Shown here: one piece after another, positions 1 through 64,000 of the stretch
Layout of the letters: every line of letters starts with the position of its first letter
Position numbering within the stretch: position 1 is the stretch's first letter
From: Candidatus Gastranaerophilales bacterium
Lineage (GTDB): Bacteria > Cyanobacteriota > Vampirovibrionia > Gastranaerophilales > Gastranaerophilaceae
Length of the DNA stretch: 64,000 bases
Direction of reading: 5' to 3'
NCBI GenBank assembly: GCA_944322725.1
Contig: CALUPU010000006.1
Span: forward strand, 1 to 64,000
The notes under the pieces: generated by a model
Seen by the model: only the letters and a program-made list of their open reading frames with translations
Databases searched by the model: none
Told to the model about the DNA's origin: nothing
Position numbers and translations under genes: made by a program

Positions 1-223
1 TTCTCCTTTTATTTTTGCCTAAACATTTAATGTTCTTATGCCACAATTATCGTACGAAAGCAAACATTTTACAAGATGTTTAAGGCGGTTTTGCTTGTAG
101 AGGCGAAACTGAGGGCATATGACGACAAGTTTGAAATTTTGCTGCTCTTCCCAAAATATGACTAAATGTTATTTTTAGAATCGGCTGTATGCTTCTATGC
201 AATATAGAAAAATATTTTACAAG
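1..223. other. Leader region of a gene lying outside the window
   Basis: No gene could be supported here. On the minus strand the first six bases read GGAGAA, which looks like a ribosome binding site for a minus-strand gene that starts just beyond position 1. An imperfect stem (AAACAT near 61-66 against ATGTTT near 74-80) lies in what would be its leader. The rest is AT-rich and unremarkable. Confidence 0.3.
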
Positions 224-439
224 TTATTTAAAATTTAAAAGTTCTGAAATTTCAATATTAAACGCTTTAGCAAGTTTTAGCAAAGTCAGGTATTTTGCTT
301 CGACAATACCTGCTTCAATACGGCTAATTGTTGAGGGTTCCAGTCCGTTGCGATAGCATAATGCACTAAGCGTAAGTTTTTTATCTTTTCTTAGTTTTTT
401 GATATGTCGACCAAGTTTTGTTAATTCTTCATGTTGCAT
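224..439 (-). CDS. Small XRE-family helix-turn-helix regulator
   Basis: This is a 71-residue protein made of little more than one XRE/Cro-C1 helix-turn-helix domain: a GRHIKKLRKDKKLTLSAL opening helix, a LEPSTISRIEAG recognition segment and a closing LAKAFNIEISELL helix. I start it at MQHEEL (439); a longer form to 508 would run across the neighbouring gene's ribosome binding site. It is divergent from the glycosyltransferase at 502, with about 60 bases between the starts, so control of that gene or of itself is plausible. No effector domain is present. The family assignment is secure; the target is inference. Confidence 0.75.
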   Translation of the reverse strand: MQHEELTKLGRHIKKLRKDKKLTLSALCYRNGLEPSTISRIEAGIVEAKYLTLLKLAKAFNIEISELLNFK

Positions 440-472
440 GTATGCAATTTTAGTGTTATTTTTAATAAAAAA

Positions 473-488
473 TTTGCATGCGTGCAAA
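473..488. promoter_or_regulatory. Palindrome between divergent genes, possible operator
   Basis: The sequence TTTGCATGCGTGCAAA has two 6-base arms (TTTGCA/TGCAAA) around a 4-base centre. It lies between the divergent XRE regulator and glycosyltransferase starts and immediately before the latter's AGGAGG site. Its size and place fit an operator for the regulator, but a single copy in AT-rich DNA is weak evidence. Confidence 0.35.
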
Positions 489-501
489 AAAGGAGGAAAA
501 A

Positions 502-1413
502 TTGTCAATTCTTAATATTTGTTTGGCTTGTGATGACAATTACGCTCAATATGCCGGTGTTGTTATTGCGTCGGTTTTGTTAAATTCTAAAAAAGACGAG
601 TCGTTTGTTTTTTATATTATTGCTCATAATTTGTCCGAAAAAAATATTGTCAATCTTTTTGCATTAAAAAATATTAAAAACTGTGAAATAAAAATTATTA
701 CACCTCCAGAAGAATTTTTTGAGGTGTGTAAGGAGGTAAAAACACTTACTCATATAACATTGCCATCTTATTTCAGGCTCAGAGTCGCCAGCCTGCTGGA
801 TGCGGAGGATAGAGTTTTGTATCTGGACAGCGATCTTATTGTTGAGAAAAGTTTGAGTGATTTGTATTTTACGGATTTTAAAGACAATTTTTGTGCAGGT
901 GTAGTTGACTATCTCGGACAAGAGCAGGTGATGGTGAATTCCGGTGTTCTTTTAATAAATTTGCAAAAATGGAGAGAAGAAAACGCAGAAAAATTGATTT
1001 TTAATTATATAGAACATAATAAGGAAAAAATTTCATCTGGAGATCAGGAAATAATAAATGCAGTATTTAAAGACAAGATTTTGCTGCTTCCTGATATGTG
1101 GAATGTGCAGACACTAAATTTTTATTCTTTTTCTAATTATGAAATGAATTATGGAATTGTGCATTTTATAGGCGGCTCAAAACCTTGGTTGTTTGGTTCG
1201 TTTATGCCGTTTAAGAAAAAGTTTTTTTATTATATGTCAAAAACTGAATGGGGCTGTCCGTCTTTATTCTGGCAGTTTGTGTCAAATGTATACAGCTATC
1301 TTCGGTATTTAAAACGGGTTCCTTTTTTCTGGCTCAGACCCAGGTTTTTTAAAGCTTTGAAAAATGGTATTGCCAGGGGATTGGGCTTTAAATTAAAAAC
1401 TAACTTGATATAG
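502..1413 (+). CDS. GT8-family glycosyltransferase (LgtC/RfaJ type)
   Basis: The 303-residue protein is a retaining glycosyltransferase of family GT8, which in diderms usually adds galactose or glucose to the lipopolysaccharide core at the cytoplasmic membrane face. It opens with the typical LNICLACDDNYAQYAGVVIAS strand and nucleotide-binding segment, has the metal-binding DSD motif near residues 109-111 (RVLYLDSDLIV), and ends with the HFIGGSKPW motif of the family. I choose the TTG at 502 because AGGAGG at 491-496 sits five bases before it; the in-frame ATG at 478 lies upstream of that site. The sugar donor cannot be read from sequence. Confidence 0.85.
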   Translation: MSILNICLACDDNYAQYAGVVIASVLLNSKKDESFVFYIIAHNLSEKNIVNLFALKNIKNCEIKIITPPEEFFEVCKEVKTLTHITLPSYFRLRVASLLDAEDRVLYLDSDLIVEKSLSDLYFTDFKDNFCAGVVDYLGQEQVMVNSGVLLINLQKWREENAEKLIFNYIEHNKEKISSGDQEIINAVFKDKILLLPDMWNVQTLNFYSFSNYEMNYGIVHFIGGSKPWLFGSFMPFKKKFFYYMSKTEWGCPSLFWQFVSNVYSYLRYLKRVPFFWLRPRFFKALKNGIARGLGFKLKTNLI

Positions 1414-1500
1414 TCAACTGACTCTCCATTCTTTGAATCATACAAGCGCGAAAATGGAATGTTTCTGTTGTAAGGGGAGTTTTCTTAGTTCAGTTCCCTG

Positions 1501-1582
1501 TGATTCTGTTGAAGCCGTGCATTAATAAAGTCTGTTTTTTATTAACAAGTTTAGCACGAGCAACAAGCGGAATGTTTTTTTA
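1501..1582 (+). ncRNA. Candidate structured RNA or terminator hairpin
   Basis: A long imperfect hairpin can be drawn on the plus strand: GTTG (1508-1511) with CAAC (1561-1564), CGTGC (1516-1520) with GCACG (1554-1558), and TTAATAAA (1522-1529) with TTTATTAA (1538-1545) around an 8-base loop. A run of seven Ts follows at about 1574-1580. It may end the glycosyltransferase transcript, or be the 3' part of a small RNA starting after 1414. A 6S-like RNA is conceivable from the stacked stem and internal loops, but I cannot confirm conserved 6S positions. Confidence 0.3.
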
Positions 1583-1614
1583 TTTTACAAGAGCATACAG
1601 TCGATTCTATCTTT

Positions 1615-1643
1615 CATAAAACAGTCCACAGCAATGTTTTATG
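1615..1643. repeat. Perfect 9-bp inverted repeat
   Basis: CATAAAACA (1615-1623) and TGTTTTATG (1635-1643) form a perfect 9-bp inverted repeat with an 11-base spacer. It lies about 65 bases beyond the stop of the minus-strand FtsH-like gene and has no T-run on either side, so it is not a classical terminator. A processing or transcript-end hairpin is possible. Confidence 0.35.
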
Positions 1644-1706
1644 AGGCAGAGTGTTTATGATCAGAAAAAAACAAAAACTATCCCAAAGCAAAGAATATTG
1701 AGACAA

Positions 1707-4700
1707 TTATTCGCCCTGTTTTTTGCATTTAACACCGCGTTTGGTTGCGTCAATAACCTGCAGTATTGTTTTGTCGAGGAGTTCAAATTCTTTTTGTTTT
1801 TCAGGCGGTTGTTTTGCTCTCCATTCATTAAGCATTTTGAGAAATTCTTCTCTGTGGATAACGCATTCGCCTGTTCCGACTTTGCCGGAATATTTTTTGA
1901 CAAACTCTTTATTAAAGTTTTCGTATACCTGTGTTATTGCCTCGGAAACAAGCTGGGCATTGGTGAGCATAACATCAATATCTTTATTCATGTTATCTTT
2001 GTCTTTTTCGGACATGAAAAACATTCCGTCCAGAGATTTTTTGCCAAAGTGTTTGCCCTGCCCCATTAACGCAGTAGCCAGTGACGCAGAATAGCTTGCC
2101 ATTGCCATATCACAGGTTATTCCCCAGCTTCCGTCCTGTCCGTAGAAGTGTTTTTCGCAAGAGTTGCCGCCAAATGACACAACAAGTTCGCTGAATATTT
2201 TTTCAAAAGACCATTCAGAGTTTAGAGCGTCACTGAAAAATACAGCACCGCCAAAGGAGCCTCTGGGGTCTAATGTGATAAAGTTCACGGTATTTCCTAA
2301 GTGATCGGGTCTTTTTTCTTTTTTTGCAAGTTCTTCCATGATTATGCCGTTTGTGGCATGTCCGCACTCATGAGAGGTTACGAGTTCTTTTCTGTATGGA
2401 GGTTCCTGTGCGCTGGCAGGTCTGCCCGTTGTAAGTTGCAAGAAGGCTTCTGTGAAGTCTGTTTTGTCGACTGCTTTGTGTTTTCTTTCTTTTGCAACAT
2501 TTTTAGCTTTATCCAGAAGTGTCAAAATTCCGATGTAGGATGAACGTTCCATGAGCATGTTTATATGGTCTTTTATAAGTTTTTGCTCTTCTTCGTCACC
2601 TGCGAGTTTGATATTTTTTTTCTTGATGTAGTAGTTTATGATTTCGTTTCTTGCTTCTTTATTCATAAAAGGAGATTCAACCTCTATCTGGTCAATAAAT
2701 TTAAAAGATTTTGAGGTTGCTTCGCCAATATAACCGGGGTTGCTCATTGAGCCCATTACTATGATATTAAGCCCCTGCTCCTGCGCTTTGTTCATCTCTC
2801 TGATAAGCTGGGACATTGCTTTTTCATGGTATTGTGAAACATATTCGCCGAAAGAAAAATATTCAAAGTTTTCTATAAATAAAACAGCTGATTTTTTAGG
2901 GTTTGTTTCTGCCTGTGTTTTTACCATGGCAAAAAGTTTTTTCATTGACGCTTCAGGACTGAGGTTGCCGCCTCCGAAAAGGTCAACGTCTTTTGTTCCG
3001 AAATCAACCGCGTTGATTTCTATATAAGGTGTTTTTGCTTCGCCTGCTATTGCCTGTGCCGTGTATTTTCTGCCTGCGCCGACAGAGCCGTCTTGAGAGT
3101 AAATTACAAAGCCTTTTGTACCTATTGATTTATCCTTGATTCTTTCAACAATGGATTGTGCTTCTTTTTTTGTTGCGGGTGAGCCTACCATGTCTTTTAG
3201 CTTTATTCCCGTATCAAAAATTATTTTTACCGCATTATCGTTGTCTATGGGTTTGAAAACTTCTTTGGCTTCTTTTATGTAGTTTTGTACATCGGTGAGA
3301 GAAATATTCTGCTTATCTACATAATAAGACGAAACAAGTTCCATTACCTTCTGTGCTTTTTCAGGGTAATTGCCCGAAAGCTGATTTGCCGCTTCTATAC
3401 ATTTTTCCATTGCGGCTTTTGAAAAATTCTTTTTAATTTTTGACATAAGTTCAGGAGTTTCGCGAAAAGCTTTCTTTGTCTGTTCCATATTCATAAGAGG
3501 CAGAGATACCTCGCCAAAATCAGTAAAATATCCTCGAATTGTCTGACTGTCACTGTTATTGTAAAAGGTATCCTTGTCTGCAACCATCACGAATTTTATA
3601 TTTTTGGATGCAGATTCAAAGGTTTCGATATTAAGTTCATCAATTGCAAGCGAAGAAAGTTCATCATCCATGATGTCCATAATTATAACGTAGTTTGTGT
3701 CTTTATCTTTACCGAAATCTTTTATTTTTCTTGTAATATATCCGTCGTCAATAAAACCTTCTCTGTTCAGGTTCAGGATTTTTGTATTATTTTTGTTGAG
3801 GCTGCCAAAACCGTTATCATCCTTTTCAAACAGGTTTAACAAGCTGTTAATCAGGTAAGAAGGATAGGTATTTTTTTCATGAAGAATAATCATGTTTGTA
3901 CCGACTGCAAGATTTTTCCAGATGTTTTTTGCTTTGTCATCGTAGAATTTTAAATGAGTGCGCTGATTTATGGGTCTTTTGTCTATGTATACAGCATCTT
4001 TCATTGCGTTTCTGAAAGGAAGGGTTATTTGTTTTTTCAAAGAGTCGCTGTTCGGTATCATGGCTGCGGCAAAAAGCATGTTGTCATGAACAAGTCCGTC
4101 TCCGTCTGAGAGTTCTCCTCCCAAATCGCTCGAATTTTCCTGATTGTATATGCTGTATACGTCATTGAGATAACGCTTTGCAATCGGCAGGTTTTTTGAT
4201 GATTTTGCCGGTGACGAGGGCATTTCCTCCAGCTTTTTATCTAAGATTTTAATTTCATCCTCAATTATAGGCAGCAGTTTATCTCTTTTTTCTTTGTTTC
4301 TGAAAACATTTTTACCCATGTCCTGCTCAAAGAAGAGTTGTGCATCGTATGAAGATTCGTCGCTGTAGCTTATTTCGCCCGAGTTGAGTTTTTCTATGTA
4401 GTCTTTAATAAACTCAACACCTGCTTTCAATACGTGGATTCTGTCCACTTCTTTGTGTCCGTATTGTTTTGCTATTTTTTGTGCGTTGTTCAGGAGTTCT
4501 TCTGCGGGGTCATTGAGGTTGTCAAGGATAAAAGCAGATTTATCGAGATTAGTTTTGGCTGCGCTGCCGAAACTGACATAATAGCTGTGAAGTAATTTTA
4601 ACGATGGTTTTGCTTGTTTGGATTCTTGTTTTTCGTACGGGGGGGATACAGATGTTTTATTGCTGATTTTTGTTGTATTTACGATAGTTTTGGGGCTAAT

Positions 4701-4724
4701 GCCGTATCCGATTTTTTGAATCAT
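1707..4724 (-). CDS. Soluble FtsH-like protein: Clp-N-like region, degenerate AAA, M41 peptidase
   Basis: This 1005-residue protein ends in a recognisable M41 (FtsH) peptidase domain: HECGH at 785-789 gives two zinc histidines and the catalytic glutamate, a DPRGSFGGAVFF strand matches the FtsH substrate strand, and Asp872 (GITCDMAMA) fits the third zinc ligand. Before it lies an FtsH-type AAA module (about 500-770) that looks inactive: the P-loop reads GSVGAGRK at 546-553, with Arg in place of the key Lys, Walker B reads FIENFE with Asn in place of the catalytic Glu, and no arginine-finger motif is visible. Residues about 66-170 resemble a Clp N-domain, and 270-480 resemble a decayed first AAA domain with a ClpA/ClpC-like lid (NYPEKAQKVMEL). 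FtsH's two N-terminal membrane helices are absent. The peptidase call is firm; the N-terminal reading is inference. Confidence 0.8.
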   Translation of the reverse strand: MIQKIGYGISPKTIVNTTKISNKTSVSPPYEKQESKQAKPSLKLLHSYYVSFGSAAKTNLDKSAFILDNLNDPAEELLNNAQKIAKQYGHKEVDRIHVLKAGVEFIKDYIEKLNSGEISYSDESSYDAQLFFEQDMGKNVFRNKEKRDKLLPIIEDEIKILDKKLEEMPSSPAKSSKNLPIAKRYLNDVYSIYNQENSSDLGGELSDGDGLVHDNMLFAAAMIPNSDSLKKQITLPFRNAMKDAVYIDKRPINQRTHLKFYDDKAKNIWKNLAVGTNMIILHEKNTYPSYLINSLLNLFEKDDNGFGSLNKNNTKILNLNREGFIDDGYITRKIKDFGKDKDTNYVIIMDIMDDELSSLAIDELNIETFESASKNIKFVMVADKDTFYNNSDSQTIRGYFTDFGEVSLPLMNMEQTKKAFRETPELMSKIKKNFSKAAMEKCIEAANQLSGNYPEKAQKVMELVSSYYVDKQNISLTDVQNYIKEAKEVFKPIDNDNAVKIIFDTGIKLKDMVGSPATKKEAQSIVERIKDKSIGTKGFVIYSQDGSVGAGRKYTAQAIAGEAKTPYIEINAVDFGTKDVDLFGGGNLSPEASMKKLFAMVKTQAETNPKKSAVLFIENFEYFSFGEYVSQYHEKAMSQLIREMNKAQEQGLNIIVMGSMSNPGYIGEATSKSFKFIDQIEVESPFMNKEARNEIINYYIKKKNIKLAGDEEEQKLIKDHINMLMERSSYIGILTLLDKAKNVAKERKHKAVDKTDFTEAFLQLTTGRPASAQEPPYRKELVTSHECGHATNGIIMEELAKKEKRPDHLGNTVNFITLDPRGSFGGAVFFSDALNSEWSFEKIFSELVVSFGGNSCEKHFYGQDGSWGITCDMAMASYSASLATALMGQGKHFGKKSLDGMFFMSEKDKDNMNKDIDVMLTNAQLVSEAITQVYENFNKEFVKKYSGKVGTGECVIHREEFLKMLNEWRAKQPPEKQKEFELLDKTILQVIDATKRGVKCKKQGE

Positions 4725-4855
4725 GTTTTTCTCTCTTTGCTTTTATGTGCATTCCAAAGCAAAACACAAAAAATATTTCACTTTATACGGATAAAAAATG
4801 AAATAGAATTTTTTTGTTACATGATTTTTGAAATATTAAAATATTGTAATATTTT

Positions 4856-5236
4856 TTAGTACAAAAACATAATCAAAAGCTTGCGTCCAAAGAGCATTAA
4901 GCCTATCAAGATACTGGTCATTGCTGCAATCAGTACAACACCTGCGGACAGATCTTTTGCCAGTTTTACCATTTTAGAATATTTGTTTTTGTACAGTGCA
5001 TCGAGTGCAAATTCTATAACAGAGTTAAAAAGTTCTGCCGTGATAACAAAACTGATTGCGAGAATGAGCACGCAGTATTCAATGCATTTAAAATTAAGAA
5101 GTATACCGCTTAATATGGCAAGGAAGCCTACAAACAAATGAAAACGGTAGTTTCTCTGTGATTTATATGCAACGCTCAGACCCTGCAGAGCGTATGACAA
5201 ACTTTTTCTGTATCCGCCGGATGTAAATTTCGACAT
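4856..5236 (-). CDS. dgkA: Diacylglycerol/undecaprenol kinase, DgkA family
   Basis: This 126-residue integral membrane kinase has three hydrophobic helices and the family motifs TAELFNSVIEFALD and KLAKDLSAGVVLIAA, which hold the metal- and substrate-binding glutamate and asparagine residues. It phosphorylates diacylglycerol or undecaprenol, recycling the lipid carrier for cell-wall synthesis; sequence alone does not say which substrate. Its ATG overlaps the stop of ybeY in a TAATG arrangement, so it is the last gene of the pgpH-ybeY-dgkA operon. Confidence 0.9.
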   Translation of the reverse strand: MSKFTSGGYRKSLSYALQGLSVAYKSQRNYRFHLFVGFLAILSGILLNFKCIEYCVLILAISFVITAELFNSVIEFALDALYKNKYSKMVKLAKDLSAGVVLIAAMTSILIGLMLFGRKLLIMFLY

Positions 5237-5799
5237 TATTCTTTATTTCCTATCATTTCCTGCTGAATTGCCCACATTTCTTTCAATGTTTTTTCATCCT
5301 GATGGTCATATCCTAACAGATGGAGTATGCCGTGTGCAAGCAGAAAATATAATTCGTCTTTAAATGTTTTGTTTTCGTGGCTTTGGTCAAGAGACTGGCT
5401 GAAAGCCTTATCAAGAGAAATAATTATCTCGCCGAGGTTGATTTCGTTGTCGAAGACAAATCTTTCTTCAACAGGACTGTCTGAAAAAATTGCAAAAGTT
5501 ATGACATCGGTTGGTGTGTCTTTGTCTCTGAATTCACGATTAATCTCTTGGATTTTTTCATTATCTGTAAGCACAACATCAAAGTATAAAAGGTCAAAAT
5601 CATATCCTTGGAGGCAGGATTGGTCTACCAGGTCTTTTTTAGACAAAAAATATTCTGTCATTTTGACTGCATCCCGGGTCATTTGAGCAGTATCAACAAT
5701 ACTGCCGTCAGGAGCGGTGAAATCCTCTATAGTATTTTCTATAAATATATTAATCTCTTTTTTCTTCGTCATTGTTGTCTTTTTGCTGTTCTTCCGCAT
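5236..5799 (-). CDS. ybeY: YbeY endoribonuclease (16S rRNA maturation)
   Basis: YbeY is a single-strand-specific metal-dependent RNase needed for 16S rRNA 3'-end maturation and ribosome quality control. The zinc motif is intact: H156, H160 and H166 in LLAHGILHLLGYDH. The central NREFRDKDTPTDVITFA segment is also family-typical. The 187-residue form overlaps the end of pgpH by about 50 bases; an internal ATG at 5772 would trim nine residues and reduce the overlap. Neither start has a strong ribosome binding site, consistent with coupling to pgpH. Confidence 0.93.
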   Translation of the reverse strand: MRKNSKKTTMTKKKEINIFIENTIEDFTAPDGSIVDTAQMTRDAVKMTEYFLSKKDLVDQSCLQGYDFDLLYFDVVLTDNEKIQEINREFRDKDTPTDVITFAIFSDSPVEERFVFDNEINLGEIIISLDKAFSQSLDQSHENKTFKDELYFLLAHGILHLLGYDHQDEKTLKEMWAIQQEMIGNKE

Positions 5800-8002
5800 T
5801 ATTTTCAGACTTTTGAACGTGTTTTTGAATCTTTTTTTCTATTTTTTCTTCTTCTTTTGTAGTGATTGTGTCAGGTGCTACAAACTTTTTCTTGAGAGTT
5901 TTTTCTTCGAGTTCTTGAATAATGTTTTCATGGTATTTGATTCTCTGGTGGTGTGCGGCTCTGAGGTTTTTGCTCAAAGCTGCAGCAATGGTTTTGAGGT
6001 CTTTTAATGTAAGAGGGCTGTCGGAAAGCTGTCCGTCATTGAGTTTTGTCTGGATGATTTTGTTAATCATTCCGTCAAGTTCTTCCTGAGAATGGTCTTT
6101 GAGGGTTCTGGACGCAGATTCTACGGAATCGGCAATCATAAGGATAGCTGTTTCTTTCATATTAGGACGCGGTCCTGTGTAGCGGAATTGTTCCTCTGTT
6201 ACTTTTTCCGCTCCTTCTTCAAGTTTTGCCTGATTATAAAAATAGCTTGCTATAGAGTCGCCATGGTGCTGTACAATGAAATTTTGCACTATAGGCGGCA
6301 GTCCGTATTCTTTTGCAAGGTCAATACCGTCTTTGGGGTGGGCAGTGATTACCATTTTACTCAATCTCGGATTGAGTTTTGTATGCGGGTTTTCAATACC
6401 GAAATATGTCTGATTTTCTACGAAAAACAGAGGTCTTTTAAGTTTTCCTATATCGTGATAAAGCGCCCCTACACGTGCAAGCACAGGGTCTGCTCCGATT
6501 GCTTCGGCTGCTGTTTCACAAAGGTTTGCTACCATAAGACAGTGGGCAAAAGTACCGGGTGCTTCAAACTGCAGGCGTTTCAGCAGGGGCTGGTTGTTGT
6601 CGGCCAGTTCTGCAAGTCCATATGGGGTAACGATTTTGAACATGCTTTCCAAAAGCGGAATAATCCCCAGAACTATAATGCCTGACAAAAGACCGTTCAG
6701 CGTGCCTACTACGGCATTTGTCCAGACTATATGCGAGCCTATCGGGTTGATTGAGTTTTCTATCAAATAAATTATCAATATCAAAAACAGCATTGAAAAG
6801 CCGATTTCTCCGCCGATTTTAACAAGGTCAAATCTTCTTGAATAGCGAACTTTAGATGTGGCAATAGCTGCAATAAGGCAAACCATTATAAACACCGCCG
6901 CAGGCTGGATAGGAATCTGTTCTGTCAGAGATATAAGTGTGATTAAAATTGTTGTGGTTATTACAGATACTCTCGGGTTTGTGAAAACGGAAATCAAAAC
7001 CGCAAGTGCCGGAAACGGCAGAAAATAGAATGAGGCACCTGTAGGCAGAACCGTTGCCAGCGCAGACATAAGCAGAGACAAAAGTGCAATTACCGACAGG
7101 TAATTTTTAGTTACATACAGTTTTTCATAGTACATGAGGCAATAAATAAATGTAATAATACTCATGCAAACGAGAGCAAATATGCCTGCGATGCCTTTTG
7201 CATTAAGTTCCAGTACGTTGTATCCTGCTTTTTGAAGAGCATCCTTTTTAACACGTGTTACTGGCTCGCCCGCAAATACTATTTTATCGCCTTTTTCAAA
7301 CTTTACTACGGTCGGGGCAACAGAGTTTATAGCGTTTTTCTTTGCGAGTTCAGTTGCTGTTTCGTCAAATACCATATTAGGAACTATGACCTGTTCCAGA
7401 AGTGCTGATATCACTCTGATTTCACCTTTTGAGGTTTCAAAATGGGTGTTTCTCAAAATCATTGTAGCAAGGTTGCCCTTTTCAAAGTCTTTTTCCGTAA
7501 CACCCTGATTGAGAACATTTGTCAGTGTTTTTGATGCCTTTGTCAGAGTATTGTGCAGGCGCTCGTCATTGGAATTAATGAGATAGTTAAGAATATAGTC
7601 TTTATAATAGTTATTTTCAAAGTCGAACAAAAGCATCATTTCTTCTTTTTTCTGATGATAATTTGTTTGTTTTGCTCTGATTTGTTCTATGGCTTTGATT
7701 AGGGTTGCATAGTTGTTTTTGATATAGGTATCTTCTGCGGGAGTCAAAATAGGCTCGATTTTTTGTGCAATTTCTTTTTTATTCTGCTCTGTTTTAAATG
7801 TATCCACAACTTTAATAGTTTTGGGTGCAACAATATCTTTTTTGCTTGTGCCGTCTTCTGAAATTATGCTCTGGAAAAGGTAATAGCGTGCACCCAGTGT
7901 CGCTGTCAGAATTACTGCAAATGATACAAAAATAAGCAGGTTGATTACCTTGGAAGACGAAAATATGTCTGCAAGCATGTTCGTAAATTGAATTTTTTTC
8001 AT
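5750..8002 (-). CDS. pgpH: 7TM-HD family cyclic-di-AMP phosphodiesterase (PgpH)
   Basis: The 750-residue membrane protein has an N-terminal transmembrane helix (about residues 19-40), a long extracytoplasmic region to about 280, a block of seven membrane helices, and a cytoplasmic HD phosphohydrolase domain with ALYHDIGKLKRP near residue 516. PgpH enzymes of this layout hydrolyse c-di-AMP to pApA and so tune potassium and wall homeostasis. The C-terminal 40 residues are a charged lysine/glutamate tail. It is the first gene of an operon with ybeY and dgkA, an order also frequent in Firmicutes and Cyanobacteria. I saw no c-di-AMP cyclase in the window. Confidence 0.9.
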   Translation of the reverse strand: MKKIQFTNMLADIFSSSKVINLLIFVSFAVILTATLGARYYLFQSIISEDGTSKKDIVAPKTIKVVDTFKTEQNKKEIAQKIEPILTPAEDTYIKNNYATLIKAIEQIRAKQTNYHQKKEEMMLLFDFENNYYKDYILNYLINSNDERLHNTLTKASKTLTNVLNQGVTEKDFEKGNLATMILRNTHFETSKGEIRVISALLEQVIVPNMVFDETATELAKKNAINSVAPTVVKFEKGDKIVFAGEPVTRVKKDALQKAGYNVLELNAKGIAGIFALVCMSIITFIYCLMYYEKLYVTKNYLSVIALLSLLMSALATVLPTGASFYFLPFPALAVLISVFTNPRVSVITTTILITLISLTEQIPIQPAAVFIMVCLIAAIATSKVRYSRRFDLVKIGGEIGFSMLFLILIIYLIENSINPIGSHIVWTNAVVGTLNGLLSGIIVLGIIPLLESMFKIVTPYGLAELADNNQPLLKRLQFEAPGTFAHCLMVANLCETAAEAIGADPVLARVGALYHDIGKLKRPLFFVENQTYFGIENPHTKLNPRLSKMVITAHPKDGIDLAKEYGLPPIVQNFIVQHHGDSIASYFYNQAKLEEGAEKVTEEQFRYTGPRPNMKETAILMIADSVESASRTLKDHSQEELDGMINKIIQTKLNDGQLSDSPLTLKDLKTIAAALSKNLRAAHHQRIKYHENIIQELEEKTLKKKFVAPDTITTKEEEKIEKKIQKHVQKSENNAEEQQKDNNDEEKRD

Positions 8003-8067
8003 ATAAATATCTCGTTTTAATAGCTATTTTAATTATAGATATTTTAATACTTACATTAATAAATGCA

Positions 8068-8094
8068 ATCCTGCGCGAGGAGGAGCAGCAGGAT
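8068..8094. repeat. 7-bp inverted repeat in intergenic region
   Basis: ATCCTGC (8068-8074) and GCAGGAT (8088-8094) form a perfect inverted repeat around a 13-base purine-rich spacer. It is a GC-richer island in an otherwise AT-rich gap between the divergent pgpH and 8232 genes. It could be an operator or a leader hairpin; there is no further evidence. Confidence 0.25.
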
Positions 8095-8162
8095 AGTATT
8101 TAAAAGCATGCGTATATTTTATTTCAGGCATGCCGTTATTTGAAAAATTTTCCCTCAAACAG

Positions 8163-8191
8163 TTGATGTAAAACAGTTTAAAACCTATAAA
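8163..8191 (+). promoter_or_regulatory. Sigma-70-type promoter for the 8232 small gene
   Basis: TTGATG (8163-8168) and TATAAA (8186-8191) are separated by exactly 17 bases, a good match to a housekeeping promoter. The next plus-strand start is the small gene at 8232, giving a leader of about 35 bases. Confidence 0.5.
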
Positions 8192-8231
8192 ATTAACATG
8201 TAAAGGCTATTAATTTAAACGGTATTTTATT

Positions 8232-8387
8232 ATGAAAACAAATTCAGCAGAAATTGTAAATTTTGATGAAAGAAGAATGACAATATTTGACGTATTTGCC
8301 AACCAGCATCCTGTCATAAACGGCTGGATTATGCTAAGTGCTGTGGCTATAGTTGTTCTGTACGCTATTACTTTTACTACAATATAA
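8232..8387 (+). CDS. Small single-span membrane protein, 51 residues
   Basis: The product has a charged N-terminal 30 residues (MKTNSAEIVNFDERR onwards) and one hydrophobic C-terminal helix, roughly WIMLSAVAIVVLYAITF, so it would be a tail-anchored or single-pass inner membrane protein. Support comes from an upstream promoter and a strong terminator starting 17 bases after the stop. There is no clear ribosome binding site. I do not recognise a family, and no function can be given. Confidence 0.5.
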   Translation: MKTNSAEIVNFDERRMTIFDVFANQHPVINGWIMLSAVAIVVLYAITFTTI

Positions 8388-8403
8388 AATTAATTTTATT
8401 AAT

Positions 8404-8442
8404 AAAAAAACTCACCGCTTTTATTATGCGGTGAGTTTTTTT
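8404..8442. terminator. Bidirectional Rho-independent terminator
   Basis: A 15-bp perfect stem (8404-8418 with 8428-8442, core ACTCACCGC/GCGGTGAGT) has a 9-base loop and A/T tracts on both sides. It separates the plus-strand small gene from the convergent tsf gene and would work for both. Confidence 0.9.
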
Positions 8443-8466
8443 GCTTATGCAATCTTTGAAATCGGA

Positions 8467-9339
8467 CTAGTTGCCTGCCATCTGGTTTGCAACTTCTTCT
8501 GCAAAGTTGTCCTGTCTTTTTTCAAGACCTTCACCCAGTACGTAGCGGATGAAGCATTTTACGTTTAATTTACCTTCAACAAGCTGTGCAACAGTCTGGT
8601 CAGGATTTTTAACAAACGGCTGTTCAAGAAGACATCTTGAAGCCATAAGTTTGTTGATTCTGCCTTCAACGATTTTTGCTCTGATGTTTTCAGGTTTTTT
8701 AGCCAAATCTTCTTTACCCATTTCGATTCTTGTTTCTTCATCAATAACTGATTGAGGAATTTCTTCTCTTGAAACAAATTCCGGAGCGTTAGAAGCGATG
8801 TGTAAGCAGATGTCTTTTTCAAGTGCTTCATCAGCGCAGTCAGTGTTCAGCAATACACCGATTTTTCCGTTGTGGATGTATGTTGCAGGGTTGCCTTCAA
8901 CAATGTCGAATCTTCTTACAGTGATTTTTTCACCGATAGTTGCAACTTTTTCTTTGATAATATCTTCAACTTTTTTGCCGCAGCCGCAAACTGTGCATGT
9001 AGAAGCCAGTAATTCTTCAACAGAAGCGGGTTTTGTTGCAACAACCTGTTTTGCAAGGTTAGAAACTAATGCCTTGAATTCTTCATTTTTAGCAACAAAG
9101 TCAGTTTCGCAGTTAACTTCGATAATAGCGCCTACATTGCCTTCAACATAAGAACCTACTAAACCTTCTGCAGCGATTCTGCCCATTTTCTTTTCAGCAG
9201 AAGCAATACCTTTCTGGCGAAGGAATTCCATAGCCTTTTCCATATCACCGTTATTTTCTGTTAATGCTTTTTTTGCATCGAGAATACCTGCACCGGTTTT
9301 TTCTCTAAGTTCTTTTACCATAGCAGCAGTTACTGTCAT
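8467..9339 (-). CDS. tsf: Translation elongation factor Ts
   Basis: EF-Ts is the nucleotide exchange factor that reloads EF-Tu with GTP. The 290-residue sequence begins with the conserved UBA-like LREKTGAGILDAKKAL segment and has the core TDFVAKNEEF motif near residue 80. An unusual feature is CTVCGCGKK at residues 115-122, a cysteine cluster (C115, C118, C120) inside the first core subdomain where EF-Ts proteins are usually variable and cysteine-poor. It lies 142 bases downstream of rpsB, the standard ribosomal protein S2 operon order. Confidence 0.97.
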   Translation of the reverse strand: MTVTAAMVKELREKTGAGILDAKKALTENNGDMEKAMEFLRQKGIASAEKKMGRIAAEGLVGSYVEGNVGAIIEVNCETDFVAKNEEFKALVSNLAKQVVATKPASVEELLASTCTVCGCGKKVEDIIKEKVATIGEKITVRRFDIVEGNPATYIHNGKIGVLLNTDCADEALEKDICLHIASNAPEFVSREEIPQSVIDEETRIEMGKEDLAKKPENIRAKIVEGRINKLMASRCLLEQPFVKNPDQTVAQLVEGKLNVKCFIRYVLGEGLEKRQDNFAEEVANQMAGN

Positions 9340-9481
9340 AATTTTTTATCCTCTCTGTATTTTTCATATTGTCAACTGACTCCGAAAAACGGAAGTTTAC
9401 CAAGTTCATGGGGTCACTTCCGTATTCTTAATTAGTCATCAGCGATTTCAGAGAAAAATCTCTTTGTTCGCAAAATTTTAA

Positions 9482-10264
9482 CTATGCTTCAGCAGAAGCT
9501 TCTTCTTTTACTTCTTCTGCTGTTACGCCTGCGTCTTCAGCTTTGATAGTTTCAGCTTTAGCGCCTACAGCTTTGTTTTCTCTTAACTGTTTGCCTTCCA
9601 ATACAGCATCAGCAAGTTTGGAAGCAATCAATCTGATAGAACGGATAGCATCATCGTTACCGGGGATGATGTAGTCGATTCCGTCAGGGTTAGCATTTGT
9701 ATCAGCCAAGCAGATTACAGGGATATGTAATTTGTTAGCTTCTGCAATAGCAATGTCTTCTTTTTTCTGGTCAACAACAAAGATAATGTCGGGCATACCG
9801 CGCATTTCTTTGATACCGCCTAAAGTTTTTGATAATTTTTCGAGTTTTTTAGTCATTTGAACAACTTCTTTTTTCGGAAGTTTGTCAATGTGACCGGAAT
9901 TAACGAAGTCTTCGAGTTCTCTCAATTTGTTAACTCTGCCTCTGATTGTTTCAAAGTTAGTCAACAAACCGCCTAACCATCTTCTGTTGATATAATACAT
10001 TCCGCATCTTGCTGCTTCTTCTGCAACAACTTCTGTAGCCTGTTTTTTAGTACCAACAAAAAGAACATTTTTGCCTCTTGCAGCAAATTCTTTTACGATG
10101 TTGTAAGCTTCATCTAATTTATCGGAAGTTTTTCTCAAATCCAATACATAGATTCCATTTCTTGCACCGTAAATATACGGTTTCATTTTGGGGTTCCATC
10201 TTTGTGTCTGGTGTCCGAAGTGTACACCTGCTTCGAGTAAATCAATCATTGATGCTACCGGCAT
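9482..10264 (-). CDS. rpsB: 30S ribosomal protein S2
   Basis: S2 is a late-assembling small-subunit protein that helps recruit S1. The 260-residue product has the diagnostic [20 protein letters not shown] start, the [10 protein letters not shown] segment and the [30 protein letters not shown]-type C-terminal core (only part quoted as motif), followed by an acidic alanine/glutamate tail. It is transcribed ahead of tsf. A ribosome binding site (GGAGAA) lies six bases before the ATG. Confidence 0.97.
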
Positions 10265-10409
10265 CTGTTTCTCCTTTTTCTACGAATTTCAACATACTGG
10301 GCGGGTTATGCTTCTGCACTGTTTTCAGGCATCTGCCCCAACGTTTTCCGTCTGAAATTCAATTACTGTACTACATATAAAATTATATCCCAAACATATT
10401 TTCTGCAAA
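10265..10409 (-). promoter_or_regulatory. rpsB promoter and long leader
   Basis: On the minus strand TTTGCA (10409-10404) and TATAAT (10387-10382) are spaced by 16 bases, a good housekeeping promoter. Transcription would begin near 10375, leaving a leader of about 110 bases before rpsB. Leaders of this length on S2 operons often carry autoregulatory structure; I could not identify a specific S2-binding fold here. Confidence 0.5.
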
Positions 10410-10474
10410 CAACCTGATTAGTGAGGATTTGAACATGATGTTACAAAGCGTTACAAAGTCTTTGGAAAAATGGT

Positions 10475-10652
10475 TATGAAAAAATAATAAGATTTTTTAA
10501 TCGGATACTTCTCTTTTAGAACAACTATTCTCAACCACAGGCTCGCGAACTCGGCTGTTATACAGCCTCAGACACACTCGCCTTGATGTTGTTTCGATAA
10601 GTTGTTCTACAAAGTTACGTATAGGATTAAAAAACCTTATTATTCTTTCATA
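10475..10652. repeat. 178-bp imperfect palindrome with 28-bp arms
   Basis: The outer arms at 10475-10502 and 10625-10652 match at 26 of 28 positions in inverted orientation. Inside them AGAACAACT (10518-10526) pairs with AGTTGTTCT (10600-10608), and at the centre GGCTGT (10553-10558) pairs with ACAGCC (10562-10567). The right arm covers the last codons and stop of the aminotransferase gene. The nested symmetry over the whole length suggests either a long hairpin RNA at the 3' end of that transcript or a short palindromic mobile element. No open reading frame lies in it. Confidence 0.75.
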
Positions 10653-11776
10653 GAGATATTTTCTTTGACAAATTCGCTGATTTTATCAAGGCCCTTTTGT
10701 AAAACATCAGGACTTTTGCAGAAACCGACCCTGAAACAGTTCTCTTCCTCAAAACAGCACCCCGGGGTCAAAAACACGCCTTTTTCTTTTGCAAGCCTGT
10801 CACACAGTATTTCAGAAGGCATATCAAAATCATAATAAACCATTGCCGTAGTACCCGCCTGCGGCTTTACATATGAAAAATGCTTTTGAGTACAAACCCA
10901 TTTGTCAAGCACTTCAAGGCTCTGCCTTACAGCATCGCAGTTGCGTTTTATGATTTTGTCGGCATTTTTCAAAGCCAGCGCAGCAAGCAACTCATCCGTA
11001 ACAGAACACGAAATCATATTGTACTCGCGGTGGCGTGTAAAGCTTTCAAGTGCTTCTATATCCCTGCACGCTATCCACCCGAGACGCAGTCCTGCAAGAG
11101 AAAATGTTTTTGACATCGAGCAAACGCTTATACCTTTTTCGTATATGTCAGCCATTGAGGGTATTTTTGCCTCATCGGGCGAGAGCCCCCTGTAGACTTC
11201 GTCACAAAGGATATACGCGCCTGCTTTGTCAGCTATTTGTGCAATTTGTTCGAGCATGCACAAAGGCATAAGAGCGCCTGTCGGGTTGTTAGGGTTATTT
11301 ATGCAGATAAGTTTTGTATTCGGAGTTATCAGGTCTTTCAGTTCTTCTAAGTCAGGAAGAAATCCGTTTTCTTTTTTAAGCTTCAAAACAACCGTATCAG
11401 AACAAAACGAGGCAGGAATAGAATAAAGCTGCTGATATGTAGGAATCAAGGAAACGACCCTGTCAGAGGGCTCAACAAGCGAGTAAAAAACCAGATGATT
11501 TGCTCCCGCAGCACCGATGGCAGTTAAAACATGCTCCGGTTCAACAGTTTTATAAAGTTTTGCAATGCTTTTTTTTAGTTCAGGATTACCTTTAATGTGC
11601 CCGTAGCCCTGTTTTAGCGAGCACAACTTTTTAAAAAATTCGTCTTTGTTTTCCTCTGTCACTGCAAACAATTCTTCAAGCGACATTGTATTGACCGTTG
11701 TGTTGCCAAGGTCGTATTTTGAGTATTTTTCATACTCGTTCATCCATTCTTCTACTTTAAAAATATCTATATTCAT
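10640..11776 (-). CDS. Class I/II PLP-dependent aminotransferase
   Basis: This 378-residue fold-type I enzyme has the PLP-contact motifs AIGAAGANHLVFYSLVEP, NNPNNPTG near the middle, LCDEVYRG, and the Schiff-base lysine in SMSKTFSLAGLRLGW. It is about the normal length for the aspartate/aromatic aminotransferase superfamily. The substrate is not evident: neither the arginine set of classical AspAT nor a pathway neighbour gives it away. The gene stands alone, between the rpsB operon and the divergent dnaE, and its stop lies inside the large palindrome. Confidence 0.85.
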   Translation of the reverse strand: MNIDIFKVEEWMNEYEKYSKYDLGNTTVNTMSLEELFAVTEENKDEFFKKLCSLKQGYGHIKGNPELKKSIAKLYKTVEPEHVLTAIGAAGANHLVFYSLVEPSDRVVSLIPTYQQLYSIPASFCSDTVVLKLKKENGFLPDLEELKDLITPNTKLICINNPNNPTGALMPLCMLEQIAQIADKAGAYILCDEVYRGLSPDEAKIPSMADIYEKGISVCSMSKTFSLAGLRLGWIACRDIEALESFTRHREYNMISCSVTDELLAALALKNADKIIKRNCDAVRQSLEVLDKWVCTQKHFSYVKPQAGTTAMVYYDFDMPSEILCDRLAKEKGVFLTPGCCFEEENCFRVGFCKSPDVLQKGLDKISEFVKENISMKE

Positions 11777-11875
11777 AAAATTTATTATATTTGAAAAAAT
11801 TTACGTTTCTATAAATACTGCTGAAATTACAAAACTTGTATGGTTAAATATTTTATATAGAAGTTGGGGATGGAA

Positions 11876-14800
11876 ATGCAATACGTACCGTTACACTTAC
11901 ACACAGAAAACAGCCTCCTGGACGGCGCTATACGTATAAAAGAATTGTGTAAATTTGCTAAAGAAAATGATATGCCTGCTGTCGCAATTACCGACCACGG
12001 TAACATGTACGGTGCAATCCAGATGTATGAAACAGCTAAAGAAATGGGCGTAAAACCTCTTATAGGCTGTGAATTTTACGTACATGACGGTGATATAACC
12101 GAGAAAAATCCTGCAAAGACCCATCCGTGGCACCTTGTGCTTATTGCAAAAGACCAGACAGGCTACAAAAACCTTGTAAAATTGGTTTCTATAGCTAAAT
12201 GTAAGGGCATGTATTACAAACCCAGAATTAACCACGAACTGATTGAACAGCACCATGAAGGGTTGATATGTCTTTCAGCCTGTGTACAGGGCGAAGTTGC
12301 GCAGGGCTTTATTCAGGGCAACAAAGAGGCTTCTTACGAAGCGGCAAAGTTTTATAAGGGACTGTTTGGCGATGATTACTACATAGAACTTCAAGACCAC
12401 GGTCTGGAAAAACAAAAGATGTCCAACCCCGGTTTGATAGAACTTGCTAAAGAACTTGGCATTAAAATGGTCATTACAAACGACAGCCACTATCTTAAAA
12501 AAGAAGATGCAGACTGGCATGATACGCTTTTGTGTATTCAAACAAACGCACTTAAGGAAAGTCAGGACAGGTTCCGTTTTCCAAATGATGAATTTTATGT
12601 AAAAACACCTGAACAACTCCGTGATTCATTCAAATGGATGGAAGCGGACATGTTCGAGGAATGTATTAAAAATACGGTGGAAGTAGCGGACAAGTGCCAT
12701 CTTATTATTGAAATGGGCAAATACCATATCCCGTATTTTGAACTTCCGCCTAACTTTACATCCGAATCATATCTTGAATATCTAACATTAGAGGGTATTA
12801 AAAAGCGTTACGGTGCACTTACGCCAAAACTTAAAGAGCGTATGGATTACGAACTCGGTGTCATCAATAAAATGGGTTTTGCCGAGTACTTCTTAATTGT
12901 TTCGGACTTTATACACTTTGCCAAAAGGAATGATATTCCCGTAGGCCCGGGACGCGGTTCGGCAGCGGGCAGCCTTGTTTCTTATGCGCTGGAAATCACA
13001 GATCTTGACCCTATTGCACACAATCTGTTGTTCGAAAGATTCTTAAACCCTGAACGTGTATCAATGCCTGATGTCGACATAGACTTTTGCGTGGAGCGCC
13101 GCGGTGAGGTAATAGATTACGTAACCCAAAAATATGGGGCTGATAAAGTTTGTCAGATTATCACTTTCGGTACGCTGGCTGCAAGAAACGCAATGAAGTC
13201 TGTAGCAAGGGTTTATGACATTCCGTTTGCGCAGAGCAACCAGTGGGCGCAGCTTATTCCTGCCGAGCCGAAAATCAAGATTGATGATGCTTTAAAAGAC
13301 GGCATGGAACTCAAAAAACTCTACGACACAGACCCCACAGTCAAAAAACTTGTGGATATGGCAAAAGCTATAGAAGGGCTAAAAAACAATACGGGTATGC
13401 ACGCAGCGGGTGTAATCATTTCCAAAATGCCGTTAGAAGAAATTGTGCCTGTTGAACCATCAAAAGAAGGTTTGATTGTAACAGAGTACACGATGATTGA
13501 AGATGAACATATCGGTCTGTTGAAAATGGACTTTCTTGGACTTCGAAATCTCACCATCATCCATAATGCCCTAAAAATGATTGAAAAAAGAACGGGAGAA
13601 AAAGTAGATATCAACAATATCCCTCTGGACGACCCTTTGACATATGAACTGCTTCAAAAAGGCGATACAGACGGCGTATTCCAGTTAGAATCAGCAGGTA
13701 TGAAGAAGCTTGTAAAAGACCTGAAGCCCTCTGTGTTTGAAGACTTAGGCGCCCTTGTTGCACTTTTCAGACCCGGCCCGTTAAACTCCGGCATGGTAGA
13801 CGACTTTGTACAGCGTAAACACGGCCGCCAGAAGATTGAATACGCTCACCCTGACCTTGAGCCAATCTTGAAAGATACCTACGGCACAATCGTTTATCAG
13901 GAACAAATCATGCAGATTTTCCAGACCCTTGCGGATTACTCGCTCGGGCAAGCGGATAACGTCCGCCGTATGATGGGTAAGAAACAGTTAGACAAGATGG
14001 CAGAGCAGAAAGGCTTGTTCGTACAAAATTCCGCAAAACACGGAATGACACAAAAACAGGCAGAAGAACTTTTTGAACAAATCGAAAAATTTGCTGCATA
14101 CTGCTTTAACCGAAGCCACTCTGCTGCGTATGCTTTTGTTGCTTATCAGACAGCATACTTAAAAGCACACTATCCTGTTGAATATATGTCGGCTCTTCTT
14201 TCAAGCGTATCTAACGATCAGGAAAAAACTCAGCTTTATATCGGCGAATGCCAGAAAATGGGAATAAAAGTGCTCGCTCCTGATGTCAACAAGTCAAACG
14301 CAAAATTCACACCTGACGGAGACAACATCCGCTTTGGGCTTGCGTCTATCAAAAACGTTGGCGAAGGCGTTATTGAACTCATTGAAAAAGAAAGAGAATC
14401 TCAAGACGGCGAATTCAAATCCCTCTATGATTTTTGTACAAGGATAGACTACAAGTCATACAACACGCGTACTTTAGAGAGTTTAATCAAATCAGGCGCT
14501 TTTTCTAACATTGAAAAGAGCAGAAAACAGCTGATTGAAAATCTGGAGTCACTCATTTCTTCTGCAAAACGCCAGAGCGAAGCTAAATCACTGGGTCAGG
14601 CAAGCCTTTTTGCGGGAATGACAACGAGCACGGGCGTTGAACTTGACTCATACACGCTTACGGGCAGTGACGAAGAGTTTGATGACAAACAGATACAGGC
14701 TTTTGAAAAAGAATACCTCGGATTCTACGTAACCAGTCACCCGCTCTCTAGCATTATCGACAAGCTTCCGTTTTTGACAACGCACAACATTGCAGAACTC

Positions 14801-15322
14801 AAAGACATGCCAAATGACAAGTTTGTCACTATTTGCGGACTCTTGACTCAGGTGCGGCAGATTCCGACCAAAAAAGACCCCACGAAATTTCTTAAAGCAG
14901 GGATTATTGAGGATTTAACAGGCAAGGTTGAGTTTGTGGCATTCCACAAAACTTTAATAAACTATAATTCGTTTATAGATTCAGAAAAAAAGGTCATCAT
15001 ATCCGGCAAAGTCCAAAAACGCGACGAAGACCAGTACAATATCATTGTTGACTCCGTAAAACCGGTGGATAACAGCAGTATTGTGACTATTTTTTTGAAG
15101 GACGAAATGAAGTTTGAAGAACTCGTAGGGCTCAAAGATGTACTTGCGCATTTTAAAGGCGGCGACCCGCTCGTTATGAGTGTAAAAGAGCCGGACGGCA
15201 AAAATGCAAGGATTCTGTGCGATTCTCATTTTTGGGTCGATGCGTCAAACGACCTTGTGCATGCTGTTAGTAACAACTTTGACGATAGGGTAGCTATTTC
15301 CATAAACTCTCTTGATGAATAG
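11876..15322 (+). CDS. dnaE: DNA polymerase III alpha subunit
   Basis: This is the replicative polymerase of the DnaE type, about 1148 residues. The N-terminal PHP domain keeps HLHTENSLLDG, ITDHGNMYGA and NDSHYL motifs. The palm domain has the catalytic PDVDIDF motif near residue 400 and the GPGRGSAAGSLVSYALEITD stretch before it; the C-terminal part holds a helix-hairpin-helix and an OB fold. I choose the ATG at 11876 (MQYVPLHLH) because GGGGA precedes it at a suitable distance; an ATG at 11870 and a TTG at 11864 are alternatives. The retained PHP residues leave room for proofreading or pyrophosphatase activity, unproven. Confidence 0.96.
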   Translation: MQYVPLHLHTENSLLDGAIRIKELCKFAKENDMPAVAITDHGNMYGAIQMYETAKEMGVKPLIGCEFYVHDGDITEKNPAKTHPWHLVLIAKDQTGYKNLVKLVSIAKCKGMYYKPRINHELIEQHHEGLICLSACVQGEVAQGFIQGNKEASYEAAKFYKGLFGDDYYIELQDHGLEKQKMSNPGLIELAKELGIKMVITNDSHYLKKEDADWHDTLLCIQTNALKESQDRFRFPNDEFYVKTPEQLRDSFKWMEADMFEECIKNTVEVADKCHLIIEMGKYHIPYFELPPNFTSESYLEYLTLEGIKKRYGALTPKLKERMDYELGVINKMGFAEYFLIVSDFIHFAKRNDIPVGPGRGSAAGSLVSYALEITDLDPIAHNLLFERFLNPERVSMPDVDIDFCVERRGEVIDYVTQKYGADKVCQIITFGTLAARNAMKSVARVYDIPFAQSNQWAQLIPAEPKIKIDDALKDGMELKKLYDTDPTVKKLVDMAKAIEGLKNNTGMHAAGVIISKMPLEEIVPVEPSKEGLIVTEYTMIEDEHIGLLKMDFLGLRNLTIIHNALKMIEKRTGEKVDINNIPLDDPLTYELLQKGDTDGVFQLESAGMKKLVKDLKPSVFEDLGALVALFRPGPLNSGMVDDFVQRKHGRQKIEYAHPDLEPILKDTYGTIVYQEQIMQIFQTLADYSLGQADNVRRMMGKKQLDKMAEQKGLFVQNSAKHGMTQKQAEELFEQIEKFAAYCFNRSHSAAYAFVAYQTAYLKAHYPVEYMSALLSSVSNDQEKTQLYIGECQKMGIKVLAPDVNKSNAKFTPDGDNIRFGLASIKNVGEGVIELIEKERESQDGEFKSLYDFCTRIDYKSYNTRTLESLIKSGAFSNIEKSRKQLIENLESLISSAKRQSEAKSLGQASLFAGMTTSTGVELDSYTLTGSDEEFDDKQIQAFEKEYLGFYVTSHPLSSIIDKLPFLTTHNIAELKDMPNDKFVTICGLLTQVRQIPTKKDPTKFLKAGIIEDLTGKVEFVAFHKTLINYNSFIDSEKKVIISGKVQKRDEDQYNIIVDSVKPVDNSSIVTIFLKDEMKFEELVGLKDVLAHFKGGDPLVMSVKEPDGKNARILCDSHFWVDASNDLVHAVSNNFDDRVAISINSLDE

Positions 15323-15376
15323 TGTTTATAATTTGTGATTTGCGGGCATTATCCATGTGTGTGAAAGGGTGTGCCT

Positions 15377-15469
15377 ATGGAAAAATTTATTGCAAAATTA
15401 AAAGAAATACTGAAAATGACAGCATTCATCTGCCGCAAAGGTCTGTCAACGATGTTTGCAACATTTTAG
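15377..15469 (+). CDS. Possible 30-residue peptide
   Basis: A short frame downstream of dnaE encodes MEKFIAKLKEILKM followed by a hydrophobic, cysteine-containing tail. The first half could form an amphipathic helix. An AAAGGGTG stretch precedes the ATG. There is no homologue I recognise, and the frame is short enough to be chance, so this is a tentative call. Confidence 0.2.
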   Translation: MEKFIAKLKEILKMTAFICRKGLSTMFATF

Positions 15470-15495
15470 ATTTAATTAAATTTTTGATTTAAATC

Positions 15496-16335
15496 TTATT
15501 TTGTTAATTCTTTAACAAAGTTTGGCAGGGCAAAGCGTGCAATGTGATATTCTTTGTTGTAGATTTTGCACTGCTTTGTAATTTTTTCTGCTCTTGCTTC
15601 ATCAATATAATCAAGCGGTTTAACGGTTTCAGAGCAGAAGCACCAGCTCCAGTAGCCGCCGGGGTATGACGGAATCGGGCCTGTGAAAGTGTCAACAATC
15701 GGAAACACTTTTCTTAAAAGAGGATACATTTTCTTCATCTCTGCTTGATTGATGAAAGGCGATTCTGATTGTGCAGCCATTATTCCGCCTTGTTTAAGCG
15801 CTTCTTTAACGTTTGTGTAGAATTCTTCCGTAAATAAGCCTTCTCCGGGGCCCATGGGGTCAGTTGAGTCGATTAAGATAACATCGTAGCAGGCTTTTTT
15901 GTCTTTGATAAACTCGATTGCGTCTTCTATTTTGACTTCGACTTTGGGGTTGTCGAGTTCGCAGCCTATTGTGGGGAGGTATTTTTTGCAGACGTCTACA
16001 ACCATGCCGTCGATTTCGCACAGCACTACTTTTTTTACTGTGTCGTGTTTGAGCACTTCTCTGATTGTGCCTCCGTCCCCGCCGCCTATAACAAGCACGG
16101 ATTCGGGGTTTTTGTGCGACATCATGGGGATATGAGAAATCATTTCGTGGTAGTAAAATTCATCACGTTCCGTTGTCATCATAAGACCGTCGAGTGTAAG
16201 AACTCTGCCCATGGATTCTGTATCAAAGATATCAACTTTTTGAAATTCGGATTGTCCGCTGAAAAGAGTTTCTTTAACGGTCATGCAGCAGCCGAATCCG
16301 TCTTTGCTGAGTTCGCAGTATTTCATATCCAACAT
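15496..16335 (-). CDS. speE: Spermidine synthase (polyamine aminopropyltransferase)
   Basis: SpeE transfers an aminopropyl group from decarboxylated S-adenosylmethionine to putrescine. The 279-residue protein has the Rossmann SAM-site GGGDGGTIREVLKH, the substrate strand VILIDSTDPMGPGEGLF with its catalytic Asp, and the amino-terminal beta-strand domain ending in LDGLMMTTERDEFYYHEM. The length is standard. A start at the second methionine (MKYCEL) would remove three residues. No decarboxylase partner was seen nearby. Confidence 0.93.
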   Translation of the reverse strand: MLDMKYCELSKDGFGCCMTVKETLFSGQSEFQKVDIFDTESMGRVLTLDGLMMTTERDEFYYHEMISHIPMMSHKNPESVLVIGGGDGGTIREVLKHDTVKKVVLCEIDGMVVDVCKKYLPTIGCELDNPKVEVKIEDAIEFIKDKKACYDVILIDSTDPMGPGEGLFTEEFYTNVKEALKQGGIMAAQSESPFINQAEMKKMYPLLRKVFPIVDTFTGPIPSYPGGYWSWCFCSETVKPLDYIDEARAEKITKQCKIYNKEYHIARFALPNFVKELTK

Positions 16336-16456
16336 AGTGATTTTCCTTTTTTAACTATTCAGTGTTTATGATTATATCATGTAAAAATTTATTAAAAGAT
16401 AGCAAAAAAATATATATTTTAATTTTATAATTTTATTAATAATGTTGAGGAAAAAT

Positions 16457-16788
16457 ATGAAGATTTCAAGATTAAATTCAAACAATAGTGATAAAAAATA
16501 AAGAAATATGATTTTCATAAAAAATCAAAAACAGAAATAGCAGCATGTCTTCTTGGAAGTGCTGCGGTAACAACGGCTTTATATACATCTAAATCCAAAG
16601 AGCCGGTAATCGACTTTTTAAGATTTGGCAATTGTTTAGAAGTTTTTAAAAAGAAATCCTCTAAAGCGTCTAAAATATTGACAGTTGCTGCTATATTGCT
16701 GGATTTTGCTTTTTATTACTCACTTGGCTCTGCAATATTTATGGTAATTCATAAAAAAAGAGCGCAAAAAACGAATAATCAAGCATAA
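16457..16788 (+). pseudogene. Frameshifted small membrane protein gene
   Basis: The frame opens with MKISRLNSNNSDKK and stops in an A6 run (near 16495-16500). One extra A would join it to the following frame, which continues to 16788 with two hydrophobic segments (AACLLGSAAVTTALY and ILTVAAILLDFAFYYSLGSAIFMV) and a basic tail, about 110 residues in all. The second part has no start codon of its own near the junction. A bidirectional terminator follows at once, so the unit is transcribed. This can be a true mutation, a consensus error in the A-run, or transcriptional slippage. No known function. Confidence 0.6.
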
Positions 16789-16803
16789 AATAATATTTAC
16801 CTA

Positions 16804-16831
16804 AAAAAGCCGGAATCTGTTCCGGCTTTTT
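16804..16831. terminator. Bidirectional Rho-independent terminator
   Basis: A 12-bp stem (AAAAAGCCGGAA with TTCCGGCTTTTT) around the tetraloop TCTG lies between the plus-strand frameshifted gene and the convergent dapL gene. It is A/T-flanked on both sides and would serve both. Confidence 0.92.
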
Positions 16832-16852
16832 GGGTATGTATTATTTAATTGT

Positions 16853-18031
16853 TTACTTTGTCATCTTGTAGCTGATGCCGGCTCGTTTCATGCGTCTTAA
16901 CGCTTCTTGAATTTCTTCCACCGGTCTTGTCAGCGCAATACGGAAGAAACCTTCGCCGCATTTGCCGTAGCCGTTTCCGGGCGGCACAACAACATGTGCT
17001 TTTTCGAGCATTACAGTAACAAACTCTTCGCTTGTAAAGCCTTTTGGTACAGGCAGCCACAAATAAAACGTAGCTTTAGAAGGTTCTACTTTCCAGCCGA
17101 GGTCTCTCAAGCCTTCTTCCATAACCTCTTTACGCTCTTTATACATCTGGTTGAGTTTTTCAATCTGTTCTTCGGGTGCGTTATAAGCCTCGATTGCAGC
17201 TTCTTGAATAGCTTTAAAAGTACCGGAGTCGATGTTGTTTTTGATTGTGCCGAGTGCTTTAACAGCCTGTTCGTTTCCGCACACAAAACCTACCCTCCAG
17301 CCTGTCATATTGTAAGATTTTGAGTGAGAATAAAACTCTATAGCGCAGTCCATAGCGCCTTCAACTTCGAGTACCGAGGGGGCTTTGTAGCCGTCGTAAG
17401 TCATCTCTGAATAAGCCATGTCAGAGCAAAGCAGGATATCATATTTTTTACAAAAATCCACTGCTTTTTTATAGAAGGCTTTATCCGCAACAGCCGCAGT
17501 CGGGTTGTTGGGGTAGTTTAAGAACATGAGTTTGGATTTTTTTGCAACTTCTTCAGGTATTGCGTCAAAGTCAGGCAAGAATCCGTTTTCCGCCTTCAAT
17601 GGCATGGAATAAGGTGTTCCGCCTGCAAAGATAGTTGCATTTTTATAAACAGGATACCCCGGGTCAGGCACGAGTGTGTAGTCGCCTTCATCCACAAATG
17701 CAAAGAAAACATGCGCGATAGCTTCTTTTGAGCCGATGTTTGCAAGCATCTGTGTATCAGGATTAAGTTCAACGCCAAAGCGTTTTTTCATCCAACCGCA
17801 AGAAGCTTTTCTAAAATCAGCTGTACCGTTATAAGGCGGATAGTCGTGGTTTTTGGGGTTATCTATTGCCCTGTGCATAGCTTCCACAACAGACGGGATA
17901 GTCGGTGTATCAGGGTCGCCTATGCCAAGAGAAATAATCTCATGCCCTTTAGCCTTTGCTTCTGCAATCTTTCTGTCTATTTCCGCAAACAGGTATGGCG
18001 GGATTTTATCTAATCTTTGTGATTGTCTCAT
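16853..18031 (-). CDS. dapL: LL-diaminopimelate aminotransferase
   Basis: DapL converts tetrahydrodipicolinate directly to LL-diaminopimelate, a one-step route to lysine and meso-DAP found in Cyanobacteria, Chlamydiae, plants and some others. The 392-residue enzyme has the characteristic RLDKIPPYLFAEIDRK opening, SLGIGDPDTPTIP, the PPYNGTADFRKA segment, NYPNNPTAAVA and the PLP lysine in SHSKSYNMTGWRVGF. It is somewhat shorter than plant DapL and looks like the bacterial DapL2-type branch. It is transcribed alone, convergent with the gene at 16457. Confidence 0.9.
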   Translation of the reverse strand: MRQSQRLDKIPPYLFAEIDRKIAEAKAKGHEIISLGIGDPDTPTIPSVVEAMHRAIDNPKNHDYPPYNGTADFRKASCGWMKKRFGVELNPDTQMLANIGSKEAIAHVFFAFVDEGDYTLVPDPGYPVYKNATIFAGGTPYSMPLKAENGFLPDFDAIPEEVAKKSKLMFLNYPNNPTAAVADKAFYKKAVDFCKKYDILLCSDMAYSEMTYDGYKAPSVLEVEGAMDCAIEFYSHSKSYNMTGWRVGFVCGNEQAVKALGTIKNNIDSGTFKAIQEAAIEAYNAPEEQIEKLNQMYKERKEVMEEGLRDLGWKVEPSKATFYLWLPVPKGFTSEEFVTVMLEKAHVVVPPGNGYGKCGEGFFRIALTRPVEEIQEALRRMKRAGISYKMTK

Positions 18032-18096
18032 ATTCTGCTCTCCTGTTAAATTGTTTTAAATATTTGTTCAAATTATAGCATAATTTACGGTTATAT

Positions 18097-18126
18097 AAAA
18101 AAACCTCCGCAAGGGAGGCTTTTTTT
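18097..18126 (-). terminator. Rho-independent terminator of the antiporter gene
   Basis: On the minus strand AAAAAAAGCCTCC pairs with GGAGGTTTTTTT around a short loop, nine bases beyond the antiporter stop and upstream of dapL. It separates the two transcripts. Confidence 0.85.
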
Positions 18127-18134
18127 ATTATTTT

Positions 18135-19592
18135 TTATGCACATTTTTTCTTAAAGCACATCGGAAGACAAATCAACGCACAAATCAATGCTGATACGCC
18201 CCAGAATGCGAGAGCGCCGTTCCAGCCGAATTTGTCAACAACAAGCCCTGTGCCAAGACCGGAAAGCATTGCGCCCACGTAGCCGAATGTTCCTGTAAAG
18301 CCTGTTACGGCAGAAGCAACTTTCTTTGAACTGGATTCGATTGCACAAACACCGCCAATGAGCATTTGCGGGCCGTATGTAAAGAATCCTGAAAAACCAA
18401 TTAACAAAATATCGATTACGCCCGAGCCGTTGATTTTTATCACATCCGCAAGAGATTTGCCTGTCAGCGCAAGAAATGCGCCGTCAATAAAGTTCGGTCC
18501 TGTACCGTTAAAGTACAAACCTGTCATACATACGATTACACCGAGCAAAAAGATTACGTTAATCGGTGCTCTTGCGCCTTTGAACACTTTATCTGAAATT
18601 ACACCCGCTGAAATTGTTCCGAAAAATCCGAACAAAGGCAGGCAGGCCAGTTTCATAGAAGCAAGCTCAAGAGTATTATCTTTTGCTTCTACAAGGTATT
18701 TGATAATCCAGTCTTCCGTACCGAATCTGATAACGTAAACAAACACATACGCCATAGCCAGTGCCCAGATAGCTTTGTTTGTCAAAACATTTTTAACAAG
18801 AATCTGAATATATGTCATGCCGTCGTCTTCGTCTTCTTTTTTGGCAGCAGCTTCTTCGTGTTTGTGCTCTCTGTATTCTTCAACATCAGGAAGTCCGATT
18901 GTCTGCGGTTTGTCTCTCAAACGGTTGAACATCCACAAAGCAATGATGATTGCCAATGTGCCCGGGATATAAAACGCAGCCTGCCAGCCGAATTTTGCAA
19001 TAACAAAGCCGGAAAGTATTACAGCCAAAAATGTACCTGTCTGATGTGATGTAGACCACATAGCCCATTTTGTAGCCCTTTCAGAGTTAGAAAACCAGTA
19101 AGTAAGGCTCTTTGCAACAGGCGGAAATCCCATGGACTGGAACCATCCGTTGCATCCCCAAAAGAATGCCAAAACCCACAACAAAATTGTTGCACTTGGC
19201 AGTCCAAAGAATGTAAACTTACCGGGAGTAAATACAAAAAAACTCAACGCAAAGCAGATATTAGCAAGACCTGCCAGAATCAAGCCTGTAGGCAAAAACT
19301 TTCTTACATCGGAACGGTCTGCAATCATACCGTTAACAAATTTTCCGATAGCATAAGTAAAGTACAGCGAACTTCCGATAACCCCGAGTTCAAGGTTTGA
19401 ATACCCGAGTTCCTTACTCATGGAAGGCAGGGCTGCTGCAATATTCTTTTTGCAAAGATAAAACATTGCATAGCCGATAAAGCAGGAATAAAACATTCTC
19501 AATCTGAAATGAGAGTATGTTTTTTTAATTTGTTCTTCGTCTTTAATAGGTTCCGCTGCAGGCGGTTCTTTAAAAAATTCCAATAATCCCAT
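18135..19592 (-). CDS. Organophosphate:phosphate antiporter (GlpT/UhpT type MFS)
   Basis: The roughly 485-residue protein has twelve predicted membrane helices and the OPA-family signature in its first half (GYAMFYLCKKNIAAALP, GKFVNGMIADRSDVRKF, CNGWFQSMGFPPVAK). Family members exchange inorganic phosphate for glycerol-3-phosphate, hexose-6-phosphate or phosphoglycerate across the inner membrane; the substrate here is undetermined. A long hydrophilic loop between helices 6 and 7 is typical. I start it at MGLLEFF (19592), preceded by GAGAGTG; a longer frame to 19649 has a non-typical extension. No UhpAB- or PgtABC-type regulators are adjacent. Confidence 0.85.
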   Translation of the reverse strand: MGLLEFFKEPPAAEPIKDEEQIKKTYSHFRLRMFYSCFIGYAMFYLCKKNIAAALPSMSKELGYSNLELGVIGSSLYFTYAIGKFVNGMIADRSDVRKFLPTGLILAGLANICFALSFFVFTPGKFTFFGLPSATILLWVLAFFWGCNGWFQSMGFPPVAKSLTYWFSNSERATKWAMWSTSHQTGTFLAVILSGFVIAKFGWQAAFYIPGTLAIIIALWMFNRLRDKPQTIGLPDVEEYREHKHEEAAAKKEDEDDGMTYIQILVKNVLTNKAIWALAMAYVFVYVIRFGTEDWIIKYLVEAKDNTLELASMKLACLPLFGFFGTISAGVISDKVFKGARAPINVIFLLGVIVCMTGLYFNGTGPNFIDGAFLALTGKSLADVIKINGSGVIDILLIGFSGFFTYGPQMLIGGVCAIESSSKKVASAVTGFTGTFGYVGAMLSGLGTGLVVDKFGWNGALAFWGVSALICALICLPMCFKKKCA

Positions 19593-19672
19593 AATTTCAC
19601 TCTCTAATTGTGTGCGCAGTAAAAAAATTATCCCAAAAACACATTGCAATTACAATTTAAGTTTAATAGTTG

Positions 19673-19701
19673 TTTACAAGGATTTGAAATCACGCTAAAA
19701 T
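19673..19701 (+). promoter_or_regulatory. Sigma-70-type promoter for the 19730 permease
   Basis: TTTACA (19673-19678) and TAAAAT (19696-19701) are spaced by exactly 17 bases, and transcription would begin about 20 bases before the ATG at 19730. Confidence 0.6.
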
Positions 19702-19729
19702 CGTATTATTCACTGTTAACGGAGTTTTT

Positions 19730-21067
19730 ATGGAAAATTTATCAAATTTTATACAGGCAAATTCATTAATGATTTCTGCAGCCATATTGATTATTGCTTA
19801 TATATTTATTGCGTGGGAAAAAATATCAAAAGTAACTGTAGCAATGATAGGTGCGGCAATAACGCTTATGCTGGGGCTTCTTGCGCAGTCTAAAGGACAT
19901 GAGGCCGCAATAGACCCGCATTATTTTATAAACTTTGTGGATTTTAACGTAATATTTCTGCTTGTTTCTATGATGATAATTGTGAGCATTGCAAGCAAAA
20001 GCGGTATTTTTACGTGGATAGCTAACGAATTGTTAAAAAAAACCAAAGGTCATCCCGTTAAAATCCTTCTTGTACTTGGATTTTTTACGGCATTTGCTTC
20101 TGCGTTTTTAGACAACGTAACAACGGTAATCCTTGTTGTGCCGATTACGTTTCTTGTAGCAAAATATCTTGATATAAACCCGCTTCCTTACCTTATTACA
20201 GAGATTCTTGCCTCCAACATTGGCGGTACGGCTACTCTCATCGGCGACCCGCCGAATATCATTATCGGAAGCAAAGCAGGGTTTACGTTTATGACATTCC
20301 TAATGGAATTAACAGACATTGTGCTTTTGATTCTTGTTGTGACTCTGTTTATCCTGTGGCTGTGCTTTAGAAAAGACCTTGTTGCAGCAAAAGACAAGAT
20401 GGAAGCTGTTGCTCATCTGGACAACAGCAAAACCATTACGGACAAATCTCTTGCAATACGCTCGGGTGTTGTGCTGGCTCTTGTTATTTTAGGATTTATA
20501 CTGCATGACATTATACACATTGAATCGCACGTTATTGCGCTTGCGGGTGCAAGCTTTTTGATGATATTTGAAAGCCCCAAAAGGGTTCTAAACGGTGTGG
20601 AATGGAACACTATATTCTTTTTTATAGGCTTGTTTATTATCATAGGCGGTTTTGAGGCCGCAGGCGGCATAAAAATTATGGCACAGTGGATTCTTGATGT
20701 GACAAAAGGCAACGAGTCTGCTGCGGCAATGCTTATTTTGTGGGCATCAGGAATTTTGTCAGGTATTGTGGACAACATCCCCTACACCGCGACCATGGCG
20801 CCAATGATTTATCAAATCCAGCTTGTAGAAGGGGCGCAATATGCTCATCCTCTTTGGTGGTGCCTGTCTTTGGGTGCTTGTCTTGGCGGTAACATGACCA
20901 TCATCGGTGCTGCGGCAAACGTTATTGTGTCAGAAACAGCTGCTGCACACGGAAAACCGATTCCGTTTATGAAGTATCTCAAATACGGTGCTTTGATTAC
21001 ATTTGTTTCTCTTGTAATGAGTTCAATTTATATCTATTTTAGATTTTTGGTTCATGCAGGACATTAA
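19730..21067 (+). CDS. ArsB/NhaD ion-transporter superfamily permease
   Basis: This 445-residue membrane protein has the two-fold repeated fold of the ion transporter superfamily. Its diagnostic repeats are visible: DNVTTVILVVPITFLVA followed by EILASNIGGTATLIGDPPNIIIG in the first half, and SGIVDNIPYTATMAPMI followed by LGACLGGNMTIIGAAANVI in the second. Members include NhaD Na+/H+ antiporters, arsenite pumps and P-protein-like carriers. No arsenic genes are adjacent, so sodium/proton exchange is a reasonable guess, not a proven one. It has its own promoter and is convergent with the Clp-N repeat gene, six bases away. Confidence 0.82.
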   Translation: MENLSNFIQANSLMISAAILIIAYIFIAWEKISKVTVAMIGAAITLMLGLLAQSKGHEAAIDPHYFINFVDFNVIFLLVSMMIIVSIASKSGIFTWIANELLKKTKGHPVKILLVLGFFTAFASAFLDNVTTVILVVPITFLVAKYLDINPLPYLITEILASNIGGTATLIGDPPNIIIGSKAGFTFMTFLMELTDIVLLILVVTLFILWLCFRKDLVAAKDKMEAVAHLDNSKTITDKSLAIRSGVVLALVILGFILHDIIHIESHVIALAGASFLMIFESPKRVLNGVEWNTIFFFIGLFIIIGGFEAAGGIKIMAQWILDVTKGNESAAAMLILWASGILSGIVDNIPYTATMAPMIYQIQLVEGAQYAHPLWWCLSLGACLGGNMTIIGAAANVIVSETAAAHGKPIPFMKYLKYGALITFVSLVMSSIYIYFRFLVHAGH

Positions 21068-21072
21068 GGTTA

Positions 21073-22452
21073 CTAATCATTATTCTTGATTATTTCAAGT
21101 TCTTTTAGAATACCCTGATTAATCTCAAGCACATCAACGCCAAGATTGGATAAAACCTGCATTGCAACGGAATCAGGCGTCTGTGTGATTGCCCAAAGAA
21201 GATTTTCGGAAGCGATTTTTGTATTCTTATGTTTTTGGGCTTTTTCCCAGGCAATTTCCAGAATTTTCTTTGCCCTGTCAGAAAAAACAACTTCTCCAAA
21301 CGAATAAGAATTGCCGTATCCCAGTACTTTTTCTACTTCAATACGCGCATCTTTGATGGTTATACCCAGCTGTGACAGCACTCTTGCCCCTATTCCCGCG
21401 CCTTCTCCGATAAGACCGAGGAGAATAAACTCGCTGCCGACAATGTTTCTGTTCATTGACTGGGCTTCCCGTTTGGCAAGCCTGAGGATTGTAAGAGTTT
21501 CAGGCATTTGTTTTTCAATGGGTTTGATTATCTTATGCGCAAGATTATCGTCATTAATATTAAATTCTTTGAAAATGTTATAAGCAATACCGCTTTTTGC
21601 CTTTAGTATGCCGAGAATAATATGCTCGGGCTTTACGTTTGCAGAACCCAGTTCCTTCGCTGTTTCAAACGCAAGAAGCATTGTTTTAAACGCATTGGGT
21701 GTAAAAATTATCTGTTTTTCTTCGAATTCCGCCTGACGCGATGAAACTTCGTTCAACTTAGAACAATAATTTTCAAGATTTATGCCGGATTCGTTGAGTA
21801 ATTTTGTTACATCAGAATTGGAATCCTCGAGCACCGACTGAACTATCTGCTCTGTTCCGAGAATCTCGTAATGAGACGCGGTGAGTTTTGCTACGGCTCT
21901 GTCTAATATTTCTTTTGCATCTCCGTCTTTAAATATTGATTGAACCGTAGAATACGGGCTTTTATCGCTTCTTCTTTCCACTTCGGGGTGGATTTCATTC
22001 TTTTTATTGTTTTTTTCAATGAGTTTTAAAAGTGTTTGTTTGAGTTTTAGAATATCAACATTGTTGTCTTGAAAATCTTTTAAAAGTTCTTTGTCGGATT
22101 TTTCTGCAGTCAGTACAAGCGCAATCAATAAGTGTTCCGACATAATATAAGAATTTTTCTTTTTGGCAAGTTCCGATGCAAGTTTGATAACTTTTTGAGA
22201 ACCTTCGCTGAATGCTATATTAGTATGTTTGAACCGGTGCGAAACATCGCTGTATTTTTTTAAAACGTATTCTTTGTATTTTTCCGTGTTCATTCCGCCG
22301 TAAGCAAGAAGACGCGAACAAATATTTGACTTAGACTCGAGAACCCCGAGCAGTATATGTTCAGGATAAATCTTATAAGTATGTGAATCGGCTGCTTCTT
22401 TTTGTGCCAGAGATATTATATTAATTGCTTTTTCCGTAAAACGTTCGAACAC
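21073..22452 (-). CDS. Protein of three tandem Clp N-domains without an ATPase
   Basis: The 459-residue sequence consists of about six helical half-repeats, i.e. three Clp_N domains, and nothing else. Half-repeats begin near MFERFTEKAINIISLAQKEA (1), FSEGSQKVIKLASELAKKK (78), KEILDRAVAKLTASHYE (180), FTPNAFKTMLLAFETAKEL (250), TLTILRLAKREAQSM (315) and FSDRAKKILEIAWEKAQKH (390), most with an EHILLG-like turn. In ClpC and ClpA this domain binds adaptors and substrates. Without AAA modules this protein might act as an adaptor, decoy or scaffold for a Clp-type machine, comparable in idea to plant ClpT. It is last in the 25476-21073 operon. Confidence 0.8.
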   Translation of the reverse strand: MFERFTEKAINIISLAQKEAADSHTYKIYPEHILLGVLESKSNICSRLLAYGGMNTEKYKEYVLKKYSDVSHRFKHTNIAFSEGSQKVIKLASELAKKKNSYIMSEHLLIALVLTAEKSDKELLKDFQDNNVDILKLKQTLLKLIEKNNKKNEIHPEVERRSDKSPYSTVQSIFKDGDAKEILDRAVAKLTASHYEILGTEQIVQSVLEDSNSDVTKLLNESGINLENYCSKLNEVSSRQAEFEEKQIIFTPNAFKTMLLAFETAKELGSANVKPEHIILGILKAKSGIAYNIFKEFNINDDNLAHKIIKPIEKQMPETLTILRLAKREAQSMNRNIVGSEFILLGLIGEGAGIGARVLSQLGITIKDARIEVEKVLGYGNSYSFGEVVFSDRAKKILEIAWEKAQKHKNTKIASENLLWAITQTPDSVAMQVLSNLGVDVLEINQGILKELEIIKNND

Positions 22453-22488
22453 AGGGATTCTCCTTAATGAAAATAATAATTACCAATA

Positions 22489-23673
22489 TTATACAACAAA
22501 CACTGTTAAAGCAGCTACAAATCCCGCAAGAGCAAAGAAATGCAGGAGCCTTTTGTCTTTTACTATTGCAAAAATATTCAGTGTGACTGCTGCCATAATG
22601 ATTACAAGTCCTGTAACAGGCAGGGATAATTCTTTTGTATATCCTGTATTTATCATTTGTTGAAGACTAAACATAAGCAGTACCGCACAAATTATAAAAC
22701 CGAAATTTAGCACAAGTGTGGAAATATTCACAGCACGACAGTGTTCATCTTTACAAATATAATCAAACCAGAATTTACCCAGTATCATTGATGCGGGGAA
22801 TATTGCCGGAAGTGTGATGCTCATACCGGGCATAAGCTGGAACACAAATATAACCGCAAGAAATATGACATTCACAAGCATAAACCGCTCAAGCGGCTGC
22901 AGATTATTAAACTTTGAAAAGTATTCGCCGGTTTCTTTTAAATGTTTTTTAAAATACACAATAATCTGAGACAGAAACGAGAATATCCATGGCATAAATC
23001 CGACAACAAACAGATATAAAGAGCCTGTCAAAATCTGTATTATATTTCCGTGTTTTATAGGTTCAAACCGCGAAAATATCTGCATGCCATGCTGATATGC
23101 AAGAATATGCCACGGCAGAGAAACAAGAATAAAGAGAATTATACCGGGTATAAAATATACGGGTTTAAAAATTTCTTTCCATCTGCGTGCAGCGATGTAA
23201 GAGAGAAGTATGCTTACTGCAGGCACGACAAATGCAAAAAGGTCTGCAGTCAGGATTCCCAGTCCTGCAAAAATGTATGAAAGCCACCAGAAATATTTTC
23301 TGTATTTTTTCGAACCGAACAGGGTATAAATCCCGGTATAAAATGATGCAGCAATGCATACGCTCAGCATAGTTACTATAGAAGAAAACTTTGCGTGCAT
23401 AATATATTCAATACAGGTAGCAAGGATTATTGCAGAAATAATTCCGTATTTTTTGGAGGAAATTTTTCTTCCCGTCCAGTATACGGTGAATACTCCGAAT
23501 ACTGCCGTTAAAGCTACCGGCAGCTGTATTTTTATATCAGTTATACCAAAGGCTTTGACTGATAAAACCTGAGGGAAAAAGTATAAGAAATAGCAAAGAA
23601 ACATAAGCAGTATAAAGGCAAAAGCCTCCTTGTATTTTTTAAAAAAAATCATAAAGTTTTCTTTGTTCATCAA
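22489..23673 (-). CDS. GT39/ArnT-like membrane protein lacking the catalytic N-terminus
   Basis: The 394-residue protein has about nine to ten hydrophobic helices. The stretch IQLPVALTAVFGVFTVYWTGRKI, the SLPWHILAYQHGMQIFSRFE motif and LMPGMSITLPAIFPASMILGKFW match the middle of ArnT/PMT-type lipid-linked sugar transferases. Missing is the first helix and the following loop with the acidic DExRY catalytic motif, which should come before residue 40. It may be a non-enzymatic relative or a degraded transferase that kept its frame. It follows miaA by 20 bases and precedes the Clp-N gene by 36. Confidence 0.6.
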   Translation of the reverse strand: MMNKENFMIFFKKYKEAFAFILLMFLCYFLYFFPQVLSVKAFGITDIKIQLPVALTAVFGVFTVYWTGRKISSKKYGIISAIILATCIEYIMHAKFSSIVTMLSVCIAASFYTGIYTLFGSKKYRKYFWWLSYIFAGLGILTADLFAFVVPAVSILLSYIAARRWKEIFKPVYFIPGIILFILVSLPWHILAYQHGMQIFSRFEPIKHGNIIQILTGSLYLFVVGFMPWIFSFLSQIIVYFKKHLKETGEYFSKFNNLQPLERFMLVNVIFLAVIFVFQLMPGMSITLPAIFPASMILGKFWFDYICKDEHCRAVNISTLVLNFGFIICAVLLMFSLQQMINTGYTKELSLPVTGLVIIMAAVTLNIFAIVKDKRLLHFFALAGFVAALTVFVV

Positions 23674-23693
23674 TCTTTTTAACCTCTTTTTTA

Positions 23694-24641
23694 TTATTGC
23701 AATATATCTTTCAAATACGTTAAACAGGTATCAACACATGCGTTTTTATCGTATTTTTGTATATCCAGCCATATTATGTCCTGATTTTTTCTGAACCATG
23801 TGAGTTGTCTTTTGGCGTATCTTCTTGTATTTTGTTTTATTTTTTCCACGCATTCATCGTATGTTATATGATTTTCAAAGTAATCAATAAATTCCTGATA
23901 GCCGATAGTTTTTTCAAGACTTTGAATCTTTCCGTATTTTTCATACAATTTTTTTGCTTCATTTTCAAGACCCTGACGAATCATCAAATCCACGCGATTA
24001 TCTGTTCTGTCATAGAGAAACTGTCTTTCCTCACCGTTGAGATGCCCCAAGCCGAACCATCTTACGTCATATTCCGGTTCTTTTTTCTTTTGTGCTTGAG
24101 ACATGGGCATTCCCAGTGTTTGGCAGACTTCCAATGCACGTACAATTTTTACAGAATTATTCGGGTGCATATTCTGAGCAAGCACCGGGTCGTGTTCGCA
24201 AAGCATTTTGTAAAGTGCATCAACACCCTGTTCTTTTTCTATGTTATGCAATTCTTCGCGCAGTTCTCTGTTCGGAGGAACTTTCGGCATATCGTAGTTT
24301 TCCAGAAGAATCCTGAAATACAGACCCGTACCTCCTGCAACAACAGGGATTTTGCCCGTTGCAAAAAGATTTTCCATGATATTTTTTGCTCTGTGCGCAA
24401 AATCAGCAACACTAAATTCTTCTGCAGGCTCCACAATGTCCATGAGGTGGTGTTTTATACCCTGCATTTCTTCTTTTGAGGGTTTTGCTGTTGCAATATC
24501 AAACTCTTTATATATCTGTCTTGAGTCTGCAGAAATAATCTCCGTGTTCAGTTTTTTTGCCAGTTCAACAGCCAGCGATGTTTTGCCTGATGCAGTAGGA
24601 CCTACTATAGCAATGACAGTTTTTTTATTTGTTTTCTTCAT
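23694..24641 (-). CDS. miaA: tRNA dimethylallyltransferase
   Basis: MiaA attaches a dimethylallyl group to A37 of tRNAs reading UNN codons. The 315-residue protein has the P-loop GPTASGKTSLAVELA, the SADSRQIYKEFDIATAKPS segment, VVAGGTGLYFRILL and the RVDLMIRQGLENEAK helix typical of the family, and ends in the RYAKRQLTWFRKNQDIIWLD motif. Its start overlaps the end of the upstream membrane protein gene by 17 bases. Confidence 0.96.
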   Translation of the reverse strand: MKKTNKKTVIAIVGPTASGKTSLAVELAKKLNTEIISADSRQIYKEFDIATAKPSKEEMQGIKHHLMDIVEPAEEFSVADFAHRAKNIMENLFATGKIPVVAGGTGLYFRILLENYDMPKVPPNRELREELHNIEKEQGVDALYKMLCEHDPVLAQNMHPNNSVKIVRALEVCQTLGMPMSQAQKKKEPEYDVRWFGLGHLNGEERQFLYDRTDNRVDLMIRQGLENEAKKLYEKYGKIQSLEKTIGYQEFIDYFENHITYDECVEKIKQNTRRYAKRQLTWFRKNQDIIWLDIQKYDKNACVDTCLTYLKDILQ

Positions 24642-25476
24642 AATACAAAAATATTAATACCACAGCATAAGTCATAAAATAGAAGGATATTATCAATCCG
24701 ACAATTGCAAGTATCAGATTCAGGTTAAAAACAATGCTGAGTATCGACAGGATTATATTTAAGAAGAATAAAAACAGCATTATTCCGAGTGAACCGAAAA
24801 AGTGTTTGAATATAAAAACAATATTTCTGTTAAAAGCAGTGAACGGCGACCACAGTACATACAGACCTTTTTCAGATTTGTCATACAGCGCAGGGTATAA
24901 AAACATTGTCAGAAGAGTGAACAGTGAGGCAGCCCCGCCCATAAAAAGCATCCAGTAGTTTATTGCTTTTATCTGGTCAAAACTCAAACTGTATACATAT
25001 TTGTGCATTTCCGCAGGGGTTGAGTTGGCAGCAGCAAGGAATTTTTGCATATCTATGTGCGGATTCGGCAAAAACTGCTGTCCGAATTTGTAACATGCAA
25101 AAAGCAGAAGAACATACAACACAACATACACAACCGTGGTTAAGGAAACGCCGAGAAAATACTCTCCTACACCGGGGAAAAACTCTTTACCAAGCGCAAA
25201 AGAAGCTGCGGCAATTTCCTGTTCGTCTTTGTATTCGTCTCTTTCAACCTTGCGGTTGTGAGCAATGGCTTTTTTTATCATATAAAACCATCCTGCAAAA
25301 AATGCCGTGCAAAGAAGGATATTTGCTCCGAGAAACAGCAGGTGCAAAATTTTGTTGGTCTGCTGTGACAATCCTGCCAGCGTAAAGCTGATTATTATCA
25401 AAAATATAATCAATGGCTGTGCAAGAATAATATTATCTTTTGTAATGCCGAATGCTTTTTTTATATATAAACTCAT
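24625..25476 (-). CDS. Multi-pass membrane protein of unknown function
   Basis: The 283-residue protein has about six hydrophobic helices, including pairs near residues 20-40 and 45-65, near 110-125, 165-195 and two at the C-terminus. It has a charged loop near 70-95 and no catalytic motif. The layout resembles the membrane domains grouped as DUF975 or glycerophosphodiesterase-type membrane domains, and broadly the product at 43508, but I cannot show homology. It is first in the operon with miaA, overlapping it by 17 bases. Confidence 0.55.
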   Translation of the reverse strand: MSLYIKKAFGITKDNIILAQPLIIFLIIISFTLAGLSQQTNKILHLLFLGANILLCTAFFAGWFYMIKKAIAHNRKVERDEYKDEQEIAAASFALGKEFFPGVGEYFLGVSLTTVVYVVLYVLLLFACYKFGQQFLPNPHIDMQKFLAAANSTPAEMHKYVYSLSFDQIKAINYWMLFMGGAASLFTLLTMFLYPALYDKSEKGLYVLWSPFTAFNRNIVFIFKHFFGSLGIMLFLFFLNIILSILSIVFNLNLILAIVGLIISFYFMTYAVVLIFLYYEENK

Positions 25477-25560
25477 AGACCTGATTATACCATATTATTT
25501 TGAAACTTGTAGTATAATTTTTATTGTAATATCAGTCCTAAGTAAACGGGGTAATAATAT

Positions 25561-27219
25561 ATGAGAAGCGATAACGTAAAAAAAGGCATACACAAAGCAG
25601 CACACCGTTCATTATTGTACGCAACGGGAGTTGCAAAAGAGGGTATGAAAAGACCTTTTATCGGTATTGCCAGTTCCTTCTCAGACCTTGTACCAGGGCA
25701 CGCAGGCATGAGAGACCTTGAAAGACAAATTGAAAAAGGAATCCACACAGGCGGAGGACAGGCATTTATCTTTGGCACGCCTGCCGTATGCGACGGTATT
25801 GCAATGGGCCATTGCGGAATGAAATATTCACTTCCGTCACGCGACTTGATAGCAGACTGCGTAGAAACAGTAGCCGAAGCTCATCAGCTTGACGGACTCG
25901 TACTTTTGACAAACTGCGACAAAATAACGCCCGGTATGCTTATTGCCGCATTGAGGCTGGATATTCCCTGCATAGTTGTAACAGCAGGTCCTATGATGGA
26001 CGGATGTTCCAAAAATGAAGTTTTAACAATGATTAGAGGTTCTTTTGAGGCTGTAGGAAAGCTTTCTGCAGGCAAAATCACGGAAGAACGCCTTCACGAA
26101 ATGGAAGAAGAGTGCTGTCCGTCAGCAGGCTCCTGTCAGGGTCTCTACACTGCAAATACAATGGCGTGCCTCACAGAGGTAATGGGTATGAGCCTTCCTT
26201 TCTGTGCAACGGCTTCGGCAGTTTCTTCTAAGAAAAAACAGATTGCGTTTGAGTCAGGCATGAAAATTGTCGAACTTGTTGAAAAAGGTGTAAAACCCTC
26301 TGATATCATTACAAAAGACTCAATGAGAAATGCGATTGTCACAGACCTTGCTCTGGGCGGGTCGACAAACTCTATTTTGCACCTTCTTGCAATTGCAAAC
26401 TCGGGCGGAATTGATATTTCGTTGAAGGATTTTGATGAATTGAGCTATAAAATTCCTCAAATAATCAAACTCGACCCCTCTGCTCTGCCTACGATGACGG
26501 ATTTGCACAATGCGGGCGGTATCCCCGGAGTATTAAAAACTCTCTACGGTAATACTCCCGAACTTAAAGACACAAAAGGTGTTTCAGGGCTAAAAATCTC
26601 TGAAATTGCACAGGCTGCGTGGGTTGATAACACAATTGTGCACACACTCGACAACCCGATTACATCAAACCCCGGATTGGGTATACTCAAAGGTAATCTG
26701 GCTCAAGACGGAGCAGTAATAAAAATTTCAGGGGTTGACCCGTCTGCCCTTACTTTTGAAGGAACGGCAAAAGTATTCAACTCAGAAGAAGAGACAATGG
26801 ATGCAATAGACAAAGACCTTATAAAAGAAGGCGATGTTGTGGTAATCTGCTACGAAGGTCCCAAAGGCGGCCCGGGTATGAGAGAGATGCTTGCTCCTAC
26901 TTCCATGATTGCGGGTAAGGGGCTTGGTGCAAAGGTTGCATTGATTACGGACGGACGCTTTTCCGGCGGTACGCGCGGTTTGTGCATAGGGCATATCTGT
27001 CCCGAGGCTGCTATGGGCGGAATTATAGGCTTGATTAAAAACGGTGATAAAATTAAAATAGATATACCGAAAAGAAAACTCGACCTTCTTGTAAGCGAAG
27101 AAGAACTTGAACGCAGACGCAAAGAATTTAAGCCTTTTTCGCCTAAAGAAGTTAAAGGATTTCTTGCAAAATACGCTAAAACAGTACAAAGTGCCAGCGT
27201 TGGTGCAGTAACATTATAA
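25561..27219 (+). CDS. ilvD: Dihydroxy-acid dehydratase
   Basis: IlvD removes water from 2,3-dihydroxy-isovalerate or -methylvalerate in valine, isoleucine and pantothenate synthesis. The 552-residue enzyme keeps the Fe-S cysteines ([15 protein letters not shown] region, [27 protein letters not shown]), the [14 protein letters not shown] segment and the C-terminal [21 protein letters not shown] motif. No other branched-chain genes lie next to it; the following gene is of the YebC family, 21 bases on. A TATAAT box at 25513-25518 may belong to its promoter, though no matching -35 is clear. Confidence 0.96.
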
Positions 27220-27240
27220 TAATTAATAAAGGATAAATTT

Positions 27241-27993
27241 ATGTCAGGACACTCAAAATGGTCAACAATTAAACACAAAAAAGCTAAAGTAGATGCACAA
27301 AGAGGCGTTGCTTTTCAGAAATATTCAAGAGAAATTATAGTAGCCGCAAAAATGGGAGGAGGCGACCCTGCCGCAAACTTCCGTTTAAGAACAGCTATTG
27401 AAAAAGCAAAAGCAGGCGGTCTGCCAAATGACAACATCAAACGTGCAATAGAAAAAGGCTGCGGCGCTGGTGCAAGCGAAAACTATGAAGAACTCACTTA
27501 CGAAGGCTATGGTGCAGGCGGTGTGGCTGTGATTGTTGAAGCAATGACAGACAACAGAAACCGCACGGCAGGCGATATCAGAAGCTACTTTACAAAATTC
27601 AACGGAAACCTCGGTGAAACAGGCTGCGTAGGCTGGATGTTTAAAGATGCCGGTGTTGTAACTTTTTCAAAAGAAGATAACGACTATGAAAAACTTTTTG
27701 ACGAATCCATCAATGCGGGTGCGGATGATTTTGCAGATGAAGATGATGAGTACAAAGTTGTTACAACACCCGAGAACTTCCAGAATGTTGTAGAATCGTT
27801 AGAGAAAGCTGGATTTAAGCACACAGGTGCGGAACTCACAAAGCTTCCTCAAAACACACTCGAAATTACTGATGAAAAAACCGCAAAGATGATTCTTCTT
27901 CTTATGGACAAGCTGGAAGAACACGATGACGTACAGAATGTTTATTCAAACTTTGATATTCCTGATGAGGTAATGGAAAAAGTTCAAATGTAA
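27241..27993 (+). CDS. YebC/TACO1-family transcription or translation factor
   Basis: The 250-residue protein starts with the universal [20 protein letters not shown] segment and has the [18 protein letters not shown] helix and the [23 protein letters not shown] core. Members were described as DNA-binding regulators (PmpR), and more recent work links the family to relief of ribosome stalling at proline tracts. It is 21 bases behind ilvD, so co-transcription is likely. The family is secure; the specific role is not. Confidence 0.93.
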
Positions 27994-28091
27994 TAAATTT
28001 ACAAAACTTTTCATTGGCACTGCTCGATTTGATATTGCTAAAATAATAATTAATAATATTATCTAAGCATAGTTGAGTAAGGATAGGATTA

Positions 28092-28880
28092 TTGAAAAAG
28101 AAGAGATTTAAAAATTTAATTGCCGTACTCGCAGCGGTGTGTGTTTTTCAAACTACGGCATTTTCAGCAGAACAGGCGGGCGGGCAGCCTCCTATGATGA
28201 AACCTCCCGTAAAAAATCAGGCAAATGATTTTGTAAAAAATACACGGGCAAGCAACAAACAAGGAAAAATTGAAATCTATACGGATGATTCCGGCAATCA
28301 GATTTCCAAAGCACAAAAAGAGCGTTCTAAATCATTAAAGAAAACGTACAAAGGTGTAACCGATAATGAACGTCTCATGGAAGCTATGGAGCTTATGAAG
28401 AATGGGCTCGGCAGCTTTTCAAGAAAAGCAATTCTTGGGAATAACTTATCGGGAAAGCCCATGATTGTTAATTTTGAGGATTTGAGCAAATTCGGACAGG
28501 CGTATACAAATTTTGACGCTCTCGGGTGGAAGAAAAAAGAAAGACTTTATATTTATATCAATAAAAAACACGAAGATGCTCCGCTTCCTGCTCTTGCGGC
28601 AGTGTTATCGCATGAGGCTCTTCATCAGGATGATTTTAATTCACTGAACGAAGAGACTTATGCTTGGACTCTTGAAGCCGCAGTATGGACACAGTTATCT
28701 GAAAAGGATCCAAGATACAATGACAGCATGCATCCTCTTGTTGTAAGAGAAAATACACTTAAAAAGCTTTTCATAAAAGGTAATTATACGAGTAAGTTTA
28801 TCAGAAAAACAGTGTTTTCTAATCCTGGTTATGCAAATCTTCCATCGCGTTCTCCCGGGTTTGAGGATGATAATTTGTAA
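28092..28880 (+). CDS. Secreted zincin-like protein with HEALH motif
   Basis: This 262-residue product has a clear signal peptide (basic MKKKRFKN, hydrophobic core LIAVLAAVCVFQTTA, likely cut after AFSA). The mature part has a proline-rich linker and then HEALH at 174-178 followed by NEETYAWTLEAAVW, the pattern of minigluzincin-type metallopeptidases in which a downstream glutamate completes the zinc site. It starts with TTG at 28092, with AAGGATAGG upstream. It probably acts in the periplasm or outside. Activity is inferred from the motif only. Confidence 0.6.
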   Translation: MKKKRFKNLIAVLAAVCVFQTTAFSAEQAGGQPPMMKPPVKNQANDFVKNTRASNKQGKIEIYTDDSGNQISKAQKERSKSLKKTYKGVTDNERLMEAMELMKNGLGSFSRKAILGNNLSGKPMIVNFEDLSKFGQAYTNFDALGWKKKERLYIYINKKHEDAPLPALAAVLSHEALHQDDFNSLNEETYAWTLEAAVWTQLSEKDPRYNDSMHPLVVRENTLKKLFIKGNYTSKFIRKTVFSNPGYANLPSRSPGFEDDNL

Positions 28881-28881
28881 G

Positions 28882-29205
28882 TTATTTTGTTGTGAGAAAC
28901 TTTATTATTTTGTAAACCTTTTCCAGATTGATACGATCATTTTCTAACGTATGTACGCGTTCGATAATTTCATCAATCAATACATCAGTATTTTTTAATT
29001 CATCATTCGAAAATAAATCTTCAGTTGAAATGTTCAGGGCTATCAATATTTTTTCTAAAGTATTAGCTTTAGCAAAGTTGATACCCTGTTATATTACTAA
29101 GATTTCTTGGCGAAATATCGATTATTTCTGCAAGTTGTTCTTGAGTAAATTTTCTTTTTTTCTAAGTCGTTTTATTTTTTCGCCTATTTCTTTTTTTATA
29201 TCCAT
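28882..29205 (-). pseudogene. XRE-family regulator inactivated by two frameshifts
   Basis: The minus strand starts with MDIKKEIGEKIKRLRKKEN, then needs one added base (a T in the AATTT run) to read FTQEQLAEIIDISPRNLSNI, then two added bases to read GINFAKANTLEKILIALNISTEDLF and on to the stop at 28882. The three missing bases together restore the original frame, and the intact gene would encode about 108 residues: a helix-turn-helix domain plus a coiled C-terminal helix. Ribosome and regulator use appears lost. It resembles the intact regulator at 224 in layout. Confidence 0.7.
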
Positions 29206-29311
29206 TTAATTTACCAGAAATGTTATATTGAATTTTTTTGTTTAATCCGATGTGAAATATCATGATATATTAACTTTTGTAAACCTGTAATGAGGCAATA
29301 TTGCTATATTT

Positions 29312-29410
29312 ATGAATAATATGAAATTTAATTTCATAAAATTAAGCAATTTAAAAAAACAAAATACTTCATATAAGAGTAAGGAGTTTACACAAAAAGA
29401 AATTTCCTAA
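29312..29410 (+). CDS. Possible 32-residue peptide before a terminator
   Basis: A short frame reads MNNMKFNFIKLSNLKK and continues polar to a stop that abuts a strong terminator. It could be a decayed gene remnant, a leader peptide, or chance. The stretch 29206-29514 holds nothing else besides the terminator. No ribosome binding site is evident. Confidence 0.2.
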   Translation: MNNMKFNFIKLSNLKKQNTSYKSKEFTQKEIS

Positions 29411-29450
29411 AGCCTAAACTCCACCCTACACTATAGTTTAGGCTTTTTCT
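29409..29450 (+). terminator. Rho-independent terminator
   Basis: A 12-bp stem (AAAGCCTAAACT with AGTTTAGGCTTT) around a 14-base loop is followed by TTCTT. It lies upstream of the 29515 gene and after the short frame ending at 29410, so it ends a plus-strand transcript of unknown origin or acts as an attenuator of the 29515 gene. Confidence 0.75.
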
Positions 29451-29514
29451 TAAAAAATAAGTATTCATAAAAGTAAAGTAGGTTAAATTTTAGACAAAGA
29501 AAGGAAGGTTAATT

Positions 29515-30099
29515 ATGACAAGTTTTGCAGTACAATACCCCCTTGTTAAAGGTACTATTGGGAACAGAATGGACAAATCTGTCGAAAAGACAAAAAATAA
29601 TGTTGCTTGTGCAGCTAAAGTTACAGGTACAGCTGCAGCAACACTTGCAGCAACAGTTTTCCCTTTATCAAAAATTGTTAGCTTTATGGGAGACCCGAAG
29701 ACATACAAAAATCCAGCTTGGAATCGTATGATACATAATTATTTTAAGGTTTTTGCTAAGAAACTGATCAATAAAGGTAACAAAATATGGGATACGGGTT
29801 GGAAGAAACATATTGCTAGTATTAATAAACATAGAGTTAAATATGGCAAGGTTGGCATAGTTCGCCAATTAATACACGAGGCTAAATTGGGCTTGGTAGC
29901 AGCTTTAAGTCAGGGACTTGCGCTTCCCGGCCGGATACTAGCTTCAATTGCAAGAGTACCGGCTCCCCAAAAGGTTTTAGCTTCAATATTAGGACTTGGC
30001 GGTATTGCAATTGCAAAAATTGTTAAGAACCATAGCTACAAAGCAGGTCAAATTGACCAGAAATATACGGACAGAGCGCAATTACAAAAAACATTGTAG
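29515..30099 (+). CDS. Lineage-specific protein of unknown function, 194 residues
   Basis: The product is basic and alanine-rich, with two hydrophobic stretches (about 34-56, CAAKVTGTAAATLAATVFPL, and about 125-170, LGLVAALSQGLALPGRILASIARV to LASILGLGGIAIAKIV) separated by a lysine-rich region. It may be peripheral or membrane-embedded. The ribosome binding site GGAAGG precedes the ATG by six bases, and a terminator follows, so it is a single-gene unit. I recognise no family. Confidence 0.6.
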   Translation: MTSFAVQYPLVKGTIGNRMDKSVEKTKNNVACAAKVTGTAAATLAATVFPLSKIVSFMGDPKTYKNPAWNRMIHNYFKVFAKKLINKGNKIWDTGWKKHIASINKHRVKYGKVGIVRQLIHEAKLGLVAALSQGLALPGRILASIARVPAPQKVLASILGLGGIAIAKIVKNHSYKAGQIDQKYTDRAQLQKTL

Positions 30100-30120
30100 T
30101 ATTCTTTAAAAACGAACCAT

Positions 30121-30148
30121 AAAGTGCGATATCAAAATACCGCACTTT
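30121..30148. terminator. Rho-independent terminator
   Basis: An 8-bp stem (AAAGTGCG with CGCACTTT) with a 12-base loop and TTAATTTT afterwards lies between the plus-strand gene ending at 30099 and the convergent prepilin-like gene. Confidence 0.75.
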
Positions 30149-30180
30149 TAATTTTGATAATACATATTATCAATATATTA

Positions 30181-30825
30181 TTAGAACTTACCGCCTCTTA
30201 AGTAGTACTCGGAGCAGCCGAGTCCGTTTGTATGCGGGGTGCATTGTCTTTCAAGCTGATTGTTTGTAAATTCTGCACCAAAAGCTTCTATTCTGTTTTT
30301 GTATATGTATATTCCAAAAATGTCGTCCCCAATGCGATTAGGTTTTTTTATGCCGTTAAGGTCAAAAATTGCCGTTGCGCAGGGCACTTTGTCGCTGCAC
30401 TCGCAGTCCAGCCATCTAAACCCTACTATATTTCCGTTTTCCTGATAGGCAAAGAATTTTGTGAAAACCATTGATTGCATTGGAATCTGTGAACCGTTCT
30501 TGAACCTATAATGGTAAGATTTCAGGGGATTCGGGTTTCTGCTCAAATCAACATTCAGGTAAGGGCTTATTACCTTAAAAATTTCAGGTTCTTTTTCCGT
30601 AACATTGCTGCGGCAGATTTTTTCAATCACATCAGCATCGCTAACATTAAAAACTTCAAAGTTAGACTGCATTTCAGCAAAACTGCGTTTCCAGCCGGAG
30701 ATTATTTTAGCTTCTTTGGAGTTATTGAAAATGGTTGGCAGGCAGAGTATGACTGTGGTTGCCAGTAGGCAGACCACAATCATTATTTCTACCATGTTAA
30801 ATGCTTTAAGTTGTTTCATCATCAT
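30181..30825 (-). CDS. Type IV prepilin-like protein
   Basis: The 214-residue product has a short basic leader and a class III signal, KAFNMVEIMIVVCLLATTVIL, with Phe at +1 and Glu at +5 of the mature helix. The residue before the cleavage site is Ala instead of the usual Gly. The rest is a globular domain with several cysteines (CECSDKVPC, CTPHTNGLGC) that could pair in the periplasm. It should be a pilin or pseudopilin of a type IV pilus, competence or type II secretion system, but no assembly genes are in the window. It follows the PHP gene. Confidence 0.8.
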   Translation of the reverse strand: MMMKQLKAFNMVEIMIVVCLLATTVILCLPTIFNNSKEAKIISGWKRSFAEMQSNFEVFNVSDADVIEKICRSNVTEKEPEIFKVISPYLNVDLSRNPNPLKSYHYRFKNGSQIPMQSMVFTKFFAYQENGNIVGFRWLDCECSDKVPCATAIFDLNGIKKPNRIGDDIFGIYIYKNRIEAFGAEFTNNQLERQCTPHTNGLGCSEYYLRGGKF

Positions 30826-30878
30826 TGCTTATATTGCCAGATCTAACTGTTTCTTTCATAAGGCTTCAGTATCATCGC

Positions 30879-31742
30879 TTACCTTGCTAAATCAAGTTGT
30901 TTTTTTTCTTTCATCAGCTTGTCGTATATCCATTCAGGGATGAAATTTTTGCCCATGATTATCTGACCGTTGTTAGGGTTTGGTGCGTGAAAATCAGAAC
31001 CGCCTGTAATAATAAGTCCGCATTTCTCGGCAATAGATGAATAATACTCGACCATCGCCGGCGAGTGTTTTCTGTGATAAGCCTCCACCCCTCTTAAGCC
31101 GTAATGCATAAACTCTTTGATTAAGTTTTCAGCGTCTTCTACGTCAAAAGGATGCGCAAAAACAGGGATTCCGCCTGCATCATAGATGATTTCTATAGCT
31201 TCATGCGGAGAGATTGTTTTTCTCTGCACATAAACTTCAGAGTCATTATTTATGTATTTATTATAAGCCTCCATAACACTCGTTGTACCGCCTGCCAGAG
31301 TAATTGCTTTTGCAATATGAGGACGTCCTATACTCCCTCCTTCTGCTACAAGGCTTTTGAGTTTATCAAAAGTCACATGTATACCTTCTTTTTTGTTTAA
31401 AAGATGGAGAATCTGTTCTGTCTGCTCGATACGGGCTTTTTGCTGCGACTTTAACATAGCCTGAAAGTCACTGTCATCACGGTTCATAAAATACCCGAGG
31501 ATATGGATTTCAACATCTTTATAGATTGTATTGATTTCTACACCCGGAAGTATCTCAAGATGTTTTCCGCCACTGTCAGCGATTTTTTTTGCATAGTTCA
31601 GGGCTATCGGATACGCCAGGACATTGTCGTGGTCAGTAATTGCGATAGCATCCAAACCCGCGTCAATAGCAGTATCCACAATCTTTTCAGGCGAGAATAC
31701 CCCGTCCGAATAGGTTGTGTGAATGTGTAAATCGACTTTCAC
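30879..31742 (-). CDS. PHP-domain phosphatase of the TrpH/RNase AM type
   Basis: The 287-residue protein has the full metal-ligand set of the PHP superfamily: DLHIHTTYSDG, ITDHDN, GVEINTIYKDVEIHILGYF, GRPHIAKAI, FAHPFD and GGSDFHAPN. The 70-residue helical insert between the third and fourth motifs is as in TrpH/YciV, which hydrolyses 3',5'-nucleoside bisphosphates and trims 5' ends of RNA. It follows ymdB by 15 bases, and the rny-ymdB-PHP grouping points to RNA turnover. Confidence 0.85.
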   Translation of the reverse strand: MKVDLHIHTTYSDGVFSPEKIVDTAIDAGLDAIAITDHDNVLAYPIALNYAKKIADSGGKHLEILPGVEINTIYKDVEIHILGYFMNRDDSDFQAMLKSQQKARIEQTEQILHLLNKKEGIHVTFDKLKSLVAEGGSIGRPHIAKAITLAGGTTSVMEAYNKYINNDSEVYVQRKTISPHEAIEIIYDAGGIPVFAHPFDVEDAENLIKEFMHYGLRGVEAYHRKHSPAMVEYYSSIAEKCGLIITGGSDFHAPNPNNGQIIMGKNFIPEWIYDKLMKEKKQLDLAR

Positions 31743-31757
31743 CTTTCTATCCTTTCA

Positions 31758-32576
31758 TCATGCTGTTACCTCACTGTAATCTTTTATAAAATGAATTCTT
31801 TCTATGCTTTGTGCCTGCCCTGAAACGGCATCAAAGTTCATTGAAACGGCATTGAGTTCAACAACGGGGGAGTCATCTATATCAAAGCGCTCCGGTATGC
31901 TTGTTACAAGTCGTTTTAAAGAGCCTTCATAGCCCATGCCTATTATGGAATTGTATGCACCGCAAAATCCTGCGTCTGTGATATATGCCGTGTAATCATT
32001 AATAATTTTTTCATCAGCTGTCTGCACATGGGTATGTGTGCCAAGAACAGCACTGATTTTATGCTCTGAACAGAATCTGCCGAAACAAATTTTTTCTGCT
32101 GTTGCTTCTGCATGAAAATCTACAATAACAATCGGGGCAGATTGTTTGATATTTTCGATTTCTTTTTCAATAATCTCCCACGGAGAATCAACAGGGTTCA
32201 TAAAAGTGCGGCCCAAAAAATTCATAACCGCAATTTTTGTCCCTTTAATATCAAAGATACGATACCCGACCCCGTAAGTACCTTTCGGGTAATTCCACGG
32301 ACGGATTAATTTATCAGAATCATTGATATATGAATAAATATCCTTTTTATCCCATATATGATTGCCTGAGGTGAAGCAATTTATCCCGATTTCAGACAAT
32401 TCATTATGGTTCTTTTCTGTCAGACCGAAGCCATGGGAAGCATTTTCCACATTGGCAATTATAAAATCATACGGATTATCTGACGCATTTAGAACGCCCA
32501 GGTAGTCTTTTACTATATTTCTCCCGGGGCGTCCTACAATGTCGCCTATAAATAGTACTTTTATTAGTTCATTCAT
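31758..32576 (-). CDS. ymdB: YmdB-family metallophosphoesterase
   Basis: This 272-residue phosphoesterase (2',3'-cyclic nucleotide phosphodiesterase in Bacillus) has the motifs LFIGDIVGRPGR, NVENASHGFGL, TSGNHIWD, DFHAEATAEK and GTHTHVQTADE that bind two metals. I start at MNELIKVLFIGD (32576); a longer frame overlaps the end of rny. It sits directly after rny, the usual pairing, and in Bacillus YmdB affects RNase Y-dependent gene expression, so the two likely act together. Confidence 0.93.
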   Translation of the reverse strand: MNELIKVLFIGDIVGRPGRNIVKDYLGVLNASDNPYDFIIANVENASHGFGLTEKNHNELSEIGINCFTSGNHIWDKKDIYSYINDSDKLIRPWNYPKGTYGVGYRIFDIKGTKIAVMNFLGRTFMNPVDSPWEIIEKEIENIKQSAPIVIVDFHAEATAEKICFGRFCSEHKISAVLGTHTHVQTADEKIINDYTAYITDAGFCGAYNSIIGMGYEGSLKRLVTSIPERFDIDDSPVVELNAVSMNFDAVSGQAQSIERIHFIKDYSEVTA

Positions 32577-32601
32577 GTTTTGCCTGCGTGTACAGGTCAA
32601 A

Positions 32602-34122
32602 TCATTTAGCAATTTCTGTAGTTCTGATTTCGCGTACAACAGTAACTCTGATTTGACCCGGATAGTCGAGTTCTTCTTCAATACGCTTAGCAATATCACG
32701 GGCTAACTTTGCACTTGCCAGATCATCGAACATGTCAGGCTGGACAATAATCCTTACCTCACGACCTGCCTGTACCGCAAAAGACTGTTTAATTCCCTCA
32801 TAGCTTGAGGCAATTTCCTCTATTTTGTTAAGTCTTTTGATGTAGATTTCAAGAGTATCTCGTCTTGAACCGGGGCGTCCGGCTGATATAGCATCCGCAA
32901 GTTTTACCAGAACTGCTTCAATCGTATTTGCTGTAACATCGTCGTGGTGCGCTTCTATTGCGTGAATAACTTCTTCTTTTTCACCGTAACGACGGGCAAG
33001 TTCAACACCAAGTTCAATATGCGTACCATCTTGAGTCTGGTCGACAGCCTTGCCTATGTCGTGCAAGAGTCCGGCACGTTTTGCAATCTGAACATTGGCG
33101 CCGAGTTCTGCTGCCAGCATTCCTGCAATGTGTCCGACCTCGAGCGAGTGTTTCAAAACATTCTGACCGTAGCTTGTTCTGTAATACAAACGTCCGAGTG
33201 TTTTGATTAACTCTTTATGAAGATTCAAAACGCCCATATCAACGGCTGCGTTTTCACCTTCTTTTTTAATTTTTTCTTCAATTTCTTCCTGAGCTTTTTC
33301 CACCATTTCTTCGATTCTTACAGGGTGGATACGACCGTCTGAGATGAGTTTTTCCAGTGCCACTTTTGCAATCTCACGACGCACAGGGTCAAAGCTTGAA
33401 AGAACAACTGCTTCCGGTGTGTCGTCAATAATAAGGTCTACACCTGTCAGCGTTTCTAAAGTTCTGATGTTTCTGCCTTCACGTCCGATAATACGGCCTT
33501 TCATCTCGTCAGAAGGAAGATTAACAACAGATACGGTTGATTCAACAACCTGATCTATTGCGCATCTTTGCATTGTTGTAGAGAGAATATCCTGCGCCAT
33601 TTCTTTTGCAGATTCTCTGATTTTTGCTTCGTTTTCTTTGATAAGCTGCATCTGCTCCTGTTGAAGATCTTGTTTTAACTGCTCCATCAGCATATGGCGT
33701 GCTTCTTCGCGCGACATGCCTGCAATTTTTTCAGTTTCTTCAATTTGTTTTGCAATCAAATCAGCAAGATAGTCTTCTTTTTCAAGAAGTTCATCCATTT
33801 TTTTCTGTGTTTCATAAACTTTGTCGTTTGCTTCTTGCAGTTTGTCCTCGAGCATATCTTCTTTTTTCAAGAGTTTATCTTCTGCTCTTTGCAAATCCTG
33901 CCTGCGTTCTCTGACTTCTTCGTCAAATTTTTCTCTTTCATTATGCAATGCTTCTTTTGCCTGAATCATTGCTTCTTTTTTCAAAAGAGTTTCTTTTTCG
34001 TCGTTTTCTTTTGAAAGTTTTTCATAAAGTGCCTGCACTGTTTTTTTCTTTTGCCAGATTACAAATGCTGTACCCATAGCGGCAATCAGGGCAAATGCTA
34101 AAACTGCAGTTAATAAAGTCAT
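32602..34122 (-). CDS. rny: Ribonuclease Y
   Basis: RNase Y is a membrane-anchored endoribonuclease that starts mRNA decay. The roughly 506-residue protein has one N-terminal transmembrane helix ([20 protein letters not shown]), a long charged coiled coil to about residue 190, a KH domain ([17 protein letters not shown]), and an HD domain ([13 protein letters not shown]). I start at MTLLTAV (34122); a frame running to 34164 adds a poorly conserved polar extension. AGGA lies eleven bases upstream. Confidence 0.95.
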
Positions 34123-34334
34123 TGTGTCGATTGTCCTATACCTCTTTTTTCTATATATACACATAACCCAACACGCTGTGCGCGTATTCGGTCTAATTTT
34201 ATTTGTGTTGTTGAATTTTTATCAATTCATATAAAAAATATTTAATTCTATATACTAAACTAAGATAATAGTATCATATATTCTTGTTTTTTAAAAGAAA
34301 AAATTAGAAATTACAGCCGATTAGGGCTTATTTG

Positions 34335-35459
34335 TTACTTTTTTGGAAAAAGTTTTTGCATTGATTCTTTATAAAACTCTTCGTATCTGTCTTCAAGAAT
34401 AGCTTTTCGTGCTTCTTTTACTAAGTCAATAAGGAATTGAATGTTGTGAATGCTCAAAAGTATGGCTGCTGTTGCTTCGCCTGCTCTGTACAGATGCCTT
34501 ATGTATGCTTTTGTGTGATTGCGGCACGCATAGCAGCAGCAATTTTCATCAAGCGGGCTTGCGTCACGCTCAAATTCTTTATTTTTTATAATTTTTCTGC
34601 CGTTATGCGTAAAGAAAGAACCGTGGCGGGCGTTTCTTGTGGGCAGTACGCAGTCGAACATATCAATTCCGCGCAAAATTCCGTCAAGCAAATCTTCGGG
34701 AGTGCCTACGCCCATGAGGTATCTGGGTTTTAACCTTGGCAGGAGCGGGGCTGTTAATTCGACAAAATGATTTTTTACATTTGCCGGTTCTCCTACACTG
34801 ACACCGCCTATGGCGTATCCTACAGCGTCAAAAGTTGAGATTACTCTTGCGCTTTCTTTTCTTAAATCATCATAAAATGCTCCCTGTACAATCGGGAAAA
34901 GTGCCTGATCATCTCTGGTGTGCGCTTTAAAACATCTTTCGAGCCATCTGTGAGTGCGCTCCATTGCGAGTTTAGCTTCTTCGTATGTGCAGGGATACGG
35001 TGCACACTCGTCAAATGCCATTGCAATATCAGAGCCCAAATCCTGCTGGATTTCCATTGAAATTTCAGGGTTAATAAAATATTCCGTACCTGTTTTGGCG
35101 TCTTTAAATTTTACGCCGTCTTCTGTTATATTTCTCAAATCTGCAAGGCTGAACACCTGAAAACCTCCTGAGTCGGTCAGGATTGGTTTATCCCAGTTCA
35201 TCCATTTATGCAGACCGCCGAATTCTTTTATGAGTTTATTACCCGGTCTTAAGGAAAGATGGTATGAATTGCCCAGAATAATCTGCGCTCCTGTGTCTTT
35301 CAGATGGTCGTTTGTCATCATTTTGACAGCAGAATTTGTGCCCACCGGCATAAAGATGGGCGTTTCAATATCTCCATGAGGTGTATGCAAAAGACCGGCG
35401 CGTGCTCCGGTCTTTTTATCTTCTTTTAACAATTCATATGAAAAGTAATCTGATTTCAT
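34335..35459 (-). CDS. tgt: Queuine tRNA-ribosyltransferase
   Basis: Tgt exchanges guanine-34 for preQ1 in tRNAs with GUN anticodons. The 374-residue enzyme has the catalytic aspartates in the LTDSGGFQVFSL segment and in MGVGTPEDLLDGILRGIDMFDCVLPTRNARHG, and the zinc ligands in CCCYACRNHTKAYIRHLYRAGE. The sequence is full length. It lies seven bases after ndk, so the two are co-transcribed. No queuosine synthesis genes are in the window. Confidence 0.96.
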   Translation of the reverse strand: MKSDYFSYELLKEDKKTGARAGLLHTPHGDIETPIFMPVGTNSAVKMMTNDHLKDTGAQIILGNSYHLSLRPGNKLIKEFGGLHKWMNWDKPILTDSGGFQVFSLADLRNITEDGVKFKDAKTGTEYFINPEISMEIQQDLGSDIAMAFDECAPYPCTYEEAKLAMERTHRWLERCFKAHTRDDQALFPIVQGAFYDDLRKESARVISTFDAVGYAIGGVSVGEPANVKNHFVELTAPLLPRLKPRYLMGVGTPEDLLDGILRGIDMFDCVLPTRNARHGSFFTHNGRKIIKNKEFERDASPLDENCCCYACRNHTKAYIRHLYRAGEATAAILLSIHNIQFLIDLVKEARKAILEDRYEEFYKESMQKLFPKK

Positions 35460-35466
35460 GTTTTCC

Positions 35467-35934
35467 TTATTCTTCGGGCATGCTTTCCCAGACGTATTCC
35501 ATCATAGTTTTCCAGTCTTCACAGAGTTCTTCGGGTTTAAAGTAGATATTGATTTCTCTTTCTGCGCTTTCGGGACAGTCAGAGCCATGGATAGTATTGC
35601 ATTCTTTTGTTTGTGCAAAATCTGCTCTTATTGTACCTACCTGTGCATCGTTAGGTACAGTAGAACCCATCATGTGGCGCATACCTTCGATTACGTTTTT
35701 ACCTTCTACAACCATTGCAACAATCGGACCTGATGTTATGTAGTTAATCAGAGATTGATAGAACGGTTTTCCTTTGTGTTCGGCATAGTGTTGTTCTGCG
35801 ATTGACAGAGTCGGCTGGAGCATTTTTAGTCCTACAATTTTATAGCCTTTATGCTCTATTCTTCTGATAATGTTTCCTATCAAACCTCTTTTTACGCCGT
35901 CAGGTTTAATCGCAACAAATGTTCTCTCCATCAA
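35467..35934 (-). CDS. ndk: Nucleoside diphosphate kinase
   Basis: Ndk equilibrates nucleoside triphosphates through a phosphohistidine. The 155-residue enzyme has the RTFVAIKPDGVKRGLIG start, the LMGSTVPNDAQVGTIRADFA segment and the active-site histidine in NTIHGSDCPESAEREI. It is slightly longer than usual, with a short EELCEDWKTMMEYVWES tail. It is first in an apparent operon with tgt. Confidence 0.96.
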   Translation of the reverse strand: MMERTFVAIKPDGVKRGLIGNIIRRIEHKGYKIVGLKMLQPTLSIAEQHYAEHKGKPFYQSLINYITSGPIVAMVVEGKNVIEGMRHMMGSTVPNDAQVGTIRADFAQTKECNTIHGSDCPESAEREINIYFKPEELCEDWKTMMEYVWESMPEE

Positions 35935-36136
35935 AAACCTCCATTCAAGTCTATTGAAACATAAAAGACCTTTTTAGGCAAACGCGCTAAAGGGTAGAAA
36001 TTATTCTTGTTTATTTTATAATAAGGATTGTGAAAAAATGTTACAAACAGAGTTGCCGATTAGCATTTTTTTTTATGTTCAAACTTCATGTAGGTGTGAA
36101 GGAATGAAACCTATTAGAAAGAACAATTAGTATATT

Positions 36137-36724
36137 ATGGGTTTTGCTTATAATAATTTAAAAAGAATTTGTGAAAGTCTGGGTGAACACAATGATGCTT
36201 TATATGCTGTTCTTGCAATTGCCGTGTTCAAGGGTGTTATGCGTCCGACTTTTACAATGATGGACAAAAAGTCGGATAAAGAAACTAAAAAATATGCTGC
36301 TTTCAGAGAAGGTTTGACAGAGGCTATTGCTTTTTGTTCTTATATAGCTACTCATAAAATATTTAAGACACTTGCCCCTGTGCTTGCAAAAAAAACAGGC
36401 AAAAGCGAAAAGAAAATTGCAAACGGATTGTCGCTGTTCAGTGTGTGTTTAACGGCAGGTGTGCTTATTCCTGCGATTTGCAATGTGACTCTCAAGCCGG
36501 TTATGGATTTTGTTAAAAAGGTGAATGACAAGAAAAAAATTAAATTCGGCAATAAACCCGAGCAGGGCAAGCTTGATATCAGAGAAAATGCTGCTGAAAC
36601 CAATGCTGATATAGGAAGTGCGGCTGCTGTATATTCACCTAAGCTTTCGCCTAACAGCAGATTACTTATGGAATCATTGTACAATGCACGTATGCAGAAT
36701 TACGGTATGAAGGTAGGTGGCTGA
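36137..36724 (+). CDS. Lineage-specific membrane protein, first of a paralogous pair
   Basis: The 195-residue protein has hydrophobic segments near 20-40, 70-90 and 115-140 and a polar C-terminal third. It shares RPTFTMMDKKSDKETKKYAA with RPAFTLIDKNTDKETRKYSA of the next gene, so the two are paralogues. The conserved DK..DKET.KY loop lies between the first two hydrophobic segments. I recognise no family. Its stop overlaps the ribosome binding region of the next gene. Confidence 0.65.
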   Translation: MGFAYNNLKRICESLGEHNDALYAVLAIAVFKGVMRPTFTMMDKKSDKETKKYAAFREGLTEAIAFCSYIATHKIFKTLAPVLAKKTGKSEKKIANGLSLFSVCLTAGVLIPAICNVTLKPVMDFVKKVNDKKKIKFGNKPEQGKLDIRENAAETNADIGSAAAVYSPKLSPNSRLLMESLYNARMQNYGMKVGG

Positions 36725-36725
36725 T

Positions 36726-37406
36726 ATGAGTATGTTCGTTAATGCAATTACAAGCAATGCTTTTCAAACAATCGCCCAAAATACCGATGCCTGCGTAAAA
36801 ATAGAAACAGGTCTAAAAGCTATAGGCAGACCTGCGTTTACTTTGATAGATAAAAATACTGACAAAGAAACAAGAAAATATTCGGCAACAAAAGAGCTTT
36901 TATATCAGTTGTTATGTTTTGGTATTTATGTAGCGGTTATTCCTCCGGTATTTAAAAACGGCGGATTTAAATTGTTCCAGAAGATTTTTAAAAACGAAGG
37001 TCTGCCGAATTTTAGAAGTGCAAAGCAGATGCTGTCATATTATCACCTTGCACACGTTCCGAAAGAACGAAGAATGGATCCTCAGTATCAAAAATTCTGG
37101 GATGCTATCCCTTCAGATATAGTTGATATAACAAATAAAACAAAAGAGTTTAAGGATGGAACTCCTCTTGTTGAATATTTAAAAAATTGGAAAAAAGACG
37201 ATATTACAAGCGGAGGCAAAATGTTTAAGCTTGCTAAAGGTTCTATAGAACTTTCTTCCATAGTCGGTTCCGTTATTGGTTTGACCATACTTGCACCTGA
37301 GATTAGCCACCTTATTCTTCACCCGATTATGAATGGGCTGGGTATGGATAAAAAATCCGATAAACAAGAACCGCAGCAGACAAAAGTTTTGGATAAGAAA
37401 GCGTAA
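36726..37406 (+). CDS. Lineage-specific membrane protein, second of a paralogous pair
   Basis: About 226 residues, with the RPAFTLIDKNTDKETRKYSA motif shared with its upstream neighbour, hydrophobic segments near 68-85 and 190-212, and a soluble middle region of about 90 residues not present in the first protein. I choose ATG 36726 over GTG 36717 because AGGTGG precedes it and the upstream stop ends one base before it. The lptB gene follows after 53 bases; a link to envelope assembly is possible but unsupported. Confidence 0.65.
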   Translation: MSMFVNAITSNAFQTIAQNTDACVKIETGLKAIGRPAFTLIDKNTDKETRKYSATKELLYQLLCFGIYVAVIPPVFKNGGFKLFQKIFKNEGLPNFRSAKQMLSYYHLAHVPKERRMDPQYQKFWDAIPSDIVDITNKTKEFKDGTPLVEYLKNWKKDDITSGGKMFKLAKGSIELSSIVGSVIGLTILAPEISHLILHPIMNGLGMDKKSDKQEPQQTKVLDKKA

Positions 37407-37459
37407 TCATATTAATTTTTATTCCGTTTTGTGCTATCCTTTTTTGTAAAGGTGGAAAT

Positions 37460-38185
37460 ATGAAAATCATTGCGCAAAATCTTGTAAAAATATACGGAGA
37501 CAGAACTGTTGTTAATGACATCAGTTTTGAGGTAAACAAAGGTGAGGTTGTGGGGCTTCTGGGGCCTAACGGTGCCGGCAAGACAACGACTTTTTATATG
37601 GTTGTAGGTCTTGTTAAAGCTAACGGCGGTAAAGTTTTTCTTGATGACAAAGATTTGACCGATGTGCCGATGAATGTCCGTGCAAAAGAAGGTATCGGTT
37701 ATCTTCCTCAGGAGGCGTCAATTTTTAGAAAATTATCTGTTGAGGATAATATAAAACTTGTTCTGCAGATGAACGATAAGCTGCAAGAAGACGAAAAGCA
37801 GCAGAAGCTTGAGGATTTATTAAACGAATTCGGTATGTGGGAAAAGAGAAAGTTTTCTGCTATTTCCTTATCCGGCGGAGAAAGAAGAAGGGTAGAGCTT
37901 GCAAGAGCACTCGCAGCAAGTCCGGAGTTTATTCTTCTTGACGAGCCTTTTACGGGGATTGACCCGATTGCTATCGGTGAAATCAAAGACAACATAAGAA
38001 AATTATCCGAAGAAAAAGGGCTCGGGGTATTGATTACAGACCACAACCCCAAGGCTACTCTTTCTATCACGGACAGAGCATACGTAATTTTTGACGGTAA
38101 GATTAAGATTCAGGGTAAGAGTGTTGAGGTTGCAAATGACCCTGTTGCAAAACAGTTCTATCTCGGAAAGGATTTTACTCTGTAA
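37460..38185 (+). CDS. lptB: Lipopolysaccharide export ATPase LptB
   Basis: LptB drives extraction of lipopolysaccharide from the inner membrane with LptF and LptG. The 241-residue ABC ATPase has Walker A GPNGAGKTTT, the Q-loop region LPQEASIFRKLSVEDN, signature LSGGERRRVE, Walker B FILLDEPFTGIDP and the switch histidine in ITDHNPKATL, all matching the LptB subfamily. Its stop overlaps the start of the permease gene by one base (TAATG). Confidence 0.95.
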   Translation: MKIIAQNLVKIYGDRTVVNDISFEVNKGEVVGLLGPNGAGKTTTFYMVVGLVKANGGKVFLDDKDLTDVPMNVRAKEGIGYLPQEASIFRKLSVEDNIKLVLQMNDKLQEDEKQQKLEDLLNEFGMWEKRKFSAISLSGGERRRVELARALAASPEFILLDEPFTGIDPIAIGEIKDNIRKLSEEKGLGVLITDHNPKATLSITDRAYVIFDGKIKIQGKSVEVANDPVAKQFYLGKDFTL

Positions 38186-39309
38186 TGAAATTGCGTAAAA
38201 TCGAATTACCTTTCAAGATTTTTGACGGATATATTACAAAACAGGTATTTGCTGCTACTCTGGTGTGCATTTTTCTTTTTGTTGTAATCTGGATTGCTCC
38301 CGAGACCCTTTTGAAGGTTATTAAAAGAACCTTGGCAGGGATTTATACCCCGTGGGTTGGTGTGCAGTTATTGATATACGAGATTCCGAAAATTGTAGGT
38401 AAGGCTTTGCCTGTAGGACTTTTGCTGGGTACATTATTTACTTTTGACAAATTAAGCAAAGACTCTGAACTTACTGTTTTAAGAGGTATAGGGCTTACGT
38501 TCTGGAGGATTGTATATCCTATAATTATTTTTAGTATATTCGTATCTGTTTTATGTTTTTCGTTATATAACACCCTTATTCCATACAGTGAAAAGAAGAT
38601 AAATGCGCTCAAGCATGAAGGTTATGAGACTCATTTTGTTTATACTGTAAAGGCAGACAAAGACCAGCTTAAGAAAATTATTGTTGTACCAAGGTACTAC
38701 AGCGACATGATAAGCCGTCCTCTTGTATTGAACTTTGATTCTTCACAGTATCAGGACACGAGTGTTTTGAGCAGTATTTTGCAGGCGGATTATGCTGTGT
38801 ATACAAAAGACAGCTGGGTAATCCATAATGTAAAAAAATACGAACTTACAAGAGACGGAGTTTTTAAGAGTATTACCAATATAAAAGACCAGCAGGTTCT
38901 TTCAGGGGAAAAGGCAAATATTGCGTTTAAGATTATGTCTTATTCCACCAAGAAAGAGAGAGAACTAAACAATTCCGAAATCACGGAATATATAAGGATG
39001 CTCAAGGATGAAAATCTGAGAGACGAATACAGATTTATGCTCAACAAGTATCTGCAGAGATATTTCCATTCTGCAATATGTGTTCTTTTTGCGGTGTTAG
39101 GTTGTTTGCTCGGTTTTTCAAAGCCCAGAGAGCAGAAGCTTGTTAATTTTGTAATCGGGATTGGTATTGTATTCGGTTATTATATTACGCTGCCGTTTTT
39201 CGACATGTGTGCTGAGAAAGGGATATTGAGTCCTTACATTACTTCTTCAATTCAGCCTATAGCTATTTTGATTGCCATATTTATATTTAAGAAAATAAAA
39301 GATTTGTAA
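38185..39309 (+). CDS. LptF/LptG (YjgP/YjgQ) lipopolysaccharide export permease
   Basis: The 374-residue protein has six membrane helices in two groups of three, with a periplasmic beta-jellyroll domain of about 170 residues between them, the layout of YjgP/YjgQ permeases. The opening IFDGYITKQVFAATLVCIFLF and the GKALPVGLLLGTLFTFDKLSKDSELTVLRG coupling segment are typical. It is translationally coupled to lptB. Only one permease is seen here, so its partner would lie elsewhere or it forms a homodimer. Confidence 0.88.
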   Translation: MKLRKIELPFKIFDGYITKQVFAATLVCIFLFVVIWIAPETLLKVIKRTLAGIYTPWVGVQLLIYEIPKIVGKALPVGLLLGTLFTFDKLSKDSELTVLRGIGLTFWRIVYPIIIFSIFVSVLCFSLYNTLIPYSEKKINALKHEGYETHFVYTVKADKDQLKKIIVVPRYYSDMISRPLVLNFDSSQYQDTSVLSSILQADYAVYTKDSWVIHNVKKYELTRDGVFKSITNIKDQQVLSGEKANIAFKIMSYSTKKERELNNSEITEYIRMLKDENLRDEYRFMLNKYLQRYFHSAICVLFAVLGCLLGFSKPREQKLVNFVIGIGIVFGYYITLPFFDMCAEKGILSPYITSSIQPIAILIAIFIFKKIKDL

Positions 39310-39349
39310 GAGATTACAGAACCGCGTGCGGTGCCGGCATTGAAGTTTT

Positions 39350-39502
39350 TTACTTATTTTCTTCAAAGTAGTTTCTGATTATTGTTACTGCCATGTTGCT
39401 TGTGGAGCGGTTTTCTTTTTGCGCCTGTTCTTTTAGTTTATCAAGCAGCATTTTTTCTATTACTATTACGAATCTTTGTTTGTCTTCTTTGTATTTTTGC
39501 AT
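39350..39502 (-). CDS. Ribbon-helix-helix DNA-binding protein, 50 residues
   Basis: This short gene encodes MQKYKEDKQRFVIVIEKMLLD then KLKEQAQKENRSTSNMAVTIIRNYFEENK, which matches the Arc/CopG-type fold: a beta strand (RFVIVIEKM) followed by two helices separated by the RSTSNMA turn. It is divergent from the gene at 39633 and separated from it by a strong promoter and a palindrome. A role as autorepressor or local regulator is likely. Confidence 0.72.
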   Translation of the reverse strand: MQKYKEDKQRFVIVIEKMLLDKLKEQAQKENRSTSNMAVTIIRNYFEENK

Positions 39503-39538
39503 AACCTTTTGCAATCCTTTTGTCAACCTTTTACCATT

Positions 39539-39579
39539 AATTTACAACAGTGTAATATTTTATGGTTGACATGTAAATT
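39539..39579. repeat. Spaced 8-bp inverted repeat in the divergent region
   Basis: AATTTACA (39539-39546) and TGTAAATT (39572-39579) are exact inverted copies 25 bases apart, flanking the -35 element. They may be a second regulator site or a chance AT-rich match. Confidence 0.3.
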
Positions 39580-39594
39580 GCAAAATAGTATGAT
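39566..39594 (+). promoter_or_regulatory. Near-consensus sigma-70 promoter
   Basis: TTGACA (39566-39571) and TATGAT (39589-39594) are spaced by exactly 17 bases. This is the best promoter in the window and points to the gene at 39633, with about 30 bases of leader. Confidence 0.85.
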
Positions 39595-39603
39595 ACTATC
39601 ATA
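39589..39603. promoter_or_regulatory. Palindromic operator over the -10 element
   Basis: TATGATA-C-TATCATA is a perfect 7-bp inverted repeat that contains the -10 element of the promoter. Ribbon-helix-helix dimers bind short palindromes of this kind, so this is a good candidate site for the protein encoded at 39350-39502. Confidence 0.6.
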
Positions 39604-39632
39604 TTTTATTGTAATAATGCGGGTGGCATATT

Positions 39633-39839
39633 ATGACTCTTAAAAAACAAATAAAAGACAATGCAGAAGACATCTCTCTGTTTTCTACGCATGCAAGAAT
39701 CCTTAGCAAAATTCTTCTCGAAGACGAAAGAATTTGTTCAAAAACATACATTCTTACATATTTTACGGACTATCTTCTGGAAAAAATTCATACTCTGTCG
39801 GAAACTATAGCGGAGGATTCATTCAAGTTATACGATTAA
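39633..39839 (+). CDS. Small helical protein divergent from a ribbon-helix-helix gene
   Basis: The 68-residue protein is predicted to be all-helical and soluble, opening MTLKKQIKDNAEDISLFSTHAR and ending in an acidic stretch. GGGTGG precedes the ATG by about eight bases. It is driven by the strong promoter at 39566-39594 and may be repressed by the divergent small regulator. It has no toxin motif that I recognise, and it is 44 bases before the next gene. Confidence 0.55.
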   Translation: MTLKKQIKDNAEDISLFSTHARILSKILLEDERICSKTYILTYFTDYLLEKIHTLSETIAEDSFKLYD

Positions 39840-39883
39840 CTAACATTGGAGTATAATAGTTCTGTATTCAGAGGAATTTACAA

Positions 39884-40723
39884 ATGAAAAAAATATTATC
39901 ACTCACTGTTTTGTTTTGTGCCGTGTTGTTTTTTACAACAGGAGCCTGTCCTGTCAGGTGCAGCGGCTGTAAAAATATAGAAATAACAAACAACAAAGGG
40001 CTTTATATAATAAGAATCCCGAAAGAAAGAAACTCTAAGGTATATCCTTATGTAACAAGTCTTTTGACTTACAACAACGAGGTTTTTAAGCAGACGAAAG
40101 CAGAACTTGTTATAAATGCAGGATATTTTGACCCGAACAATCAAAAGACGTCTTCTTATGTTGTAATAGACGGGAAAACTGTTCTTGACCCAAAGACAAA
40201 TAAGAGCCTTATGAACAATCAGGCACTTATGCCTCACTTAGACACTATATTGAACAGAACAGAGTTCAGAGTCTTAGACTGCAAAGGCGAGACAAGATAT
40301 GATATTGCACCCCACAATGCGAGAGCGCCTTTTAAGTGCAGTATTGTACATTCGATTCAGGCAGGGCCTATGATTTATCCTGATTTGAAGCTGTCACGGG
40401 AATATTTTGTGACAAAAGACGAGAACGGCAAGGTTACAAGAGACTCTATTACAGCGCTTAAAAAATGTGCAAGAACCGCTATAGGTATAAAAGACGGTGA
40501 TATTTACATTATCATTGCGAACATTTATCACAAGCTTACTCTACCCGAACTTTATAAGGTGTGCGAGGATTTATGTCTTGAAAAGGCAATGAACTTTGAC
40601 GGCGGAGGCTCTACATCATTGAATTACAAAGGCACGGGCAATCCGGAGTACAAGAATTTTGAAATAACATCAGACAAAAATAAAAATGCAAGAAAATTAA
40701 AATCTTTTCTTGTTATTGAATAA
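39884..40723 (+). CDS. NAGPA-domain (phosphodiester glycosidase-like) secreted protein
   Basis: The 279-residue product begins with a signal peptide (MKKILSLTVLFCAVLFFTTG) with cysteines just after it, and continues as a NAGPA/DUF2233 domain: NAGYFDP, SIQAGPMIY, ARTAIGIKDGDIYIIIANI and the diagnostic AMNFDGGGSTSL loop. Homologues cleave sugar phosphodiesters or act in exopolysaccharide and wall-teichoic-type metabolism; the substrate here is unknown. It should be periplasmic or lipid-anchored; the cysteine could be a lipobox residue, but the preceding residues fit poorly. Confidence 0.8.
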   Translation: MKKILSLTVLFCAVLFFTTGACPVRCSGCKNIEITNNKGLYIIRIPKERNSKVYPYVTSLLTYNNEVFKQTKAELVINAGYFDPNNQKTSSYVVIDGKTVLDPKTNKSLMNNQALMPHLDTILNRTEFRVLDCKGETRYDIAPHNARAPFKCSIVHSIQAGPMIYPDLKLSREYFVTKDENGKVTRDSITALKKCARTAIGIKDGDIYIIIANIYHKLTLPELYKVCEDLCLEKAMNFDGGGSTSLNYKGTGNPEYKNFEITSDKNKNARKLKSFLVIE

Positions 40724-40743
40724 TTTATTAATATTATATTAGT

Positions 40744-41652
40744 ATGGCAGATTCGTTGGACAGTTTTTATAATGTAATGCAGCAGATGGAGCAGGCAGGA
40801 AGTGCCTTTTTGACAGAAGACTTTGAGGCTCCGGGGTTTTGTCTTGAGTTGAAATATTGCAGGCATGATTTTATTGCCGATGTTAACAGGCTGCTGCTCG
40901 GTTATGATATTGAACAAAAAAACGCTGTTACATCGCGTTTCGGGTTTGTGCTTGAAAAAAGCCCGCAGTGGCTTACTTTCAGGGGGTATCCGTCTGTCAG
41001 AAATTTAAAAGAAGATGATATTAAAGATGTCAGTGAAGTCTATGATTGTGTAAAAAGGTTTACCCTTGAAAATGAAATATCAGTAGAAAACAATCCTCTG
41101 CTTTCTCATTATCTCAATGTTATTGCCGGTGTTTTTCCGGAGTTTTATACGATAATAGGAAAAATACAGCACCACACTCACAGTTACAGTGTGGATGTGC
41201 ATACTCTAAAGGTTTTGCAGGGGATAATGCTCAATCGTTTATACAGAAATCTTTCGTTTGAGGACAGGCATGTTTTGCAGGCTGCTGTTTTAATGCACGA
41301 CTTTACCAAGAAAGAAGGCGAGATAGACAAGTCTCATCCCGAGTGCTCTTCAAAAGATGCTGCTGTGATATTGAGCAGGTTTGATATTTCTGAAAGCTTG
41401 AAAAAGAGGATATGTCTGATTATAAGACATCATGACTGGTCTGAAAGATACAACAGAGGCATTACAGCAGCTTCGGAATTTGCAGAGATTCTTAAAAACG
41501 GGAATGATTTTCTTATGCTCTACATAATGGCTGAGGCTGACCTCAAGGCGGTGAAAAGAGGCGGTGCTTTTTATGAAAAATACGGGTCTGCGCTGCACAG
41601 AGGCTACGAAGAAATAAACACGCTTATTAATATGCTTATCAGTGCGGCATAA
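40744..41652 (+). CDS. HD-domain phosphohydrolase
   Basis: The 302-residue protein has an N-terminal half of unknown nature (about 1-140) and a C-terminal HD domain with HTHSYSVDVHTLK, QAAVLMHDFTKKEGE and IIRHHDWSERYNRG giving the His/Asp metal ligands. HD enzymes of this layout hydrolyse nucleotides or phosphorylated small molecules. The substrate is unknown. It sits 17 bases before recF and may share its transcript. Confidence 0.75.
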   Translation: MADSLDSFYNVMQQMEQAGSAFLTEDFEAPGFCLELKYCRHDFIADVNRLLLGYDIEQKNAVTSRFGFVLEKSPQWLTFRGYPSVRNLKEDDIKDVSEVYDCVKRFTLENEISVENNPLLSHYLNVIAGVFPEFYTIIGKIQHHTHSYSVDVHTLKVLQGIMLNRLYRNLSFEDRHVLQAAVLMHDFTKKEGEIDKSHPECSSKDAAVILSRFDISESLKKRICLIIRHHDWSERYNRGITAASEFAEILKNGNDFLMLYIMAEADLKAVKRGGAFYEKYGSALHRGYEEINTLINMLISAA

Positions 41653-41669
41653 GATGGTATAATATTCTT

Positions 41670-42800
41670 ATGTTTATAAAGTCTGTTGAATTAAAGAATT
41701 ATAGAAACTACAGGGATTTGAGTCTTGATTTTACAAAACACAAAATTCTTTTGATAGGTAAAAATGCACAGGGTAAGACCAATCTTCTGGAATCTTTGTA
41801 TTATCTTTCCTGTCTTAATTCTGCACGTGCAAAAAACGATTCAGAATTAATAATGTGGGATAAGGATTTTGCAAAACTGAAGGCTGTTGTTGAAAAAAAC
41901 GATATGGAAAAAGAACTCGAGGTTTTGATTAATCCTCCCAAACGTAAGGAAATGAAGGTTAATCAGGTTAAGAAAAGCAAGTCTGCTGATTTTTGCTCCA
42001 ACTTGTCCGTTGTTTCTTTTTCCGTTAATGACCTGCTTTTGCTGCGCGGTGTGCCTGAGGACAGGCGAAGCTGGCTGGATATGGCTATCAGTCAGATTTA
42101 TCCCGCTTATCCTGACAGGATTTCCAAGTACAATAAAATTCGTATTCAAAAAAACAATCATTTAAAAGACATTAAAGGCAATATCAATGCTGATACCTCG
42201 CTTATGGAGGTTTTTAACAGCCAGCTTGCTGTTGCGGGAAGCAATATTATATTTTTGCGGTTAAAGTTTTTAAAAGAATTGCAAAAGATTGCCATGGAAA
42301 AGCACTTGCAGATTGCAGAACATGAAATTTTAACCACATATTACAATTCGACTGCGGCGGGGGATGTGGATTTTTCTTCGAACGAGGATTTGTCTGTTGA
42401 AGAGATTGCTCAAATGTTTGAGCAAAAGCTTAATGAGAGAAAGCTTGAGGAAATTATCCGCGCGCAGTCTCTTGTCGGACCGCACAGGGATGATGTATCG
42501 TTTTTTATTAACGGAGTCGAAGCCAAGAAATTTGCCTCGCAAGGCCAGCAAAGGACTGTTGTTTTGAGTTTGAAGCTTGCGGAACTGGAGTTGATAAAAG
42601 AAAAAATCGAAGACACGCCTGTGCTTTTGCTCGATGATGTGCTGGCTGAACTCGATAATATCAGGCAAAATTACCTTTTAAATGCAATTGGCAGTGAGAC
42701 GCAGACTATTATTACGTCTGTGGACACGCTTCATTTTGATGAGGAGTATTTAAAAGATGTGGAAATTTTTAAAATTGCTGAAGGTGCGCTTGCTGATTAG
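41670..42800 (+). CDS. recF: DNA repair and recombination protein RecF
   Basis: RecF loads RecA at gapped DNA with RecO and RecR. The 376-residue SMC-like ATPase has the ELKNYRNYRDLSLDF start, Walker A LIGKNAQGKTNLLESLYYLS, the middle segment RRSWLDMAISQIYPAY, the signature region QGQQRTVVLSLKLAEL and Walker B VLLLDDVLAELD. Its end overlaps the stop of the convergent PHP gene by four bases. Confidence 0.93.
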   Translation: MFIKSVELKNYRNYRDLSLDFTKHKILLIGKNAQGKTNLLESLYYLSCLNSARAKNDSELIMWDKDFAKLKAVVEKNDMEKELEVLINPPKRKEMKVNQVKKSKSADFCSNLSVVSFSVNDLLLLRGVPEDRRSWLDMAISQIYPAYPDRISKYNKIRIQKNNHLKDIKGNINADTSLMEVFNSQLAVAGSNIIFLRLKFLKELQKIAMEKHLQIAEHEILTTYYNSTAAGDVDFSSNEDLSVEEIAQMFEQKLNERKLEEIIRAQSLVGPHRDDVSFFINGVEAKKFASQGQQRTVVLSLKLAELELIKEKIEDTPVLLLDDVLAELDNIRQNYLLNAIGSETQTIITSVDTLHFDEEYLKDVEIFKIAEGALAD

Positions 42801-43456
42801 ATAATAGGCTGTATTGGACCGTGTGAATCTGATCCGCCTGTCAGAATCAGGTTGTATTTTTCACCGATTTTTTTAACGGTTGAGGCTTTATGGAATTTGA
42901 TTATTCCTCTGTGGCGTCTGTACGGGTAGAAAACTTCGATGCCGTCAAGACCTAGTTTTATTAAACTTTTTACAAACCGGTCAAGGCTGATTGCCCAGTA
43001 GCAGGCGGGGTGTGCAAGCACTGCTATGCCTCCGGCGTTGTGTATTGCCTGTATAACATCTTTCGGGTGTCTGTGATTCAGAAGGCGCACGATATCCGCT
43101 TCGGTTTCTTTTTTGTTCTTGGCGCACAGGTTCAAAAGTTCTGTGTTATTTACATCTATTCCGTACCCGAGAATATGCACAAGAACGCCTTTATACCAGC
43201 AGTCAAATTCTATTGCGGTTATAACTTTCGGACTTTCGCTGTTGAGCACAGGTGTTTTTTTATACGCTTCGACCGTATTGTGGTCGGCTATGGCAATAAG
43301 TTTATAGCCTTTATTTGATGCGTCCTGCACGAGTTCTTCGGGGGTGAGTTTGCCGTCAGAAAAGCAGGAGTGCATATGAAGATCCGTGTTTGATTCAAAA
43401 TCCTTCTGTGTCAATGATGACAATAGTTCTTTTATATTTTTATTTTGCTCGTCCAT
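42797..43456 (-). CDS. Compact PHP-domain phosphoesterase
   Basis: The 219-residue protein has the complete PHP metal set (DLHMHSCFSDG, IADHNTVEAY, AIEFDCWYKGVLVHILGYG, LAHPACYW, TGGSDSHG) but lacks most of the helical insert of the 287-residue PHP protein at 30879. It is a distant paralogue. The likely activity is phosphoesterase on a nucleotide or sugar phosphate; the substrate is unknown. A 30-residue lysine-rich N-terminus precedes the first motif. Confidence 0.78.
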   Translation of the reverse strand: MDEQNKNIKELLSSLTQKDFESNTDLHMHSCFSDGKLTPEELVQDASNKGYKLIAIADHNTVEAYKKTPVLNSESPKVITAIEFDCWYKGVLVHILGYGIDVNNTELLNLCAKNKKETEADIVRLLNHRHPKDVIQAIHNAGGIAVLAHPACYWAISLDRFVKSLIKLGLDGIEVFYPYRRHRGIIKFHKASTVKKIGEKYNLILTGGSDSHGPIQPII

Positions 43457-43507
43457 ATTTTACATGTTAATATAAATAAAAAATAAAGAACAAACAGGAA
43501 TAAAACG

Positions 43508-44494
43508 GTGGCAAAAAAGGATTCTGCATTTTCAGGTATATTAAAAATATTTTTTAACGGTGTGAAGTTATACTTTTTGAATTTTGAAAAGTTTTTCAAA
43601 TATATGGCTTTTCCTGTTTTCGGGCAGATTATCGGTATAACTTTAATCTTTTTTGCTTCTTATATTTTTACCATCCATGTAAGTGCACTGACATCAAAGA
43701 GTCCAGTTTTTGACAACATACCGTTAGTGTTTTTGATATTGATACTGCTCACGATTCCCGGGTTTTTTATATTCTGTAAAGCGTTCTGGGATTATTTGAT
43801 TGCAATGGCTGCACTAAACTCTATGGCAAGCACGCTTCTTGAGGGTGGAAAACTCGATGACACGGGTATCCATTCGGAATTAATAAAAAGACGCACAGGT
43901 TCGTACATCTTATTTTTATTGATATTAACATTGATTAATCTGTTTTTATCCATTCCCGTGTTATGGGGTTTATGGGCAATAGCTTTTGTTTATCTGGCTT
44001 TGAGTTTTCAGGTATTTGCTCTTGAAGAAGACAAAGGCGCATTTGATGCAATAAAAACAGGTATAAATTTAATAAAATTCAATTTCTGGAAAACCGCATT
44101 ACTGCTTGTGATACTCGGTGTATTTACTTACTGGCTCGTGCCCGGGCTTGTCAGCTGGGGATTTGAAACAGGCAATCTCGGAGGATTTTTCTCTTATCCC
44201 GTTGACAAGTATGTTCAGCTTTTGCCTCTTGCTGATTTCAATGCTCTGCTTGCGCAGGCTCATATACCTTATACAATCAAGAGTTATACGCTTGCACAGC
44301 ATATTGTGCTCAGTGTTGTAAGCTTTGCCGTATGTGCTTTTGCACTGCCTTTAAGGGCAATATGCTGTACGGAGTTGTACAAAGAACTTACAAAAAGAAA
44401 TTATGCGGGCAAGATTGCTGCAGACAAGCTTGCTGAACGTGCACAGAAATCCAAATCCGGCAAGAAGAAAAAAATTGAGGATGATGAAGACTGA
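43508..44494 (+). CDS. Multi-pass membrane protein of unknown function
   Basis: The 328-residue protein has about six hydrophobic helices and a lysine-rich cytoplasmic tail ending KSKSGKKKKIEDDED. The start is GTG at 43508, with AGGAA upstream. Conserved-looking features are EEDKGAFDAIKTGINLIKFNFWKT, which resembles the amphipathic segment of DUF-type bacterial membrane proteins related to glycerophosphodiesterase membrane domains. The next gene, a zinc ribbon, overlaps its stop by one base. Confidence 0.6.
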   Translation: MAKKDSAFSGILKIFFNGVKLYFLNFEKFFKYMAFPVFGQIIGITLIFFASYIFTIHVSALTSKSPVFDNIPLVFLILILLTIPGFFIFCKAFWDYLIAMAALNSMASTLLEGGKLDDTGIHSELIKRRTGSYILFLLILTLINLFLSIPVLWGLWAIAFVYLALSFQVFALEEDKGAFDAIKTGINLIKFNFWKTALLLVILGVFTYWLVPGLVSWGFETGNLGGFFSYPVDKYVQLLPLADFNALLAQAHIPYTIKSYTLAQHIVLSVVSFAVCAFALPLRAICCTELYKELTKRNYAGKIAADKLAERAQKSKSGKKKKIEDDED

Positions 44495-44730
44495 TGTTTA
44501 TCTGCAAGAATTGTAAATCCGTTGATAAGTTTGAACTTATGTTTGCGCCCGGATACAAAGGTGCAAAAAATTACAAGCAGGAATACAACAAGGACAAAGA
44601 TATTGTCATAACAGTTGACGGATATACTTTTATCCCCGATTTGAATTTTATGAACCATCACGCTGTATGCAGATACTGCGGACAGATTTACATGTGGGAT
44701 TATGCTGACGCCGGTAAAGGCACAAATTGA
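44494..44730 (+). CDS. Small zinc-ribbon protein
   Basis: The 78-residue protein has CKNC at residues 4-7 and CRYCGQ near 59-64, a two-knuckle zinc-ribbon arrangement, with a hydrophobic-aromatic core between (YTFIPDLNFM). It is coupled to the upstream membrane protein gene (ATGA overlap) and probably works with it. Its stop abuts the stop of the convergent cdd gene. Confidence 0.65.
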   Translation: MFICKNCKSVDKFELMFAPGYKGAKNYKQEYNKDKDIVITVDGYTFIPDLNFMNHHAVCRYCGQIYMWDYADAGKGTN

Positions 44731-45120
44731 TTAGAGTTCAAATCCGTACGGCAGGAGTTCGTCTATTGTGAACACAGCGCATTTTGAATCTTCGCTTTCA
44801 AGAATGATTTGAAGCGAGTTGTTTTTTGCAAATTCTGCCATCCACTGACGGCAAGCACCGCAGGGCATACAGTTTGTTCTGTCTTTTGAAAATATGGCAA
44901 TTTTTACGAGTTTGCCTTTTTCACCTGCTGCAACTGCGTTAGACATTGCGTTTCTTTCCGCGCAAAGAGTCAGTCCGTAGCTTGCATTCTCAACATTACA
45001 GCCGAGGTAGTAATTGCCTGTATCATACAGGGCGCAGGCTCCTACATGGAAGTTTGAGTATTTTGCGTATGCGTTTTCGCATACTTGTTTTGCCAGTTCT
45101 AAAAGTTCAGCGTTATTCAT
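44731..45120 (-). CDS. cdd: Cytidine deaminase
   Basis: Cdd deaminates cytidine and deoxycytidine in pyrimidine salvage. The 129-residue homotetrameric-type enzyme has YSNFHVGACALYD, NVENASYGLTLCAERNA with the catalytic glutamate and first zinc cysteine, and the second zinc pair in PCGACRQWM. It stands alone on the minus strand. Confidence 0.95.
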   Translation of the reverse strand: MNNAELLELAKQVCENAYAKYSNFHVGACALYDTGNYYLGCNVENASYGLTLCAERNAMSNAVAAGEKGKLVKIAIFSKDRTNCMPCGACRQWMAEFAKNNSLQIILESEDSKCAVFTIDELLPYGFEL

Positions 45121-45268
45121 ATCCGTTAAAACCGCAGCTATATAATCTGTTTTTCTATTTTACAATATTTTCGGAAATTTTAAACCCTGCAGACTTAAAA
45201 TACTGTATTTAAGGGATATAAATTATTTTTAAATTAAGCATAATGTTTTTAAGACAATGGGGATAAGT

Positions 45269-46582
45269 ATGATTTTTTGTAATATGAAGAAGTTTTATAT
45301 AAGTATTGTTGTATTGGCTGCGGTTCTTTTCAGCTTTGCTGTTGAGGCGTGGTCTGCACCGCGTAAGATTCCGACTATTGCAGTTTTAAGCGACACGAGC
45401 CACAGAAACGGAACGAATTATCTTGTGTGCGGGGCTGCATCTGATATTATTGCTGCGGATATTATTAACCGTCTTAATCAGACAGGACGTATCAAAGCGC
45501 CTCTTTTAGGCGACAATATGTCTGCAATTACTCAAAGAAACATTCCGCTGTATTATGTGACATTTTTTAAAGAATACAAATACAACTACAATGTGGATTT
45601 TGTTAATTTAAGAAGGCTGACAAGAAATATCAATGCCGATTATATTCTTATGGTAACAAGCGGGCTGGATATTCAGAGTCAGTTTTTAAAAGAAACATGG
45701 TGGAACAAATGGGGTATTTCCGCTTCCGAGCCGGTTGTTCCTACATACAAACTCACTACAATGCTTACTCTGATTGACAAAAGAACCTATAACGTTGTAT
45801 GGCAGGATTTGTACTTAAGAGACATAAAAGCTGATAATCTTGACCTTGGCATTGTTCAGTTTTCGCCGAGTTATGCACAGCTTGCCAAGATTAAAAAATA
45901 TTCAAACACTATGTCTGAGTATGTTGTGAATAATATAGACAGAGTTGTTAATCCGTGGATTGTTCCGCCCGAAGAGCCTAAATCTGTTGAAATGAGAAGC
46001 AGATTCCTTAACGAAGGTACAAAAGTTTATTATCCTGCAGTTAACGGTGAAGTTGTTAAGCAGAACTTTAATGAATTCAAGACAGAAACCCAAATGCGAA
46101 TAGAAAACCATAAACGTCAGCGTATGCAGAAGAAACATATTGAAAATGTGAGACGTCTTGAACAAAAACAAAAAGAACAGGAAGTTCAGCAGGTTAAGTC
46201 TAAACAGCAGAAAGAAGCTAAAAAGAAAAATGATGAGAGACTTTTTGACTCCATAAGAAATAATATTGATGATGTGACAAATACTCTGCCTCCTCCGTCT
46301 CAGGAAGAGACAAATATCAAGCCTGCCGTAGAGGTTGTGCCAGCTGAATCAAAAGATGAGCCGAAGATTATCACACCTGTGATGAACCGGCCGTCAGAGA
46401 GCCGTATGATAGAAGTTAAGCCTGCTGTTAATGTTCAGCCTCAAAAAACAGTGCCCCAGGCTGCACCGAAAGAGATTAAGCAAACACCTCAGGAAACGCC
46501 GCAAAATCACGTTCCTCTTTATGATTGGAATCTGAAAAATATTTATCTGGAAAAAATCGGCAGGTTAAGTAATTTAAATTAG
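45269..46582 (+). CDS. Secreted protein with CsgG/TolB-like front and proline-rich tail
   Basis: The product, about 437 residues, starts with a signal peptide (hydrophobic YISIVVLAAVLFSFAVEAWS). I place the start at ATG 45269, five bases after GGGGATA; an ATG at 45284 is also possible. Residues about 35-230 have alternating strands and helices (IPTIAVLSDTS, ADYILMVTSG, LTTMLTLIDKRTYNVVWQDL), reminiscent of the anticodon-binding-like fold of CsgG and TolB. Residues 255-320 form a glutamine/lysine-rich coiled coil and the C-terminus is proline-rich. The fold link is a guess; the location (periplasm or outer membrane) is likely. Confidence 0.5.
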   Translation: MIFCNMKKFYISIVVLAAVLFSFAVEAWSAPRKIPTIAVLSDTSHRNGTNYLVCGAASDIIAADIINRLNQTGRIKAPLLGDNMSAITQRNIPLYYVTFFKEYKYNYNVDFVNLRRLTRNINADYILMVTSGLDIQSQFLKETWWNKWGISASEPVVPTYKLTTMLTLIDKRTYNVVWQDLYLRDIKADNLDLGIVQFSPSYAQLAKIKKYSNTMSEYVVNNIDRVVNPWIVPPEEPKSVEMRSRFLNEGTKVYYPAVNGEVVKQNFNEFKTETQMRIENHKRQRMQKKHIENVRRLEQKQKEQEVQQVKSKQQKEAKKKNDERLFDSIRNNIDDVTNTLPPPSQEETNIKPAVEVVPAESKDEPKIITPVMNRPSESRMIEVKPAVNVQPQKTVPQAAPKEIKQTPQETPQNHVPLYDWNLKNIYLEKIGRLSNLN

Positions 46583-46655
46583 TCTGATTAAATTATATAC
46601 GACATTTTATGTTAGTTATATTATTATAATATAAGACAAACTCCGGAGGCATATT

Positions 46656-47987
46656 TTGGCAGAGAAACTCAAAATAAAAGGCGGAAATGCACTAAAAGGC
46701 GAAGTAACAATAAGCGGTGCTAAAAATGCGGTGCTTAAGCTTATGGCTGCTGCTATCCTGCCAAAAGGTGAGACTGTTATCCACAATGTGCCTGAGTTGA
46801 CTGACGTAAATATAATGCTCCATGTTATAGAGGGGCTCGGGGTTAAAACAAATTATGACAAGGCATCAAAAACCGTTGCCATAGATTCTTCGGATATTAC
46901 CAGCATAACTGCTAAATATGAACTTGTCAGCAAGATGAGGGCGTCTTTTATAATTCTCGGTGCGCTTGTTACAAGGTGCAAAGAGGCTATTGTTGCACTT
47001 CCCGGCGGATGCGCTATCGGCGAGAGAAGAGTTGATTTCCATATCAAAGGTTTGGAAGCACTGGGTGCTGAAATAAAAATTGAAAACGGCTATGTTCATG
47101 CAAAAGCACACAAGCTTGTCGGAACGGATATTTATCTGGATATTCCTTCTGTTGGTGCAACAGAAAACCTTATGCTGGCTGCTGTTCTTGCAGAAGGTTC
47201 TACAAGGATACAAAATGCTGCTCAGGAACCTGAGATTGTAGACCTTGCTAATTTCTTAAATGCAATGGGTGCTGATGTTTCCGGTGCAGGTACATCAGAA
47301 ATTGTTATAAACGGCGTAAAGCAAGAAGACCTAAGACCCATTGAATATACGACTATTCCGGATCGTATTGAAGCCGGTACTTATATGGCGGCTATTATTG
47401 CTACAAGAGGGAAGGGTTTAATTAAAAATATTCTGCCCTCGCATTTGACATTTTACAACTCAAAGTTGATTAAAATGGGTGCTAATATAAAGCTTGTTGA
47501 GCCTACTGTGCTTGAGGTAAGCTGCAATCAGAGGCTGTCTGCAGTAAATATAGTTACGCAGCCTTACCCCGGATTTCCGACAGACCTTCAGGCTCTTGCC
47601 ATGGCTATGCTTACTACTGCTGACGGTGTAAGTATTATTACGGAAAGCTTATATGAAAACAGATTTATGCAGGTGCCGGAACTTCGCAGGATGGGGGCTG
47701 ACATTCATCAGGAAAGAAACCATGCGCTGGTCAGAGGAGTATCTTCTTTGACAGGTGCAAATGTTAAAGCCAGCGACCTTAGGGCAGGTGCATCATTGAT
47801 AATAGCTGCATTAATGGCGGAAGGTGAAAGTGAAATTGAAGCGCTTCACCATATTGACAGAGGATACGAACTTTTTGAAACAAAATTTGCCAATTTGGGG
47901 GCAGATATAGTAAGATACAATGATGAAAGCGATGTTTTTAACAACGCGGTGGAAATTAACAAAGGGAATATAAATGCCTCAATATAA
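46656..47987 (+). CDS. murA: UDP-N-acetylglucosamine 1-carboxyvinyltransferase
   Basis: MurA makes the first committed step of peptidoglycan synthesis from UDP-GlcNAc and phosphoenolpyruvate. The 443-residue enzyme has GGNALKGEVTISGAKNAVLK, the active-site cysteine loop ALPGGCAIGERRVDFHIKG and the C-terminal RAGASLIIAALMAEGESEI motif. The cysteine makes it sensitive in principle to fosfomycin. Translation starts at TTG 46656, with GGAGG seven bases before it. It overlaps the next gene by 14 bases. Confidence 0.96.
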   Translation: MAEKLKIKGGNALKGEVTISGAKNAVLKLMAAAILPKGETVIHNVPELTDVNIMLHVIEGLGVKTNYDKASKTVAIDSSDITSITAKYELVSKMRASFIILGALVTRCKEAIVALPGGCAIGERRVDFHIKGLEALGAEIKIENGYVHAKAHKLVGTDIYLDIPSVGATENLMLAAVLAEGSTRIQNAAQEPEIVDLANFLNAMGADVSGAGTSEIVINGVKQEDLRPIEYTTIPDRIEAGTYMAAIIATRGKGLIKNILPSHLTFYNSKLIKMGANIKLVEPTVLEVSCNQRLSAVNIVTQPYPGFPTDLQALAMAMLTTADGVSIITESLYENRFMQVPELRRMGADIHQERNHALVRGVSSLTGANVKASDLRAGASLIIAALMAEGESEIEALHHIDRGYELFETKFANLGADIVRYNDESDVFNNAVEINKGNINASI

Positions 47988-48300
47988 AAGATGGTACGAT
48001 CATGATCCGGTTTTGATGGAAGTTGTTGAACTTTTGCGCAATTATCAGGATGAATTGAGAGCGCAGGCTGAAATTTTCCTTGCAAAGATTGAAGAAAAAG
48101 TATCTAAAGAAACAATAGACAAGTTTTATGAAATGGTTAAGCCTATCAACGGCAACAGATGGTATGACAAAGATCCTGTTATTTCCAAGACAGTTGAGTT
48201 GTTAAGGGTTGTGCCTCCTGAAGTTCAGAAAGCTGCTGCTGAGAATTTTATAAAGTCGCTTGAAGAACTGGGGATTGATAAAAACGCAAAAAACGTATAA
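47974..48300 (+). CDS. Small protein with an internal tandem duplication
   Basis: The 108-residue protein is built of two copies of a unit of about 55 residues: RWYDHDPVLMEVVELLR (6-22) matches RWYDKDPVISKTVELLR (62-78), and QAEIFLAKIEE (31-41) matches AAENFIKSLEE (88-98). It is all-helical in prediction and soluble. Its ATG lies inside the end of murA, a 14-base overlap that suggests coupled translation. Function unknown; a role next to wall synthesis is possible from context only. Confidence 0.65.
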   Translation: MPQYKRWYDHDPVLMEVVELLRNYQDELRAQAEIFLAKIEEKVSKETIDKFYEMVKPINGNRWYDKDPVISKTVELLRVVPPEVQKAAAENFIKSLEELGIDKNAKNV

Positions 48301-48945
48301 TTATTTGCGTATAAAAATTTGAGGAGCGTCTTTTGGGGTAATCTGTTTGCCGTTTATAAACAGGGTATCTGACGGTGCAATGAATATTTCATCAAAAAAT
48401 TCCAGCAAGGATTTCAGGCTTCTTACAGGCAGTCGTTTTTGTGTTTTTTCATCATAAGTACTTAATCTGATATTCCAGCAGTCCTGTTCTTTGCAATAGG
48501 CAAAATCAGCTTTGGAAAACTGATTTTTAAATGTTTTGAAGAAAGACAGATTATCGCATATTTCGGATAAGGAGTTTTTAAGTTTTTCAAAGTTTGGAAC
48601 CGAATCCTCTGCAATATGTCTTTTTTTTGCACCGATTAACAGTCCGTTTGACGGAGAAATTATATTTGTTTTGATTGTTTCTATGGCTTTACCCAGATTT
48701 TCGATTTTATCCCACAGATGAAAGCCCACTGCTGTTTTTTCTTTTCGTGAAACAAGCCCGCCTCCTGTACAGGTTTTTATGTTAACAGTATAAAAGTCTG
48801 CTGCTTTTACAATATCATTGTGAGTTCTGTCTGTATAATAGTGTATATATTTACCTTTTTGAAGGCTGTCAAAAACCTTTTGCGAAGTTACTATGTTTAT
48901 TTTTGATTTGAAAGAGATATCTGAATTAGTTTTCATATCAGACAT
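48301..48945 (-). CDS. Unknown protein with CheD-like Thr-Cys-His spacing
   Basis: The 214-residue protein has no obvious strong family match. T53, C59 and H76 (in TVNIKTC and AVGFHLWD) have the same spacing (6 and 17) as T21, C27 and H44, the catalytic residues of CheD receptor deamidases. A following helix and a LLIGAKKRHIAEDSVPNFEKLKNSL stretch resemble CheD's GGA...NIGARN...AVKKHL segment. The C-terminal part (residues 130-214) is extra. This is a motif-level reading and could be coincidence. The N-terminal NSDISFKSKINIV is a typical opening in this lineage. No chemoreceptors are in the window. Confidence 0.5.
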   Translation of the reverse strand: MSDMKTNSDISFKSKINIVTSQKVFDSLQKGKYIHYYTDRTHNDIVKAADFYTVNIKTCTGGGLVSRKEKTAVGFHLWDKIENLGKAIETIKTNIISPSNGLLIGAKKRHIAEDSVPNFEKLKNSLSEICDNLSFFKTFKNQFSKADFAYCKEQDCWNIRLSTYDEKTQKRLPVRSLKSLLEFFDEIFIAPSDTLFINGKQITPKDAPQIFIRK

Positions 48946-49079
48946 AAATACCGTGAATAAAAAAATTTGTCTTTACAATGTAAAATCTTTATAAAATATT
49001 AATGTAAATACACTTTTAAAATTACGGTTTTTGAAATAAAATCTTATAATTGAAGCAGATAATTTGAGGATAATATAAA

Positions 49080-50927
49080 ATGTGTGGAATAGTAGGATAT
49101 GTCGGTTCAAAATCCGTTGTTGATATTTTGTTAAACGGTTTGAGTAAGCTGGAATACAGAGGCTATGACTCTGCGGGTGTTGCTGTTAATTCCGAAGGTA
49201 AGATTAAAGTCTACAAGGCAGAAGGTAAACTCCAGAACCTCAAAGACCTGCTTGAAAAACATAAATCAGAAATTAAAGATACCACTGCAGGTATTGGTCA
49301 TATCCGCTGGGCAACGCACGGTGCGCCAAATACTACCAATGCCCATCCTCACACATGCAATTGCGGTAAGCTTGTACTTGTACACAACGGTATTGTTGAA
49401 AATTACAAAGAATTGAGAGAAGAATTAAAGCAGTACGGTTGTGTTTTTAAGACAGAAACAGATACGGAAACAGTTGCACATTTGATTGCGCATGAATATG
49501 GGAAGGTAAATGATTTACCCAAAGCTGTAAGATTAGCTGCAAAAAGGCTTAAAGGTGCGTATGCTCTGTGTGTTATGCATCAGGATGACCCGAATATGAT
49601 TGTAGGCACAAGAAAAAATGCGCCTTTAATTGCGGCGCTCGGACAGGGCGAAAATTATCTGGCAAGTGATTCTCCTGCAATTATCGAATACACTAAACGC
49701 GTTATTTATCTGGATGATGACCAGTTTGCTGTTTTGTCTCCTACAAGTGTTCTTATAACAGACATTGAAGGCAGACAAATCGATAAAAAAGAAGAAATTC
49801 TTCCCTGGGAGCCTGTTGCAATGAGCAAGATGGGTTACAAGCATTTTATGCTTAAAGAAATCCATGAACAGCCCGATGTAATCAGAAATGTTCTTTCAGG
49901 CAAGCTTCCTGATATTAACAAGCCTATTGTTCTTGATGAAGTAAAACTTACAAAAGAAGAAATTAAAAACTTGAAAAGAATAGAAATCATTGCCTGCGGT
50001 ACATCCTTGCATGCTGCAATGGTTGCAAAGTATATTCTTGAAGCATTTACAAATATTCCTGTTGATGTTGAAGCGTCCAGTGAATACATTTACAGAAAAA
50101 CCGTTACTGACGCAAATACTCTTGTCATAGGTATTTCGCAGTCAGGTGAAACTTCTGATACAATCACTGCCATCAGGCAGGCAAAGTCTGTAGGTTCTCA
50201 TGTTTTGATTATTACTAACAGACCTGATTCTATTATGGCGCGTGAGGCTCACAGTCTTATCCCTGTAAATGCGGGTATTGAAGTCAGTGTTGCGGCAACA
50301 AAATCGTTTAATGCACAGTTAATTGCGCTTTATCTTTTTGCGATGTATATTGCAGAGATTAAAGATTCTTTTGATTCAGACAAGATTAAATCATTAAAGC
50401 ATGAGATGCTTTTGCTTCCGCAAAAAATCGAAGCAATTCTTTCTCACAAAGAAGATGTGATGAAGTGTGCAAGAGCATTTGCTTCTTACAAAAACTTTAT
50501 TTATATTGCAAGAGGAATCAATTTCCCAACAGCATTAGAAGGTGCATTGAAGCTTAAAGAAATAAGCTATATCAATGCAACGGGTTATCCTGCAGGTGAA
50601 TTAAAACACGGTCCTATTGCAATGCTTGATGAGACTATGCCTGTTCTGGCATTGCTTATGCCGGGAAGCATTGTATATGAAAAAGTTCTTTCCAATGCAG
50701 AAGAGGCTAAGGCAAGAAATGCAAGGATGATTGCTCTTACATCTGCTGATGATCCGCATCTTAACGATGTTTTTGAGTACATACTCAAGGTTCCTTCGGT
50801 GGATGAGTATCTATCTCCCGTTATCGCGTCTGTACCTTTGCAGCTTTTAGCGTATTATATTGCAGAATTTCTCGGCAAAGATGTTGACCAGCCAAGAAAT
50901 CTTGCAAAATCCGTTACTGTTGAATAA
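49080..50927 (+). CDS. glmS: Glutamine-fructose-6-phosphate aminotransferase
   Basis: GlmS makes glucosamine-6-phosphate for peptidoglycan and lipopolysaccharide. The 615-residue enzyme has the N-terminal nucleophile cysteine MCGIVGYVG, the glutaminase segments LEYRGYDSAGVA and IRWATHGAPNTTNAHPH, and two SIS domains with CGTSLHAA, ISQSGETSDT and the C-terminal LLAYYIAEFLGKDVDQPRNLAKSVTVE (motif-level). It starts at ATG 49080 with AGGATAATATAAA upstream. I saw no glmS ribozyme core in the 130-base leader. Confidence 0.96.
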   Translation: MCGIVGYVGSKSVVDILLNGLSKLEYRGYDSAGVAVNSEGKIKVYKAEGKLQNLKDLLEKHKSEIKDTTAGIGHIRWATHGAPNTTNAHPHTCNCGKLVLVHNGIVENYKELREELKQYGCVFKTETDTETVAHLIAHEYGKVNDLPKAVRLAAKRLKGAYALCVMHQDDPNMIVGTRKNAPLIAALGQGENYLASDSPAIIEYTKRVIYLDDDQFAVLSPTSVLITDIEGRQIDKKEEILPWEPVAMSKMGYKHFMLKEIHEQPDVIRNVLSGKLPDINKPIVLDEVKLTKEEIKNLKRIEIIACGTSLHAAMVAKYILEAFTNIPVDVEASSEYIYRKTVTDANTLVIGISQSGETSDTITAIRQAKSVGSHVLIITNRPDSIMAREAHSLIPVNAGIEVSVAATKSFNAQLIALYLFAMYIAEIKDSFDSDKIKSLKHEMLLLPQKIEAILSHKEDVMKCARAFASYKNFIYIARGINFPTALEGALKLKEISYINATGYPAGELKHGPIAMLDETMPVLALLMPGSIVYEKVLSNAEEAKARNARMIALTSADDPHLNDVFEYILKVPSVDEYLSPVIASVPLQLLAYYIAEFLGKDVDQPRNLAKSVTVE

Positions 50928-50945
50928 ACAAACAATCGCACAAGT

Positions 50946-51110
50946 ATGATTATTACTGAAACCGTAAAAATTGAAAAAACTGATGACTTGACCTCAGGCT
51001 ATGTTGAGTCTAAAATTAAAGACCCTTCCATTAACCCGTTACGCTGGGCTATAGTCGGTGAAGATACAGATTACTGGACTGTTTCTGTATCTTATGAAAC
51101 ATATTCTTGA
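50946..51110 (+). CDS. Small acidic protein downstream of glmS
   Basis: This 54-residue frame begins 18 bases after the glmS stop. The sequence (MIITETVKIEKTDDLTSGYV opening, YWTVSVSYETYS end) looks protein-like, with alternating strands and a WAIVGEDTDYW centre. It is not flanked by a good ribosome binding site. The start of the next gene lies 13 bases after its stop. I do not recognise a family. Confidence 0.45.
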   Translation: MIITETVKIEKTDDLTSGYVESKIKDPSINPLRWAIVGEDTDYWTVSVSYETYS

Positions 51111-51123
51111 GAGGCAGGATAAA

Positions 51124-51435
51124 ATGTCATTTATTACAAATATTAAATTATACGGCAATACGGTTTCTATTTATCGTTCTAAAAGCGGCAAGACAATGCA
51201 TGTGCTTAATGATAAAATTGCGGATGGTATTTCAAGAATAAGAACCGTTGTATATGATTCAACAGATAATCCTATAAAATGTAATGATATAAAACGATTT
51301 AATGGCAAAGTATTGTTTCATGATGTTTACACAAAGACATCTGTTGGTTCAACAATGCTAAAACGCCGTAATCAGACAGCACAAGATTTGCCTCATTTGA
51401 AATTTTCACATCTTGTTGAAATCTTTTTCAAATAA
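51124..51435 (+). CDS. Unknown small basic protein, 103 residues
   Basis: I take the start at ATG 51124, four bases after AGGA; a longer frame from 51058 overlaps the preceding small gene in another frame. The protein is soluble and basic, with strand-rich segments (NIKLYGNTVSIYRSKSGK, VLFHDVYTKTS) and no motif I recognise. It lies in a short plus-strand run behind glmS. Confidence 0.5.
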   Translation: MSFITNIKLYGNTVSIYRSKSGKTMHVLNDKIADGISRIRTVVYDSTDNPIKCNDIKRFNGKVLFHDVYTKTSVGSTMLKRRNQTAQDLPHLKFSHLVEIFFK

Positions 51436-51482
51436 AAAGCCCCTGCGACTCAACAAAGCAAAGGCATATTAATAAATTAGGA

Positions 51483-52319
51483 TTATGAACTTATCAGCTG
51501 CAAAACTTCCTGCAGCAGTGATTTGTTAGTTTGAATAAGTTTATTTGCGACGTCCATTTGCATTTTTGCCTGCTGGTAGTACGAAATATTGGCTTTGAAG
51601 TCGCAGTTTGACATTTCCAAAAGTCCTCCGCGCACCTCGCCTCTGCCTATTACAGGACGTCCTGATTCTTCTGTTTCAATAAACTCGCCCTGTTTTATTT
51701 CATACAATCCTTCAGGGTTGTGGAAGTTCATGATTGCAAGTTTATACAGAGGAACTACAGTTTTGCCTCCGTCGGCTTTACCGTATAAAATGCCATCGCC
51801 TTTGAATTCAAATTCATCGTATTTTCCGAGATATTTGCCGTTATTCGGGTCAATCCAAAGTTTAATATTGGTTGTCGGGATATTTACTGCGCCGCCTTTT
51901 ATACCTGTTTCTGCATAGATGTCTGCATCAATGGGTTTTGTCCCCTGCATGATTTCGCCTTTATCGTTCAGGATATAACCCTGTACTGTATATCCGCTTG
52001 TATTTTTGTAGACACCTTCTTTATCAAAAGTGAATTCACCGAGCCTTGAATAGACTATTTGTCCGTCCGAACGGCGTAAAGTAAAGTATCCTTCACCTTC
52101 AAGAAAGACATTTTCATTAGAGGTACCGGGGGTTGATTTACCCTGACCCGTATTTTTGTTTAATCCGTCTATAATACCTGTATTAAGGAAGGTTTTGAAG
52201 CTTGCCTGAGTTTCTCTATAGCCGGGTGTATAGATGTTTGTAAGGTTTTCGGAGATTGCATCCATCCAATCAGCCGTATTTTTCTGTGTATTTAGAGCGT
52301 TTACAAATGAATCATTCAT
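51483..52319 (-). CDS. Flagellar basal-body rod/hook protein (FlgG/FlgF/FlgE family)
   Basis: The 278-residue protein has the signature of axial flagellar proteins: an N-terminal D0 helix with SENLTNIYTPGYRE, the ENVFLEGEGYFTLRRSDGQIVYSRLGEFTFDKEG core, and a C-terminal D0 helix ending YYQQAKMQMDVANKLIQTNKSLLQEVLQ. The size fits FlgF/FlgG better than hook protein FlgE. It follows the FliK-like gene by three bases on the minus strand. Confidence 0.82.
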   Translation of the reverse strand: MNDSFVNALNTQKNTADWMDAISENLTNIYTPGYRETQASFKTFLNTGIIDGLNKNTGQGKSTPGTSNENVFLEGEGYFTLRRSDGQIVYSRLGEFTFDKEGVYKNTSGYTVQGYILNDKGEIMQGTKPIDADIYAETGIKGGAVNIPTTNIKLWIDPNNGKYLGKYDEFEFKGDGILYGKADGGKTVVPLYKLAIMNFHNPEGLYEIKQGEFIETEESGRPVIGRGEVRGGLLEMSNCDFKANISYYQQAKMQMDVANKLIQTNKSLLQEVLQLISS

Positions 52320-52322
52320 TTT

Positions 52323-53084
52323 TTACTCTCCTTTATCTTTTTGTTGATTTTGTTTTTGTCTGTTCTGGTTTCCGTTGTTGGACTGTCTGTACATAAGGTC
52401 GTTATACGGAAGGTTCTGGTCATCAAATCTTTGTTTAAGATAACCTATATTATTTCTGAGATATGCTTCGACTGCTTTGTCTCCAGGAATAAACTCTGCT
52501 GAGACCTTGCCTTTTGTATCCACTTTCAGTATTACAGATACGTTATTGTCAAAATCTACACGTACGGGTTTTTGGTCGTTGTAGGCTTTTGTTATTAAAT
52601 CCGTAAGAACTTTTGATGTTTGCTGGGTTTTATATGTCGGGCCTATTTCATCTGCAAATTTAATAAGTGTTGTATTTTCTCCGTTTTGCTGCATTGCAAA
52701 CTGTTTGTTATCCACTAGGTCGGCAAAGAATTTTGCATCTTCTTTAGAAATTTTAACCGTGTCATAGTTGTACATTGATTTAAGATTTTTTATACTCTGT
52801 ACGGTATCAAAGCCGAATTTGTTAATATACTGTTCGTTAATCATGTTCTGGTTTGGATTTTCTTGAGGGATTTGTTGTTCGATATTGGCTTTGTCAGTAT
52901 TTTTAGGCTCTTCAAGAAGTTTTTTAAAATCGCTTTGATTTTCTTTTGAAGAATCTTCGGTTTTTTCTTCTTTTTTTGCAGGTTCGGATACTTTATCGCT
53001 TTTTTGTATTGACGGACTGTCGTTCACATTTACCTGTGTTTGAGTTGATTCTGTTGTTGTCGGAGTACCGGCGGAGATGTTCAT
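52323..53084 (-). CDS. FliK-like flagellar hook-length control protein
   Basis: The 253-residue product has a polar, glutamate/lysine/asparagine-rich N-terminal half and a C-terminal domain with the VRVDFDNNVSVILKVDTKG strand pair followed by VEAYLRNNIGYLKQRFDDQNLPYNDL, the FliK C-terminal pattern. FliK measures hook length and switches export specificity. Its tail is asparagine/glutamine-rich. It sits between FliJ-like and FlgG/F-like genes, which supports the call. Confidence 0.72.
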   Translation of the reverse strand: MNISAGTPTTTESTQTQVNVNDSPSIQKSDKVSEPAKKEEKTEDSSKENQSDFKKLLEEPKNTDKANIEQQIPQENPNQNMINEQYINKFGFDTVQSIKNLKSMYNYDTVKISKEDAKFFADLVDNKQFAMQQNGENTTLIKFADEIGPTYKTQQTSKVLTDLITKAYNDQKPVRVDFDNNVSVILKVDTKGKVSAEFIPGDKAVEAYLRNNIGYLKQRFDDQNLPYNDLMYRQSNNGNQNRQKQNQQKDKGE

Positions 53085-53089
53085 TTTAT

Positions 53090-53611
53090 TTAATCCTTTG
53101 CTGGGGTTGTGTTTTGGGGTGTTGCTATTTCTTCGTTATAAAGAGGGTTTTGCATTAACTCTGCAAGTTCTTCTTCTTGTTTTTCCTTTGTTTTGGCAAA
53201 GTATTTTTGGATTGCCACTTCGGATAGTTGTTTTAGTTCTGCCTTTTTTTCTTCTTCTATATAGGCTTCTTTTGAATGCTCTTTGTGTTTTTCAAGAACT
53301 TTTACTGCTTTTTCGAGTTCTCTTAGTTTGTCTTTTTCTTCTTCCAGTGCTTCCTGTGCTTTTTGTCTGTCAGCTTCAAGTGCTTCACCTTTTACATACA
53401 AATGTTTCAGGTAGGTGTCATAAGCCTCGTACATGGAAAAATCTGCGGAGCGCATGTTGATTCTTGTCTGGGATATTTCTTTATTGTTTCTGTCTATTAA
53501 CCCTTCTATCTTGAGAACCAGAGCCTGTGCGTTTCGTACATTTTGGAGTTGTTCTTCTTTTTTGCGGATTCTGAAGTCCAGAATTTTTTGGAGTCTGTAA
53601 CGAAAAGGCAT
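53090..53611 (-). CDS. fliJ: FliJ-like flagellar export chaperone
   Basis: This 173-residue protein opens FRYRLQKILDFRIRKKEEQLQNV and is almost wholly a long antiparallel coiled coil, the FliJ pattern. FliJ escorts export substrates and couples to the FliI ATPase. It is the first gene of the minus-strand group with the FliK-like and FlgG/F-like genes; fliI is not in the window. Confidence 0.78.
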   Translation of the reverse strand: MPFRYRLQKILDFRIRKKEEQLQNVRNAQALVLKIEGLIDRNNKEISQTRINMRSADFSMYEAYDTYLKHLYVKGEALEADRQKAQEALEEEKDKLRELEKAVKVLEKHKEHSKEAYIEEEKKAELKQLSEVAIQKYFAKTKEKQEEELAELMQNPLYNEEIATPQNTTPAKD

Positions 53612-53908
53612 GGTATCCCACGATTTACTATTACACTAATTCATTATTAAGTATTGCCCTAATGATTACTACATACGTTTGTATGATTATGTTTTAATAA
53701 TACAAAATTAAAAGTCAAACCTTTGCTCTCTATATACTGAAAATCAGCGTAAAACAATTATTACAAATTGTAAAAAAGACTTTTATTCTGAAAATGCTGT
53801 GGTAGACTAGTTTATGGAGATTTGGGTAAATTTTCATCTATTCTGACTAGCAAAAAAATTTTTGAGAGTTCTTATATTATTAGGACTACATGCGATTTAA
53901 GGGAAAAT
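53612..53908. other. Intergenic region between divergent flagellar and GH13 operons
   Basis: This 297-base gap holds no coding sequence I can support. A perfect palindrome, TTACAAATTGTAA (53761-53773), is a possible regulator site. AT-rich stretches elsewhere could hold promoters for both directions, but I cannot place one with confidence. Confidence 0.4.
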
Positions 53909-55012
53909 ATGATTACTGTATCAAACGTAAGCAACAATCAGTTTAATAATCCTGTAAATTCCGGTTCGCACTCCGGAGTGTCCGGCAAGACTTATATTGA
54001 ACACAAGAAGCCCGACAATCGCACCTATAAGGAAGATAAACTTCTTGATAATACTTTTAAAAACAGAATGAATATCAGTATAAGCAAAATGCTTGATATT
54101 CCTTTGATTCATTTTCCCAGAGGTTTAAAAGGTGCACAGGATTATACCTTTTTTGAATATTTACAGACTGCAAAATTCCCCTATTATGTAGGCGGTCCTA
54201 TTCTTGCTGCTTTATTCTATGCAGGTGTTAAAAAGGATAATTTTAAGTCGGCAAAAGCTGCCCGCGCTGTAGCTAAACATATGGCTCTGGGTGTAGGTTT
54301 GTATTATCTGGGTGCGGCTGCTGCAAAATCTATAATAAATCATACTGTTAAGCTGTCGCGGGGTATTGATTTGAGGCATCCTGTTGCACAAGCTGTTTCC
54401 ACAACAACAAATCAGACAGGTATGTATAAAAAAGATGTAGAGTTCCATACTGCATACGAAAGCTGTGAATTTACAAGAACTGATCTTTTATATGACAAAG
54501 AGGGCAAAACACCGGAAGAAATTAACAAAAATTATATTGAACTGGGTAAAAAATACGGTGTAAAAGGAAATCCTGCAGATATTGATCAAACCGTAAAACC
54601 TTTGATTAAGAAGACGATAATTATGGCAAGAGCATGGCAGTACGCTTTGACGGCTTTCTTTGTTACTCTCGGAATCGGTATGGCAAATCAGCCTGCGTGG
54701 ACGGAATCTTCTGCAGACGGTTTTAAAAATACAATCAGATACGGCATATTGGGAAGAAAAGTTTCTCTTAAAAATCGTATTAATAATACTAAGAAAGCTT
54801 TTTATGATTACACGATTAAACCTTTTGCAAAAAGCTTTATGCAATTCTGGAAAGGTCACAGCAAAGCTTCTTCAATTGTTGGAAAGTCTGTTATTCTTGC
54901 AACGGCAGTAGCTACTCTTACTGCAATTTCTTTGATAGTTGGAAAAACTTCCGCAAGAAGTCACAAAATTGAAAAAACAGATTCTCCGAAAGAAAATGAG
55001 GTGCAAAAATAG
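53909..55012 (+). CDS. Lineage-specific membrane protein, first of the GH13 operon
   Basis: The start is ATG 53909, six bases after AAGGGAA; a longer frame from 53822 lacks such a site. The 367-residue protein has an asparagine/serine-rich N-terminus, hydrophobic segments near 97-115 and 130-150, and near 255-275 and 335-355, and a lysine-rich tail. The stretch IINHTVKLSRGIDLRHPVAQ resembles PKILGAPIKALYGVDINQKY of the next gene, so the two share a membrane module. No catalytic motif. Its stop directly precedes the next start. Confidence 0.6.
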   Translation: MITVSNVSNNQFNNPVNSGSHSGVSGKTYIEHKKPDNRTYKEDKLLDNTFKNRMNISISKMLDIPLIHFPRGLKGAQDYTFFEYLQTAKFPYYVGGPILAALFYAGVKKDNFKSAKAARAVAKHMALGVGLYYLGAAAAKSIINHTVKLSRGIDLRHPVAQAVSTTTNQTGMYKKDVEFHTAYESCEFTRTDLLYDKEGKTPEEINKNYIELGKKYGVKGNPADIDQTVKPLIKKTIIMARAWQYALTAFFVTLGIGMANQPAWTESSADGFKNTIRYGILGRKVSLKNRINNTKKAFYDYTIKPFAKSFMQFWKGHSKASSIVGKSVILATAVATLTAISLIVGKTSARSHKIEKTDSPKENEVQK

Positions 55013-58000
55013 ATGGGCAGTTTAATTAACTCTATACCTGTTTATAAGCCTCAACAAGCGCCGCAGAAACCTGTTCCTGCTGTTTCTGTATCGTCTCATG
55101 CTGCGCCTTCTAACCGTTTACTCAGTGACATTATTAACAAATATCCGCAGGATAAGATTTATACATATGTTCCTGCTGAGCCGTTAAGTCCGGCAAGAAC
55201 AAAGCCGGTTGGGGTTTCTGCCAGAAAACCTTCAGGTGAACTTATTAAGGAGAATTTTTTCCAGTCTGTAGGCCGCACTGTAAAATCATACGGCGATTAT
55301 GCAAAATATTTTTATAATGCTGCATTCAAAGGCGAAGGAAAAGATTATACGGTAGGCAAAATCAATGACCTTTCTATCAGAGCAGGTTCTCTGGGGATTG
55401 CTACTGTGCTTGCTGCTTCAAAAATATTTCCGTTTGCAAGAGGTATGGAGTTTGTCGGTCTGGCAACATGGTTTGCCTCAATGGCTGTATGGCCGAAAAT
55501 TCTCGGGGCGCCAATCAAAGCTTTGTATGGTGTTGACATAAATCAGAAATACAAGAATTCCGACGGGATGATTAAAGATGTTTTTGAAGACAATCAATAC
55601 CGTCCGATGGATATTTACAGATATGCCGACAAAAATGGAAAACCTTTAACTAAAGAAGAGTACTTTAAAAAGTATGACCATGAATATGTTTATCTTGAAA
55701 AAATCGGTGACAAACTCGGGCTGGACAAAGATATCAAGAACAGAAACGAAGCAACCATGAATAAGATGGGGCAGGTTGCTGTTCAGGGAAGAACTCTGTG
55801 GATGATGACAGCCGGTGTTATGACGCCTGTTGTTTCTTCTATTGTTGCGGATGCTGCCCAGAAGCCTCTTAAAGATGCAATTGAAAAAACAAGATATACA
55901 AAAAATGAGAATATTCTTATAAAATTGGAATCTAATGTAAGGGAACTTTTAGGTGAAAAGGGTAATGTAAAAGTTACTGACATAGACAAGATTTATGAAA
56001 AACTGGATTTAAAAGTTTCTCCTAATGTCGAACATCGTTTCAACTCTCTTCTTTCGGAAAACGGTGAATTGACACAGGCGCAATTTAACGAGTTAAACAG
56101 ATTTTTTGAAAAAAGATTCTATGGTACGGGATACTATGATTCTGTTCGTGCTGCAATGAGCAAAGACAGCAAAATGACAGAGCCTGTTATCAATTTAACC
56201 GAAGAACTGAAAAATAAACTTGTGGAAATTTCCAGACAGTCTTTTGAAGAAGTAATTAATGCTCTGCCGGAAAGCTATAAACGCCAGATTCCCGAAAAAA
56301 TCTCTAACTATGCAGGCATGAGCGAAAATGAAATAAAAGCTTTGTTCGATGATATGTTTGTCCAGGGCAATGTTCGTCTTAATCTGCAGCAATCTATTGC
56401 GTTGAAAGACAGAATGCCTGCTTATGCTATTGCACGTTTTGAAGAAGTTAAAGGTCGTAATCCTTTCTTAGTCAAACTTGTCAGTAATGCAAGAATTAAA
56501 ATGAACGAAAAGCTTAATGCTCTTTATGAATCAGAGAAACGATATATTGTTTCCGCTGATGAGATGAAGAAATTATTCCGTTTCGGAGAATTGAATCGTC
56601 AGTTAAAAGGCAGATTGAGCCTGTTTGAACGCGCTACTATCAAGAATATTTCCGAAGCAGCAACAGCTGTTGCCTGGGAAAGGGTTCCTCAAGAATATCT
56701 CAAGGCGCTTGGATTCAGCAACAAAGAACTGGCTGCTCTTGCGATATCAGATTCATCTTTTGCAAGCAAGATTATTACAAAAAGATTTGAAGCTATTGCC
56801 TCTAAACCCGAAGAGTATCAAAAAGTAATCAAGACAATGTCCGAGTTTGCGAAGAAAGCTGTTTCCAAAGAAGAAAAAGCCGTTATTCGTTTAATAGGAA
56901 CTATTGATAATCCGGGTGTTTTGATAAAAGTTAAAGAATTAATGGAATCTGTTGCGCAGGCAAACTTCGGTCACAACATGCAAGAAACTATAACTGCTTC
57001 TTATATGCAAAAAATTCGAAATGTTCAACGTAAGATGAGAAATACGGTTGATTCTTTTGTTCGTCCGATAAAAGCTCTTGATTTGTTCCACAGAATTGAT
57101 GATGCTGTCAGCTGGGTTGTCGGTGCTGCGGAAGAAGGCAGAGGCGGATTTGCGGAACGCAAGAATAATCCAGCTTATCATATGTTTGAAAATATGTCTT
57201 ATGCTAAGGCAAGAAAATCCGTTAACAGATATCTTAAAGATATTATTCTGCAAAAGAACGATATCAATAACTGGACAACAAAAATGGAACATGATTTGCC
57301 CGGTGCAAAAAGAGGTTTGAAGTACTCAAAAGATGTATTGTGCACCGTAGCTGACGTGATATTTGAGGAACTTCATCCTGATACAGTTCGTGCAATCAGA
57401 GGTGAAATCCCTGAGAAATTTGCAGCAAATGAAGATTTTATTACCAAGATTAATGCTAATAACAGGGTGATGAAGGCTAAGTTCCTGCGTATAAAAAATG
57501 AACTTACTAAAGAAGACACTCTGGTTATGCAGAGTCTTGGAGATATTGTTGAGATTTTGAAAAACGGCAGTCCTAATGCTAAGGAAGCAAGAGTTAAAGC
57601 TGCAAAACTTTTGCAAGAGATTATAAAGGACAAACTTACGGATGTACGGTCTAACTGGGATCTTAACGAACTTAAGAATTATAAGACTGTTTTAGATGAT
57701 TTTATTACTAATAAAGCCTATTCTGTAATGCCGAATGGTGAAAAATATGGTATTCAAGGTGCTATTGATTTATTAACTAAAAAAGGAAGTATGACTGAAT
57801 TCTGGTCTTCAAACAAGGCTATATCTGAATCTACCGGTAAAAATATCACAGATTTCCTTTCTTCTGCCGCTCAGAATGTAAGAGCAAGAAATAAATGGAC
57901 AAAACTTGTATACGGTTTATTGTTTGGAACTCTTGCCGTATCTGCTGTTACTATTGCTCGTATGGGCAGAACAAATATATTTAACACTGATAAATACGAA

Positions 58001-58033
58001 TATAAAAACAAAGCCGAAGGAGCCGACAGATAA
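55013..58033 (+). CDS. Large lineage-specific membrane-associated helical protein
   Basis: The 1006-residue product has a proline-rich N-terminal 70 residues, hydrophobic segments near 124-141, 145-165 and 262-282, a very long helical middle (300-950) rich in charged residues, and one C-terminal membrane helix (965-983). No enzyme motif is visible. It may be a scaffold holding the operon's glycosidase at the membrane. Its ATG follows the previous stop with no gap and its own stop overlaps the GH13 start by one base (TAATG), so the three are made together. Confidence 0.65.
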   Translation: MGSLINSIPVYKPQQAPQKPVPAVSVSSHAAPSNRLLSDIINKYPQDKIYTYVPAEPLSPARTKPVGVSARKPSGELIKENFFQSVGRTVKSYGDYAKYFYNAAFKGEGKDYTVGKINDLSIRAGSLGIATVLAASKIFPFARGMEFVGLATWFASMAVWPKILGAPIKALYGVDINQKYKNSDGMIKDVFEDNQYRPMDIYRYADKNGKPLTKEEYFKKYDHEYVYLEKIGDKLGLDKDIKNRNEATMNKMGQVAVQGRTLWMMTAGVMTPVVSSIVADAAQKPLKDAIEKTRYTKNENILIKLESNVRELLGEKGNVKVTDIDKIYEKLDLKVSPNVEHRFNSLLSENGELTQAQFNELNRFFEKRFYGTGYYDSVRAAMSKDSKMTEPVINLTEELKNKLVEISRQSFEEVINALPESYKRQIPEKISNYAGMSENEIKALFDDMFVQGNVRLNLQQSIALKDRMPAYAIARFEEVKGRNPFLVKLVSNARIKMNEKLNALYESEKRYIVSADEMKKLFRFGELNRQLKGRLSLFERATIKNISEAATAVAWERVPQEYLKALGFSNKELAALAISDSSFASKIITKRFEAIASKPEEYQKVIKTMSEFAKKAVSKEEKAVIRLIGTIDNPGVLIKVKELMESVAQANFGHNMQETITASYMQKIRNVQRKMRNTVDSFVRPIKALDLFHRIDDAVSWVVGAAEEGRGGFAERKNNPAYHMFENMSYAKARKSVNRYLKDIILQKNDINNWTTKMEHDLPGAKRGLKYSKDVLCTVADVIFEELHPDTVRAIRGEIPEKFAANEDFITKINANNRVMKAKFLRIKNELTKEDTLVMQSLGDIVEILKNGSPNAKEARVKAAKLLQEIIKDKLTDVRSNWDLNELKNYKTVLDDFITNKAYSVMPNGEKYGIQGAIDLLTKKGSMTEFWSSNKAISESTGKNITDFLSSAAQNVRARNKWTKLVYGLLFGTLAVSAVTIARMGRTNIFNTDKYEYKNKAEGADR

Positions 58034-60279
58034 TGATATTGAATAACATTACATCTTATACTCCGCATGTGAATTTTAATTTTAAGGCATCTTTGCTTAA
58101 TCAGATGATGCAAAAAAACGCTGCTTCTTCTGTTTCGATTCCTTCTGAAAATACATATATCCCGAACACAAATCCTGGGTATATTCCGGTTGTTTCACCT
58201 GCTGCTGAAAAATATAATAAATCAGTGCGTCAGGGCAGTCTGCTTACATCAATGATAAACAGGTTGAATCCGTCTATATCCGTACCTGTAGCTGCTCCTG
58301 CTGCTGTTTCTCCGTCAGCGGTGATTCCGGTTCAGGGGTATAGGAATAACCTGCGTTCAATGTTCCAGAATAATCAGGCAGTTATCTATGCAATGATACC
58401 GAGAACTTTTAATGCTAAAGATACTGACGGAAACGGACTTATTGAAGGTGATGAAGAGCCCGGATATTTTACAAACATGGTTGAGCGCCTTGATGAATTA
58501 AAAACATACGGTATCAATACTTTACACTGGCTGCCGATAAATCCCCCGGGTGAAAAAGCCGCAAAGGGTAATGCAGGTTCTGTATATGCTCCTAAAGACT
58601 ATTTGACGATAGATCCGGCTCTTGATGATCCGAGAAATCCTATGTCTGTTAATGAAGAGGCAAAGTATGCTATAAATGAATGCCACAAAAGAGGCATTAA
58701 GGTTATGGTAGACCTGCCAAGCTGCATGTCTGTAGATTTGTATGATGCAAGAGAGGATTTGAGAGCTACTGATGCAAACAACAATCCTAAAACTCCTGAA
58801 GGCTGGGAGGATATAAGGATGTTCAACCCCTGGGAAGATGCTGATCGTAAAATTTTGAACAGAGCACTTCTCGATTATCACAAGAAATTTATTGATTTGT
58901 GTTTGGAACTCGGTATAGACGGTATAAGAGCAGATGTAGGAAGAGCCAAACCGCCGGAATTCTGGGATGAACTTATTTCATACACCAGAAGCAAAGATTC
59001 TGAATTCGCTTTTCTTGCGGAATGCTATACATACGAAGATGCTTCTCCTATGAAAAATATGCCTGCTGATCGTCCGGAAGAAGCTTTAGAGTCAGGATTT
59101 GACTCTTTCTACGGTCAGTACCACATATTCCATCAGTGGAAAGCAAAAGATTTTCATAAATTTGTTGAACAGAGTCTTGATATGACAAAAAATCATGATA
59201 AGGGTAAGTCACTAATAGGTTCGTTTGCTACACACGATGACAAGAGCCCTATGTCTAACGGCGGTCCTGATTATTGCATGATGACAAATGTTGTGCAGGC
59301 TACACTGCCCATGACCAACCCTTATATAGTAACCGGTTTTGAGTCAGGTGACAGATATATTTATAAATATAAGGATGAATTTGTACACAGGACATTTAAC
59401 GAGTTGCTTGAATTGCCTCTTTACAAAGGGACAGTTGAAAGTTTATTGACTTTAATTGATGCCAAATTGTACATGGATGAACTTAACGAATCAGGCAATA
59501 GCAATATGACAATAGGTCAGTTGTCTCAGGATTCTAAATATTCAAAAATTGTTGACGCACTTTCTTCATTTGAAAATATAAACAAGTTTATACAAAGTAA
59601 TCCTTCTATAACACTTGCACAAATCCAAAATATACCTGTATTAAAAGAGGACTTTGGATATGTTCAGACGCTTTATAATCAGGTAAAATCATTGAAAGTT
59701 CTAATGAAATCAGATAATGCGAGAAATATGAGTATAGAACAGCTGAGCAAATCTCCTGAATTTAAGAACATAATTCAATATTTTGAAAATTATTTCCTGA
59801 CAAAAGACAATATAAAATATTATGTTTCACCTGAACATGTGGATATTTTTAACAAGGCTGCAAAACCGGAAGGAGACAATCCTGAAATAGGTCAGCACTT
59901 CGGCTATCTTATGAACTGTGTAAGACCAAAATACGGTGAATTGATTACAAAGGGTAATTATATAGAACTGAATGTAAAAAATAACGGCAGGGATGAGGTT
60001 ATTGCCTATGCAAGATGCAAAGACGGCAAGACACTTGTTACAATTGTGAACCATGATGTAAATGCGAGACAGAAGGTTAAAGTTGAAATCCCCGGTCTGA
60101 AGTCTACTCAGGTTCTTACTGATTTATCGCCTAAATACGGCACAGGCAGCAGCTGGGCAGCAAAAGAAAATGAAATAGAGATTGATTTGGGTCCTGCTCA
60201 GGCTCACATATTCGAAGTAGACACGCCTTATCTTACGGAATCAGTAAGTCCTGACAAAGTATTCCAGCAGAATTTATAA
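58033..60279 (+). CDS. GH13 alpha-amylase-family glycosidase without a signal peptide
   Basis: The 748-residue enzyme has a proline/serine-rich N-terminal 105 residues with no signal peptide, then a GH13 barrel. The Ca-loop reads DTDGNGLIEGDE (130-141), the nucleophile is Asp301 (GIRADVGRA), the acid is Glu330 (FLAEC) and the third acid is in FATHDD (401-403). Region I reads VDLPSCMS, lacking the usual NH pair. A helical insert of about 150 residues (453-605) precedes a C-terminal beta domain. It may act on glycogen, trehalose or another alpha-glucan inside the cell. The unusual region I suggests an atypical substrate or weak activity. Confidence 0.85.
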   Translation: MILNNITSYTPHVNFNFKASLLNQMMQKNAASSVSIPSENTYIPNTNPGYIPVVSPAAEKYNKSVRQGSLLTSMINRLNPSISVPVAAPAAVSPSAVIPVQGYRNNLRSMFQNNQAVIYAMIPRTFNAKDTDGNGLIEGDEEPGYFTNMVERLDELKTYGINTLHWLPINPPGEKAAKGNAGSVYAPKDYLTIDPALDDPRNPMSVNEEAKYAINECHKRGIKVMVDLPSCMSVDLYDAREDLRATDANNNPKTPEGWEDIRMFNPWEDADRKILNRALLDYHKKFIDLCLELGIDGIRADVGRAKPPEFWDELISYTRSKDSEFAFLAECYTYEDASPMKNMPADRPEEALESGFDSFYGQYHIFHQWKAKDFHKFVEQSLDMTKNHDKGKSLIGSFATHDDKSPMSNGGPDYCMMTNVVQATLPMTNPYIVTGFESGDRYIYKYKDEFVHRTFNELLELPLYKGTVESLLTLIDAKLYMDELNESGNSNMTIGQLSQDSKYSKIVDALSSFENINKFIQSNPSITLAQIQNIPVLKEDFGYVQTLYNQVKSLKVLMKSDNARNMSIEQLSKSPEFKNIIQYFENYFLTKDNIKYYVSPEHVDIFNKAAKPEGDNPEIGQHFGYLMNCVRPKYGELITKGNYIELNVKNNGRDEVIAYARCKDGKTLVTIVNHDVNARQKVKVEIPGLKSTQVLTDLSPKYGTGSSWAAKENEIEIDLGPAQAHIFEVDTPYLTESVSPDKVFQQNL

Positions 60280-60314
60280 TTTGTCTGAAAATTTGAGACA
60301 GGAAAAATTTTGAA

Positions 60315-60560
60315 TTAGACTTCTAAGAAGAGTTTTCTTCCTACGATATTAGGTTTGCCGTTATAATAACCCGCAAAATAACCGCCTCTTACAGGCTGGT
60401 TTTTGCCGTAAAAGTTCGTATTTACAGATGAATTTGACATAAAAGGATTAGATGATTGTGCTGCAAAAGGGTTTACCGATGCGGGTTTGACCGGTGCAAT
60501 TGCTGTTGATCTTGATGGAGTGAGTGCTTTTGATATGAAGCCTACGAGATTTTCAATCAT
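60315..60560 (-). CDS. Small asparagine/serine/proline-rich protein
   Basis: This 81-residue protein has GGAAAGGA upstream of its ATG, a good ribosome binding site. The first 20 residues could form a helix (MIENLVGFISKAL), followed by a proline/serine/asparagine-rich part and YFAGYYNGKPNIVGRKLFLEV. The composition resembles the N-termini of other lineage-specific proteins in this window. Function unknown. Confidence 0.55.
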   Translation of the reverse strand: MIENLVGFISKALTPSRSTAIAPVKPASVNPFAAQSSNPFMSNSSVNTNFYGKNQPVRGGYFAGYYNGKPNIVGRKLFLEV

Positions 60561-60766
60561 AATAATCCTTTCCGGAATCTAAAAGGCGGGGAACCGACCG
60601 AATCCTAATTTACCACTTTTTTGTTTATAAGAATAATTTAGTATTAGTCATGATTATTATAATACTTTATTAAAATTTGTTAAGAGTATTTTTCAAAAAA
60701 TCACCCGAACTGCGTATGCAAACAGAGTTTGGAAGTGGCAGAATATTATCAACAGGAGATGAGTTT

Positions 60767-60973
60767 ATGATAAAAAAATGTCCTTTTAATTTTGATGCCT
60801 GCACACCGGAATGTGCTTTATTTATTGCTCCTACAGACTTAAATGAGTTGGTTTCAAATCGTTTAACAAGTATTGGTGTTTATGACAGGACTCATGGTAT
60901 GTGTTCTTTTAAAAATCACGCGTTAGCAAAAAGCAGAGAAATTTTTGAAAAAAGTCAGGCAAATAAATTTTAA
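60767..60973 (+). CDS. Small cysteine-cluster protein
   Basis: I start at ATG 60767, eight bases after AGGAG; a frame from 60677 is longer but unsupported. The 68-residue protein begins MIKKCPFNFDACTPECALF and has a later CSFKNH, giving four cysteines in the C-x6-C-x3-C...C spacing that fits a metal or iron-sulfur site. Small proteins with a CP...C....CAL pattern are widespread but poorly described. Function unknown. Confidence 0.6.
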   Translation: MIKKCPFNFDACTPECALFIAPTDLNELVSNRLTSIGVYDRTHGMCSFKNHALAKSREIFEKSQANKF

Positions 60974-61002
60974 TTTTTAGAAAAACTTATTATACTTAAA
61001 TC

Positions 61003-61986
61003 ATGAGTGAGATTAATCTCGGACAATTTATAAAAAATGTGTTTGATTACAGCACAGGCAAGCCTCCTGCTCAGCAGCCCGGAAAGGTTGCTAACGAGAA
61101 TTTTCAGCGTGCACAAAACGAAGCAATGAAAATGGTTCAGCAGACTGCCCAGAATATTGCAAATAACTTTGTGCGTCAGCAGGACATACTCAACACACAG
61201 ATGATGTTAAAAGAACTGTCAAATGTGGAAAAGTCATGGCTGATGAAAAACATGTTTAATTTTCCTGAGAATATTGCGCAGCTTCTGGAACAGATTGTTA
61301 CACAGGGCAAAGCCGTAAGTGCTAAAGAGTTGTCATTGCTGATGACGCAGGAATTGGATATATCAAAACTTCTTGTACTTTTACAGACCAACGGCAAGAC
61401 CGCATTGGACAAGCTTGCAAAGATGATTGCTACAATGAACCAATCCGGGATATATAACACCCAGCAGTTAAAAGAAATGTCTGTTTTGATAAATGCCTGT
61501 ATACCTGCAAATGATGCTTCTCAGGCGCAGATATTGAAGAGTTTTATGGTTATGTATCTGCCCTGGCTGCCTTTAAACGAAAGTGCCGGTTTTAATTTTG
61601 GTGCGGATGCTGCCTCAGAAGAAGGCAAAAGTGCCGGTGATGACACTATAACGATTGTTATTACTACTAAAAACTACGGCATTGTTAAAATTCTTTTGTT
61701 TAAAGAAAAAAATGCTTTTTCCATGGATGTTAATTGCAGCGAGGATTTCCCTAAAGAGCGTTTTAATGAATCTGTCAAAGGAGAGAACGCGCTTCATCTT
61801 GAGTCTAATCCGACATACACGGTCAGAAAATCACAGGAAAATGATAAAGAAAATGAGTTGAAAGTAGAGTTTTCAAAGTCTGCAAAAATTTCTCCTCAGT
61901 TATTGATAATTGTGCATGCAATAATCAGGATAGTTACAGAGTTGGACAAGATAGGTTCTTTACAGCAACAGAGAAAAAACTCTTAA
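61003..61986 (+). CDS. Probable second flagellar hook-length-control-type protein
   Basis: The 327-residue product has a polar, helical N-terminal two thirds (glutamine-rich near 20-60, WLMKNMFNFPENIAQLLEQIV) and a C-terminal domain with MVMYLPWLPLNES followed by the strand-rich ITIVITTKNYGIVKILLF. That WLPLN-strand layout occurs in some FliK-like proteins of flagellar operons. The evidence is weak, and the neighbouring genes here are not flagellar. Its stop overlaps the convergent small gene by three bases. Confidence 0.4.
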   Translation: MSEINLGQFIKNVFDYSTGKPPAQQPGKVANENFQRAQNEAMKMVQQTAQNIANNFVRQQDILNTQMMLKELSNVEKSWLMKNMFNFPENIAQLLEQIVTQGKAVSAKELSLLMTQELDISKLLVLLQTNGKTALDKLAKMIATMNQSGIYNTQQLKEMSVLINACIPANDASQAQILKSFMVMYLPWLPLNESAGFNFGADAASEEGKSAGDDTITIVITTKNYGIVKILLFKEKNAFSMDVNCSEDFPKERFNESVKGENALHLESNPTYTVRKSQENDKENELKVEFSKSAKISPQLLIIVHAIIRIVTELDKIGSLQQQRKNS

Positions 61987-62120
61987 GCTGTTTTTATATT
62001 TTGTGTTTTCAATGCTTTTTCATATGCAAGAGATTTTAAAAGGCTTGCTTTTAAAACATCGTTCAATGATTCGTGTTTTTTGTAGATAGAATTTTCTTTT
62101 CTGTCAGAGTATTTTTTCAT
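61983..62120 (-). CDS. Small 45-residue protein coupled to aroF
   Basis: The ATG overlaps the stop of the DAHP synthase gene in a TAATG arrangement, and the frame runs to a stop inside the end of the convergent gene. The sequence (MKKYSDRKENSIYKKHESLN, then VLKASLLKSLAYEKALKTQNIKTA) is basic and looks helical. Coupling to aroF argues that it is real; I do not recognise a family. Confidence 0.5.
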   Translation of the reverse strand: MKKYSDRKENSIYKKHESLNDVLKASLLKSLAYEKALKTQNIKTA

Positions 62121-63184
62121 TATTTTATTAAAGCCTTTTTCAATTCTTCTTTAAGGATTTTATTGTCATAATCCAATCTGCCGATGAGTTTGTTCAAATG
62201 GCGTTGTGTTTCTCTGAATTGAGAAAGGTTTAAACTCTGAGCTCCGTCAGAAGAAGCATTATCAGGGTCATTGTGAATTTCTATCATAAGACCGTTTGCT
62301 CCTGCCATCAATGCAGCTTTGCTCATAGGTTCTACGAGGTATCTTCTGCCTGTTCCGTGGCTCGGGTCTGCTATAATCGGCAGGTGTGAGTATTTTTTAA
62401 TAATCGGTATTGCCGCTATATCAAGTGTATTTCTTGTAAATGTGGAGTCAAAGCCTTTTACTCCTCGTTCGCACAGGATAACCTTATCATTATCGTTTGC
62501 CATAATGTGTTCTGCTGCAAGCAAGAATTCTCTTATTGTTGCCGCCGGGCCTCTTTTTAAAAGTACGGGTTTGCCTGCTTTGCCTACAGCTTTGAGGAGT
62601 TTAAAGTTCTGCATATTTCTTGCGCCTATTTGAATGAGGTCAACATAGTCGCAGAACATATTCACATCTGCTGTATCCATTACTTCTGAAACAACGAGCA
62701 TATTTGTTTTTTCAGCAGCTTCTTTGAGGTATTTGAGTCCTTTTTCGCCGAGTCCGTCAAAGTCATAAGGAGAGGTTCTGGGTTTGAAAGCACCGCCTCT
62801 TAAAAATTCACAGCCCATTTCTTTTGCTGCATTTGCCACTTCCATAAGCCAGTCAAAGTCTTTTTCTACAGAGCAGGGACCGACCATCATAACAGGTTTT
62901 TCCAGTCCGCCTACTTTGACTCCGTTTCTGAATTCTATTACTGTATCTTCTTCTTTTGATTCTCTGGAGGCCAGTTTATACGGCTCCTGTATGAGTTTAA
63001 CTTCTCTAACGCCTTCAAAAGATGCTACAGATTGGGGTTCGATAAGTCTTTTATCTCCGATGGCTGCAAGTACTGTCATTACATCGCCATGGTTCAGAAC
63101 TATTTTAAAACCCTTATTTTCCATATATTTTTTTACAACATTGATTTGTTCTACTGTTGCTTTGGGTTCCATTATTATTATCAT
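62120..63184 (-). CDS. aroF: 3-deoxy-7-phosphoheptulonate synthase (DAHP synthase)
   Basis: This enzyme condenses erythrose-4-phosphate and phosphoenolpyruvate in the first step of the shikimate pathway. The 354-residue protein is of the type I-beta/KDO8PS-like class, with an N-terminal ferredoxin-like regulatory domain (residues 1-70) and a barrel with VGPCSVEKDFDWLMEVA, FLRGGAFKPRTSPYDFDG, QIGARNMQNFKLL, LLKRGPAATIREFLLAAE and ADPSHGTGRRYLVEPMSKAA. The N-terminal domain in relatives binds an aromatic end product. The 45-residue gene is translationally coupled downstream. Confidence 0.94.
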   Translation of the reverse strand: MIIIMEPKATVEQINVVKKYMENKGFKIVLNHGDVMTVLAAIGDKRLIEPQSVASFEGVREVKLIQEPYKLASRESKEEDTVIEFRNGVKVGGLEKPVMMVGPCSVEKDFDWLMEVANAAKEMGCEFLRGGAFKPRTSPYDFDGLGEKGLKYLKEAAEKTNMLVVSEVMDTADVNMFCDYVDLIQIGARNMQNFKLLKAVGKAGKPVLLKRGPAATIREFLLAAEHIMANDNDKVILCERGVKGFDSTFTRNTLDIAAIPIIKKYSHLPIIADPSHGTGRRYLVEPMSKAALMAGANGLMIEIHNDPDNASSDGAQSLNLSQFRETQRHLNKLIGRLDYDNKILKEELKKALIK

Positions 63185-63211
63185 GTTTCGCGTATCCCTT
63201 AGTTTTATTAT

Positions 63212-64000
63212 TTATACAAGATTTTTTTCTATTATTTTGTCAGCTCCGATAATTTCGTCTTTTACCGATGATTTTATTATTGTGTTGTTTGCACATACGA
63301 CATTTTTTAGCTGTACATTATCTTTTATTTCTATTCCATCCCACAGGATAACGTTATCAAGTGTGACATTTTTACCGATTTTACAGTTATTGCCGATTAC
63401 AACGTTATTGAGAAATTTTACGCTTTCATCAATAGTACAATCTTGTCCTATTGTATAAACCGAGCCGAATTTTCTCATAATATTAGGATCTTTTATCATT
63501 ACTTTACGATTTAAGGCATCCCAGTTTGATTGTATATACTGGTCAATCGTTCCTATATCCGACCAGTAGCAGTATATTCTGTACACATTGATATTTTCTC
63601 CGGCTTCAAGAAGGGCGGGAAAAACATTTTTAGCAAAGTCATACATTTGCCCTTCAGGGATAAAGTCAAAGATTCGTTTATTAAAAACATATATACCTGT
63701 ATTTATGTAGTTGCTTTTAGCAAGTTCCAGAGGCGGTTTTTCCTGAAATTCACAAACGGTATGCTCTTTTGACGGAACAACTACGCCGTATTTCGGAACT
63801 TCTTCGTGGTCTACGGCAACTATTGCCATTGTGGCTATACAGCCGCTTTCTTTATGGGATTTAACTATTTTTTCTAAATCTGCATCGTGAAGACCGTCTG
63901 CGCTCACTACAATAAAATCTTCTTCATCTTTAAAGAAAAATTCGCATTTTTTTACACCCCCTGCAGTGCCTGAAAGAGTTTCTTCATAGATACTGTTAAA
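63212..64000 (-). CDS. NDP-sugar pyrophosphorylase with hexapeptide tail (5' truncated)
   Basis: The gene runs off the end of the window; the visible 262 residues begin inside the nucleotidyltransferase domain at LSGTAGGVKK and FIVVSADGLHDADL, continue through YINTGIYVFNKRIFDFIPEG and YWSDIGTIDQYIQSNWDALN, and end in left-handed beta-helix hexapeptide repeats (IGNNCKIGKNVTLDNVILW). This is the layout of mannose-1-phosphate guanylyltransferase and glucose-1-phosphate nucleotidyltransferases. The sugar is undetermined. The GTG at 63907 is not the true start, as the frame stays open upstream. Confidence 0.88.
   Translation of the reverse strand, partial: FNSIYEETLSGTAGGVKKCEFFFKDEEDFIVVSADGLHDADLEKIVKSHKESGCIATMAIVAVDHEEVPKYGVVVPSKEHTVCEFQEKPPLELAKSNYINTGIYVFNKRIFDFIPEGQMYDFAKNVFPALLEAGENINVYRIYCYWSDIGTIDQYIQSNWDALNRKVMIKDPNIMRKFGSVYTIGQDCTIDESVKFLNNVVIGNNCKIGKNVTLDNVILWDGIEIKDNVQLKNVVCANNTIIKSSVKDEIIGADKIIEKNLV

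Follow-up and report, generated by a model that had tools for sequence, protein, structure and literature searches.

An M41 peptidase joined to altered AAA domains and an Hsp100-like front half in Gastranaerophilales

FtsH is the textbook example of a protease welded to its motor. Homologues of AAA proteases that have lost one of the two activities are nevertheless on record. LonC of Meiothermus, typified by MtaLonC of M. taiwanensis, needs no nucleotide to assemble into a hexamer, lacks ATPase activity and degrades substrates that are unfolded while sparing folded ones (PMC3391209), a precedent that makes fuel-free degradation of unfolded chains possible. In chloroplasts, the FtsHi1-5 proteins keep the GxxGxGKT P-loop and lose the HExxH motif (PMC11266112, Table 2). 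Among the open-licence papers searched, none was found to describe an M41 protein combining an active peptidase with a dead ATPase. Here we analyze a gene encoding a candidate for such a protein in a 64,000-nucleotide stretch of DNA (the window) from a Candidatus Gastranaerophilales bacterium, together with its relatives in the same order.

Domain architecture and the intact M41 zinc site

A possible Shine-Dalgarno sequence, GAGAG (4731-4735), lies six bases 5' of the ATG of the 1707-4724 reading frame. Its product opens with a disordered tail that carries a short motif; an N-domain of the Hsp100/Clp type, a D1 domain lacking a P-loop and an altered AAA domain of the FtsH type follow in that order, and an M41 peptidase domain comes last (Table 1). 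The residue survey cited below draws on 62 homologues, which come from 17 genera within a single order, Gastranaerophilales, and reach down to 29% identity.

Table 1. Coordinates in the window of the gene and of the features of its product
Feature	Coordinates	Strand	Basis
CDS, soluble pseudo-AAA M41 peptidase, 1005 aa	1707..4724	-	ATG start; start common to orthologues
aa 1-58, hypervariable disordered tail	4551..4724	-	pLDDT <50 over 1-58; 37% mean identity in genus
aa 50-54 VSFGS, conserved tail motif	4563..4577	-	fits family motif; last position S/A/G varies
aa 62-115, Clp N-domain-like repeat	4380..4541	-	profile matches, Pfam Clp_N, Hsp104 N-D1 fold
aa 116-247, mostly helical, between N-domain and D1	3984..4379	-	AF2 secondary structure
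aa 248-489, Hsp100 D1-like domain without P-loop	3258..3983	-	ClpC D1 profile matches and 5vy8 NBD1 fold
aa 497-767, FtsH-type AAA domain, catalytic residues replaced	2424..3236	-	Pfam AAA, FtsH folds, residue survey
aa 546-553 GSVGAGRK, altered P-loop, Arg for Lys	3066..3089	-	Arg in 62/62
aa 614-620 VLFIENF, altered Walker B: Glu618 for Asp, Asn619 for Glu	2865..2885	-	residue survey, 62 relatives
aa 669-679, second region of homology (SRH), both Arg fingers replaced by Lys	2688..2720	-	Lys in 51/62 at each
aa 776-950, M41 metallopeptidase domain	1875..2399	-	Pfam Peptidase_M41; 3kds fold match
aa 785-789 HECGH, zinc site and general base	2358..2372	-	H785, E786, H789 in 62/62
D872, third zinc ligand	2109..2111	-	kept in 62/62

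The C-terminal half is related to FtsH: the NCBIfam FtsH model TIGR01241 covers residues 504-935 (E 6e-17), A. aeolicus FtsH matches at E 5e-15, and the Pfam AAA model at E 3.5e-8. Pfam Peptidase_M41 (PF01434) is recovered at E 3.6e-6, with 27.4 bits on the reading frame, slightly below the 29.9 cut-off, and 30.0 bits in the genome search; the same model is matched by all 36 aligned family members. In the AF2 model (mean pLDDT 71.6), the AAA and M41 domains align with apo-FtsH (3kds) with a TM score of 0.83. The Pfam match and the fold place the protein in peptidase family M41. It is not FtsH proper: the anchor is absent, the Walker motifs are replaced, and the TIGR01241 score of 61.5 bits misses the curated equivalog cut-off of 600. 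The original prediction had the reading frame, strand and numbering of the zinc-site residues (H785, E786, H789 and D872) right, and its claim that this site is intact extends to every relative surveyed. The two FtsH membrane helices are indeed missing, as it had also stated; the maximal 19-residue mean hydropathy is 1.09, versus 2.92 for the FtsH of the same genome. A hydropathy scan found no membrane segment in any clade member, the sole value above 1.6 (L182) falling in an apparently over-extended start.

In place of these helices, the original prediction had proposed a Clp N-domain and a degenerate first AAA domain. The profile searches and structure prediction of residues 60-500 that it had suggested returned Hsp100 proteins, rather than folds unrelated to Clp/AAA. 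A profile of residues 257-505 retrieves the ClpC D1 domain from the PDB (E 1.3e-5) and the ClpC of the host itself (E 6.4e-6), and in an order-wide search it also matches ClpC-sized proteins (~840 aa) at 1e-7. With a profile of residues 60-505 the best PDB matches are the Hsp104 and ClpC N-domains (E 0.002-0.1), all top matches being Hsp100 N-domains, and nine of 25 members show a Pfam Clp_N match (0.005 at best). Modelled separately from four sequences (the window and related loci; pLDDT 66), residues 60-505 align with an Hsp104 N-D1 fragment at Z 14.5 and with the NBD1 of Hsp104 (5vy8) at Z 14.4, rmsd 2.8 over 147 residues. Given these profile and fold matches to ClpC and Hsp104, the front half is predicted to be an Hsp100 N-domain plus D1, the N-domain evidence being weak but consistent. 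A P-loop is absent from the D1 of all 69 sequences, including seven soluble relatives whose second AAA domain carries one. Thus, the protein is not an Hsp100 in the defining sense of two active AAA domains with P-loops, as its D1 has none and its second AAA domain is of the FtsH type.

The first ~60 residues carry a motif, [VIL][SNTAP]Fx[GA], seen in 37 of the 56 members with a usable start versus 1.0 expected from shuffles; it is probably a docking or sorting signal. An order-wide role in targeting was rejected: the motif is genuine in this family, but a positional test on ~720 other proteins gave no N-terminal enrichment. Similar starts, in which a short tail rich in N, K and S runs up to [ST]Fx[GA] or a close variant, were seen in unrelated proteins, namely ART-PolyVal-like, DEAD helicase, HNH and unknown proteins (L172:7336-8133 +, L190:2355-3149 -, L044:2494-5187 -, L044:273-2501 -, L211:73-1095 -, L211:19041-19685 -). 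This shared tail type may be a lineage-specific N-terminal tag, although the simple enrichment test was negative.

The altered FtsH-type AAA domain

As reference for the motif comparison we used the canonical FtsH of the same genome, encoded on the same contig just past the end of the window (C6:66110-67978). Its P-loop GVPGTGKT corresponds to GSVGAGRK in the window protein, Arg552 replacing Lys and Lys553 replacing Thr; its Walker B FIDEID corresponds to FIENFE; and its SRH motif RPGRFD to KSFKFID. The P-loop Lys is Arg in every relative and Lys in none, whereas the Walker B catalytic Glu is replaced by Asn (58), His (2) or Lys (2) and is retained in none of the 62. The P-loop glycines G549 and G551 are kept throughout, and Arg552 and Phe620 are invariant across relatives of 29-78% identity. 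The aromatic-Gly pair of the FtsH pore loop is not conserved over the clade, so that substrate entry must differ from that in FtsH.

The survey of Walker residues in homologues that had been proposed along with the original prediction found the full canonical set in none of the 62 clade members; canonical Walker motifs turned up solely in FtsH and in soluble sister proteins that form a set apart. One clade member matches the P-loop pattern elsewhere, within its peptidase domain, where the match can only be due to chance. The predicted Arg for the P-loop Lys, Asn for the Walker B Glu and absence of an arginine finger were all confirmed. At the sequence level, both AAA domains have lost the residues that ATP hydrolysis requires. 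We considered a salt bridge between R552 and E618 in place of Mg-ATP and rejected it, since residue 618 varies in the clade (E/N/K/S/D) and R552 does not.

The view of this module as degenerate, a protease having lost its motor, needs one refinement. The catalytic residues are gone and the domain appears catalytically dead, but it is not decaying: no other part of the protein is so constrained, mean pairwise identity in the genus being 87% here, 75% in M41, 72% in D1 and 55% in the N-domain. Within the P-loop segment (538-565), identity in the genus rises to 93%, versus 77% in the HExxH segment. Mere loss of a motor therefore understates a domain that surpasses the peptidase in conservation and bears an invariant signature of its own (G-x-G-R, F620). 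Being the most conserved part, the dead AAA domain is likely to have been retained for a purpose.

Phylogeny, distribution and neighbours

The gene is present once in 22 of the 23 genomes of the genus; the one genome without it (G021) has an assembly that is 96% complete. Of 286 genomes sampled evenly across the order, about 87 encode the ~1000-aa form, the overall tally of 104 including 12 genomes with ClpC-like matches alone and five with P-loop-bearing relatives. A sample of 386 genomes of the phylum gave no match outside the order. The clade is a conserved soluble protein in gut bacteria of the order Gastranaerophilales. For close pairs, dN/dS over the whole gene is 0.06-0.10, a sign of strong purifying selection. 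In a quick tree with long branches, 61 sequences form one clade (support 100), separate from FtsH and from the P-loop-bearing soluble relatives. As these soluble sisters have a canonical P-loop, the ATPase loss is probably derived; it would have been a single event in the clade, the altered state then being held.

The genome of the window retains both canonical FtsH and ClpC, and its only other M41 protein is the membrane FtsH, there being no soluble active paralogue. Elsewhere in the genus, a second soluble M41 protein of 754-778 aa (L032-L038, e.g. L033:4022-6289 +) with intact P-loop and Walker B is found in about half of the genomes; the genome of the window has none. Three proteins from a different family of the order (L036:2714-5413 -, L197:2916-5555 -, L198:520-2991 -) keep the P-loop and the zinc site and have an altered Walker B Glu and Arg fingers, apparently a second, independent partial ATPase loss by their sequences.

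Across genera, the 52 loci compared have no neighbouring gene in common, and conservation of neighbours does not reach past close relatives; a conserved operon partner was therefore rejected. A phage origin was likewise rejected, in that no relatives of the N-terminal half were found in viral contigs and the one PHROGs match, an unnamed family, is limited to the FtsH-like part. A defence system was rejected for want of a PADLOC match. The window also encodes a 459-aa protein (21073-22452, -) with four Clp_N repeats (Pfam 6.6e-44) and no ATPase domain, for which stand-alone Clp_N proteins such as plant ClpT are a possible analogy. It is a core gene, found in 281 of the 286 order genomes regardless of the protease, and hence uninformative on partnership; it was rejected as evidence for a protease partner. 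Further along lie two adjacent large reading frames, 55013-58033 (+), without a clear family, and 58033-60279 (+), with weak matches to alpha-amylase/GlgB models (2.5e-4), perhaps a divergent or inactive member.

Possible modes of action and comparison with known systems

The loss of hydrolysis residues in two AAA domains alongside a fully kept peptidase leaves three serious readings, in which the protease would be fuel-free, ligand-gated or fed by a partner. As the ATP-burning parts are lost and the cutting site is kept in all 62 relatives, the protein probably cuts already-unfolded proteins without fuel. By analogy with LonC, we tentatively favour, with a little less than even confidence, a soluble fuel-free M41 protease with the AAA ring as scaffold and gate. 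In this reading, the D1-like and FtsH-like AAA domains would still join the subunits into a ring, probably of six, with the M41 sites inside. The AAA rings would act as a static scaffold and size filter, with no pulling motor, and the Clp-like N-domain and disordered tail motif might recruit substrates or adaptors. Unstructured chains could then diffuse in and be cut without ATP, folded proteins being spared, and the cell's own membrane FtsH and ClpC would be left with the ATP-dependent work. Three points speak against this fuel-free reading: the FtsH pore-loop pair is not conserved over the clade, the altered pocket seems more conserved than a passive scaffold would require, and LonC binds nucleotides and has retained the P-loop Lys, which the clade has not.

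The high conservation of the pocket, above that of the HExxH segment, speaks for a second reading, in which the pocket of the altered AAA domain takes up some molecule other than Mg-ATP, or a nucleotide without hydrolysis, and turns the M41 site on or off, a few specific substrates being cleaved instead of unfolded protein in bulk. Neutral loss would leave variable residues, not an invariant Arg552 and Phe620; the same conservation could, however, equally come from subunit contacts or folding, and the ligand is hypothetical, so that we consider such a regulatory protease possible but unlikely. The bolder version, in which the G-x-G-R pseudo-AAA domain is a repurposed sensor whose non-Mg-ATP ligand gates a compartmental zinc protease, with the N-domain and tail motif addressing substrates, seems more doubtful still. 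A separate active ATPase might instead feed the M41 chamber, either FtsH or a soluble paralogue sharing a mixed ring with the protein, or ClpC stacked on the N-domain. In chloroplasts, FtsH subunits with and without activity are known to assemble into hetero-oligomers (FtsHi, PMC8197885), and about half of the genus has soluble paralogues whose Walker motifs are intact. Nevertheless, the window's own genome offers only the membrane FtsH as a further M41 protein, the protein has no membrane segment and no neighbour is conserved across genera; partner-driven delivery, which the original prediction had suggested, thus found no support and appears rather unlikely. The intact AAA fold and universally kept P-loop glycines would be expected if the Arg P-loop still bound and slowly hydrolysed ATP in an ordinary though divergent AAA+ protease, but with P-loop Lys, both Walker B acids and both Arg fingers replaced in the window protein, and the full set in no clade member, this is improbable. 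A decaying gene or annotation artefact, of which lost catalytic motifs are the expected picture, is hardly credible: the reading frame is conserved across the genus and in many genomes of the order, the selection test contradicts it, and the sequences form one well-supported clade.

A clade with a kept blade, a fixed dead motor and a second dead ring is a natural experiment on what AAA rings do beyond burning ATP, and sisters in the same order with a canonical P-loop make the before-and-after comparison directly testable. A fuel-free M41 protease would extend the LonC principle to zinc proteases; were the sensor reading true, AAA-derived proteases would include a class under the control of a signal, not powered by ATP.

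With FtsH and other M41 AAA proteases, the protein shares the AAA-M41 order and fold over 497-967, HExxH plus Asp, and the M41 motifs PRG and GG..E; it differs in lacking transmembrane helices, in its replaced Walker A Lys, Walker B acids and Arg fingers, in its extra Hsp100 N-D1 part and in a score far below the NCBIfam cut-off. ClpC, ClpB and Hsp104 share the N-D1 domain order and fold, but here D1 has no P-loop, the second ring is of the FtsH type and the peptidase is fused rather than a separate ClpP. The soluble sisters of the order with intact P-loop (L026-L028, L032-L038) are likewise soluble with an intact M41 domain, and L026-L028 have the D1-like domain in common with the clade; in contrast, L026-L028 retain GTGKT, DE and an RPGRF-like SRH, and show no detectable Clp-N-like region, and the sisters are separate from the clade in the tree. 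LonC resembles the clade as a soluble peptidase on an AAA domain unable to hydrolyse ATP (here predicted from sequence), in a clade apart from the ATP-dependent form. It differs in its Lon peptidase, a family not found in the window protein by Pfam search, which detects M41 instead, in keeping the P-loop Lys and binding nucleotide, and in having no Hsp100 part. Finally, the chloroplast pseudo-proteases FtsHi and Ycf2 (PMC8197885, PMC11266112) are also FtsH homologues that have lost one of two activities, but FtsHi has lost the other half: the clade, which loses the P-loop residues and keeps HExxH, is its mirror image.
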